Shown here piece after piece: positions 1 to 64,000 of a stretch of DNA of 64,000 bases. The notes under the pieces were generated by a model. It saw nothing but the letters and a program-made list of their open reading frames with translations, was not told the origin of the DNA and did not search any database. How positions within the stretch are numbered: the first letter of the stretch is position 1; each line of letters starts with the position of its first letter. The translations under genes and the position numbers were made by a program. The stretch spans positions 48,856,001 through 48,920,000 of the forward strand of contig CM075101.1 in the NCBI GenBank assembly GCA_037576195.1, in the 5' to 3' direction. This DNA is from Phytoseiulus persimilis (lineage: Eukaryota > Arthropoda > Arachnida > Mesostigmata > Phytoseiidae).

Positions 1-946
1 ACAAATCGACTGACTCCGAACTGAAACCCTCCCGTACGAGACACCAGACTCCCGCCGAGGGGTAACACGTTTGCTGCAGGGCTTTGTACTCGAAATCCGG
101 CAGAGCATCCGCGATCAGCAGAACGGTTCCGCTGGCGGCAAGGTCCCTTCTATCGTAGAAACACTCGTCGCTCCGTAGCTTTGCTGAGAAGGCGCAATGA
201 GCGGAAACCTCCGCAACGATCTCGTTCGCGCTGCCATTCTGGACGTGAATCAGCCTCACCTGATGCAGGAGGAGTATTTCACAGATCAAACTGCTGTTTC
301 GGAGCATCGAACGAGTCCGATGCGGATCGTTGAAGGAAAGAGGGGGCTGGTCATAGTATTCCGCCCAGACCGAAGCGTTCGTTTGCCCGACTCATCGGAA
401 CTCCTCTCAATCGGTCCTCACTCCTTCAACTTACATGCTGGCATCGACTCTGCTCAGAGCGATGCGGGGAAAGCCTTCGCGTCGTGAGCTTCTGTGCCTC
501 CGAATGGTCAGATCCTGGCTGATTGCAACTACGATTGCGTTGAAACGCGGCTCGAGCACTGATCAATGCAATGTGCATTCGACAGACAAAATATAATAGA
601 ACGAATGTGTCTCGTGACGATCGGCCATCAATGTCCTGCAGGATTGAGGTGGCTCTGGCTGAGGAAGGCGGAGATTGCCCCGCAGCGTGACGATTTGATT
701 AGAAATGGCTCCGTGTGAAAGCCGAGCGGTCATTCACCGGGAATGCTACGGAATCGAAGTCGGGAGTGAGTCACAACGAAACCAGTCGATATTGCACGAA
801 TGAGATTTAATCAAATTCGATCAGTTCCTCGTTCCTGCTGCTCGACTCAGGGACATTCTCAACCGTGAGCAGCGGCCAGCGCTCGAACACTCTCATAAGC
901 AACAGGAACTAATCTTGAATAACTGCGCTGGAGCCTGACGGGGAGG
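1..946. other. no gene recognised
   Basis: The only moderately long frame is on plus (197-487, 96 codons). It has no recognisable motif and is compatible with chance. Confidence 0.5.
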
Positions 947-948
947 TA

Positions 949-1228
949 CAGTACAACCTCGATTATTTCAACTCTGCGGATCAGGCCGAAGGATGTCGAG
1001 CAGAAGCGTATTTCTATGTGGAAGATAAATCCATAGTTCAGAATCTTCCATCGTCAATATATCTCGAATCATTCTGCATCGGTTAGCGTTCGAACTCGGA
1101 CTCTCATCCCCCGAATCAGTTGCGGAGTCCAGGAATGTGGGTGATTTTGTCATCTCTCGGTTATTTCAACTTTCGATTATTTCAACTTTTTTTTGCAACA
1201 ATTAGTTGAAATAATCGAGGTTGTACTG
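949..1228. mobile_element. pogo/Tigger-like MITE, copy 1
   Basis: A 280-bp element with perfect 24-bp terminal inverted repeats. The left end starts CAGTACAACCTCGATTATTT and the right end is its complement, flanked by a TA duplication on each side (947-948 and 1229-1230). A CAGT start, the ACCTCGATTAT-type end and TA target sites are typical of pogo/Tigger families of the Tc1/mariner superfamily. The motif CGATTATTTCAACT is repeated just inside the right end. No transposase can be read, so it is a non-autonomous element. Confidence 0.9.
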
Positions 1229-1230
1229 TA

Positions 1231-1816
1231 TAGGAGAATGTCTGGATTTCTCAAGACTCTCAATCTCAGAATCTTCATTGAGCCGATGGATCCCTCCCAG
1301 GACGGTTTCCACAAGAGCTGTCCGGAGTTGTTCGAGCGCGGGATCAAGCAGGATCGAGCTGGTGTTCGATGGAAAGCAATGAACATAAAGGCGCCTTCGA
1401 TCCGAAGATCGAATCGGGGCACTCAATGCTTCGAAGGATGCGTTGATTCGCGCGCACCGGGAGCGATCGCTCATTCGATTGTCCGGCTGATTCTTGCTGG
1501 AACAGGATATTACTGTTCGCGATGAAAGTCGATCGACCCGTAGACGGATGGCAACATCGCTTCGCAAGTTCTCATGGCGCAGCCAAATCCCAGCTCTCAC
1601 GTCGGTCGGACGGCTCTCTCAGACTTTCACTCCGTTTTTCAAATGTCTCCGGTCGTTTCTCTCCCTTTGAGTTTCGTTTTCTTCGGCAACGAGAAGCTCC
1701 CTCACCTCCGAAGTTTGAACTCGTTTCCTTCTAGACGCTCATCTTCTCTCAGGAACGACTCCCGAGGTGTCGCTCCCATTTTCGATCGTCCTTGAGGTGT
1801 TTCGCGTTGCAGTTCG
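1231..1816. other. no gene recognised
   Basis: Overlapping open frames of 70-130 codons on both strands, none resembling a known family. Confidence 0.5.
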
Positions 1817-1818
1817 GA

Positions 1819-1849
1819 TATATAAAGACCTTGGGAACTGAGGAGTCAC
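1819..1849 (+). promoter_or_regulatory. candidate TATA-type core promoter
   Basis: TATATAAAG at 1819-1827 is followed about 28 bases later by TCACGG (1845-1850), close to an arthropod initiator spacing. Downstream, AAAAATGAAG at 2111-2120 could start a tiny first exon (MKWSPP) closed by a consensus donor CGC|GTGAGT at 2133. I could not find a convincing second exon. The promoter would run against the signal-peptide exon on the opposite strand. Confidence 0.25.
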
Positions 1850-2662
1850 GGAGACATTAGGCAGGCCTCGCCATTTAGCAGCAGATCTGTTGACCTCGGA
1901 AAGATCGCTGCTCGTCCATTACGGAACCGATTAATCATTCTCGAGTTACATAGCGGAAACGTGCTCACAAACGATCTGTCTCGCGCTGTTACGAGCAGGA
2001 ATGGGCCAAATTCGATTTGTAGAGTTCTACGACCTCGAGCTCAGAGATATTGGAGCTGTTTTCCGAAGTACGACCCCGAATGCCTGAACGCTGCTGCTAC
2101 GGAGCTGAGAAAAATGAAGTGGAGTCCTCCGCGTGAGTTTATTCCGCGTTGATGAAACTCAAGGAGGGAACGCGAAATTCTTATTCTCGGCCAGCTCGTC
2201 TACTGATGTTGAACAAATCGGTCTAAGGTTCTCGAACATGAGAAACCAGTGTGTCCTCGGAGAACTGCGGCAAACAGTGAAAAGTTCATGTCCCCGGCGG
2301 TGTCAAGAGAATCGATGCCTGTTGACATTGGAGAGCCCCCCCTCCCCCCTGACCTTTCCATTGTTGGTTCTCTTGTAGCGGTACTTGTGATTATCAGGTC
2401 AGCAGCTCGGGATCAGACTTCCCTGTGTTCCATTTTCTTCCTCCTCCGCGTGGTTCGGCTAACAGTGAAAACCATGATAAATCTAGCCCGCCGCTCCAGT
2501 CCCTGGCAATCCAGGATCGCCACCGAGTCGATAGGACACGCGAGTCATGTCCAAAACGTTTCCCACGTCAGATGGACATTGAAGCAAGTTCTCATGCTGA
2601 ACGCAGCTCGCTGATTCCGTTACGGTGCTGTGCGTATTAGCCGCTCACGTTGCAAGTACATA

Positions 2663-2833
2663 TTACCAAGCAGTTTCCTTTTTCAGTTCGGATTGTTGCG
2701 GCGGTGGCAGTCGCCACCGTGGGAGATATATCACCAAGATAATGAATGTTTCTGCTCCACGGACTCCTCGGAGCAGATGGAGGACACATATGAAAAAGGC
2801 AAATGCCACTCTTCGGCGGCGGCCAGCGGACAT
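2663..2833 (-). CDS. possible first exon with signal peptide (gene running off the left edge)
   Basis: From the ATG at 2833 the frame reads MSAGRRRRVAFAFFICVL, then HLLRGVRG and AETF. That is a basic n-region, a 13-residue hydrophobic core and a small-residue cleavage site, so it looks like a good secretion signal. The frame then runs about 30 residues to a TAA at 2663. A weak donor (TTG|GTAATA) lies at 2667/2666, just before that stop. The frame is open upstream of the ATG too, so the start is not fixed by a stop codon. No downstream exon is recognisable between 1 and 2660. It could be a first exon of an unrelated secreted protein or chance. Confidence 0.3.
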   Translation of the reverse strand: MSAGRRRRVAFAFFICVLHLLRGVRGAETFIILVIYLPRWRLPPPQQSELKKETAW

Positions 2834-3262
2834 TTCCCACCTCTTCTCCCAGCTCCCTGGCGTTTCTCCTACCAGTGGGGAAAAACAGCCGTCCCAATCG
2901 TCGCAGCGGCAGCACCACCAAACACCCAGCGAAGAGAGGATCAGAATAGCGGAAAATCGCACCCCACTGGACCAGGCGAGCGAGCAAGCAAACGGCGGGG
3001 CGGTCGAGCGAAGCCGGCCGGCAACCGGGTGGGCGCCCACCGCGCAAATGACAGATTGAAAGCACACTGGGTGTGGCATCCTGTTTACCGAACGCCAGAC
3101 GCACCGCCGCCGCCGCGCTAAGAGGGAAGCAAATATCTGAAGGGTATACTCAACCAGTTTGTTCTCAATTTGTGCTTCGTTTGCTTTCGTTTCGCGCGCG
3201 GCTCGCCCACCTCCCTCGTTGTCTGGCTGGTTCAGGCCTCGTTCCCACCGGAATCTCGACAA

Positions 3263-6200
3263 CAGGGAAGGAGGGCCAATGGATGCGTCCCGACGAACAC
3301 CTTGATATGGAGCTCCAGAGACTCGATTTCACTCGATCGTTTCAACTTCAAAGACGACTCCCGACCGATCGGCGTGCGCTTGAAATGAGCCTGGACTTTG
3401 TTGCGTGGAAATTGAACAGCTCCTCTTGAGCGAGTCGATCGCAGCCAGTGACGCAATCTTGTCACTTAAGGTTTTATCAGCCGAAATAATTAGGACGAGG
3501 CTTTGAGCGAGATCACAGGGCCCCGCTCGTTTCCCAGACGATCGCAGAATAGATCTGCGCCCAACCCGCGGCGTCGCTTGATCCTCAGCACGTTGTACTG
3601 GATTACTAAGGTGATACTCTTGATTCTGTGTCCGTTCAATTCTGAATCGACGATTGAGTTTGGGCCTGTCTACGTTTCCCGAATCATCGCCGATCACACC
3701 TACGGATGAATTCACGTCATCCATTTATACAAAGGAATACAGCTGACTGGTGGCTAAGCCGAGGCCATCCGGACTCCAGGTCCCAAAATCGACCCAGCAC
3801 TCATGGGATACGTCGCCATCGGAGAATAGCGATGCTCTCCAGCCGTTGCAGCGACCTCGGCATTGGTTTTTTGTGGTAACGGGCCAGTGGCAGGTGCAGA
3901 GTGACGACAAAGATCCAATGAATCCTCGCAGGAGCCGGCTCCGGGATTCCTGACACTTCGTGGGAGATTTTTGCAGCGGCTCGAATGTTTCGCCGTCAGT
4001 ATTGCAGCAGAGTCGCCGAGACTTGGCGCTGCCTACCCACCCTCCCGAAACCGATTGCGACGGAATCGAACACGAAAACATATCGCCAAACTCTTTCTTA
4101 CCAAGCATTCTGCTGTGGATTGCCAACCTCCCCATCAGCTCCAAGTTTCAAACTCTATACGGTGAAGACAGGGGAGGGAACCTGGCTGAGTGGGAAACTG
4201 GGCATGGGGAAACATGGGGTTCTAAAAGGTGCGGGGGGAAATGAGGAATTCGGGCTCGGTCATCCTGTGGTGTAGGATGCATCCTCGCGTTGGTGGCGTA
4301 GGCGACACAAAGAGGGGCCGCCGTCAAAAAAGCGTGGGAACCACTGCGCTCCTGCGATATCGAATACTGTTCCGATTCTGCCGCCTCCGAGGCTTGCGCC
4401 CCGACGCGAATTCCTGGGCTGTCAGATATCGTTAATATCGATGCGTGAAAGCGTGTTCGCTGAAAGCGAATTTCCAGCTTGTAATCCGATAGACCCCGAG
4501 TCGATCAGTGAGGCTCTGGGGGAACTCTTCTATGTTAAACTTCGTATGAGCAAAATGCTGAGAAGCTGTGGTTCAGACCCTTGTTAACGGGAGCGCCGAG
4601 AACGGTTGCACCAGCGAGTGCTCACGCATTTTCGGTTTCGAAACGCCGATTTGTGCTATTCTGCAAGACTTCGGAGTGAACTTCGGACGCTTATTTGTAC
4701 GCTGACTCTTCACGAATCGTCTTGAGCAGGAGGCGAATTTCACGAATGGTGGGCCTCCGAGAACCCCGACAATGGCAGGTTTGGATCCCGTTCCATTCGA
4801 GAGCAACTGAATTATTTCCACGGCCTCGCTTTTTGCAATGGATCGACTCCGGGTGGGGGCGTTGAGGTATCAGAATTCGAGTCCATCGTCGAGTCGCAAA
4901 CAGCTGTAAGACACAGGCAGGATGCGACTGGCCGACACTGCAATAGAAGATCTCAGCGAATTGCGTGGAGGCCTGCATGAGACTCTCGTGCTTGAGGTTG
5001 GATGAATTATAGCGACCTCAATGGAGGTCGTGAGAGAAGGTGATGATGAATATTCCTCAATGAATTCCCTTTGCTAGTTGTCGATAGCGGGGTACCAAAG
5101 CCCATGAATCGTAAATCAGGATTGTATATTCTATCCATGCCCTGCATCGGCTCGTTTTTCAGCCGTGGTCCCCCGAGGGGAGATCTTATCATGATTGCAA
5201 ACGATGATGATCGAAAACGATAGTTCCGTAGAGGGGATGGTGTCTCGTTCTGGACTCCGACGCTGAATACTTCCTTCATTGTTATTGATCAGACATGCAA
5301 CTCGCTCTTGAGGAGAATACTCGAGGCGATATGCTCTCCGGTCGACCCCCTGAACGAAACCATGTCTCCTTACGATTCTTCAGCTGAAGGTTACGATGTA
5401 CATTAGTTGGAGTTTGGAAGTTTGTGAGTCCAATGTCTGAGTATCCGTGGGGTAGTTCCCGAACTATCCTCTGGAAGCCAACGGAATGCCCAGTCTTGCA
5501 GGACTGCGGTCCTGGCAGAATGGTCTGATGGTCCTGTTTTCCTCAGGACAAACGTGGCTTCTATCTTCTATGCAAATAGGCCAATGATGTCGTTCGCCTT
5601 GAGGAGAGCACTTTTTCTCCTCGAAAGGTCCCTTTCTAAAGCCCGGGCTATATATTACAGCGACAGCAGGAAGGCTACGGGCTTTTTGAGTCTGACAGTC
5701 ACACTCTCTGTCTGATCTGAGATTCCCACGTCTCTCTTCGAGTTTCGAAAGCAGCCTCCAGCAGAAGCTTTCATCCTTTCCTTCGCTTCCGCATGCCGTG
5801 AAGGTATTGCCTCCGCCGTTTGACCTACTTCCACCATGAACGACCATCAAGGATGAATCCACCGAGTTCTCCGAGACAGCAATAACGATGTAGCGTCGGG
5901 TGCGAAAATTATCGAGGCCTCGAGATCTTTATCGAAGATCAATGCTGCTGATTTCGAAGTTCCTCATCCTCCTCGTCCTTGTCTCCGATCTTATAAACCT
6001 TCCGTGCTGAATTTTTGTGGTGAACGGCGGCACAGATCAAGTTTCACAGGAACGGGCAGTCGCTGCAGTGACTCCGCGTGAATGAGCATCAGGATCCTGA
6101 TCCCTCCTTCGGGATCGCTGCGGCTTCCTATTCCCTCCTTGGAGACCAAGCGCCGACTCTAGGCGCCGGACTTGAGTCGTGGTCGGAGCTCAACCTCGAA

Positions 6201-7535
6201 GAGCTCGTACGCTGAGGGGAATGAAGAAAGCGGAAAAGGGGCTAAGACACACCTAGAATGTTTGCGAACGTTCGTCGGAGTCTTCCAGACTGGCAAACGG
6301 GTGGGCTAGCGGGCGGGCGGGATGGCGGGAGGTCTCTCTCGGTCGGTCATTTACATATCAGACGCTGAATACATTTTAAAACAAGCACGTTTCTGAGTGC
6401 TGCGGGCCTTATTTGCGGCGCTGCCTTTATTTTATCGTCGTTGACGTAAAAGCTGGAACGAACGTGAATTATTCGTTCATTCATTCTGTCGGCAGCCGAG
6501 GGACACGAACACTTTTGAAAGTGACACAGACCATTTTCTTCCGCTGTCTCTAAATGTAGCCGACGGTGAGTGTGCCCGTTTGCCCGACCTTTTTTCCAGA
6601 CGAGCGAGAAGGAAAGACGTCATGTTCCCTCTTCCCGGTAACATCCACTTCGCAGTGGATTCGGCTTCCAGTTGTGGGATTCGTGAAACTTTCAACGGGA
6701 TCCGCTGGAGTTTGCAATGGGATGTTCCACATGCACGACTCCATTTATATCATACGTACATATAAAATTGTTCGCATGAATTCGTGCGCATGTTTCCGAA
6801 GCGAAGGCACGGACTCGAATCTTTCGGACGAACTCCTCGAGTACGGATAACCTGCCCGGATGAGAATCGTATGTTGTGGAACGCTCAGCGCTCGACGTTT
6901 GAGCTCACGATCCGGAAGTGCCACCACCGTGGTCCATCACGTTTTGAGGCCGGTGTAGAGATATTGTTCGTTCGGACCCAGGTTCCTCGTCTTTCTGCGG
7001 TCGTTCTGCTGATACCGCGTGGAATATTCCGAGTTCCTCTGGAATCGAATTTCCCGCTGAGGACACGTGCCGGCAATATTAGGTGCAGAGTGATTGGAAT
7101 ATGAATATGCAGAGTACGGCGGGACACCTCAGGGAACGGAATCAGACAGAAGCACCCGGCCCTGAGAAGAATCTGTGCAGAGAAAGCAAAGCCGGCTTAG
7201 GGGCTCTTGGATACCGAGATGTCTTCGTCCAAGGCCCACCGTCGCGATACACGGTGAAACTTCGAAATCGCGAAAGGTCGTTCGGGGTCTTCAGGCGCAT
7301 GATCATGCACGAGACGCTTCGATTTCTTTCTGTCATTGTATTGAACATTCATCCCTCAGGGCAACGAGCTCGACCCGCCAGGAATAGCGGCAGACAGTTG
7401 GATCCACATTCCTGATGGCTCGAACACTCGGCTAGTCTTCTTAACTTCTGACTCAACCGCCGCTCTGAGCTGTCCGTCTCCTGAATCGTCCTGATTCATA
7501 CTTGGGAACGCTGCACCATCACGAGGGGTGTGGGT
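3263..7535. other. no gene recognised
   Basis: Only short frames up to about 139 codons. A G-rich patch with tandem GCGGGCGG units lies at about 6302-6331. TATAAA at about 5991 has no plausible exon behind it. Confidence 0.5.
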
Positions 7536-7720
7536 TCGAAATCCCGATTACCCGGAATCCCGCATACCCAGAATCCCGACCATGGAAGTCTCGTTGAACT
7601 CGACCAAGGCTCTATTTGAGGGAAGAGGAGTTGTCGGGATTCCGAGTATTCGGGATTCTGGGTATTTCTGTCAGGATTTCGGGTATTCAGGATTCCGGGT
7701 ATTCGGGATTTCGGGCATGC
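7536..7720. repeat. palindromic minisatellite, GGGATTCCGGGTATTC-type units
   Basis: The right arm (about 7634-7720) has five tandem units of 16-20 bp of the form GGGATTCCGGGTATTC. The left arm (about 7536-7582) has two to three units in reverse orientation (AATCCCGAATACCC-like). A unique spacer of about 50 bp separates the arms, so the segment can fold into an imperfect hairpin. No terminal repeats or target duplication are evident. Confidence 0.85.
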
Positions 7721-10700
7721 ACCTCACGAGGTGGTATCGGGTGGGAGCAACCTCATCAACGTTCTAACGCGGTATCGCCAATTTTCTGGAGGGGGAGACG
7801 GGGATGCACAGGAGAGAAGTCACTGTTATCGCGGTCTACGTATTTTCAATTTTCATCGAACGCCGATCGATATCTTCATGTATGGGTCACTCTATCACGA
7901 TTCCCGGAACACTCGGATGAGTCTTCGCTTGCTGATTCTGTCTCCATCGATACACCGTGATGAATCGCCGTTTAATTCACGCGTCGTCGGAATAGAACGA
8001 TGTTCGATGACGCAAGCAAAGCAGGGTATCTCCACCATTTGTGACCAGTTTTCCGGACCTTTTGGAGGGAAGCACCCAATCACCTTCCGATTTTTTCTAC
8101 TTCCCGCCTCGCAAACGGGTCCTTTCCTCTTGTTACGCTTGGTTTTCCATCGATTCGTTCGATAGAATATTTGCGTCCAACGATTACGCATTTGCGAACA
8201 CAAACCATAGCTGGCTAACGCCACCAAACGGAATATTCTCCCTTCTGAAGTCGAACGAAGCCGCTCGGACAACTCGGATATTTATAAGCAACAGGAAGCA
8301 TTATGAGAACTCTGTTTCCGCACCATTGGCTGCGGCTACGTAAATTTCTAAGGAACTCGGTTCACGGAACACGTAACTCGTTCTAGTTCGCTGCACAAGC
8401 GAGGCATATCATGGAAGTCCTGTACAGTCCGATGAAGTTTTGAGAACCTATGATTCATGTCGAATGGAAAATGTTCTATTTGCGCGGGTTCGGCGCCAGG
8501 GACCGTTCATTATACATCTAGAAGATTCAATGGCCATTCCGGATAGTCGAGCGAACTATCGGGAGCTGCCGGAGAGTAAATATACAACGATGCCGGATAG
8601 CGTTCCGGAACCTTGGTCAAGATACGACCCAGGAGATCCGGTGAAATCACAGAGACAAGTATCGAGCTCATTCGGAGGACGAGTTCACTTAACACACGCC
8701 TGACGATGGCTGATATTCGGCGTGATTCGATCGAGCTGTCCAGTGATTAGATGGGGTAAACTCATCCGTGCGCTCGATCGTCATGCAGGAAACCTGAATT
8801 TCCTTGCGGCCCTTCAGCTTCCAAAATAATTTTTGACTCGGAATCTCGGCAGTAGATGAGGAACGACGAATCAGGCGCGCTCCGTTTCCCCATGAATTTG
8901 CAGGTAGTCTCGAGAGCAACGCCACTATTTATAAGTTTGGGGGATTTTCCCTTCTTGATTGGGCGAAATCCCGGAAATCTGTCTGTGAAAACACTTCCCA
9001 TCGCTAGCTCGCGTGCTTCAAGGGGGGTCGAGCAAAATTTATTGGAGCATCGTGCTTCGTCTTGAACTCCCCTCGTGCGTCCGACCGAGTGAATTCGATT
9101 TCTTGTTCCAAAGTGTGTTGAATCCCAAAAATGAGAGTTTTCCATCCCGGACTGCTCCCCCAATCATGTTGCTCGGCTTACTCATGGGAATCGGATCCAT
9201 GGTCATTTATCTGGTCGAGGCTTTCCACGCGATCCTGTGACGGAATCCGAAGCGAAACGAGAAAGACTCGAGTCCTCAATCGATATTCTCTCCGAGTACA
9301 GATGTCTTACGAGTTTTCGTTTCTCTTTATTTCCTCCTCTTTTATATTCGTTCGGGCTCAGCGTTCGAGCGAGCGTTCAAAAGGCACTCAATCGCTCCAT
9401 AAATCAAGAAATGATGCCACCCTCGTCCAGCAAGGGATATCTGAAATCCCGTCGAGGCTTCAACAATCTCCTCCTCGGTGGCTTCTGCTCCGGGAGAGCT
9501 TCTCTCTGCTGGGATGGCCGGAGTGAGAGAAAGAGACCGAATGGAAAACACGGGAGTGAGCCGAAAGGAGCTCTCCCGAGCCTGAATCCTCCGACGAAAG
9601 TTGCCTATCGGCAAATACAGGACGGAAGCGGTGGGGTGATGGAGCATTCGGGGTGTCTGCACTCCAGGACTGCTCTATTGCCTGCATGGTGGCCAAACCA
9701 AGACCCCGTGTGCCTCGGCTGCGTGCTGGGTTGTGAAACGAGCAGTGGGCCCAGCTTGAGCTGACCAATCCCCCGATGCGGTGCTGGAGGATGCCCCGAG
9801 GATACCTTAGATCTTCCGCGCGCATATTCTTGTCATCCAATATACAGTTGAGGCACACACGGGAGGAATTATCGTCCGAGTCGGTGAACCCATTCGAACA
9901 ATGATATTTGGCAGCTCGGACACAGATGCTGACCTCGATTGCTCAACCAAAAGCTATTTCTGAGCTTAATCATCGACTTTTCCAACCGAAGGATTGGGGC
10001 TCTTGTGAATTTTCTCCATCCCCCGTTCGATGAACACCGATTTTGGGTCGCTGTCGCAACAGAAAACAGTCGATTCAAATTCCTGTGTCATACAATGGAG
10101 CCTTTTTGGGAGCCGGGAGGGTCAAAACGCAGTGTTGAATAGAAGCTTCATCAAGTTTATTCCCGAGGAAGAAGCGTGGATGTTCTTTCGTTCATTATCG
10201 CGGGCGATCAATGACATGCAAAGGCGGGTGGGCGATGGGTCGGTTTCGAACATCCGTCCAAACCCGACCGCTTTGCCTGACTCCGTTTGAAGAGTACAGC
10301 CATCCATACGAGAGGGTCGAACGACCTGACTCGAGTGGATTCTCCGTTTTCAGGGGTTCTGATGGAGATTGGGACTCGGGAGCTGTCTTCCCGTCGTCGT
10401 CCAGTTGGCATCAACAGGAGGTGACAATGGAAAGTCGGCTTACACTCAGGAGTGTTTTCTCGAAGCCATCGACGCTCGTCAGTGTTCCTTTCGGTGAGCT
10501 GCACGATGTAGAAGAATTGAGTTCGCTTCTTGGAGATGGTCACGACGAGTCCGCATCTCTACCGCAACAGTTCGGCTATCGACAAAGGGCGCCGCCGAAC
10601 ACGATTTGGCGGAAGCCATCTGGCCACGCCGAAGCAAGGACAATGGAGAGCTCCGAATCGTTGATGGAAGTGCCAGTGACGAGGAAACCCATGCTTTGCC

Positions 10701-13128
10701 GCGACTTTACTGGTGGAAAAATGAGCGTCCTTTCTCAATTCCGTCCAAGGGTTTGTAGATTCTCACACCTTCGAGGATCTCCCGCTTGTTGAACAATCGT
10801 CGTGCAAAAGCCTGGAAGCTCGTCCTATGAAAGTGATACAGGAAGCAGTTGACATCGGAAACGGACTCCGAAACGAATGATCGAAGTGATAGTCGGGATA
10901 AGAGAAGAGTGCAAGAAATAGGCAATAAGGAACATTTATTGAACCGTTCACGCTGAGAAGACAGTCCTAGAAGATGTATTTTTGTAGTTCTGTGTTGTCG
11001 TTGACGAAATTAGTGCCGGGCTCGTCTCCCTCGAATATCAATCCCGAAAGTAACCTCACGTACGGAAATAGAGATGAGTGGGTCACGACGGTAGCGACTC
11101 AACGAATGGAAAGTACAGAGTTTCCAGCTGAAGTCGAGTCCGTGGTCCTGCGGGCATCCTGATCCCATTGCGTTGACCAATCTCCGAATCTAGTGCGTTG
11201 CTGAGAGGTTGTAAATATCAGACCAGAGGCGAATCTGAACTAGGGAGTCTGTATTTTTTCCCGAAGTTGCCTCGTGTAATTTCGACTCCCAGGTGACCGA
11301 AATAAGGCCCACGCGCGAGCATATCATAAACTTTTCGCGTTCCAGGGCGAATTGAGGGTTGCCACGCCAGCGCAACCTCCGTAGAGCTCTCGATTCCAAT
11401 AGTGCGAAGTTTCAGAGAGCTTAGTCGGAGAGCTCAACGCAAACCGGCGATACCAAAGCAGGGGTGTGCTGCGAATTCTCCAAAGGGGTCAACAGAAAAT
11501 GATGTTCAACGTCCTATAGGAGTCGTAGAGATCGGACGGCAATTTTTCGCTACTGTGCCGAACGACACACGGACCAATGACTGAGCTCGATTCGCAAGCT
11601 CTTAGTTTACCCTCTTAACGGCTGAACCTACCTGCCACTGTCGAAGAGTGTCCCGGAGGAATGAGTTGCAGAAAATGCGAAAAAATAGAATCCTCGATAT
11701 CACCGTCTCACAGGCGAATGGTGTGATGAGGGCTGAATTCCAGACTCGGGACGTGGCTAGTTTTTGAGATAGCTGACGTCAAGGAACGCAGACCCTCAGT
11801 CGTTTTCGTCACAGAATGACATCTAACCTGCAAAGAGGCTGTGGGCCGAGAACCGAAGGAAAGTTTGAAGAGGAAAGGGCGGAAATAAATGACTAATGGC
11901 TGATCCGTCACCAGATTCGTCCTTGTAATACGTCAATCCCGCTAGCCTGCTCGGACGAGCCAATCTGGGGAGGCAGGTTGGATGGAGATTAACTAAATTA
12001 AATTGGAGAAAAGTTATCCTATAGCCTCTCTGGCAAACGTAATCATCGAGGTGCGTCTCTCAGCAGACGGAACCGAGATTCTAATTGGACTCGGATTACG
12101 ACACGATCCATGGACGACAGTTCTCGCGAGGGACTCGGAAATGCTCGCGGTAGGAGAGAATAACACAGTCTTTTTTTACAGCACTTCCTATGACCTTCAC
12201 CTCTGGTCGGCTAGTCGCACATTCTCGTCGAAGAGTGGAATTCCACCAGGGGCCTGACGCTGAGTATGGCAGAACAGTCCAGGCTGGGCTCGGAGCTATT
12301 GCTCGGACCGAGAAACAAATGAGGAAAGAGAGGGGAACTCCGAGAGCTCATCTCACAATCGGAGAGGAGTTGTTGAAGACTGTGCGACTCTAGAACAGTC
12401 CTTGGATAATCCACAGAGATAAATGAGGACAGCTTCAGATTGCACAAGCGTTGCCTGACGGCTGAGCGTATCGACAGGAGGCGTCCTTGTGATTCGCGAC
12501 TCAGTAGCAGGAATCTCCGCCTTGGTTCAGGCCAAAGGGATGAGTTTGAACACCGAGGAGAAATCTGGTCTCTGAGCCAAGAAACTGAGCCTGCAACTTC
12601 GGCAGATTTCCAAGATTATATTTCTCCAGTTTTCCCCGCTATGTCATGCCAACAGTTTCCCCCAATAAGGTAGGTTTTCTACAACACAGTTCCATGATAG
12701 ACAGATCTTCCACTGACATTTCGGTCCCGTTAGGAGTTTTCAACTGCTGGCAGCAGGTTTTCATCCGACCGTTCGCGCGTCCACATCCAGCTTCAGAACG
12801 GCGCTGAATATTTCTCCCCCTGAGTAACTCGCCGGAGTTCTCGAGCGCTCTGTGATTTCGGCTCGGCCAGGAGCACTTTCAGCCACACGAGTGAAAAATT
12901 GAAGGCGATCGTGAATTATTCCGCATCAGAGCTCATGAGAGGATTTTCACCTTCAGCTCTGAGCATAGCACTCTCATCAAGAACAGTTTCCGTCCGAGAA
13001 TTTGAAGAGCTCAAAGAATTTTTTTTTTGGTGCTCTCGAGAAGCAGTTTCCTCACTTTCGGAGTCCGCGTATCGCTCCGACCGAGGAATAATCATCTTGG
13101 TCCTCTCACATAGACTATCCGAGAAATA
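7721..13128. other. no gene recognised
   Basis: The longest frames are on plus at 9237-9764 (175 codons) and 10211-10792 (193 codons). The second overlaps minus-strand frames of similar quality (10208-10543 and 10707-10925). I see no signal peptide, membrane segment or domain motif that picks one strand. Confidence 0.5.
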
Positions 13129-13451
13129 CAGTACAACCTCGATTATTTCAACTTTGATTATTCAAACCTTTTGCATTTCAACCTCGATTATTTCAACTCT
13201 GCGGTACAGGCCGAAGGATGTCAACCGGAAGCGTTTTTAATGTCGAAGATGAATCCATCCTTCAGAATCTTCCATCGTCAATATATCTCGTATCATTCTG
13301 CATTGCTTAGCGTTCGAACTCGGATTCTCATTTCCGAATGGGTTGCGGAGTCCGAGAACGTGGGTGATTTTGTCATCTCTCGTTTATTTCAGCTTTCGAT
13401 TATTTCAACTTTTTTTTGCATCAATTAGTTGAAATAATCGAGGTTGTACTG
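13129..13451. mobile_element. pogo/Tigger-like MITE, copy 2, with internal end duplication
   Basis: A 323-bp copy of the element at 949-1228, with the same perfect 24-bp ends and TA flanks (13127-13128 and 13452-13453). The interior is clearly homologous (CAGGCCGAAGGATGTC and CATCGTCAATATATCTCG are shared). It is about 43 bp longer because the left terminal motif CCTCGATTATTTCAACT occurs twice, separated by a short TTTGCATTTCAA stretch. No coding capacity for a transposase is visible. Confidence 0.9.
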
Positions 13452-16400
13452 TACTCCCAATAGCTCAAACACAGTTCCAATGCGAGATATTGCTGTGACA
13501 ATCAACATAGTGCAATGCTCAAGCATACCCCTCGGCTCCTGGAGCAGGATCTTTCTTCACAATTCACTCTTCACGTGCGAAACGGCACGAATCGCTCAAG
13601 TGCCCAGCTCAGAGTCGGATTCGTATAGTTTCCCTCATAACTTCCCAAACTCTCTGTCGATTTTCCCCGCGTTCCCCCCACACATGAGCAACAGCAAGGA
13701 AGACGGACGATCGTTCGTCGTCCCGATCAACGCCGTCTTCCAATCCGAGGGAACGAGTTTGCCGAGATCTTCCCCCATCTGTGAAAAGCTACGATGCGTG
13801 AGTCCGACTCCACCCATGAAGCCGTCATGTCGGCGTGATGAGGATTTCCGGCAGCCGAGAAATCAGACCCCATGATGTTCAAGAAAGCTCATTTACTCCC
13901 GAACCACGCGAAAAAGGGAAAACAAGGAAGAGAGCGCGGTGGAAGAACTTGCATAGGACACTCTTGGGAACGCACATGGAGGATTAGCGATGCTGAGGCG
14001 GGCACCAGGGATCTCCTTGTGAGGGGCAAGGCCTTTCCGACGATATATCCTTGGAGAGAACGAGAGCGGCAGACGATGACGCTCCTTCTAATGGAGCCTT
14101 ACGGGCCGAACGAAAATCTTTGAAGGGACCCTTGCCCCCTCGCCCCGACTCCTGACTACTGTGACGTATCTTGGCGAATTGCCGCTCGAGGCGAACCTCC
14201 GGAATCTTAGGAAGAAGGCCACCCCCTCGAAACTCCGCCTAAGCGAAGCCTTCACCGTCCCCTCGTCACGCTACTGCCTGACTGCATTTGTGACCCCAAG
14301 GTTTCGACGAAACGCATGTCTTGAGACGAATTGCTTCGTTGCCCGAAGTTTATCACAGCGACCACGGATCACGCTGCATCGAAGTGGACGAAGTTCTCGC
14401 TTTCGCAGTTCGTGCGGCAGCCATGCCGTCGGCGGGACAACCTGAGCGATCCTACGGCTGAGGAACTCCGTGTTCGGCGACGACAGAGCCACTGACGACG
14501 CTATTAGGTGGATTGCTAGACATCGTTAATATCCCAGACGCTTCGACGCGCACGCTCACCCATACCGCACTCATTCATCGTGTCGCAATCATGCTCTTCC
14601 AGATTCTCGGTGTTTACTCGAGGGGTGCTCCACCGCCGACAAGCCTACAAGCAGCCTTAACGGAACATGGTCTCGACTTTTGCTTCCAAATCAGGCCTAT
14701 CGGCTTCCCTTGAAGCTCGAACTGATCCGAGCTTTAACGTCAGCTCGATGCATGTATTTGAGCCCAATCGTAGAAATTTTCCGATCGGTATCGGGACCTT
14801 GCGAAGCAACGGTCCGACAAAAGCGTCTGCAGGTAATCCTTGACGATAATTTGTGCTGGAACACATCCGGAACACAAATTGACTTCACGGTATTTAGAAG
14901 AGTTCCCGCTAGTACCGTAGTAGTAGATGAGTACCGTGTCCCTGAACGAGATCGAACTCGCGATTAGCTTCAACCCGCACACATCATTGCGTAAGCTGAT
15001 ACTCGGGTATCCAGAGAAGGGTTCGGAGATTCTCTCTTCGTTACTGTACTTGCTGATTTCTCAGAAAGGTGCAGAGCGTCTGCGGAATGAATCCTGCAAC
15101 CGTTTTCCAAGGCAACGGAGCTCCCAGGCAACGAGGACTTGAAAAAGCAACATATGTATCTAGATTACAATGGATGAGAGAGACGGAGGTCCTCGCGGCG
15201 CAAGGTCGAAAAATGCATCTTATCTCACACAGAACCGACTCCTCATTCTCTTACGGACTCCAGCTTCTTGAGTCCTCAGCCGACCCCGAAGTCTGCGTTT
15301 GATCGGATCGGGTTCATCAGTTCGCAGAATTTACGAGACGTCCGCTCGAGCCAGCGGGACGCGCCTGCATCCTTGACCTGAGAATGCTTCTCCTCAGTCC
15401 GTGCTCATAATAGCAACGACGCCCCTCACACAGGAGAGAAGGAATCATGAGTTGTTCAGATCAGGAGGGATGAACTGTTTGCGTCACTACTGGCGAGGCC
15501 AAATCACCGAGTGTTCTCCAGTTCTCATCCGTGGATCATTCTCTCCTGTCAGCAGCGTCCCACATGGGTCGATCATAAGTTCTGGGAGCACGGAGACGCT
15601 GTTTGAGTGATCGAGATTGTCGCATGGGAATCTCATGGCTTCGAAATCCTCCGGCATCATCGATGCTTCCATCTTAGTCTTCAGAGGCCTGGGGTGAATC
15701 TCATGCAAAGCCCACTGCGCGAACCTTCAGCACTGCCACGGAGAGCGATTTTTCAGCTTTGCATGGAAGTACACTCCTTCACGCGTTGGCTCGATCATTC
15801 CAGGAGATTAGGGCGAACATCCGTCGCTGGGAAGAATGATATTTGATGTGTGCAGCAGAATGCTGGAAGAAATCTCATATTCGCAGTTGTCATCGAGTCC
15901 AAACTTTCGGAAATCGTTCGCCAACGCGAGATGAGAAATGGCTGACCAACTCTCTTCGACTGCTCCCATTTGACAAGCTCTGCTCAGAAAAGGAAACACC
16001 GGGCCGAAAAGACGCAGATGTGGATAGAAATGATTCAAAGGCGGTCGGCTACTGTTTTCCCCCTGCGGCAGACTCTTTTCCCTCGAGTCGAGGCTGACCG
16101 CTCGACGTGTCAGAGAAAGAATGCCCTCTATCTTCCGAGAAAGAGTTTTACGCCGACTTTCGACGCGGACCGCATGCAGTTCCAGCATCATCGGCATGAG
16201 CGCAAGCGACGACGGATTCAGCGAGGGCTCAGCTCGGCTCGACGACGATGATGAAGGTTTCCGCGCTGCGTAAACATCGTGGAGCGCTGCATCGTCTGAC
16301 AGGAGACATGAGGACGCACGCGGGTGAAGTCGCGCATTTGAATTTAGACGAGAGCGGAACGTCATTCAAGCTTCGACCTCGCGTTCCGAAATCTTTCCGC

Positions 16401-16568
16401 TAGGCGCCCACGTCTCACCGGGAGCATCCTCCTGAGACTGTGTGTTGCTGTCATTGCCATCCCCAACAATCTGTTTAGTTTGACTCTGCTCTCACACTCC
16501 GATCGACTGTCTGACTAGATCCCTCCTACAACGCTCTTCGTCCCCGTACTCCTTCCGTTCCTCGACCG

Positions 16569-16580
16569 CCCCCCCCCCCC
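16569..16580. repeat. poly-C tract (12 C)
   Basis: A run of 12 C on the plus strand in an otherwise unassigned region. Confidence 0.95.
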
Positions 16581-18247
16581 TCCCGCGTGCTCTTCCCAGT
16601 CCAGCCGTGGTTCCATAACAGGCAAGAGAGTGATTCGCATCCTGAGCCCAAAACGTGCCTACTTGTGAATCCGTCGAGGGTATTCGGCGTCTGGCATTCA
16701 GCATGGTTTGTTAGTTCTTCCACAACCCGAAAAAAGTTTCGCTTAGAACTTCACGGCTTGCTGGAGTTCCCGGAGATGGCAATCGAGCCAGGGGTGACGA
16801 CGTTCTCTGAATGAGAAAGAGTTGTATACCATCGTATGAATGGAACGGATTCCGTTCATCTTGTCATATTTGTTTGGATGAGCGTGAAACAGCTGAGCAA
16901 TCTGTCGCCTCGATATCCCTGCGCGACCAGAGTCGGATGGATGATGACTATTTTGAGATGTCACTTCTCGAAATTGCGACCCTCTAAGGTTCACCAGCTC
17001 AAGCAAGGACGGGCATCGAGATCGCAGTGCCGAAGAGCTTTTTCTGTGATTGAGTTTCCGCTACGTCTCTACAAGCTACGTACCTAGCGGCGGTAATGAA
17101 AAAATGAACGATTGTCACACCAATCGCACTGTGAAACGGTCTGAGCGGTCGTTCATCCGTGATCATAGCGCGACGTGAACTTACACATACTGAGTTCACG
17201 TTCTCTTCGTATCCTAGATTCTCGCTGTCTCTCTGTCAGTATCTTCGAAAACTGATCAGAAGGAACGGGACATCCCCGGAGTTTTCGTCGCCTCCACGGA
17301 TCGCACCTTCGACGCCTTCCGCTCTCAGTTGTTGCGGAATTGTGTCGGCTTAAGCCCTCAGCTACGCAAACCACTTTGGAAAGAGCCATGTCAGTGCACG
17401 TCAGAGTTGGAGTTCAACGCGGACGCGAGTTCGAAACGTGAAACCCGCGTCAGAGCAGCACTCGTTCACCCACCTGTTTCCTGAAGTTTCGCTTTGATCA
17501 TCGACAAGCAAGCAACGTGTCGACCCAACAACTTGCCTGTGTCAACCTCCGGAGAGCTGCAACTGATTCCTCGCGCAACTTCCGAGACCGCTCCCCCGGA
17601 TGTTCCGGAGTACCGTTCGCCTGCCATGGCATACTTATTCTCAATACCATGCAGTTCGTAGTGAATCAGAGTCAGGGCGTTCTGGGATCCTGGAGGTTGC
17701 TCTCCATCGACCGAAACGCAGTTTATCTTCACAGAAACTTGGTCACGATGTTTGGCTCTGCCTCAGCTCTCGAGCCTTGTTCGCAGATCCCTCCTCTGCG
17801 CTCTCGATTCCAGAAAGCGGGAGGTCGAAGGAAAAGGTTCGCTACAATATTGGGTCGACGGATTCTATTGCTATTTATGGTCGACTCCTTCGATATCGAA
17901 TGTTCGACACTTACGCGAAGTTTCTCTGGCAGTTGTAAACCGTTCAGACGTATCCGCAGAAACGGCCACTGGAGCGGCCGACGTTGTTTAGTGTTCGGCG
18001 CACGTCCACCTGACTAAGCGGGGAGGAACAAATCCAAACGTACAGCTCACCAACAAACCTTCGAAATCACTGGCTTCCGTCAGTCGTGACTTCGAGTTTG
18101 AAATTCTCAGATGTTCCCACCATCGCCGCCCTAACCCTGTCGATTCAAGCCGCTGCCCTCTGCTTCAATCAAAAACCGAAGAGAGATATTCCCGAGCAGT
18201 GGCATAGCGAGCCTCCTAAATGCCCGGGATGGACCGTTGATCTGATG

Positions 18248-18259
18248 CCCCCCCCCCCC
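18248..18259. repeat. poly-C tract (12 C)
   Basis: A run of 12 C on the plus strand, directly followed by a T5 run. Confidence 0.95.
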
Positions 18260-21200
18260 TTTTTCTCTTGAGGTTCAAGAAAAGGACTGCATTTGACGCG
18301 GCCTGACTGATTTCTCGGATTATCTGAAATGCCCAGAACTAATCACCTGGCATCGAGTTCGCCGACGAGACCCTAGTAGAAATGAAGACAACTCGCTCGA
18401 GCTAATTGAGATGTGAGCAACTGGATAATATACCAGCGAATTGATTGCCTCTCCTTGAATCGTGATTTCCCTCGCCACGAGAGCTGCGAATTCTCCAATG
18501 GACTCCTAGGTGTCCAACTCATTCGTGACTGACAGCTCTATAGGAGGCAAGGTTTGACAAGCTCGTTTGTCACATGGCGGATCGCGGATGATTTTCGATC
18601 GGATTCACTTTCCCTCCGCTCTAACCTCTACGAGGGAGCTCGAAACGGCTGTTCGTCAGACGACGTGTGTGCTGACCGTCAGCGAGTCTCAGTAACACGC
18701 ACTAGAGCCGGCAACGCAAAGCTGCCGGAAGTGAGAGAAAATCTCTTCAAAAAACTCTCGCCTTCTCCACTCTCTCGTGAGAAGCAGCGCTCGGGTCTTT
18801 CTCAGCGGGAGCGACGGACTGTGGAGCAGGTTGAAGAGATGGATGGAATAGGAAATACCTACGGAAGTAATGCGGAGGATGAATAAATACGTTCATATAT
18901 CAACGGTGAGCTCGAAGCACCGACCCAAAGCTGAATTTGCGGTTTCTTATGCCAACACCAAGCCTGCTCCTCGAAATCTGTTCCATTATTCCAGCGCACT
19001 AAGGGTGTCTGAGCAGGATCGCAAACGTTTCCCCAATGAGAGCGCGGGTACAGCTATCGCGCATGAGTTTGCGACTTGAACGACGAATCTCTTGCGGGAG
19101 GAAAACCCGCGGAAGCTCCGGTTTCTTTCTTCGTTGCGAAATCCTCGATTGTCCTCATCATCGTGCTCGAAATACGCTCCGATTTCGGAGAATATCCATC
19201 GCGGGAGAACCTTTGCTGGAAAGTATCTTTCGGCCGAGCAGCAATTTTTCAAGAACTTCCAGCTGGATACCTCTCAACGGACTCGAAATACGGTCGGGTT
19301 GTGAGCGTCCCAAAATCGAGCTTTTACTGTAGGAGTCGACAGTTCCAAAATATCTCCAGTGATTAAAAATGTTTCCACAATATTTTCTGAGCGCGGAAGG
19401 GGAGAGGGATTTTCCGTTTTTCGAGAAGTACCACGAAACGAGCTGAAAATTTTGATGGTGTTATCGCTCGTTCCTCCGGTTGCCTGTAGCACGTACCGTC
19501 GAATCGAAGTCGTTTCCATCCATGGAACGGGACGATTCCGCTGAAGAACGGACGACCACAGCAAATTCGTCCCGGGACGAGATTCTCAAGTTCTGTCGGC
19601 GATTCATGAGAGTCGACAACAAAACACAAACTTCGGCAACGATCGCCTCGGCTGCTAAGGAATTCCCAAGATCGATCCCCGGTTCGTAAACCCCACATCG
19701 CGGCGGTCGCAGCAAAGCGTTTATGAACTCCGGAAACGTCCGAGCCGTCCCTGAACGAGATTGAATTTCCCGTTAAGGTAACGAGGAACGTTTCTTAGCT
19801 TCCTCCGTCGAAAGGTAATTGACTCCGCGACCGAGCACGGGCAGACCCTGGATCGCCAGGGCTGATCAGCGTTCACTTCGATTAAATATCTCGAGTGGCT
19901 CGAAACTGCCTCAAAGAAATGTTACAGGAGCATGGAGACTTTTGCTAACGCAGAGCCGGTACGAGAGTGCTCGCCAGGGCGAGTTATGGGAACATCTGAC
20001 TCTCAATGAAGCGTTCCCCTGTCCGAACGATGGCACACGGTTCTCGATCGGAACCTGATCGATACGGGGGCGCCGGAATACTCGGCTTGACCGATTAGTC
20101 CGAAAAAAACGAGAGTAGTAGGACTGCGAAAAACGCCTACCCGGATAAATATTCAGTTTTCTTTCCCTGGTGTGTCCAAGGACATTGCGAACTTCGGTGA
20201 GAGTGCCGTCGACCCGAAAACGTTGAAAGGCTCGAAGGAGAGCCTTCCGCTTTCCGACGAGCAGCCGGCTCGAGTGGCTGGCGTGTGAACTTTCATCCGA
20301 ACGTTCATCTCAAAGGCAATGACCGCATGAAATGTGCATACATACGGAGGACGTGGTCTTTTCCAAACGAGTTACGACTCTCGTGGGAATGGACATCCGA
20401 AGCGAGCGCCGGAACAGCTTCGTTCGCCTTTTTGTACTTGTTAGCTTTCCAGCCCTAATTTCCGAGCTGCCCGTACCCGACACGAGTCACCGGAGAGCTT
20501 CCGGTGACTGAACCGGAAAGAGTCCGCGCGCACAGTATTCGATATTCTACCAGATGGTCAGCGGTTTCTCGAACTGAGCCTTCGTGTGTGAATGTCGGTC
20601 AAGTTTTCCGTCGCACCTATATAAACAGTGGGAGCCAGGTACGAAACACTCGTGGGAATGGAGAGCTCCACGGAATGATGAGAGCAACATTCCCGAGTCA
20701 AATCGCGCGTGCGTTCGCCTCCGGGCAATCGACGCCCTAATGGAAGGCAGTGGCACGCTCCAGGGAAGCCATGCGGTGGAAATGTGCGATAGGCTAAGGG
20801 TGTGGAAAAGCGGCGGGAGGAGGCTGGGGTGAGGGGAGGAGAATCGTGGCAATGGAACCGGGGGCGATAGCAGGCGTAGTATTGAGAGCCGAGAGCTCGG
20901 TCGGGTGCAGCTAATCTTCCGGAAAGCGAGGCGCTCAATCCCACACCAGGACGCCGTGAGGCGGGCTCTGCCAAGGAGACGCTTTGCCTGGAAAACGCCA
21001 TCCCGCTCCCTGGCGTCACATCATCGGTGGAAAGTGACGCGCCAGCGGATCGATGCCGCTCGTGGGAAGTCGAATGATCCTCGAAGGGTCACCCGATATG
21101 GCCTCGGGTACTTCAAACGTAAGCTGACTCATCGCGGCATTCGACTCCGTCCAACAGAATTGCGCACTTCTCCTGAATTGAGAAACATGACGCAATTTTC

Positions 21201-24200
21201 AATGTCAACCCATCATTCGTTGGCTCGGTCTGCAGGAGTGGGATATCGGGAGATGCATATTTGCCGCGACGGTGCTTTCTGTCCAATTTGACAATTTGTT
21301 CTGGTGGAACGGATTCCGACTTCAGGAGAGTCCTGTTCGAAGGTTGAATTTTCTTCCAGTTCCAGTTTATCCCCAGGGATCCACCATCCGAGGACAGGAT
21401 CGAAGGGTTCCTCGAGCTCTGAGATGGGTCCAGACTGGAGCTTCCGCCGTGCGGAGGGATCGTTCGATATGAAGTCGAATGACAATCCTTGCTTTCCTCT
21501 GTCTTCCCGGCTGATTTGGTCCTTCCAGCTGGAAGTGTGGGGCAGGCGTTCTCCGACCGTTGTGTACCATTCATCAAGGAATCGATGGAACTCTGGGGAG
21601 TTTCGCTTGCGTCCCAGGAGGAGCTCCTCCGCCACCAGCAGCAGGAGCAACGGGCAGAGGCAAGAAGTGCAGCGGCACGTCCGACTGTAGGAAAGCCGCC
21701 CGTTGGCTCCGCACGGCTCAATGATTACGACCTGAGAGAAGGCCGCTGCAGTCACCTGCGGCTTGCCGGTCAGTTTGGCTGCAGCTGCTGTTACAGCTGT
21801 TGCTGGAGCAATGAATCCACATTAGACGGCGTTAATTAGCGACGGAGCCGTAGATGAAAATGCTGCTCGTATACTCGCCAAGGAAACCAGCCTCTCAGAT
21901 CTGCGCGAAGCGTCTGCTATGCACGGAATAAGTCACGAGTGCGTTTTTATGCGAAGTGAGTCTGCCCGCTCGACCCACCGCCTCGAGTACGTCCGGCCCG
22001 TGGTCTCAAGGCTCACACGAGGTACCGGCTCGGATTGTGTCCGACGACGGCCCTCGGATTGGCCTCGACTCGGGCCCGGCTCGGCTGCAGCAAATCCCGC
22101 CGCGTACAACGTGACAGTGTTGTACGGATCGCTTGTCAGCTTGCCAGGTTGTGTGTCCCCTGGCTGACTAACTGACTGGTTGGGCGCGCGGGCGAGCGCG
22201 TCACGGCTAGAATCCGAGCTAGCCTCCTTGACAGTTTGTGAGCGCTATTTGCCTTATTGCACTCGACTGAGCAGGAAGCCTTGATTGCCATCTGGCTAAA
22301 CAAACAGGAACTGACAAAGCTCGCCTCGTTTCCGTTGCTTGTCCTCTCATTCAGGTGTGCGCTCGTGTCTCTCGGCGGTAGTTATAGACGAAGCCCTGCC
22401 GTTGTCGCGAGTAGCACATGTTTCTGCGACAAACGAGCCCGATTCGGATATTGTTCAATCTCATTCTAGAGATCCCAAGGGGAGACACTTCAGTTGCGCT
22501 GTGGCATTCCAAACAATGGCCATCCGCGGCAGAAATGGCTGGAATCTGTGTCGCACGCTGCTCGTTGAGGGCTTCTCATGAATTCGAATTTCCTGCGAAT
22601 ATCCGCCAATCCTGTGGATCCTCTCTAGTTTTCTCCAACACGTGACACCGGAGGAGAAGGAATATTGTCATAAGACCATTGTAGGGTGGTGGAACAAAAA
22701 GCGAGAATATATAATACCACACGACACAACACCGCACGTCGCCCCCGACGAGGCTCCACTCGAACAAAGGCAGGCAGACTGAAAATAGCTGAAGGCAGAG
22801 CGAGAAGCCGATAGACATCCCCAATCGAAGCCCTGACGGTTAACATCCAAGTTCCCGTCATCATCTCCGCGTCGAGACGATGTTGACTGGAAGGATAGTT
22901 TCTGTATCTTCGGCCGAGATTTCACGAACGGGAGACGGGAGTTAAGTACGGAAATGTAGGGCACAAGAGAGCCTTGAAGCTGCATGACGAAGTATCACCA
23001 TCAATTTCCAGGAATTCACCGGGTTCAAGGAGCTAGACTGATCCTCGAATGGACGGTCGGGTGCAATGCGCCCCGTGATGAGATGTTGCAGGAGTAAAAA
23101 CACTCGATGAGACCTCGGATTCGGAAGAAGAGCCGAAGCGACCCTCTCTGCGTCTCCCTGTCTCATGCTTCGTGAGAAGACCACGAACAATGATTCTAAG
23201 TTACGATTACGGTGGGGGAGAGTCGGGGTATGATTTGGAAGTCGCGGCAGTTCTCGAAACCATTAATCAAGATCCGAATCCTCTTTGGATATTTTCCAGA
23301 AGAACACAATTCTGGTTCATCTGACAGCGAGCTCGGATCAGCCAAAGCTGAGTGTGGGCTCAGGGGACGGACGGAGGACGACATCCTTTGTCTCCACAAA
23401 CCTTCCAGGATTACGTCAGGAGCGGCTGGTTCAGTCCCAGCTCGAGGCGAGTCTCATGGAGGAGAAAGGCACACTTTGTGACCCCATTGCAGGTAATGTA
23501 TGATCTCATCGTTTAGGGAGTATGTTGTTCTTGAGGGAGGCTTGCGCCTCAGGCCACAATTGGCCTCAGGAAAAGGCTCAAGAAATTTGATGCTGTTCCT
23601 CGTCGCGTAATCTCACAATTTTCTGTCTGGATCGATGCTCGACGTGCGGATCATACCAAGGAAGATATCCAGTTTCCCCTGCGAGAGACAACTGACTCCT
23701 CACAACTGAAAGTTCCTTTCACTTCAGTCTCAGATCCGATGGAGTGAGTCGCCGTGCAGTATACGGGACGACTCGATATCAGCGGTGATGGGTGCAACAG
23801 ACAGTCTTGACGGATGCCTGTCCGGGCCTCGCTCCTCCGCCTCTCCGCTTGTGTTCTCACTCCTTGAAACGTCGGCTTTTGAAGAAACGTTAGGGCGGTG
23901 CTCCTTGGGGCTTTCGTGGCCCGGAGTACATCTCGAGACATTCTTCACACCAGATAAACTTGGGCCGCTGTGGAGGGCGAGGGCTCCGAGGGGAATTCAG
24001 CTTTTCAATGAGGCCTCCGATTGAATGGTAGCTGCATGCGAAATGCCGCCATTGGCCAATCGGACGAACGTTTTCGTTCCGGATTCAAACTCGAGGGCAT
24101 CAATGACTTGTTATCCGGGGAGTTGGGACAAGAGGTTTGTTTCGAATCTCGAACGCTGTCTCCACCACGAGTGCAGCGTGGCGGCGGCACTAACTCCGAC

Positions 24201-27200
24201 GCGGTCCCGACAGGCGGTCAGGGTGCGAGCGGTGAGCTCGATCCCTACCGCCGGACAGGAGCGTAGGAGAGGAATAGAAACGGGTGCGACTGACTCGCTC
24301 GACCAACTGTCGATTCATATCGGATTCCCTCAGGAAAGTCATCCTCAGGGCGAAGGAATAGACGAGCGCTCTCGTTTTTTGATCCTGGCGGCGGATGAAT
24401 AAATTCTCGAGTCGTTCTTGGAAGGGACGAGCGAGAACCGAATTCATCGAATATTCGGGCTAACGAGTGATCATCACGGACTGGATGGATTAGCTTGAAG
24501 CCTTGAGAGGCAACCGATTCGGGTCACGCTCGACCATTACTACTCTCCTGCTCTGTCAAGTCAGAACACGCGTTTCAATGTTCGAGACGATCAATTCAAT
24601 TATATGGATGCTCAACAGAACAGGGCACGCACCACATGCATACTCAAATTAGAGGCAAATACTCAACCCATTCGATCTAGTCCATTTCTCTTTCGACGAT
24701 GAGTGAATGATTAGAGTCGAGGTCCGTGTCCGTTGTTCAGACTGCTCTCCTAATCGTGTCTAGCGTCCGTGGGGGAGTGTCCCGTGCGATCAGCAGCTTT
24801 TCCCACCCTGTGAAACAGGTGTTGGGCAACAGCTGTTGGTCAACATAATTTGTTACCACTCGTGGGGATCCCATTCGCTCGGCGGTCAGATTTGTCGAGC
24901 CGCCTGTGGTGTCAAGAGCGTCCGTGACAAAGTGTGTTGACACTGATCTGTGCTTGCCAGGATCGTAATAGCCGTATGGCAGGTTGACGAGTGGTTGCAG
25001 TGAGAGGAACGCACGCTGCAGAGACCAAAGGGGAGATCATCGCCTCGACCTGGATGGGATCATGGATTCAGCCACAGCGCTTCGGGAAATCGGCTGCACG
25101 CTGCTTCCGGTGAGTTTTTCCTGGAGCTTCTGGTGAATCTATTTCCATCGCCAGCTGTGGCGAAGAGTGCGGCAAGGATCGGAAAACGCGGGAGGGAAGG
25201 CTTCGCCACTTGACAAGCGAAGTATGTCCAGTTCGAAGCCACGGCTCAGCTGTTCTGTCTGCTCAGAGATGTTTCGCAAGGGTCGCAGCGGAGCGAGAGT
25301 CGACAAACGGACCCGGGTCCACCAGTAATGATGTCGAATCGCTCTGTTCGCCAATGACGTGATTCGGTGAAACAATCGTGGAGAAATTCCGGCGTCACCT
25401 CGGGGTGAACGATGTGTTTTTGCTCGGGTAGCGTGAGGATATGTTAACGAGAATATTGACACCGGGAAGAGGAAGCCGGACCATGGCGGAACGTCAACTT
25501 GATGAGATTGATCGCGTGGGCAGCGTTCTCTCAGCTGAATAGTTTCCGCTTTGCCCACAATGAGTACTGGCTGGCGAACGTGATAATGTGATATTCAGTT
25601 AATCTAGTTCTTCTGTCGCAACTGTCCAAGGGGCACGTTCGAGTATCATAAGTCTCGTTGGCCCTCCGTCCATCGACCCAGGCATCCGTTTGAGCCCGCA
25701 CCAGCGAAGCCGACCTGAACCGGTTTAATAACCCGGAGTTTCGATGCGTTGAACTTTCCTTCCACGACACGATCATTGTAACGCTCTCTCTGGCGCACAG
25801 TTTCGAGATGATCGCAACACTTGCAGATTCACTCAGGAGAATACTAACAGGGAAGAACGAAATCGTCTTCGCTGCAAGGGTTCCCTCCGCGGAGTCCGAT
25901 GGAGGGCTTTCCGAGGGTGTCCAGGATTTTCGTATTGGATTTGAGACTTCAACCTGAAATCCCCGAGTCGGATATCATTTGAATACGAGTGTCAGCGGTC
26001 GAAAGCGCGCAAAAACTCGTTTCGAACCGCCCAAAGTTCAGCCTGCTGCCATGCGTGAAAGGACCGATTCATTCCGCCAAGTGTAAATGACAACTGTGTC
26101 CATCATTTGTGATGCCATTGTCTATCCATTAGACGCTATTTCCCGGCCAGGGTTCACTACGACTCTGAGCAGGGCCGGGTCGCGTCCTGCGTAACGTAAT
26201 TTTGGCAAAATGTTGAAATATAGAACGTGGAAGCTCGAGGAAGCGTGGGCTCGAGGTAGATTGAAGAGCTCTGAGAGGAAGGGTGCCGCCGCTAATGTCG
26301 ACTTTAGGATCTCCGAAAGATCATCAAAGTCTTCAGAAGATGGTAGCGGCGGCGGGGACCAGATGGTTCGCGCATTAAGGGCCACTGTGATAACGCGGTG
26401 GACTTCCGGCGCGTCGATGGCGTACAATATGAAGGCCCTAGTAGGCTTTTACTGTAGTCGTTCGTACAGAAGTATTGCTCTTGGAAAGCTAGACAACGAC
26501 GAGCGGCTGTGAACGGAAAGCCCCCGGAACACCATTAGCACCGCCAGGAACATCTCTTCGTCTCCCGAGCTACAAGGTGGGCCAGACTGTGAAGCAACTG
26601 TTCGTGACCTGATCCCACAGATGCTTACGATCAGTCCTCGGTCAGGCGAGGAATCATTGAGAATCGATAGCGTTAGTCGATCGGAGTAACCAGTCGCCGC
26701 AGAGCCGAATAGTCGACAACAGCAAAATTCGTGGCAGCGTCGCCTGGGTGAGAGGTGTCTGTGCATCTGGAAGTCGATTTTCGAAATCGAAACTCGTCTG
26801 AGGCCGAGATGTTGCCGAGTTGTGTCGCACCAGAGTCGGATTACATGTGCGAGGTGGGAGGAATGATTGAATGTTCTCCAGGCTCGTGTTAATGACGCGT
26901 AACGAGGAGGGAGTCCGTTCCGAATCCCTCGATTCCTCTGACGGGTCTCAGGTCAGCTAACTGCGGTGTTTTTGAAAATTATCGTCCTCGGTTCCCAATT
27001 CTTACATACGAGTATCGGCAAGGGTCATCGGGGAATACGTCAACAACTCATTTACGTGGAGACAGCGATCAGGCGCGATGAAATTCAAACCAAGATCCCG
27101 AACTTGGACCGTACGCTTCGAATTTTAACGTAAGGAAGCAACCACCTGACGCACGGGGAGGGACGCGGCAAGTAACGAGCGAAAGCTTCTGAAAGCATCT

Positions 27201-29886
27201 CATCTCCTCAAAACGAGATCTCTATTTACCGAATGAGCTCCGCACATGTGGAGAAAATTATTCGGCGCTCGTATCTCTGTCTCCACCGCGTGTTTTTTTC
27301 TTCCATCCGTAAAAATTCATGACCTCCGATAAACTTTCGGCAGGAATCGGGATCATCGGCTCAGTCAATGTAACTCGGATTCATTGGTGAGGTTGTGTAA
27401 GGACTGAATGTAATCCGGCTACTGAACTATCTCTCCAATGCACACACGCAGTCGGAGCTCCCGACCCGCGCCTGAACACATTGCTCCGCTCCACAGCAAA
27501 TTGGAGAAGCATCGCGCCAACGTCCCTTGGCGGCTTGGAGGTGCCGACGGTGAACAAGGTCTACAGGTGGAGAGTTCGAGTTCAGCAAGCGCTCCGGGCT
27601 CGATCCTCTGTTGAGCAGGTGCAGGCGAAAGGGTATGCCCTGCTTGTGTCGGCTTGGATTTTCCCTTTCGGTCGGTCCTCTGGCTCCGGTGGGGTCGCCG
27701 CAACTTGTTCCGCGTGGTGGACGGTTGTTGTGGCGAATTGGCTCTTGTCTGTCTCCATATGGCAAGCACGCCATGCAATTCTCCCAATTGTTTCCACCCC
27801 ACAGCCGTGCGGAGTAGCTGGGTCTGCTTTTCAGGGCGGCAACAGACTCCCCTTTCCGTTTCTATGACAAACTGAGAGCTCTTCTGTTGGGCACAAGTTG
27901 CCCATCTGACAAATTTGTCTCGAAACGGTCGCGCGAACCTTCGGCAACGAAAATAAGGAGGCGACAGGGTTTGCGAGTGATTGAGAACGAGCCAGACCCG
28001 TGTAGTGATGAGCCTCTTCGGTCTCTGGATGATTTGCTCCCCTCGCTTTCTGGCTGTCGCTAGAGCGAACGTGATTTGGGAATAGGGGAACCAAACTCGG
28101 ACGAATCGAGAAGGGATCCTCTGGCCCGTCGGAGGCCGAGGAATCGATCTTTAGATCGGTTACTGAACTCCTGACGTTCGAACAGGAGAAAAATCAAATG
28201 GAAAGGGGAACGGCAGCAGAGGTTGTTGCCGTAAATCTCTGTAAAACTCGCGATTGAGCGAACCCAATCCTTAAAGGACTCTTTAGTTTCCCTGCCTTCT
28301 CGATCGCGTCTTCGTTGTTGCTGCTCCTCCTGCTGCCGCCGCTCCCCCTCCGCTGTTATCTTCAACATACTTCCTCTCGTAAAATACGAGGCGGTCGATG
28401 TGGTTCGAAGCAGCCAGACAAGAAGTCAGCCACTCCCATATTAGATCTCATCGTAAACCAGCACACGCTACGTCGTATATTTAATATATGGATGTGCTGG
28501 GCTAGTCAAATATAGCTTTCTAATGCTTCGTTAATGTGGCGTTTTATTGCTCAGCGTTTCGTGGCTTCAAACTTTCCGAAAGAGATTTTTCATTTTTATT
28601 GCGTACATGCAGACGCTTAGAACGCGCCTTGGTCTGCGTAAATAGGTCCCGATTACTGCGGCAGGGCTTCGAATTCTCTGTTCAGGTGGGCTCACCTCTT
28701 CTGAGAGCTCCGTTCGGAAGCGCCATCCGGAAGAATTATGAAGGATACACCGTATTAAGACGAGGAACTTTCTAACGAGAGCGTCTGAAAAAGTCATGCA
28801 TTTCCTCCCTGGTCTAGCCCAGAACTGATGGTCTGAACATGATGCGGCGGACTCAAAGAGATGAACTCGGCCTTGATTTTCAACGGCGAAGACGCGATCG
28901 AGGACCCTGATCAGTTGGGATTCCAAAACTGGTCTCAGCCGCGATCCGCTGTTTCCAGGTTATCCTCTATTGAAGTAGTAGAAGATTCAAGACGAATGAG
29001 AGCGGTTCCGAAAGTTCGCTGGATGGGAGAAAACACAAGTCGGTGGCGTCATCCTCTCTAGAGAAAACGCTGACAGCCAGTGATCTGCAACGTTTCTTCT
29101 CAGGCGCCGTTCCCGTGTCGGCTCCGTGCTCGGGCAGCCTTCACTCACGCTATCCCGGTGACCTTCGACTCCCGAGTCATCCGTTCATTCATCCTACTGG
29201 CTGATAGAACGAGGGTTTCGGAGTGGAGATTCCTCTGGATAGCAGACGTACTCTGGCGAGCTGAGTGAGAAAATTCGTCATCCCCGAAATGCAAAATACG
29301 AAACCGCCAAGTTCACTCTTGAAGCGCTCAGATAGCGCTCGAGATGAACATTCGATCCCGTTCGTCCGAGTGTGCGACTATCTCGAACGATGGATCGGAA
29401 CGTTCAATGGGGAGGAGCCGTTGGAGAGGTTCGTTTTTCCGCTACATCCTCTGCGCGGATCTCTGGCGGCTGCTTGACAACGGCAGCGAATGCCTTTCCG
29501 AAGTCGACCGTTGGAGAAATCGCATACACAGTTTGTGAAAGCCTGTTCTTAAGAGTCGGTCGTGATTCGAACCAGTACAGACCTCTTTATTCCTACATAA
29601 ACGTGTATATATGCCTTAGGGTCGGCGGAATCGTTGTCTCCGCGCACGATACTTTCAATGCGAAGAGCGGTCGCCACCAAGCTGCGCTGCTGGTAGCTCG
29701 CATTCCTCATCCGATCAACCTCAAGAATTCCGAGGAACAGCTCAGAGCAGGTAGCTCTCGTACCCCGTTCAAAGTTGTTGTTTTCCAGAGGGAATGGAGA
29801 GCCGCGTCTTGGAGGAGGTTCTCCCGATCGGTGACTCCGAAACGTCGACACTTGACGGATGCATAGGCATGACCAGGATTTTTCCT

Positions 29887-29897
29887 CAGGGGTGGGG
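29887..29897 (+). repeat. possible terminal inverted repeat end of the hAT relic
   Basis: CAGGGGTGGGG matches the CAGGGGTG-type start typical of hAT ends and lies about 70 bp beyond the last transposase motif. I could not find its complement on the other side (32.0-33.0 kb), nor a matching 8-bp target duplication, so the opposite end may be lost. Confidence 0.35.
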
Positions 29898-29959
29898 GAG
29901 GAGAAATGACTCAAATTTTCTTCTGTCTGCCTTTACACACCCTGAAGGAACCTCTCGTT

Positions 29960-31936
29960 CATCTTCTCCAAAACTGTTCCCAGTCATGACTGACCTCAAA
30001 TATGTATTCAACGCTCGTACACGGCTGGGAGTTCACTTCGCAGAGGAAGTCGTCACGGGTAACGTAGCGAAAGTCCGCAGAAAGAGTGCGATCCTCGGGC
30101 AGCTATCCCAGCAACATGTGTTCAGGGTATCGATCGATTGCGCTGGTCTTGCGTCTTGAGAGACATTTGCCCACTCCACTTCCCATCGTCGATACTCCGC
30201 ATGCCACATGCTGCCACTACAGCTTGAGTCGGTTTCGTGAAGAAAGGGAACCGTTTGCTGTGTCATCGAATGAGTTCTACTGTAGCGAAGGTGTAGTTCG
30301 AAAGTGCCAACGTGGATTTCATGATGAAGGTTTGAGTGCACTGTCTCGATGACATTCAAAGCGTGAGCCAAATCCTGCCATCCGCTAGTCGGGGATAAAT
30401 CCCGTATTGAGGGATACGAGAGTACTTTTCAACGTCCATCGTGGGGTGATACTCTCGATGAGTCAACCTCCCGCAGAGTCTGACGTCGAGCTCAGCGCAA
30501 ACTTTCGACGCCTTCCAGAACAGCTCTCTGAATTATCCGTCCGCATTGTCTCTCATCGATCTCAGTGCTGTTCAAATGCTCTAGATCAACCCCCGTTCCT
30601 GGAAAATGTCTCGATATTTTGAGAGCAGCTGAATCTATGTAGGAAGGGAGTGAAAAGCAAAATGTTCGATGAAGTAAAGGGACACTGCGATCTCGAGTTC
30701 ACAGACGCTCGATAGCAGCTCATTGACGCGGACACTGGACTCTCGTTGGGTGACCCATACAAACTGCTGATATTAGGAACCAAGAGCTCTTCGGATGTGA
30801 TGTATCTTCGGTTAACCAGTTGAGCTCTGTGGGTTTCAAGCCAACACGTGGCGCATAGGGGTTGGCTGGATTCCACTGCGTCTCCCAGGAGTTTGACGCG
30901 TCGTGATGAACTACTAATAAACTAGCACAAGCTCGCGACGTTGCCTGTCGTTTGCCAGATATTCGATTGCCCCGCTGAGCTTGAGAGGGCGAGATTGAGG
31001 CAATGACTTGCACAGGGGAAATACGGAGCGTGAACTTCAGTAACAATCCTCTTCCTGATAGATTTCCCGACTGCCTCAACGATCCAATCCTGCAACTGAG
31101 AACTCGTGTAGAGGGCGTTTCTTGGACCGCCCGATAGATGCTCCTCCAAACCACTCTCGTCAGCGTCGACTTGGAACCGGAGCAAGGCGCGGAAATAGCC
31201 GTCATTTGACCCACCAGCCTCCGATCGAAAACGCAGCACGTTGCCGCTTTCGTCATGACCGCGCAGCTTAAGGTTCCGCTGTCCGCAGAATAGAATTGTT
31301 TTTATCAAATCCATTCATCAAGTTTATTGTTGGCATCAATCGCGATCTGTTCCTCGATGCTTGCAGCGTCCGTGGTTGAATCGACTTCTGGTATCTGGTA
31401 AATCTCTGTGCGCATAGCACTTGATGAAATTCCAGGAATCGACTTCTGCGTCTTTGTGATACAGCTTCTTCTCGTGACTCTCGGAAGCCTCTGCAGCATT
31501 TTCGTACTCGAGATATGGCTTCGTCACGAGAGCACCAAAGAACTTCTGTTTTCCATGTGCCCGGCTGACTCACATCGGGCGAGAATGGCACAAAAGTGCC
31601 AGAACGCGCCCCTTCCTGCGTAAGTGAGATGGGAAGCACCCGTCTGTCCCGTTTGAATCAGACTCCAGAGACTGTAGCTCTCATCCCACAGCGCGTTCTT
31701 CTTGTCACAACTTCACGTACCCCCTTCTCAGAGAGAACGGACAGCTGTACAGTTTCGTCAGTCTTCACGAATCGACCCGTGTCGAGAGGAAGATTGATAA
31801 CCTCCGGCTCTTTACTACGCGATGAATCTTCGAATGGGCTGCTCTGAGCTGAGGCAGCTCTGCGCACGGAACCGGCTTCGGTGGAGGTTCCTCCCCTTTT
31901 CTCGAAAAATTGGGAGGCATCCTGCGGTCTCTTCAT
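29960..31936 (-). pseudogene. decayed hAT transposase (P52rIPK/ZMYM1-type, DUF4371)
   Basis: Broken pieces in family order on the minus strand. The N-terminus begins MKRPQDASQFFEKRG (31936) and runs to LDTGRFVKTDE. Next come HEKKLYHKDAEVDSWNF (about 31480-31430) and EEQIAIDANNKLDEWI (31350-31305). The DUF4371 core, ILFCGQRNLKLRGH to PRNALYTSSQLQDWI, runs 31300-31050, followed by CASHCLNLALSSS near 31010. Then come CATCWLETH (equivalent of C-TRWVERH, about 30850), CELEIAVSLYFIEHFAF (30700-30650), LAHALNVIETVHSNL (30370-30330) and the C-terminal dimerisation motif FATLPVTTSSA (about 30060), ending YLRSVMTG near 29990. At least five frame changes separate the pieces. After KRIVTEV the chain jumps straight to CASHC, so about 120 family residues, including an acidic catalytic block, are missing. 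It cannot encode an active enzyme. Confidence 0.85.
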
Positions 31937-31939
31937 TCT

Positions 31940-34900
31940 GGTTCTGGAGTGGGAGAGACACTGCGATGAGTTCCTGATGAGCGACTTGCTGGGTTTTGAG
32001 AGGCCGCTTCGAAAGCTCGACTTCAATAATGCGAGCTCAGAAGATTGAAGAGGGGAGGGGGAGCCTGCTCAGCCCACTCTGGCTGCGCCACTGGACGATG
32101 CTTGTAGTCCTCGGAAATGCTGTTTGAGATTGGCACGAGTGCTGGCAGCATTCTGTGTAACACACGTTTCCTGTTGATACAATCCCCGATCGCGGGAGCT
32201 TCTGGTCGACTTCGGACAGTGGGCCCGGACCAGCGGTATCCATTGCTTCACCGGTCCGTTGTTTGCCCTTCGAGTATACATCTTCCAGTGTCTCATCAGC
32301 TGACGCACATTTGCACTCTCGAACCTCGCTTGGTGAACCTACCGCAAGCCGTGCCAGCGCTACGCCTTCTCCGTTACTGCTGAAGACGCGATCAGGGGCT
32401 CCCTCATTGGCACAACAAGGTTTCTAGGAGCGGGTTCAGAATCAAATACTGTCGAGCGAATTTTGTTCGCGATAGCTATTCTGATGGCTCCGATCCGAAC
32501 TCGACCTGTCTCCCATCACTAAAGACATGGCTGCGTCGCAGTCAGGCTGTAGTCATGGAGGGATACACTGGCTTGATACGCGATCTTCGATTGCGCAACG
32601 GTCGCTCAGCTCCTGGCGATATGTCGTGCTCGCGTTCGTTTAGTCAGCTACGACTCCCGAGGCTCGACATGAATGATCGCGGGATTCATTAGGAATCCAT
32701 ACAATGCCGGCGTGACGGTTTGTGCCGGAGCTACGTGTCCAAAACCTTCGATCGGGAACCATGTATGATACAGAGTTGCACACCAACTAGGCCGGATGAT
32801 TTCGAGGAACTGAACTTTATTCGGAAGGAAGCCAAGAGCATCACAGGAGGCTACATATTCCTGTTTTGTCCCGACATGACCATGATGGAAAACTCTCGGG
32901 ATCCGTTCGTTCCAATTTCGGCGCTCGCTGGCTCCGTCGAGGAAACTGAAGCGTTCCTACACAAGCATGAAGTTGGTCTGCGTCTGGGATATGAGCTATG
33001 TCGACCCTTCCGACTGAAAACTTCCAGAGTTGGCCTTGGCTGTAGGGTGGCTATCGAGCTGACCCGCGTACGAAGCATGCCTCCGTTAATGGACTCCGGC
33101 TGAGGCCTTCCTGGAAAGATCGTTCGGAAGCGCCTGTGGGTCATCCCGGAACTTCGGCTAGCGAGGGGCCTCGTGCAAGCGGGAAATTGGCGAGCGGAGA
33201 GCTGGTTCCAAAAGAGCACATTCTCAGTCGCACTGTGTTCACCAGCCCACCGGAAGGATTCACTAACCGAAACCCGGGAAAGGCCTCAGTGGTCATGCCA
33301 TTGCGAGAATGACCGCTGATGTGCTCCCTAGAGTTCTTTCTCCGGGTATGAAGCTCCAACGAAGGCTGAGATGCGCTATTTAGCCACGATTCAGATGAGA
33401 TCCGGAGTTGTGGCAAATAATGAGCGTCAGCGCCGGGAGAAATACTTTGACCTCCCTCCCGATTCCGCAGCATTATCAGACACGACTCGTGTCACCCGAG
33501 TGCCCCGTGCATCGAGATCACGGAGATCGCCGCTACAGAACAGGACTTCGAGCCGTGGCGACACCGGCGTGACCGATGGAGCCCAGGAGCGACATCCCCG
33601 AGTTCCAACAGTCAACAGATGAGCTCGGGTTCACCACTGCATGTTTTAGGACTCACGGAAGCTAGAGATCGATGAGACTGCGGGAATCTACGACACAAAC
33701 CAGCGGCCTGGATTCGGGCATTTCCCTATTCTGAGAACCCAGTCAAAATCAGATGAAGCGCCGAGGCCGCCAGATGGCTGCTGCAGGAAATTCACATTTC
33801 AAAGCAGTCGGCACAACTCAATCTGCTGAGAGCTCCCGACGAATAGATTCCTCCTGCGTCGTGATTCGGACCCGGAGCGCAGACCGATCGTGAAAGTTCC
33901 CTTATGAAAACTTTGCGTCCTGGGCGAGATGGCGCTTGGAGGCTCGGGTTGAATTTCCGAGTGCATTTGCGTATTCCCCACTTATCCTCCGTCATTACCA
34001 GTTCGCGTCTCCATTCTCTCGCGCAGACAGCGGACAGCCATAAAGATCGAGAGATAAAGAAAAGCCCCGCGCAAGTAAACTAGCGCTGGGGGGAGCCTCC
34101 CGGCCGAGAGGGCCGACGCGCAGGCAGCGCACAGCTGAGAGTGACATTGCAGGAGAACTGTGCAATTTGCTGCAGTTTGAGGAGACGACGTTCATTCTGC
34201 AAAACGCGCACGTCGTTCCTCACTCACTTCTGCACCCCAACTTGAACCCATATTCGAGAGGCAGCCAGCTCGAGCGGGAACGAGTCAAAGTAAACGAAGT
34301 ACGAGGCTTGCGAACACACCAATGAAGGACAAGCAGCCCCGGAGACTCCGGTCCAATATCCGGTTGAAGATTTTCGACTGTTTTGCTCATGGACTCACAC
34401 TCCGGATTCCAACATTCTCGCTTCCTGGATCGGGCGACGACATACAGGGGACTAGTCTGTCTAGCCGTGCTTCTCAACTGACAGGACGATAACAACTGTG
34501 GAAAATTCAGGAATTTCTTCATCTCGGGCCGCCGCGGCTCCCACCTGGGAGGTACGCCGATGGAATCGCTCGAAGAAGACGGGGCTCTGGGCGCACCTTG
34601 GAGGAATCGTCTTCGTGTCCCCCAGAGAGCATTCAGAAACTGTGTTCAAAATCATTCCGTGTTTTTTTTTTGTACTTTCACTCAACGAAGCCCGAAACAG
34701 AGTCCAACTTTTCGGCTGGTAGTCGGGTCGACCCCGAGCTTGTGACCAGACCCACCGGGGGGGCTCCATGAACGCCCTCAAGATTCACTCAGAGAACTAG
34801 GACCTAGGTGACTTATTCCGCGCTACGCTCCTAAAACTCGACCTTGATGTACCTTCCAACCGACCGAAGCTGGAGGACTCACAGCGACATGGAAATCGGC

Positions 34901-37900
34901 GACCTCAGGAAGTCCCGATTAAAACTAGGGATACCACGACCCGTCGAGGCAAAGAGGTTGGTTTTTAGTGAGTCTGCGAGTCACACAGTACCCAAGCGCG
35001 AAACATCGGTCGCGGCTCTGCATCATGCATTTTCCACCTCTATGAAGTGAAAAAAAAATCCCGATTGCGTTGCCAGCATGTGATTCCACGGATCTATTCG
35101 TGAAGGCGGGGGTAATAATGAGTGACGAGGCATGAGGCCATGGTCTTGTGACCTTCCTCGGAAGACGCCCGTGGGTTGAGGCCGATCCGACCAATTGTGT
35201 GGAAGTCCAGAACTTGCAAACGAAGACTTATACAAACATACTCTCTCTCTCGATCACAGAACAGATAGAACACATCCGTCGTGCAAGCGCGTCGTACTCA
35301 CTAGCTCCGAAACCCAGGCTGCAATTTCGCAGTATTGCAGGGGTTACCGTCGTCTAGGCCGCGGCGTCAACCGGGTCACAGGCGCCTTAACCTAGTCTCG
35401 CCGAGTCCCCCAACACGATTTCGAGTGCGCCGGCTGTCGATCTGCTCGCTTAGCTCCGCTCGCTCGGTCGCCCAAGCTTTGACCTGACCTCACAAAGTCT
35501 CCCGACCTGCTTCAAAATCGCTCCCTGCCGGTCTGCTCGGCAGGGGACGCCGTGGTTCAGTTGACGCGCTCGCGTAATGCAGCCGGCATTCCTTACGGAC
35601 CCCCGGTGGAGGAAGGGAATTGAATGGTGTGCTGGAAAGTGGGGGAGGGGTGGGATGGGCAATCCGGAACCCTTCTCGAGGCTCGGTCAATGCTTCGCAA
35701 AGGGTTCCATTTCAGGTCGATCGTGTTGGAATGTACCGTGCACGTGCAGTTTCGAACACGCTCACAAGCACACCCAAACGATCGACCTTCAACTGCATCA
35801 TTCTTGGACGCTCGTGAATTTTCGGCGGAGGTTCATGGATGACATTATTCGACAAATTAATCCTACCAGGCCGAACACGCACACGTGTGCTGTTCAGGTA
35901 TTCATCCTCGCGTATATATTGACACAGATAAGCAAACACGAAGAAGTCAAGACGCTTCCCCTCGCGTTCAGGTCAAGTAGGGCATTAACCAGCAGGAGCA
36001 ATTAGGCTTTCGCTGTTCCAAATAAAGGCCACAGGAGTTGGTAACACGAGTCGTTCGTGCAACAGGCTGCTCGAACGGAGGTTAGTCGTTTGCACCAAAA
36101 TCACCGCTCGGTTGAGCTCTTACTTCCTCCCGGCAAGATGGGACACTTCAAGAGTCGGAAACCGACTGAGCTTGCGGTCTCAACACGTTCTCAGAGCCTT
36201 CGAGGAGCATAGCTCGGGATCGAGAGACATGCAAGAGTTCGAAAGCGATGCGAGGACCTGGAACGCGATTCCGGGAAGACAGTGCTGGACCTGGTCTGGA
36301 AGGTTCCCTGGGATCATTCAGCCGAATGGGATCAGGAGACTCCCGTCAGTGGGATTTGCTCTTTGCGGAAATTGTTTGCTCTCCGATTCGTTCTGTTTCT
36401 CCGTTCCGATTCCAGGAATCTCGAAGTTCTCATTCGATTCCCCGGCTTACTCTGCCTACGCTTCACGCAAATGCGCCTGAAATATAATAAAACGCTTCCT
36501 CCTCTCGAACAAGTCACGAAACAGGATCAGACGCTCCTTCACCAAACTGAAGGAAGGGAATGCAAAGCTTCCGAGGGAATCACTCGACGGAATTGAGCAG
36601 GAATTGAACTTCAGTGGAATCCTTGAGTCCACGAATACCTTGCACACTTTCCGGAGTTGCTCAGGATGAAACCTCGACATTTCCTTGGTCGTCGAAGCTC
36701 AACGGAGAGTCATCTTCTCACACACGTTCCCGATATCCTTCACAGCTCCGGAGGAATCTGAAACGTATTTCGCGCGTTCAGACGCTCCGGATCTGAGCCC
36801 ATTGTTTGCTTCTAGGAGGTTGGCTCTGTGGTAAAAAGAGGATTTAATTTGTATCAGAATTAAATCTGAACCATCTTAAGACCCAAGCCCACCGCCCGCT
36901 ATGGGATTTGCGAGGCGATAGGGAGTGTTACTGAAGCAATACCGAAAGGTGATCCCAGGACACTTCTGAGGGCTGGCTGAGAGGTTCAGCCGGAAAAAAA
37001 AAGAAACAAAGAAGTAGGTTGGCTCTACGATGCATTGAACAGTGATCACATGGTTGGTGCGCCCCATCGAGCCTGTTTCGTGATTCTGCGAGCGAGCCGA
37101 ACGGCGACACTTTGTTCAGCCTAGTGGAGTTCCACCGCGACTCCGTTTCCTTCTTGTCCCAACATCACCAAACGAGGAGTCTTCTTCACTTCAGCTCTCA
37201 GCAGCCGTTACGAGGGAGAGCAACGATTCGTGGTCGAACTACCCCGATCGAACTAGGAGAGCGAAAGAATCAACCAAGCAGCTTTCCCCAATGAGCAATG
37301 ATTTTGCCCATATCGATTCGGTTGGCAACCTTACCAGGTCTTGCTTCACAGCATGAGAGGCGCGACATGACGAACCAGCTGTATCGTACACGACCCAGAG
37401 CCTGGAAACTTCATATAACCCGTCGAGGGCCGTCATGGAGGCCGACAGTTCATCCTCGGCAGGGTGGTGAGTGAAGCGATGAGCTTCTCATCCGTTCGCT
37501 TTATCGATGACATGATTCGAGAGTAGAGATGAATCTCATTGCATCGCATGAATCATCACATACAGAGCTCGTATACTTGTGCGAGAGACTGGAAAACATC
37601 GGAGGGTGGCTATGAAGAATGGTGATGCCGTTTTTCCCGGGTGGCTCCATAGTTTCATTGCATTCGGCTCGGAGTATTTGCGAGGAAAAACTCCCCGAAA
37701 GCTGCGTCCCATCCCATCCATTCGGAGCGAAATGCGACGATTTTTCTCGCGGATGAAGCGAAACCAAAAATCTCCGCGGTTGCCGCGCCGCCATCGGCCT
37801 CGCCACCAGCACCGAGAACGAGAGAAACAACAACGACGACGACGAAGAGAACATCGAGCGCGGAGCGAGCAGCAGCCACAACAACAACAATGATAGCAAC

Positions 37901-39982
37901 AACAGCCCAAGCCTCGGATGGAGGCGCAGTACCCGCAGACAAAAGGTCCCGAGAACAATTCCGAAAGAGTGACTTTGAACAGACACAGTCCTGCGCGTGT
38001 GTCGAGGGCAGTGGTTCTTTGAACTCTGGGACATCGGAAGCACTCGGGAAGATAAAACTGCTCAGATTGTCCGATGCGACTCTAATTTGACTCACCAATG
38101 AAGTCTCCTCCCTGGCCATTGTTTGAATCAGCGCGCATCGTTGGCCGCGTTCCCAGACAGGGCAGAGGATAATATTTTTTCTCACTCCACGGAACTCGAG
38201 AGAGCAGCGTATTCTCTCTGTTCGAGGTGAGCTTCGGTGATCCCATTGAGGCCGACTGCGGATATTCAACGGGGATGGCTCAGATTAACAATGTTCATGG
38301 ATCGTCTGCCGTCGTTGGCAGAGCTCCTCGCGGTCCCAGACCGCGACACGAACCCGCGAGTCCCTCAATATATTTGCGGGTTTCACCTGCGGGAGAAACG
38401 CTAGCGTCCAGCCGGCAAGCTGCAAGGCGCGCTATTGCGAGAACGGAACGAATCACGAGACAAGCAACCCTCATTTTCCAAAATGAACTTGAACGACTGG
38501 CTCATGACGAGCGACCCGAATCTCAGGCAGGAAATGGATGAGGCAAGCGTGCTCCTGTTCGAACCGGGAGCAAACATGCGACGCCATCCCAGGGGAAGGC
38601 AACGCCTGATGTAATTGGGTACAATCTAAGGTGCTTTTTCTCTCAGCTTCGAATGTTCGAAACCTGCGATCGCTCAGTGCAAGCTTCCGAAGACCTCAAA
38701 CTCCCTGGAGGCCGAGCCGAGACCACCCGTTGCCGAGCGCATAGTGAAGGAAATCTCACTGCTCTGTAGATGTATGGCGGAGCAACGGTAGTTTCAGCGA
38801 CTTTCATCAAAAATCCATCTTGACGGGCGTGGTTCGGGCATTGGATCATGGAGCGGATCGATACAACCACGATCGTATGTTTTTTCACGATGGCGATTCC
38901 ACTGATCTGGAAGCTAGCAGCATCGTCGAAGGTAAGCACTCATATCCGGGCTAAAAATGGGAAAATCGATCTTCTTTCCAGCCGCTCCAGCACACGGACT
39001 GAGGTGTCGAGAATTTCGACTCCATAAATAAATGCCAGCTCATTCAAATACCTACAACATGAGACTCGATTGACTCTCCCGGAGTTCACCTGAACCCTCT
39101 CAGAATGATGCTATTCGGTGTTCCGGTCGATGCGCTCCATGCTCTGAGATGAAACTGTTGAATTAAAACACTCTTCAGGAGAGTCATTTCGGAATCAGAT
39201 TCCATATTTTTTTCAGTTTCCCTCTGGCGAGGCTGACCTCTTCTGCTCGACAATTTTTCTTACGATGAGGAATTAGCAGGTCTCTGATTCCGATAAGACG
39301 CCGTCGACGTGATCAAAACCGATGAACGCCGATTCAGATGGTTGGATGGAGATTCTTCTTAATTTGCCGTCTGTAATCGATCAGAGGGGCCGCAGGCATT
39401 GGCGCTGGAGAATTCGGAATCGCATGCATCCGAATGTAGTCGAGGATGAGTCAGGGGGAAATTTCCGAGGACGCTCCTGGATGTTTCAGATATCGGGTCA
39501 GACTCCTCCGGCGTTCCGTGGATCTCTTTCGAGTTTGCCTCTCCGGAAGCGATATTTCTCCTAAGGATTGCGACAATCCTCCTGATCCGGGATCGGCGTC
39601 AAGCGCGGACCTTCAGTCCATCCTCTCATTCGGGAAGCGGCGGGTGGGTGCTACGATCCGGAGTGTTTCATCATCTGGAGCGATCTACTTCCCCTGAAGC
39701 GATGGTCACAGCGGATTCAGATTTACTCCACGCCTCCCAGTATATGTGTCGACTGTTGGTCGAGTGCGAACAGCTCAGCACTGCCGTGAAACCAGTTCGC
39801 AGGACTGCCAGAGGAGCGAAGAAAATAAACCGCTCCATGAACTTCCTTGCTCCCTGTTCCCTCTCATCGACAGAAATTCAGGACAAGACAAGCATCGCTT
39901 AGAACATTCCTGCATGTGTATCGCTGCTTCGATGGAATTCTCCGGAACGGAGAACAACGTGGTCCGAGGGTTAGGGTCCGAC
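31940..39982. other. no gene recognised; trinucleotide repeats near 37.8 kb
   Basis: To the right of the hAT relic, a minus-strand frame (32069-32308) continues close to its N-terminus but shows no family motif. The rest has only short frames, apart from the ORF-rich trinucleotide region at 37501-38269. Confidence 0.5.
37826..37900. repeat. CAA/CGA/CAG trinucleotide-rich tract
   Basis: Interrupted runs of CAACGACGACGACGA and CAGCAGCCACAACAACAACA. The reverse strand reads as poly-Val, poly-Leu or poly-Ser depending on frame, which is why three long minus-strand frames (140-204 codons) overlap here. I take these frames as a by-product of the repeat. Confidence 0.8.
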
Positions 39983-40583
39983 AAGCCGAAAATTCGAACC
40001 CGAAACGCATGAAGCCGAAAAATCGAGCCCGAAAAGCATGAAGCCGGAAACCTCCTCTCCCAACGGCGGAGTGTTCGGGACTGGTTTGGCGGGATGGGAT
40101 TTCTGTATCGTTTCGTCGATCTGTACCTTTGTGAGACTCATTTGGATGACACGCACCTGCTGCGAAGAATCAGTGTTTCGATGCCGGTTTCCCCTCTTCG
40201 GTGGGAAAGAACAAGGTGTTGTAACAGCGTATTCTGCGAATAGTACTGGAGCTGGAGGTGAAGATTCCTCTTCAGTTCTAGCGAGTTGACCTCGGATACT
40301 TCAATATTCGCGCTCAGCAGATTGCTTCCTGTAGCAGCTACACCTTTGCTCAGTTCGAACTAGGGACCGTAGATGCGGAACAGCGAGGACGGAAGCGAGG
40401 CAGAAGAAGTGGGTAGGCTGAGCATAACGAAGGTGCAATTCCTCCCCGCTAAGCCAGTCCCAACCGCTCCGCTGTTGGGAGAGGAGGTTTTCGGCTTCAC
40501 GCTCTTCAACTTTATGCCTTTCGGCCTCATGCTTTTCGGGCTCGATTTTTCGGCTTCATGTATTTCTGGCTCGATTTTTCGGC
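39983..40583. repeat. fold-back element with 29-bp minisatellite arms
   Basis: The arms are inverted. The left is about 39983-40105 and the right about 40430-40583, separated by about 325 bp of single-copy sequence. Each arm carries tandem 29-bp units (GAAGCCGAAAAATCGAGCCC, then GAAAAGCAT), about two on the left and three on the right. Each is followed by a matching inner block containing CCTCCTCTCCCAAC and a GGGACTGG motif. Outer ends show no clear target duplication. A fold-back or MITE-like DNA element is the likeliest identity. Confidence 0.8.
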
Positions 40584-43500
40584 ATCCAGGGTATACACCG
40601 GTCCAAGTTGGCCCCGCGTTGCTTACTCGCTGCACAGACCCACACCGCCAGAGAAACTCTCTCGTCCGAAGCTCTTCTGCCGTCCACCTAATATATCCAG
40701 AGCTGAAAAACGAGAGTCACTTCAGGCCAGGATCGGCGGTTGTGGCGCAGTCGAGAGCTTCCAGACGGCTTGTTCCACGCCGTGAGGGAGAAAATCTGAT
40801 CGAAATGGGTGCTCTTAGCGATTCCTGACTTTGGAAGGTCAAGCTTCCATAGATGAACACGAAACCAGACCCGGAGGATTCCGATCGTGTTCAACCAGTG
40901 GGAATGTGATGTACAGCTCAAAACCTCAAGCATATCGAGCTCGAGTGTTCCACCCGGTTTTGTGTCAGCTTGACCTTGCATGTCCCAGGCCTGAGCGGCG
41001 GAAGTAGCGTCTGGAAGTCGGCCTCTGGTTTCGTATGCCCGTAATTGAGCACACGACCTCCGATGCTACAGAGCGGTTCCTGACAGTGATTCACACGAGA
41101 ATCTGCAAATGGGAAGCAGACCGCTCAGTTTTTTTTTCATCGTCGAGAGTTGGAGGAAATCCCTTCGGACCCCGGGGATAGAACCCAACGGTCAGTCAAC
41201 CCGGGAATGTGGTGTCACCACTAAAACCTCCCTCTTCCGCGCCAGTGAGAACTCGGCTAGTTGGTCGGCGCTGAGCAGCTCGATGCCGTTTGAGAGTCTC
41301 CTTAACTCGAAACTCATAGTATGAAAGAAGTCGAATGACTTCCCGCGCACACACTGGGCTCTCTCTGCCGAAGGCGTCCTGAACGCGAGGTTCTTCATGC
41401 AGCGAGTACTTCATGCGATCGGAACACACGCAGCGTGCATGTGTGGATTCGGATGACAATTCAATGAGTGGGTTCAACGAAGTCCACTCCTCGAAGATGC
41501 GATAGTTGTCTCACTCGCCGTCTGGGGTGGAGGGAATCCTCTGGAGGTGAAGATGCAAGAACTCATCCAACAAACGGAAGAACGAAAGCGTCAGACCACG
41601 TCTAGTGGCGTGGCTTGAGTATTTTCATGTCGCCCCCTCCTCAATCTATCTCGCCGCGCCGTCGACAATGAGCTCGATTCTTTTACTCGACGAACATTGG
41701 TTCTTGATCATTGGGCGGATGCATTCTCACCTCGGCTTCTTGGATTCAAGATATGGAAGCTCGAGCGAAGATTCGTGGAACTCGAATTCGAGGTCATAGC
41801 AGGTGCTATACATAGAGAGGGTATAGTATTAATTCCGATCTTACATACACACGTATGTTCTCTTCCATTTCAGGGGTACAATAGTTTGTTCCGAGTTTTC
41901 AGATCAGTTTTGTTCTTCATTCTCTCATCGTTTCAGGATGTGACAGGATATGCTTCGTCCTATCTACCACAACACAGCGCGACGCTCTTAGATTCTGGCG
42001 ATTCCCGGGCACATTCCCCGTCGATGGAAGGTTCACGAGTGTGTTGTCCGGTCCTGCTCTTGGAGAACTCCGCCCTGGCGAGGGCGGGACGATTGCGGGA
42101 CACCAAGCGAATTCTTGATGTTATGCCTGCCTGAAATGCTCATTTGATACAATCCCACAATTTGGAGACTTTGCTCAGATTTTCCAGGATCTTTGCCGCA
42201 GGGGAAAAACATCGTCCTGGTGGGCTGTATCGGAGTAGCCCCACAAGTCAATGGCCTGTTCGAGCAGCCCCACGGCCGACCGCTTGCCCTACCATGGGCC
42301 TGAATCGATTCGATTGCAGGTGCTCTCGTTCGGGGCCTCTTTTTCCGAGCCGCGAAACGGACGTTGCTGGCAGGTAACAACAAATCAGGAATGAGCGCAG
42401 TGTGTATTCAACGCCTTGCCGGTCCATGATCGAGCGACCGTCGTCCGTCTTGGCAGGCATCGTCGCGCTGGCCGTTCTACCGAAGGCTGTTGGAATTAGG
42501 CAACTTACCACTCCGAATATTGCCTTCCCTCTGCGCCGTCTGCGTGGTCGTCCCTGGCGGGGCCCTTCGTCAATCTCCCTCTTTCTTCGACGCTACCTTG
42601 TGTTGTTGTGAGCGAGTGGATGGTCGGATGGACCCCCGTTCTGCCGTCGTTTGTTGCCTAATTCAAGTTTCCCAGGTGAGCATCCATCGATGCTCCGGGG
42701 AGTCTTTCGGCGCGCTCTCGGGGCTAGCGGAGGATTCTCCTCCTCTTAAAATGAAGAGTTCGGAAAGCCGCTTCGAGAAATCCAAACTGAGGGAACGCAC
42801 GCACGTGCAGATTCAAATCGGAGAGATGGGGCAGAGGAGGAACGTCGAATCTCTCTGAAAATGGTTCCAACTTTCCCCGCTACGCTGGAGATGTGAGCGA
42901 CGAAACACCTGCCATCCTGGAGTTCTCGAAGGAAGGTGGCGATTTCGATCAAAATGTTGAGCTCCACAGATCGAGACTCGCAGAGACCGCGTCGTGCCAG
43001 CGTGCGCTTCGATCTCGGGAAACTTCGATCACAGGCCACATGTCCGAGCGGAAATCGTTCCAAAACCGCGGTTCAGCCGCATGGTCCGTCAGTGTTTTCG
43101 AGCAGACTGAATCGGCCTGTCATGTCCCCCTCTGCAAATGTACGGCCTTTCGTCGGGTTATTCATCGGCCTGTGCATTCTGGAACCCGCAGCGCAAGTAT
43201 TCGTCCCGGTCCGGAGAATCGATCAATCGCAAACGTTGATTGCATCACTGTCTCTGGCGTTTGACGTGCATTCACGGGAACTTCAACGACGGCGGAGCGC
43301 TCTCCTGAGAAAATTCCGGCTGGAGGGCGAAAATGCTCTGTCTGATGGATTCTATTGCAGGCGGCTGGTCTGGCCACCCTGTTAGGACCAATGGTAATTA
43401 TACCGTGAGGAGCGTTTGGTTATCTTGTATCCAATCCTTCTCGAACGAACGGGAATCAGGCTGTCTGTCCGGGCAAACGCGGGGGAACATCTTTGAAAGT

Positions 43501-46500
43501 GGAGAAAAATTAGAAGAATCGGCGTCAATTTACGCCTTTGTGGCACCGACTCGTTTCCAGAAATGGCAAAGAGGCAAGAATTCAACGCGCACCTTAAGCA
43601 AGAATTCGTGACCTCGATGAAACTGAGTGCTTCACCAAGGAGTGTTCCGTTGAACATTGGGAGGGATCGATATTCAAATTATCCGGGTTGAGAGGATGCG
43701 GGCCGTTCCCGTAAACGAGGATGATGGGGACGGACATCCGAAAGAGTCTCCCTCTGAGCGAAGGTTTTCTCGATGTGGCATGAAATCCGGGTCCACCTCA
43801 TCCGTGGAGGCGAATGCTATTTCGAATGAGCGGATAGTTGCTCGGCCCAAATAGGATTTTCGTCTTGGATATGTCAAATAATCGCTGAATGGAGCAGGCA
43901 CTTCCGGAATTGATCGCTGAATCGTACCTTGTAGTCTGGTCGCAGGGCTGTGGAACGTCGAAGTCTTTTCGGTGGAAGTTAGTCTCTCGCCCGGCCAGCA
44001 CGCAGTTCGAGTTGAACATTATTGGAGCGCCGGAGGGCTGGCACTCATTGTCCAATACGTCGAGTCGTCCTGGGAGCGTGTGCAACGAAAAATCCACGGT
44101 TGCATACGGCCGAGCGACTGTCACTGTGTGTTTGCCAGCGAGAGAAGGGAAATGGAGGGCATACCAAACATTCCTGCGCGGAAGCAAGACCTACTATTCA
44201 AATAGGCCAAGTGCCATTGTAACGCTCCAAGTCACACTCAATATGGCAATCGGTGATCCCGAAGCGGAGAGTTCTTATTCAAGAGTCCGTGCGTATGTTT
44301 GTGCACGAAGGGAAAATCGTCAAAAATACTCAATATGACTTCCCCTCCCACGGGAACGAACGACTGCCGGTGTTCTTCCAACGGGCATTCCATCGCTCGA
44401 GATTGTTCTGGAGCTCTCTGTTCCCATTCTACGAGTTCGATGTCTTGCAATGGTGTCCTCCCCGCCCGACGCCGTCTGAACCCGACGCAAGGAGTCCTTG
44501 TTTTTGCTCTCCTAAATCCCCCCCGACTTCGTCATCTCGGCGATCGGAAAGGCTGATTCGATGGAGTCGAGACCTGACACTACAAAACCAATAACACTGC
44601 AATGAGACTTCGTGGGCGCACGTGACCCGAACTCGACGCTGGAGTTCGGGTTTTCCTCCAGCCGGATGACGGAAAAATTCGGCTGGATTGCCAACGTAGG
44701 CGGCGTTCGTCGCTCATCTCGCGGGGACCTCCAAGGAGCCTCTGTTTGTTGGAACGCCTTCGTCTAATGGAAGTCTATTTTAGAGACATTAAAAAGCACT
44801 ATTCGCTGTGCGTCTCCAGGGACCAGCAACCGGACGAACCATCGCATGAGCCAACCCACATATATCCCGTAAAAGCTCCGAGACCTCCTGCACACGCCCT
44901 CCTTCCTCACATTCCTCCCGCCAACTCCCTGCTCCAAAGCCCCCGCGTCTACTTTGAGTCGTCCCTCGAAATCCCCCCTCGGTCCTCCCGGCCGGCGGTG
45001 CAAACCGAGCACCTGACAACAAAAGCTTCGGATCCGCTGGACTGGGGAGCGCAACGAAGGAAACTGAGCTGGGCGAGGACGTCTGGTTGGGTCACGGTGA
45101 GTCACGGGAGGAAAAGAAATCCCCCACTTCATCCATTCTCTTGCCAGTACAAGCTGTCTTGCCGCGAAAAGTCGCGGATGTTCAACGCTCAGGTGTCCAT
45201 CGGCTGATCGGACACCTCAACTGGCTTCGGGAAGAGTCCAGGGCAGTGTTCCTTCCCCGCGAGGCTTCGATCATTCTGCCCAGGCAAACAACGGATCCTT
45301 CGGTACGGAACACCGAACCAACCCACCTGGGGGGTTGAAGCAAGGCAATCATCGGTTGGCATGCTCTGGAACCCCCCACTTTGATTTTTTTCCAAGAAGT
45401 GACACTGTTGCTTCGTATTTCTACGTAGAACACTTTCTTCTTGTTCAACGATAGGGGTTCGTGAACTTGTGAATTCATGATGCCCTTCCGCCCGTTGAGG
45501 GTTGAGAGTCTAGCCCATTGGTGAGATCCCGACAAGCTCAGGGACCCCCTAATTCCAGAGGTCGGAAGAGGGGTTTGTCCGCGGAAGTTCGCGGCGATTG
45601 CTTCCAGAGCTAGCTCACCATGTTCGACGGTTTCATTCGTTTGATTGCTCATGCGAGGCTCCGAGAAGCCATCAATATTTGCGCCCCGTTGTTGGCACAA
45701 ACGACCGTTACCCATGATACGAAAGATTTTCGCAGAAATCAGAGCGTCTGTCGATCGCTTCCGAACTTCCCTCAGAAATGAAGGCCGCCTGATCTGTAAG
45801 CAGCTCCCGTAAGGTAGACGCAGAAACATTGGGGGCCATATCGCGATGTATAGAAATTTTTCCCAGATCATTGTGCAAAGAACGTTCTTTCTTACACAAT
45901 GCGCTCATTTCAGCAGCTAACTCGATTCCTCAGAATGGATGTTATTGCTGATCGTGTTCGCAATAGCAGAGCCATCGGCTGCGGCTAGTTTCTTGCGAGG
46001 AAAAATGAAACCAGCGAGACTTCCACAGCGGTCACAAAACCTACGATTTCGGAAAATCGTCTTTATCTCGAGCTCATCACTTTTCGGCGTTCGTAGATGG
46101 GAAGGGCTAAAGGCTCCTCCCTGATCATTGTCTGCCGAGCCATTTTTTCAAATGGTACCTTGGGCGATTTTTTTTCGGGGATGGATCCATGGGCCGTTGG
46201 TCTCGACGGAAGGCGGACTACAGTTTACTTCGGGCGAAATCGTTCGGAGCGACAGCTGGCTCAACCGTGCAGCAGTAAGGCTCCTCTCGGATTGAGACAA
46301 TAACAAAATTTAGTCTAGCTGTTCTAGGTAATCAAACATCAATAGACAGATTCTGCCTTCTGTCGCTCTTCGAGACGAACGGTTGTCTTAGATGACACCA
46401 TCCAAACGCGCCTCAGCCGTCTCGATGCGGAATTGTTCCTCGAAATGAAACACTTCGCAACATTTCTCCTTCCGCATCCACTAATTCGCGATCTCAGAAT

Positions 46501-49500
46501 TCAGAAATTTTGGTATTTGACTTCTTCCAGACAGATTGCCGGAGTGGCTTCTGGTCCGATGATAAATCCAGCTCGTTGAAGTTTATTGAGAATCTATCCT
46601 TGCGAAATGCCGCTCTAGTAGGGTACGGTTCCGGCAAGTCAGCGGCGGCCTGTCCCAGTTTGCTTCTTTTGCCTGAGGTTTGGAAACTTGCTTCGAAACT
46701 CGAGGGTAGTCTCGTATCTTGAGATGAGCGTCAATGACTGCTTATCTCGAGGTTTTCCGGTGTTCAGCCGAACATGCCGAGCCGCGACTATCAGTTTCGC
46801 TTCGGGGGAGTTCGGCTGGACCAGACTTTACAGCGAATGGCACGAACTGTGGAAGAAGGAAATAGGTGTGGGAGCAGAAGGATTTTTCTGCTACAACTCT
46901 TCGCGGTGAAAAAATTTCTATTGTGAGGAGTTTCCATGAAGAGTTGTTGTTCCATCAGTGCAACGGGATGAGTTGCCCCCAGATTTCTCTTTCTCTTAGA
47001 CTGTGAATAAAGCTCAAACTGTCTCCAGTGTGAGGATAACGCAGCAGGAAAGCCAAGTATCACCAACTCATGCGCTTCGGTTGGTTCCTGATAGCGAGAA
47101 CGAGCAAACCGCCCTCGGTTCCTAGTCAGGAAATATTTCGTTTCTGCGAGACGTGGCGGAGCACTACCGGAACCTCTTGTACGTGCGGAATCAAGTCCTC
47201 GGCTTGCTCGCTTCATACTCCACAACTATCAGTTAGGAAAGGGGTACATCCCCGTGTGTACTTCCTCCGAGTGCACTCCTGCACGAGTGACTCTCTCCGC
47301 GCGAACGTTTCCGAACTCTGAAAAGGAAATTCATTCGCCATAGAGCTGAGAGGGCCTCCACTCGTCGTCACCTTCGGAGTAACGTTCCGGGTCGTTCGCA
47401 GGAATAGGTCTGTGTGCCGGGATCCTTCTCGAATGAAACATTGAGAGTAGTGGAACGACTGGGTATCACTTCCCCGATTCGATATCCTCGAAACTCTCCT
47501 TTCCGAACGAAGGCTGGCCTGGCTGCCAGGGGCGGAGTGGGTTAGGTTCTACTCATATTTTGAGCTCGGTCGAGCCGCTCCCCGTGAGGAATTCCCTGGA
47601 AAGAGTCCAAGAGCATTGTGAACCTGATTTCCGCCCAGCGCAAGTGTCCTCAACATCGTGTTCCGTGGAGTAGCCGATCTCTGGATACGATCTTAGCAGC
47701 TTCAGTATTCGAGCCATCCTCCGACGCGAAGCACAGGAAAATAGGCCGGTTGGAAACCCACCACTTCGGGTGACTCAACTCACGAACAGGATGCTCATTT
47801 CGGTCGCCATGTGTCCGTGATTTTCACTTCTGCGATTCAATAGTGCCTGCGTGATCGAAAATCAATCGCGAACTCTTCCGTTGCCAAGCGGAGCTCACGT
47901 GAAGTGGGCGTGAGTGATGATGGGTATCAGGGGTGCCGTTTCTGCGCGAGTGGTAATAATGCACTTCAAGCAGAGGGAACTCCGCTCGAGTTTCGAACAG
48001 CTGATGAGCCCTGGGATACGCTGGCGGATGCAACATCTGTAAATAACAGCATCGCCGGTGTGATCAGTGATCCGGCCACTGCTTCAACTGGGGATGTTGA
48101 ATAATTTCTGCTCCTGTCGTAAGGAGTTCCTGTCTATCTGCTTGCTCGTCGGCCTCATCGAGGCCAGTCGACTCCTTTTCTCCCGCAAGTCATCCTTTGA
48201 GCACTCATTCTCGACCATCACTTCCTCTCGGCGTTGAAACGACCGTTTTTTCTGTGAGTTTCATTCCGGAGAAGAACTCTTATCCTTCGTTCAGAGTCTG
48301 GAGGGCGGGAAAGTTCACTTCGGAGCTCCGGTGACGCGCTGCGAGGTCAAACAATTTAATAAATTGAGCTCAATTTATCGAGGGTTCGCTCACAGCTCCA
48401 CGCGCCCACAATTGCACGCACCTACCGTCCGTCGCCAGTAGAACACGTTCGACATTTATATAGCGTTACGGCATTAGAGCTCGGCTACGGCGGCGTACGA
48501 TAGCTAATCCAGGGTTCCGTATTATCGAAAGATTCCAGATTGTTCACGCACGGGAGCGCACAAGCTTTTCCCAAAGCCCATCCCTCATTATTGCTTCACG
48601 ACTTTGAATTAGCTCGATTCTCGAACTTCCCGAATTATCGGAGCTCAATGAGAGCGATTGTTAGTCTCCCACGCTGACGTCCGCTGTAGCATTTCGCATT
48701 ACAACTTGTTCGATCGTCGAAAGCGCTGCAGAATCTTGAGCTCAACTCGCGCCATGTTCACACGCTTGCCAGAGTCTCGAAACTCAGCTTGTTTGCCATT
48801 CAGATGCGTTTTAGGTTATTGCGGCTGTGGTTCGAGGCCAGGCGCGACTGCGTTGTTGGAGTCCAGCTGAATCATCATGTTCTTATAATGCGCAACGCCG
48901 CTCTCCTCTGTTGTCACTGGTTTTGGTCTCAACCCGAATCAGGTCGTAGGAAGAAAGACACGATCGAACAGGGGCGGGGGCCGATGTTCATCGTCGTGCT
49001 GATTTCCGTTCCCCAGATGCTGGTTCGAGTCTATTCCTCCCGGTGTTCGCAATTCCAGCCCCGTGGGCCGCCAATCCCAGCGAAGTCGCGGCTGTTTTCA
49101 CAAGAACCTCGGCTCCGTTGTTCTCCAGATGGGGGACCGAAAATAGAAGAATAATTGCACCGAAGTGAGCCACTTCTCAGCTGGGAAGGAAGCGACCCTC
49201 TCGTGAATATCGAGCTGGAGAGCTGGAGGATGAGATCCATAAAAACCCAAGGTATCACGGCCCCAATCGGGCAACCCCAGGATTCCATCGCGGCCCCGAC
49301 CAGGCCCCGTCATGACATGAGTGCAAAGCGTTGCATGACCTGACACCACAGCTCCGAGTTCAAGAACCAAACAGATTTGTCATGACTGATGGGCTTCGTG
49401 CGTCGGCTCATGCGAACCTTCTGGGAATCGAGGCTCTCGAAAGTACGATGTTGGGCAATCCAGCGGGATAGGGATCCCAGCCCTCAGGGTGGGGGGATCA

Positions 49501-52500
49501 TCCACGGCACTCCGCATGTCACATTTCTCATTCGTTGCTCAAATGTTGAGAAGATTCGTTGACACATGTGCCTCCCTAGTTCAGTCAGCTGGAGGATCCA
49601 AACGTCGCAGATTCCTCACATGTCTGACGGCGTTCTGATCGATCCGGAGCGAATGTTCAAAGATCACTCTAGGATTCGTGGCTCTCGAGAGATGAGCTGG
49701 CGGACGCTGGGCTCCACCTCTGTCTCTCCACGGTTTCGAAGCAGCCGATCCCGATGGCACACCTACATTTCCCCCCGCAGTTGTTCACCGGTCATTTTCG
49801 GAGGAATCCCAGTTCGAATCATCAAACGGGATGGTGCCAGAGAATCAAGGACTGAAGCCGAGCGCTATCTCAGGTGCTTGCTGGGAATGACTCCAGGCCG
49901 AGAGGGCGGTGTGGAGCCCGCTCACGAACCCAGTCCTGATGCACCAGGACACCGATGAGGCAAAAACATCGGGATGACAAGGTACGTGCGGTCATATATT
50001 CAATGCTTTTTTCCCACTTCGATGCGGACGACAGCGCAGGCGATAACTGGTATCGGATAATTTGCCGTAAGCCTCCCTAGAAACGGAGTTGACGTCAGAC
50101 GGCGGCTGTGCTTTTTCTTTTTTTCCATGTGCGGAGATCTTCTCGCTTCTATCTCTTTATCAATATTTCTCTCTTTTGTGTCGACAAGCGAGGCTTTTGT
50201 GTGCTGTCGTATGTATGGTCGGTGTTGGCGGTGACAACGATGATGACGGCGGCGGCGGCCACGGCTAAAGCAGCAGCAACACCAACAACGACGATAGTCT
50301 TGCTTTGTCAGATGCTAATATGTCGACGCCATTGGTCAATATGCTCGGTTCCTGCCGCTGTCGAAGAGTGTGGTTCAGCTCACAGCAAACAAGTGACAGC
50401 TCGTGGCGGCCGCCCCCTGACGTCACCCTCTGGGTCGTGGTTCCGGAGCGCTCCTCCGAGCTCTCCGCTGCTATTTCTCGGTTCGCCCCCGTCGGCGGAT
50501 ATCCTCTGCGCAAACAACACCGAGTACGCGGACAAGGCACGCAGAAGATGACCGAACGTGCTTCAAGCCGCGGGCGTTGCTCAACTCATTGTGGCAGAAC
50601 ATTCCAAGCCTTGACAGGAGGAGACGACGCGGTGACAAGCCCCAACGGTGTCGCTAGAGCTCGGCTTCCAAGCGACTGTCCTGGGCAGGAGGTATAAAAT
50701 CATGATTCCGCCCAGACTCTCGTCCTGTCAGAGCAGGGATTCGAAACTGTTCGAGACCGATGTTGATACTGACCGATTAAAAATCTCGGTGATTTGCGAG
50801 AGGAACTCCCACGCTCAACTGGAATTTCTCGAGAGGCGGGTTCGTGTGTTGAGGACCCGAAAATGCGAAGTTGCTTCAGGGGAACCCAAATTAGTACAGT
50901 GGCAAATCGAGACCAACCCAGCCCCAGTACAAGCGTCGTCCTGAAGCTCCTGACAACAGCAACAGCGACCCCGACGGCAACGACAGTGCCACCTAGCTCC
51001 ATTGTTCTTATCTGACGGTGTGGCCGGGAGCTGTTTCATTAGGGTTTTCAGATGTCAGCACCTCAACGAAAGGACGATCAAGTGAGCGGGTGGGGGCCCG
51101 ACCGAACAACGAGTGGAACAAGGTCGAGAGAAAGAATAAGAACGCTACCGAGCACTCACAGGAGCTGGATCATTCACCGCCTGTCTGGGTCGCTCTGGTT
51201 CGCTGGCGGGACCGCTCGCTCGCTTCGCGCTCCAAAGAGTCTGCTGAGGTGAGTGTTCGAATCGCACAAGCTACCTCGAGCGATAACCAGGCGATAAAGA
51301 CCGGTGGTGATTATCAAGTGACTCGATACGCAGCACTGTTCGTTCGAGAGTACGGTGAGGGCTGATTTTTCTCACTCGACTACGAAAACGTTGAGTATAT
51401 CGGAGGTTGACGCTCCTTTCTAGCTAATTCACATCCGTTGTCGTCGTCCTACCCGAATCCCAGTTACACGACTCCAGGATAACCTCTCTCACCGCCAAAT
51501 CCTCACGCTGTTGAGTCCAGAGTCACGACGGATCCCTAGGAGAAGCATAGGAACTGACTGAAAGAGATATGCACTCCTCTGACACAACAAGGGTGGAGTC
51601 CATACGAATATACGAAGTCGTATTCGTGCATTGAAGTACAGCGAAGTCTACAGTGTATTTCCACAAATCTCGAGCCTCAGATGTGACATGCGGAATCCAA
51701 ATATGGCTCGAGAACCATGAAAACCCACGGGCGGAAAGTCGCGGGGATCTACTTAGTCCTTCAGTGTTGGCCGGATTTCCCGGAATGCGCGCGCAATAGC
51801 CCACCAGCAGAGTTGACGCGATCTTGCTTCGCGGCCCACGTGCGCTCCATTTGCATCAGCAAGCGAGAGCTTCGAAACTTTCAAGGATTTTACGTGAACC
51901 GCTGGACCTTTCGACCTTTGTGTCAAGTTTTACTCTTCTTGTTCAACTTGAAGATGAATGCGACAGAGGCGCACCAAAGGCTCGCAGGAGCTTACGGCGA
52001 ACATGCTCTAAGCAGATATATCGGAAACTTCAATAAATAACAAGAGATTCTCACCATCACTCTTCAGCCACTCCTTTCAGCAGCTCAACCCGTCATACTC
52101 GACGGAGAGGCAGCATTGGCTGACTTGAACTTTCGAAGTTCCATGTGCGAGCAATTCGCCATGCACATGTAGCTTCTGCGCATGAGGATTCAGCGGTGAG
52201 AGAGGGTAATTTGGATTCGGGTAACTGGTACCCGACCTTCTCGTGAGGACGCCCTGCTTCAGCGAGCTCTTCAATCGCATGGATGCCGGGGAAGAGGGGG
52301 CGGTTGGATCGCCTCCGGAATGTTCGATCAACTCGAATCGAATCTTCTTCTGCCTTCAGGCTATTGCACTGCCTGGGTGATTGTCTTCGAGGAGCCTACC
52401 TCCGGAATCCGGAGAACCCGAGCAGCGCGTCATATTTCCATCCTAACCGCCACCTAAGCTCTCCGAGATTCAGGGGCTCATTTCGAGGGGCGGGCCAACG

Positions 52501-54591
52501 TCATTCCCACACCTTCTTAGAGGAGGGAGGAAGGGGAATGAGCGGTCAGTCCCAAAGATCATTAGCATGATGTCTCAGGTGCCGGACGAACATTTTCGGG
52601 GAACGAGCGTGACCAGTCCCCCTCTACTTCGCTTCAGCCTTGATTCCAGATGGGGGCGCTCGTCTCGAAAGATGCTCTCTGGAATCTCGCCAGCGGAGCA
52701 TTTCCGCGGGGAGGTACGACTTGTCTGCATGAGCTCGACGCAGCGGCAACTATGGTATGACACGACAACTTTTTCTTGGGTACATTTAGGTTGCAAGTTT
52801 CGTTGCCGACATCACGCCAAGGGTGGCGTCAACGTTCTACCTGCTGTCGTCATCGTGAGCTGCGGAGACGGTGACGTACCTTTCAGCGCGGTCGGTGTGG
52901 CGGCCTTGGAATCCACACAAGCGGATGAATTCCCCGTTTTTCCGCGGTGAACTCCTCCACAGAATCACCGGGAAACCACGCCTGGACTTTTTGCAGGTTT
53001 CGAAGATTGCCAAGGAGTGAATCCTGCACAAACGATGGGGAGAGAATACTTTCCATCCGATTGGAGCTTTTGAGTCGCGTCTGAGGTCCCGTGCGACGTG
53101 CTCCGACGGTCCAAACACAGATGGCATCGTTATCGGAGCACCGTTTTCGTGTGACTTCGGCCGCGGCTGTGATAGAATGTCGCCAACAGCTATGAAACAA
53201 ATACAGACACCGCTCATAAGCCTCCCCGTACAGGAATCCACGTACAATTTGGTGGATAGGCTCTCCTTTCTCTCGGTTCGTACGCGGACTTCAAGTGCCT
53301 GCGGTGCGGACGGCGGTCGCCGAAAATTTGCCTTGCTTTCGGAAGCTTGTTTGTGCCCCGCCAGGAGAATCACGGAAGATATTCGCGTCATATCATTCCT
53401 TCCGGTTGAGCCTCGAACGACCTGCGGCTCGTCACAAAAAAAAAGGAACTGGCTTCGTCAGTTGACGTCACCAGCGGCAAAAAACCAGCACCGTGACAGG
53501 TGGCTGCCGCGCTGTAATTAGCTGCGAGAAAGCTAATGATACCAAAGGTGGGTCTTGCACGCTCCATGAGAGAACTCCCATCATAGTTGCCTGGTGGACA
53601 CGCTCGTTCTATTTCCACAGCAGCACCCCCGCTGTTCCATGTTCGCTCCGCAAGTCGGGTTGAGCTCGAGTTTGTTCTTTCCTCGATCGAGGAAGGGGAG
53701 GCTCGAAAGTAAACGTCACCGAAAAATTGGGGACCTTCGGAGTAGTTTGTTCCCCGCATTCTTCGGCACGGGCTTCCCTCTCCCAATCGTATGTACCCAC
53801 CATCTAGGTTTTGTGCCCGGGATGAGCAGCACTATCGAACGAGGAGCAAATCATGAACAGATCCTGCTCGCGTCGCGTCTGGTCAAGGGGAGCCTCGAGC
53901 CGATGGCGGTGCAGGAACAACCCCGGAGGCGGAACACACTGATTCTCGTCAGGTTTCGGACGATCGATTGAATCGAACCGTTCATTAGGACAAGAGTTCG
54001 TTTGAGAGGCTTCGAAACGCGTTTTGGAGCTCTAGGACCCACTGCGAGCTTCAGAAAACGCTCGCTCAGCTCCGCGATGACACCGGAGTCTTCTTCGAGC
54101 TTCGTTCTCCAGGGACGCCGTATACTTCTCTATTCGAAATTCACCCGCAGTAGAAGTGCCGTCCATAGATTCTTCTCGTCGACGATGATGGACAGAATCC
54201 GAGTCGCGACGGAGTGGAGTCAGGCGCGGGGCCTGATCGCAAACTTGCAGAGTAGCAGAAATGTATGAAACTCTGACTGTTGACATGATCAACCTGTAGA
54301 CAAGACTCGTTGAGATTACCATCTGTTGACCACAGATCATGGGCGTTCCCCCTCACTTGCCTGTGATGGTTCGCGACGAAAGAGGAACCATCCACGAGTA
54401 ACCCTCAGACCCCAGCAAGTCGGAGAAACATATATTTAGCCCCACTGCGCCGGACGTGTGAGTTCCATCGCTCAACAAATACTCGCACTTTCGCAATTAT
54501 TCGATCAGCCTCTCCGACACGCTCCGTTGAAGAAAGAGACCGTTGCTCAATTGGAATGTAAAATAGAAATATTCATTCCGACATTTCATCG
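40584..54591. other. long stretch without recognised genes
   Basis: The longest frame in the whole window is here (minus, 45182-45871, 229 codons) and is not recognised. Others include plus 44746-45207 (153 codons) and minus 52837-53391 (184 codons). A GGC/GCA/ACA trinucleotide patch lies at 50235-50292, and TATAAAA at 50693-50699 has no supported exon behind it. Confidence 0.5.
50235..50292. repeat. mixed GGC/GCA/ACA trinucleotide-rich tract
   Basis: Contains GATGATGACGGCGGCGGCGG, then GCAGCAGCAACACCAACAAC. It reads as Ala/Thr-rich on plus. No gene context is evident. Confidence 0.8.
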
Positions 54592-54597
54592 TTTATT
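54592..54597 (-). terminator. candidate polyadenylation signal AATAAA for beat module B
   Basis: This is the first AATAAA I see on the minus strand after the stop at 55373. It would give a 3' UTR of about 0.8 kb that includes the CA repeat at 55208-55228. The assignment is by position only. Confidence 0.35.
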
Positions 54598-55207
54598 CTT
54601 CGATATATTTACAATGCGACAAAGTTTACGCGAACCAAAGCATCCATCCCGGCTCGAACAGTGTCGGAGAACTAATTCAGAAAGTTTCGAGAGCAATTTC
54701 GCTCGATGACATGCGGTGTGGAGTTTTCGATATACCTGGTGCTTGAGTCTTCGGTTTCTCGCGTTGCTCTCTGGCACCCGGAACGCGACTCATCGGTGAC
54801 TCCATCGGTCACGATACCGTTACATCGAGAGTTCAACCACTTTCCCTCTGCTCCAAGAGTCCCATCGATGAGATCATGATGACGACCCCACGCGTCCTCT
54901 ATGGATGCGATCATGTCTCGAAGTCCGACAGGCGTTCCGAGGTGTTATGAACGCTGCATTGGCTCATGAATCGCTGCGCAGCTGCGGGAATCCTTCATCC
55001 GAATTTTCGGCGTTCTCTGTTATCGCTCCGGTTTCTCGGCCGATCCCCGATTCTTCATCTTCGTCTGCTTATCTCTTTTCTCGCGTATCCCCGTTCCAGA
55101 GTCGTGGTTTCTTCCTCTTCGTTGTGCCTCGTGCGAGGAACGAACGTGGCGGCGGCGGCAGCGCGAACGGACAAACCGGCGGGCGGTAGCACAACGCAAA
55201 CAACTTT

Positions 55208-55228
55208 CACACACACACACACACACAC
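55208..55228. repeat. (CA)n microsatellite in the likely 3' UTR of beat module B
   Basis: An uninterrupted CA run of 21 bases on the plus strand (GT on the transcribed strand), about 145 bases past the stop codon at 55373. Confidence 0.95.
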
Positions 55229-55372
55229 GCTCACAGACATATTGTAAATGATATGCAGACGAGAATAGCGGAGCCGATATGCATTTGGAAAGTAGTGCGT
55301 CTTCTAACATCGATCGTATTTACACATTCACAGATACGACAGGGAAGTTTGATCTATATCATCAACAAACAT

Positions 55373-55479
55373 TCACGCCAACCTCGACGTTAGCAGAAAC
55401 GCCAGTGCCGTTGTCAGTAACGCTGTCGACGCGTCGACCGCAGTCCTTGAGCTCGTTCTCGACATCGAGCTCGAAGAGT
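55373..55479 (-). CDS. beat: beat exon: module B terminal exon, hydrophobic C-terminus
   Basis: The acceptor tcgtttacag|AC joins the T of the previous exon to form Tyr. It encodes YSSSSMSRTSSRTAVDAST, then a short hydrophobic end (ALLTTALAFLLTSRLA) and TGA. Small residues followed by a terminal hydrophobic run fit a GPI-attachment signal. A single-pass anchor with no cytoplasmic tail is the alternative. The phase-1 acceptor could also be used by the module A exon ending at 60108. Confidence 0.8.
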
Positions 55480-57186
55480 CTGTAAACGATTCGATGATAA
55501 TTTCACGCTTCGGAATTTCTCAAGTCAGTGACGCGGTGCATCTACTTAAAGCCCACGCCCGGATTGATTCTTGGGAGAAAGATGGGGCTGTCTTCGAGTA
55601 AAAATAGACAGTGTGATGATATCACTCCGAAAGCACCCCCAGCGAACGACGGCGTTGGCGCTCCTCACGAACCCGATCCAGAGAAACAGGATGCGTGACC
55701 TCCCTGCGATATGCAGAGTCTACTTACATTGACTGAGATTGTTATCGTAAATTGACGGAGGTTGCTGCTGTTGCTGTTGGCTCCGTCTCGAGCCGTCCGG
55801 CGAGCGATGGATCACGTGGGGTCTCTTGGGCCCTTCGACCTCGGCGATGCACTTCAGCTGGAGCTGGTCATGGTGAAAGTGTCCGGATCGAACTGGAAGC
55901 ACAGCCCAGTGTTACTCACGAGCTCCGAACAAGACTTGGACCGCGCCCATCGAAGACCGGTCGATCTGACGGATCAGATAGATGTGGTCTCATCGATTCT
56001 GCAGAAAGCAGGAGCAGGGTCTGGGAAGGCCGATTGTTTTCCTAGTTCAGTGTTTCTCAACGTGGGGCACGGGGAATTCGCAGTGGGGTATGGAGTCTAC
56101 TGGTTCGCTGATGGAATTTTGATCCTCATCAGTCGAATTCAGAGCGCATCTCATTCTCGACCACAGTCGGTGGCACTGAGGCCGCGCTGGGCATGGGGAG
56201 CTTCTGGTTGAAAAACTGGGGCCTGTGAGGGTTTCAGTTGATCCCTCACGTGAATCGTACGGACCCGGGGCTTCGGGTCACCTGTATGTATTCCGCCAGG
56301 CTCTTCGACATCCATCCGAGAGGTTTTCGGTAAGAGACCGCTTCCAGAATTGCTCTCTGGCACTGAGGAAGTTTCGCGCTGCGCGGGTTTCGAGCGGCAA
56401 TGTGGTCGGAACCTGACGCAGCTGACAGCGCAGACGAGGTCTCGAGGCTTTTTTCGGAGGAGGAAACCGCCGGCGTCTCGGAAGTACTTTCAGTCCCGGA
56501 AACTTCCGAAGGAGGCTCCGCTTGTTATTCGGCTTTCACGTGCGTCTCGTAACATATTCATTCAGGACGGAATTCCTCTCGTTGCCGGGGTAGATATCTC
56601 TTGTGAGAGCAGCGAGAAGTGTCGCCAGCCACCAATCAAGCAACTTTGCCGCGCCGTCGTTGCCGTATCTCAACCCATTTCGCTTCATGCCACTTCACGT
56701 CTACCTGTTTGTGTGTTGGTGTGAGCGCGTGTTTTTTTTTCTCTATCGGGGCCAGGGGGTGAAGGGGGCGGGGAATGTGTGATGCAGACCAGTCACAGCT
56801 CCAGGCCTGGGGCAATTCCCGACCGCGATCGGGAAGCCGCGGTGGAAAGAGCAATTCGCAACGAATTCCAGAGCGAGCGAACGGCCCGCGGTGAGCGCCG
56901 GCGGAGGACCGGGCGCTCGCGGAAAGGGGGTCGCTCAACGACGCGGTGGGGCGCTAAGGTCACTTACCGGTGAACTGCAGTCCCAGCGCTGTCTGGAAAC
57001 GTCCTTGGCTGAGTTTCTTGGGATGATATTGAACCAGAAAACGAGCCGGCACCTCCTCATCGTTCAGGAGCCATTGCAGAGTTACGGGCTTGCCTTGTCG
57101 AGTGTACATGCACGTAACGTTCATGGTGTCCCCGACGTGGTAATGCGCCTGTCCCCCGTATATCACGGGTCCGTCGTCAGGAATCT
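55373..57186 (-). CDS. beat: Beaten path family Ig domain 2 module B with GPI-like C-terminus
   Basis: Three exons: 57186-56968, 55892-55728 and 55479-55373. They give 163 residues from the start of Ig2 to the stop. Ig2 opens IPDDGPVIYGGQAHYHVGD, aligning position by position with module A. It keeps the NVTC sequon with its B-strand Cys, the core Trp in LQWLLNDEE, TALGLQF, HF and the F-strand Cys in LQLKCIAEV. A basic, Gln-rich linker (SQQQQQQPPS) follows. The last exon is Ser/Thr-rich and ends in the hydrophobic stretch ALLTTALAFLL just before the stop, as expected for GPI anchoring (inference). No Ig1 exon was found between 57187 and 59961. The module therefore either shares the Ig1 exon at 63724-63859, which is phase-compatible and would give KVY-E-IPDDGP, or belongs to a paralogue whose 5' exons I cannot see. 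Confidence 0.85.
55728..55892 (-). CDS. beat: beat exon: module B, end of Ig domain 2 and polyQ linker
   Basis: The acceptor is gctgtgcttccag|TT and the donor CAAT|GTAAGT. Both ends are phase 1. It encodes RSGHFHHDQLQLKCIAEVEG, carrying the second Ig2 Cys, then a Pro/Arg/His-rich linker with a run of six Gln (a mixed CAA/CAG repeat) and a tail ending YDNNLSQ. Confidence 0.9.
56968..57186 (-). CDS. beat: beat exon: module B, most of Ig domain 2
   Basis: The acceptor is ttttccattaacag|AG and the donor CACCG|GTAAGT. Both ends are phase 1. It encodes 72 full codons, IPDDGPVIYGG through TALGLQFT, uninterrupted at the position where module A has an intron after the C strand. Confidence 0.9.
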
Positions 57187-59961
57187 CTGTTAATGGAAAA
57201 GAACGTTGCTGTTGATTGGGAGCGCTGCAGTAGTTGCGACGCATGCCGGAATTTCGGCGTGAACCGCGAGAGTAGGCTCCGGTAAATCAACACCGGTTGC
57301 GGACGTTTTCAAATGAGTTCGGCGATTCATAGTCGTTACTGGGCGGGCAGCGGCTCTCTGAATGTCCTGTCGGATCGAAGACTCTGGATGGCACCTCGAC
57401 GCGAGATGCGCTTTCTTTTCGGATGACATCGGTCGTCGTCTTGCTAGTCCCGTCGTTCTTGCATGCTTCGTCTGACGTTTTGAGATTGAGTTCCCTCTTT
57501 CGTTTGTGGACATGTATCGAATTCTTTGCTGTCGAGAAACCGCAGCGCCTTGTGTCACATCATAGGTTTAAGTTCTGACAAGGATCTTTCTTGCTAGTTT
57601 TGCATGCTACGGTGTGCGAAGCCGCCTGCTTGTCTCCGGTACCTTGGGAAGCATCTCAATTTGGAAGGTAAGCCGAGACCGGGACATCCAAACACGCTTC
57701 CGCTCCAAATCAGCAGCCGATGCGTTTCTCCGAACTCATCAGCAGTCCCAGAATCCGACAGAGATCACTCCTTCTCAAGCTCCCCACCTCGAGGACCAGC
57801 TGTCCAAGCGCGTTTTGTCGCGGAGCAGCTTCGTCTCCCCTCCGCAAACCGTTGACTCCGGTTCCAGCATCGGTCGAAGGCGCTTGAGACGAACAGCGTG
57901 CTGGCTCCGGATCACGGTTGACGATAGGACCGCGCTGAATTCCGGAAATACGATGAATGATCGATGCTGAAGAGCTGCATTCTCGCGACGCGGATGGGGT
58001 TCCACAAGCCCGAAACTGCCGCGGCTCGTCGTTGGTTACATATGTAGATGCATTCTTGCACATTGTTCGACGCAGAGAGGTTCCTCGTATTCTTCCGGCG
58101 TTGGAGCTCGAGCTCGACGACCGGCTCACCAGAAGCAGATGATTACGCATGCTTCGATGTAACGGACTGCGATCGGCGGTAGTTTTGAGAAGCCGTTAGA
58201 CATCGGAGTCCTGAATAGCGACGAATGAGTCGGAGAGAACATCCTGTGACCCCGGCCGGAGTGAACTTGCCGGACAAAAAAGCGAGATATTCACCGTTTT
58301 GCCAGGCTCTCTATTCGATAAGTTCTTCAGTGATGGCGGCTTTCGAGAGAGAAAATACTTCTGTAATCATCTCTGTTGCTACGAGGGAACGTCACTCGTC
58401 TGCGGGGACATGATCGTGGAGCACCGGAACATGTCACACCGGTCGGGTACCACTGTCGCAGATGACTACATCAACGGTCCATCGATGCAAACACTCCCAT
58501 TGCGAGAAAACGATTCCCTCGAGGGCTTTAGCAGAACGACTGCATGTAACATAGGGCTGCATGTCACTGCGCATGCCAGCGAGTCCATGCAAGCCTCGAG
58601 CTATGTGCAGGTACGGAAGCCCTTGTATTTCTCCTCCATCGATGCTGTTCAGCGCACTGAGACATTTGGAGGCAACCGCTGGGCGAAAACGCAGGTGTGG
58701 GAGCTGGCGCAATCGCTTCATCTCACGGAGCTGATTCAATGGCTGAAGCCCTTCCTTCTACGGCTTCGCTGATAAAGGGCAATAAACATCCGAACGGAGA
58801 ACGCGCTCCTCCACGAGCAATGGAAACCCACGCTCTGGGAGCTCCGTGCACCTGAGATCCGTTCACCGGAGCGTGCGGCGAAACGCGAAATCTAGCCGAG
58901 ATCGAACCGAGCGGCAGGGAGGGAATCCCGCTGACCTCCCGTCGTTCGCGATCGATCCACGTCCAGACGGTCGAACGGTGACCCCGTCGCGTGAACGACG
59001 GAACAGCACCAACGGGCGCCGTCGTCCAGAATTCCTGGGAAGGGCGCTCAACGAGGGTGAGACAGAATGAGGGGCGAGCGTTCGTCCGGAATCATCCGAA
59101 GGCGAAAGTGCCGGGGAATCGATGATCGAGTCGACGGCGGCGGAAGGTGTTTCCAATAGGTTCGAGTGCCGGCTGTGAACAAGTTTCGAAGAAACTTCGG
59201 AATGCTACCAACCGACTCCGCTGGCTATGTCTCCCGTGAATTGATCCATTAGGACTCCCGTCTGGCTCTTCTCCGTCGGCTCGATCGGATCGATACGGAG
59301 ATCGCTTTTTCGATTGTCTTCGGATCTCGGCCGATTGAGGACGACCCTGGAAGTCGTCTAGCGTGAAGTTTGGGAGGAACATCGAGCCAGGGAATGAAGA
59401 AATTCCGAGGGAGATCGGCGTGCGGGAAGGGAAGTGGTGCTGCTGTTCTGCCTTGTTCCCAACGGTTGCCTTCTGCTCCAGTAGGTTTTGATGGAGTCGC
59501 GCTTTTGGGCATTCAAACGATCTTGACCAGATGGTCTTTGAGCATGGGGTTCTCAGAGCTCTCTCCGACGATGCTTCCATGCGGGAAATGGAAGCTTCAT
59601 GTTTAACATAACCTGTGCTCAGACAGGAGCTTCTTATCAAGTTTCTCTGGGGATGGATTTCCGAGGCTCGGGTGTTAGTCGCAGGTCTTGGTTGGGGCAT
59701 TAGTGAGTTCGGTTGCGAAAGAGCCTTTTTTTCCGCAGACGAGCCGGCGGCTTTACGTCATAATCACTCATGCCGAGCAGGACAGGAGAAGCGGAGCTGG
59801 TCCGGCTTCTTGTTCTGTTCCTTCTCCGCCATCTTTCATATCCGGCGGATCGACTGCCCCGTGCCGTTTTCGTAACCTTTGCGCGGGAGGAAGGAACACC
59901 ACGAACATGTTCGAAAGAATTCCGAGTTCGTCCTGCGATCCTAGTTCTTGTCCAAGCTTCC
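57187..59961. other. interval between beat modules A and B; no exon recognised
   Basis: Either intergenic or a large intron. I read the minus strand for the Ig1 F-strand pattern (Cys-Glu-Val/Ile with a following AP-x-F) and for signal-peptide-like starts, and found neither. Several open frames of 60-200 codons exist on both strands, the longest on minus at 59092-59700, but none resembles a known domain. Confidence 0.6.
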
Positions 59962-60008
59962 TCATCGCCGAGTTGATGGAGTCGTCACTGTCGCGTAAGA
60001 ACTCGGTG
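59962..60008 (-). CDS. beat: beat exon: module A terminal exon, hydrophilic tail
   Basis: The acceptor gagtttttcacag|CA lies 99 nt after the module A donor and restores the frame: A-PSSYATVTTPSTRR-stop. The tail is Ser/Thr-rich with no hydrophobic stretch, so the product would be secreted. By eye I see no AATAAA or ATTAAA on the minus strand between here and module B at 57186. This weakens the case for a separate transcript ending here, unless a non-canonical signal is used. Confidence 0.55.
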
Positions 60009-63000
60009 CTGTGAAAAACTCAAGGTTCCACGTCGGATATCTCTGGAGAGGCGAGTCAAGGATTGAGTCAAAGCTGACCATCGTTGGGAAAATAGAGCGG
60101 AACTGACCTTTCTGGTAGGTTCTGCTATCGATTCCGGCGACAATTTTCTCGCTGCTCATCGAAAAAGACTCTGAGATGGTAACCGTGCACTTGAGCTTCA
60201 TGGCGCCGGTGTAGTCGAAGTGTCGTTTCTGCGCTCGGAAAGTCAATCCTAGCGACGACTTCATGAGTCCGTTCTGTCTTTTCACCGGAAAAATCACCTC
60301 AGAAGCTCCATCCTCCTCGGAAGGCTGAAAAAATTAAGCAGATGCGCGCTGAATATGCTATTTACTGACTATGGGCAAATACGGCTACCCCCCCCCCCCC
60401 CCTTTCCCCGCACTCTCTCCGAAAAGAAAACCTCTTACGAAAATCCACTCGTGGTAAAAAAAACATGATTCCGTTGATAGGCGCGTTATCGCGGTGCGCT
60501 CCTCGAGGCGTGGGGAAGGTCGGACATCTGGGCCCGTCAATGATGGCGAGGTGAAAACGCAAGCTACGTGATCCAGGTCCATCCAAGTGAAGCTAAGCTC
60601 GCAATCGTTCCCGACCACGGAGGCTTCCCTCCCTTTCCTCGTGAACGCTCTTCGCTACAATGGCTCACAACACGAATCTCTGTGCCATGCCGCAGCCGAG
60701 TGGCTCCCGAACTTTTTGCGCGGAGGGGTGCGTCACGCTTTGTATCAACTCTTCGCGTCGAACTGTTTCGGTATTCAGCAGGAGTCCATTCGTTCCGGTT
60801 TCACCAACAATCTTACGAATTCCTACGCCTGACGGATCTCGACCATGCAGCGACTCTGACATTTTCTCGGCACCGACTCAATTTACTCATTCTTTCTGTC
60901 TGATGTGCAGCTCGGCGGTACGAAAAGCTCAGCAGAGCATGCTGCACCACAAGATGATCGAACCCCGCTCCCCATGGCCTCATGCGATTCCTTGCCAGCT
61001 TCGAGCATCGCTCGATTGGACCTACTGGAATCGGAAAGTTCGATTGATTCTCTCCTCACACGATTCGAGGTCAACGGACCTCGGAACAGCATGGGTGACT
61101 TGAGTACAGGCCGTCGGGTTCCTCTGCGGATGCAGTGGACTCCGCTTCGTCGGATTACACTGCTTCGAAACATTCTCAACCGATCGAGCGTGGATTTGTT
61201 GGAGGAAAAAAACGAAAGTGTGTCATCTGTCCTTTGATCTGAGTTTTCCACAAATTTGAATGGAAATGCTGACTCAACCGCTCTAATTTAATTGAGAAGT
61301 TTGCTCTGAATGAAGCTCCGACATCCGTCGACCCCAAAGCCGAAGCTCGATTCAAGTCTGAGGTCGGTGATCGCAGTCGACAAAGTGACTTCCTGGGAGT
61401 CAATCGGCGGAATATCTCTCGCCGCTCGATCCGCCCGATGTGGAATCTCGGGTGTGCATTTCGCCGGGAACGGAAGTAACAGATTTCTTCGTGATGACTC
61501 CCGAACGTACCCAGGAGCTCGACTGGTATCGAGCTCCGATAGAGAGGAAGCGAGACCCGTCTCGCTCCAGCGGAACAGCGGCAGCAGAGCTCAGCGAAAG
61601 ACCCCCAAAACTTTGCCGAAAGCGTACGAAAATTATTAGAGCGCTTCGAACAAATATCGATAGCTACAAACATCGCATTACATGATCGAACCCCCGGAGG
61701 TCCATTTCTGGGTCCAAGTTTGAGAAGATCCGATTAACCGGGGCGATCTCGATAGAGTGAATCTACGAGCTCGACCTTTAGCGGTATACACTGGGCATGT
61801 CGGGAGGGAGCGAGAAAACGACTGGGCGATTCAGAATCAAGCAGGAATTCTTCGACGACCTTCGGAAAGACTTTCAAAATTCGACCCCGAGGTTCCAGGC
61901 TCCTTGCTGCGATTGTCAGGAGAGCACAGAGTCTGCCGAATTCGGTTGCGAGCCTGGGTCGGCTGCTGCGAATCTGTCGACAGCAGATTCACGTTAATGC
62001 TGTTCTTTTAATGCTCTGTTAAATAGCAGAACCACTCGAGGGAAGCAGAAGGACTAAGTGGGCGGAGCGATAGGTCGCAGGAAACGCCAAGATCAGATGG
62101 CAACTTCACTAAACAGGAACGCTTGCCATCGTTAAAAGCGTTATCCCTCTTTATCTCTTCGGTCTCTGCCTCATTCTAGAGTATCCGCATCGATTCCTGG
62201 AAACGTCGGGCGACCAGGATTTTCACGGACGGTCGCCACGCTCTAGGTGTCGGCTATTGCCCTTTATTCTCGATTTTCCAGAGAGGACAAGATCTTCCTT
62301 TAACCAATCGGCATGGCTGTCGATATTCAACCCGCGGTCCGGCATGCCGTCAAGGAAATGTCTCACATCCCCGAAAAACGAATACGAGAGAAAAATCCAG
62401 TAACAGAATGACAAATCGTCCAATCAACATCTACCCCAAGGTCCACCTCAATTTGTGCATTGTCGTGCTTCACGACGATTCGGATCGCTCCGAGTCGATC
62501 GGAGTTTTCCGGCAAATCGAGTCAATGCTCGTTCTCTTCCGATGTCTCGTAACGCGACCGGAGATCCGGGACTCGCGGTTGTTTTCCAGTGAAAAGGCGC
62601 ACCACGAGGCGACGCGAAACAAGGATAATGATATCAAGGAAACGACAATGCTTGCTTACGTGGTATCCATTGATGAACCATTCGAGATTTCCGGCTGGCT
62701 TTGACGGCCCGGCATGACAGGTCACATTGACGATGTCGTCGAGTGAATACAGCGCTTTCACTCCAACGATTTCTGGTCCTTTCTTGGGGAGCACTGAAAT
62801 ATTGGAAAGAAGAAATCGCTCAATCAACTAGTGACAATGAATCTTCAGAAGGAAAATCGAGCGTTGTTTCTGTGAGCTGAAGTCCACGCAGCTGGGAGTC
62901 GTATACAGGTTGTCGAAACGAAATAATCGAGTCCTTATGGAATCAGTATATTCCTGAGCGCGTATGGCTCCAACCAGAACGACGATCCTATAGTGCTCAT

Positions 63001-63859
63001 GAACCGCGACTCCCACCTTCCTTGAGGATATCTCGGGTTCAAGCCCTGGCTTCTGGGAGAGTTTAATAGGATCCACCGGGCAATGTTTCCGCGAAAAGCG
63101 GATTCCAGTTCGTCGAATTAGGTCCGTTCGCAGTTCGAACCGACAGTTTTAGGGGGAAGAAGCAGCCGACAAACGAGCCAACAAGCAGCCGGCGCTCGAG
63201 AACTGCAGCTGGTGGTGCAACCGCCGCGACCACGGCTGCTGCTCTTGCAGGTGGTGGATAGTGGGAACAAACCACAGTTCGAGCCAAGAGTTGGAATCCA
63301 GTAGAGGTACGTATCCCAGAGCAGGAGGAGCGCTGCAGCTGGATCCTGATTCGTTTTCGAATAGTAGTGTGCGGGGAGATCACGCGAGTGGCTCACAACG
63401 ATTTCACGCAAGCGTGCACCGAATTCCTATCGGCGGAGCAGAGTAGCGCGAGCGGAGCAAGTGCGATCCACTCCATGTAGAGCTGACTGCATATCAGATG
63501 ATAAGCCTCGTGAATATCAGACGAACTCGCTGCCGCCGACAACAGCCACAAGACTCGAGCAGACAGTCGGATTAACTTGCAGACAACGGAAGAAGACCCT
63601 TCACAAACAGAGCAGCATCCGGAATGGAAACAATAAAACCATGGGGAGCCACAGCGAGTTTGTGAGGGTCCATCCAATCGCGGAAAGATACGAATGATAC
63701 TCCGAGGTACCACGATTACTCACCGTAAACCTTCAGTTCCTTCTCGGCGCTAATTGTCTGGAATGACGGGGCGTCTGCGCTGATCTCGCACTTGAAAGTG
63801 TCCTCTGTCTGCAGATCTGTTTTCGACAGCACAAGAGTGTTCATGTTCGATTTCTTCTT
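59962..63859 (-). CDS. beat: Beaten path (Beat) family Ig protein, module A, 5' partial
   Basis: Four exons: 63859-63724, 62793-62660, 60324-60108 and 60008-59962. They join in frame to give the last 177 residues of a two-Ig protein. Beat proteins are secreted or surface proteins that bind Sidestep-family partners and steer motor axons (family knowledge). The first exon gives the end of Ig1, with FKCEISADAPSFQTIS, the hallmark F-strand and AP-x-F motif. Ig2 starts GPEIVG, has the B-strand Cys in NVTC (a glycosylation sequon), the core Trp in LEWFING, the family motif SSLGLTF, then HF and the F-strand Cys in MKLKC. The chain ends in a hydrophilic tail, APSSYATVTTPSTRR, with no membrane anchor, so a secreted form is inferred. 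All introns have GT-AG ends, with pyrimidine-rich acceptors. The signal peptide and first half of Ig1 lie beyond position 64000. Family assignment is firm; the last exon is less certain. Confidence 0.88.
60108..60324 (-). CDS. beat: beat exon: module A, second half of Ig domain 2
   Basis: The acceptor is taattttttcag|CCT and the donor AAAG|GTCAGT, which is weaker than consensus at position +3. Entry is phase 0 and exit phase 1. It encodes a spacer PSEEDGASEVIFPV, then GLMKSSLGLTFRAQ, HFDYTG, the F-strand Cys in MKLKCTVTI, and a linker ending DSRTYQK. The reading frame stays open past the donor to the stop at 59962, so intron retention would also give a protein. Confidence 0.88.
60388..60402. 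repeat. poly-C tract (15 C) in beat intron
   Basis: A run of 15 C on the plus strand, 64 bases upstream (in transcription direction) of the acceptor of the module A exon starting at 60324. On the transcribed strand it is poly-G, so it does not form the pyrimidine tract of that acceptor. Confidence 0.95.
62660..62793 (-). CDS. beat: beat exon: module A, first half of Ig domain 2
   Basis: The acceptor is atatttcag|TG and the donor CAC|GTAAGC. It enters in phase 1 and leaves in phase 0. With the preceding G it reads VLPKKGPEIVGVKALYSL, then DDIVNVTCHAG, then LEWFINGYH. GPxIxG, the B-strand Cys within an N-glycosylation sequon and the core Trp are all present. The intron at its end, after the C strand, is absent from module B. 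Confidence 0.9.
63724..63859 (-). CDS. beat: beat exon: second half of Ig domain 1
   Basis: The acceptor is a long pyrimidine run ending tttctccag, and the donor is G|GTGAGT. Entry is phase 0 and exit phase 1. It encodes KKKSNMNTLVLSKTDL, then the F-strand Cys in FKCEIS, then SADAPSFQTIS and ending KVY. This strand E-F-G block is among the best conserved parts of Beat Ig1. It is the only Ig1 exon seen in the window. Its phase-1 donor fits the acceptors of both Ig2 modules downstream. Confidence 0.9.
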
Positions 63860-64000
63860 CTGGAGAAAAAAGAATCGCCCGCTTAGGCCGCGGTGTCAGT
63901 TCCATGCAGTCGGATGAACATCCCGACAAAAACATTGATTGTTCGCGGCGAGTTTGCCTGTTCTGGAATCCGAACGGGTCGCGAGCATTCCATCGGGCTC
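63860..64000 (-). other. end of a beat intron at the window edge
   Basis: The sequence upstream of the Ig1 exon acceptor shows no further Beat motif, so the exon for the first half of Ig1 must lie beyond the window. Confidence 0.6.

Follow-up and report, generated by a model that had tools for sequence, protein, structure and literature searches.

A Beat-type locus in which two Ig2 modules follow a single visible Ig1 exon

Beat-Side pairs are a model for neuronal partner choice; their diversity has been credited to gene duplication, and Beats are described as having two Ig domains (PMC5578738). A Beat-type locus on the minus strand of the 64,000-nucleotide stretch of DNA analyzed here (the window) has a partial-Ig1 exon (E1) followed by two Ig2 modules, A and B (Table 1), raising the question of whether the two modules belong to one protein, to alternative products of one gene or to two genes. 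A preliminary description had offered as plausible a single gene that swaps its second Ig domain by alternative splicing, with a tandem paralogue pair as the conservative alternative. The single locus with one visible Ig1 exon was borne out, whereas the DNA does not favour swapping over the other readings.

The exon boundaries, frames and sites of that description were confirmed: the modules begin with KVY-V-LPKKGPEIVG (A) and KVY-E-IPDDGPVIYG (B), and the acceptors at 62793 (A) and 57186 (B) are both phase 1, fitting the phase-1 donor of E1 at 63724 (GTGAGT). The identification of A and B as second Ig domains also held, each being made of two exons and each matching a solved fly Beat. E1 together with A matched Beat-Vc (PDB 9nsf) with E 1.9e-11, and E1 together with B matched Beat-Vb (PDB 9np7) with E 3.5e-7, E1 contributing part of the score in both cases. 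With the Pfam C2-set_2 model E1 plus B scored 24.9 bits, above the cut-off of 21, and E1 plus A 17.1 bits, below it. The layout of one Ig1 exon and two Ig2 modules stood as well, except that E1 is not a whole Ig1. It aligned to HMM model positions 75-108 only, the C-terminal part of the domain, so that the signal peptide and the remainder of Ig1 lie past the window end at 64000. Like fly Beat-Vb and Beat-Vc, the locus has the CE.S.DAP.F motif in Ig1 and the Cys/Trp core in Ig2, and the match runs across the Ig1-Ig2 junction, a homology to known Beats that identifies it by sequence as a member of the family; it differs from them in having two Ig2 modules after a single visible exon of Ig1.

Table 1. 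Exons and other features of the Beat-type locus, in the order of the minus strand. Splice-site ranks are percentiles (top %) among all GT or AG on the minus strand of the window.
Feature	Position	Strand	Description	Basis	Acceptor rank	Donor rank
E1	63724..63859	-	C-terminal part of Beat Ig1; phase-1 donor	homology, frame, HMM	0.02	0.18
A1	62660..62793	-	Ig2 module A, first half; acceptor in phase 1, donor in phase 0 after ...WFINGYH	homology, frame, HMM	0.59	2.56
A2	60108..60324	-	Ig2 module A, second half; donor GTCAGT in phase 1	frame, HMM	0.35	0.66
A2-to-B1 interval	57187..60107	-	2921 bp, no Ig1 exon detected	five kinds of search		
A3 (possible)	60020..60042	-	tail of 7 residues and a stop, reached across a 65-nt intron	frame; weakly supported	3.8	
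B1	56968..57186	-	Ig2 module B, first part; acceptor in phase 1, donor in phase 1 after ...LGLQFT	homology, frame, HMM	0.49	0.06
B2	55728..55892	-	end of Ig2 module B and Q-rich stalk	frame, HMM	11.85	0.27
B3	55373..55479	-	Ser/Thr-rich stalk, short hydrophobic C-terminus, stop	frame, hydropathy	1.85	
AATAAA	54592..54597	-	after module B; only AATAAA on the minus strand between 52000 and 60107	hexamer search		

When the whole window was searched with an HMM built including the E1, A and B sequences themselves, the top six of the best 25 matches fell in E1, A1, A2, B1 and B2, and the next had E 2. An independent HMM made from the Ig1 of fly Vb and Vc alone ranked E1 first (E 4e-4), its second-best match (E 0.8, 30262-30125) being distant from the locus. 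Splice sites were scored with a matrix and ranked against all 3326 GT and 4051 AG on the minus strand; those of the locus were all within the top 3%, except the weak acceptor of B2 and that of the possible exon A3. Among stop-free stretches of at least 30 aa in the window, a protein-composition score placed B1 second, E1 seventh and A1 19th. Since A2, B2 and B3 were absent from the 45 stretches listed and antisense stretches of A1, B2 and B3 were present, this score is weak evidence. One pattern scan each of a genome and a viral contig collection detected no relatives, as expected for an animal gene, the 56 and 7 matches, respectively, being unconfirmed.

Phase 1 is found at the donors of E1, A2, B1 and B2 and at the acceptors of A1, B1, B2 and B3. 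Splicing in line (E1-A1-A2-B1-B2-B3) gives a frame open from E1 to the stop in B3. The joins E1-A1, E1-B1 and A2-B3 are likewise in frame and E1-A1-A2-B3 is also open; both two-Ig and three-Ig readings are thus in frame at this locus. On the other hand, the mixed modules E1-A1-B2 and E1-B1-A2 lose the frame and meet stops, indicating that each module is functional only as a whole. The phase matching noted in the preliminary description does not tell the readings apart: exons of Ig domains are generally phase 1, as those of a paralogue or a tandem module would also be, so that the matching is no evidence for swapping. The A2 donor (60107), which that description did not take into account, is itself phase 1 and compatible with the acceptors of both B1 and B3, leaving an in-line three-Ig product open.

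The explanation ranked most likely from these sequence features, with a probability of roughly 40%, is one transcription unit joining A and B; swapping ranked second and tandem paralogues third, with wide uncertainty. One arthropod Beat gene would carry the Ig2 module twice in tandem, and its default product would be spliced in line from E1 to B3, a single RNA joining A to B. The predicted protein would start with a signal peptide and an Ig1 encoded mostly beyond the window, continue with Ig2A and Ig2B, and end in a stalk with a GPI-like tail. The open joint frame and the compatible phases favour this reading. Against it stands the description of Beats as two-Ig proteins in PMC5578738; neither a three-Ig Beat nor alternative Ig2 exons were named in the titles and abstract openings of the openly licensed literature searched.

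The second line of support is that no Ig1 exon was found between A and B, where the preliminary description had also seen none. With tblastn, E1, Vb and Vc gave no significant Ig1 match in this interval; minus-strand matches to E1 (57556-57482, E 7.7) and to a Vc fragment (59090-59031 and 59215-59147, E 1.2) were weak and rejected as noise. Pfam found no Ig family in the 20 of the interval's 38 non-exon ORFs that were searched, the five matches obtained being all below cut-off and none of them Ig, and local HMMs run on stop-free stretches of at least 15 aa gave no significant Ig1 among the best 25 matches. Ig1 motif patterns, searched in all frames of the window, matched on the minus strand only E1 and the distant positions 19624 and 6048; a plus-strand match at 59934 is irrelevant. 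No match anywhere in the window was obtained with a pattern for the beginning of an Ig domain. Finally, a splice-aware scan of the interval found no Cys-bearing phase-1 exon of 60-350 nt at strict thresholds, defined by the weakest donor and acceptor among the gene's own exons. In the flanks the same scan recovered E1, A2, B1 and B2, partly by construction, and the A1 coordinates in another frame. Relaxed thresholds yielded two candidates (59034-58936 and 57882-57788) that were not Ig-like by eye. The stretch 59986-59801, on the minus strand behind module A, was also rejected as an Ig exon, its ORF (60019-59771) having neither a Pfam match nor Ig character by eye; its composition is fairly protein-like (26th of the 45 listed), which is possibly noise.

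This result bears on the paralogue pair, in which B would belong to a second Beat gene whose signal-peptide and Ig1 exons were lost, are highly diverged, were misassembled or lie elsewhere. Clustered Beat paralogues are known in the fly (PMC5578738), and the tandem arrangement here resembles theirs, with the difference that the second module has no detected Ig1 of its own. The conservative alternative stands as a reading, but the Ig1 that it leads one to expect ahead of module B was not found in the 2.9 kb, by searches that include a fly-only HMM able to find E1. Two further points, the lack of a clear 3' end for module A and the lack of any N in the window, argue against it. For the first part of Ig1 the window offers no positive control, so that this part could have escaped the searches, and its absence is less sure than the absence of the C-terminal part. 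Overall, we consider a paralogue pair unlikely.

The relationship between the modules can be read in either direction. A and B matched each other with E 5e-13 (33% over 97 columns), and their Smith-Waterman score of 114 compares with a maximum of 44 among 1000 shuffles. Identity is 31.8% over 110 columns for A-B, 27.8% over 97 for A-Vc and 30.7% over 88 for Vb-Vc, so that the modules are as far apart as two clustered fly paralogues, and their inner introns differ in position and phase (phase 0 after WFINGYH in A, phase 1 after LGLQFT in B). Both observations speak for paralogues and against a single unit. The different intron places also indicate that A and B are not a recent exon duplication; self-comparison of 50001-64000 detected no duplicated DNA across the modules at E 1. 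The duplication is either old or fast-evolving, and it may have been a gene duplication. In an unrooted quartet with fly Vb and Vc, A grouped with B (RELL 0.982, delta lnL 10.8), which favours the one-unit reading, although the two fly Beats are from one subcluster only, so that an ancient split is compatible with this grouping, and the AU-test replicates were flagged as too few.

Further support for a single unit comes from the 3' ends. Module A ends about 7 residues past its last strand (strands assigned by eye), without a stalk or anchor of its own, whereas B carries both. The tail of B3 has a hydropathy peak of 2.35 over 11 residues and we infer, from its shape only, a GPI-signal-like C-terminus; a potential GPI signal exposed on cleavage is also mentioned for fly Beat (PMC9743010). 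The acceptor of B3, being phase 1, fits both B2 and A2. Two other ends of A are open in frame, the A3 tail and a 48-residue tail with a stop reached by reading through the A2 donor; both were considered and not relied on, the A3 acceptor being mediocre. None of AATAAA, ATTAAA, AGTAAA, TATAAA, CATAAA, GATAAA, AATATA and ACTAAA occurs between A2 and B1, where one AATACA, one AATAGA and two AAAAAG are found. The stretch between the B stop and 54000 contains a single AATAAA (54597), a single AATAGA and two AATATA. A clear separate 3' end for module A is therefore not seen. This is a weak argument, because chance predicts about 0.7 AATAAA for the A-B interval (15 on the minus strand of the window), genuine ends can lack such a hexamer, and the rarer forms AATACA and AATAGA are present. 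The two other open ends of A also count against the one-unit reading. Further features noted are a run of 15 G at 60388-60402 (minus strand) in the A1-A2 intron, where assembly slippage is possible, and a 49-nt inverted repeat (82% identical, 51460-51508 and 52180-52228) on the 3' side of the locus.

The same ends define the forms that swapping could take. One gene would choose Ig2A or Ig2B, either with A ending at its own stop (A3 or read-through, secreted) and B GPI-like, or with both sharing B3. The in-frame joins from E1 to either module and from A2 to B3 suit this choice, as does the lack of a second detected Ig1, and secreted and membrane-bound isoforms exist for fly Beats (PMC5578738). 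What would enforce it is harder to see. A and B can be included together without loss of frame, each choice involves a cassette of two exons, and the three known mutual-exclusion devices looked for (frame clash, a too-short intron, a U12-type donor) are all absent, the A2-B1 intron being 2921 bp long and none of the five donors U12-type. Pairing between introns showed no excess, 18 of 30 shuffles being as stable or more so in this crude and insensitive test. An end for the secreted form would need the mediocre A3 acceptor or read-through, with no AATAAA or ATTAAA after A3 before B. Swapping is thus possible and rather doubtful.

Choice among Ig-coding cassettes here would follow the same principle as the mutually exclusive Ig exons of Dscam1 and the 5' cassettes of chelicerate sDscam (PMC4835542). 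The flanking phases that such alternatives should share are shared by A and B, all being phase 1, although this is expected of Ig exons. The locus differs from those systems in having only two modules, 32% identical, with different inner introns and joint inclusion in frame. A combined scheme, that one locus makes three receptors by regulated use of the two Ig2 cassettes (Ig1-A, Ig1-B and Ig1-A-B), the end of A being either secreted or anchored, seems to us unlikely. Were it true, a Dscam-like principle would operate among guidance receptors that are held to have diversified by gene duplication.

A further reading, that module B, or A, is a decaying remnant used by no RNA, we regard as improbable. 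In its favour, no Ig1 belonging to B is visible and B2 has a weak acceptor; on the other hand, every exon of B is open, the cysteines and tryptophan of the Ig fold are retained, and the other B sites are strong. The second rank of B1 in composition points the same way, though none of A2, B2 and B3 appears in the list of 45 stretches.

Diversification of Sidestep-type recognition, proposed earlier as the gain from swapping, is weakened by the report that fly Beat-Ia binds Side through its first Ig domain (PMC9743010). By analogy, swapping Ig2 would probably not re-target Side, and a second or swapped Ig2 is more likely to affect spacing, contacts in cis or anchoring than the specificity for Side. 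In the one-unit protein, Ig1 would keep Side-type binding, and the additional Ig2 would alter the reach of the protein and its geometry near the membrane. One visible Ig1 with two Ig2 modules would imply a three-Ig or a splice-diversified Beat, either of them a new architecture relative to the family description in PMC5578738, and either would separate the role of Ig1 (binding) from that of Ig2 (geometry, anchoring).

Elsewhere in the window, the top composition score among the stop-free stretches belonged to 31554-31411 (minus strand), possibly an unrelated exon, with another good score directly downstream (31406-31314). Two short arrays of 29-bp units (39983-40050 and 40488-40583), with units AAGCCGAAAAATCGAACC... 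and TTTCGGCC...GGGCTCGATT, are roughly reverse complements by eye and are possibly parts of a mobile element. The 16-bp unit TCGATTATTTCAACTT forms short arrays at 1157-1189, 13134-13197 and 13380-13412, about 12 kb apart, the unit at 13134-13197 being a 15-bp near form.
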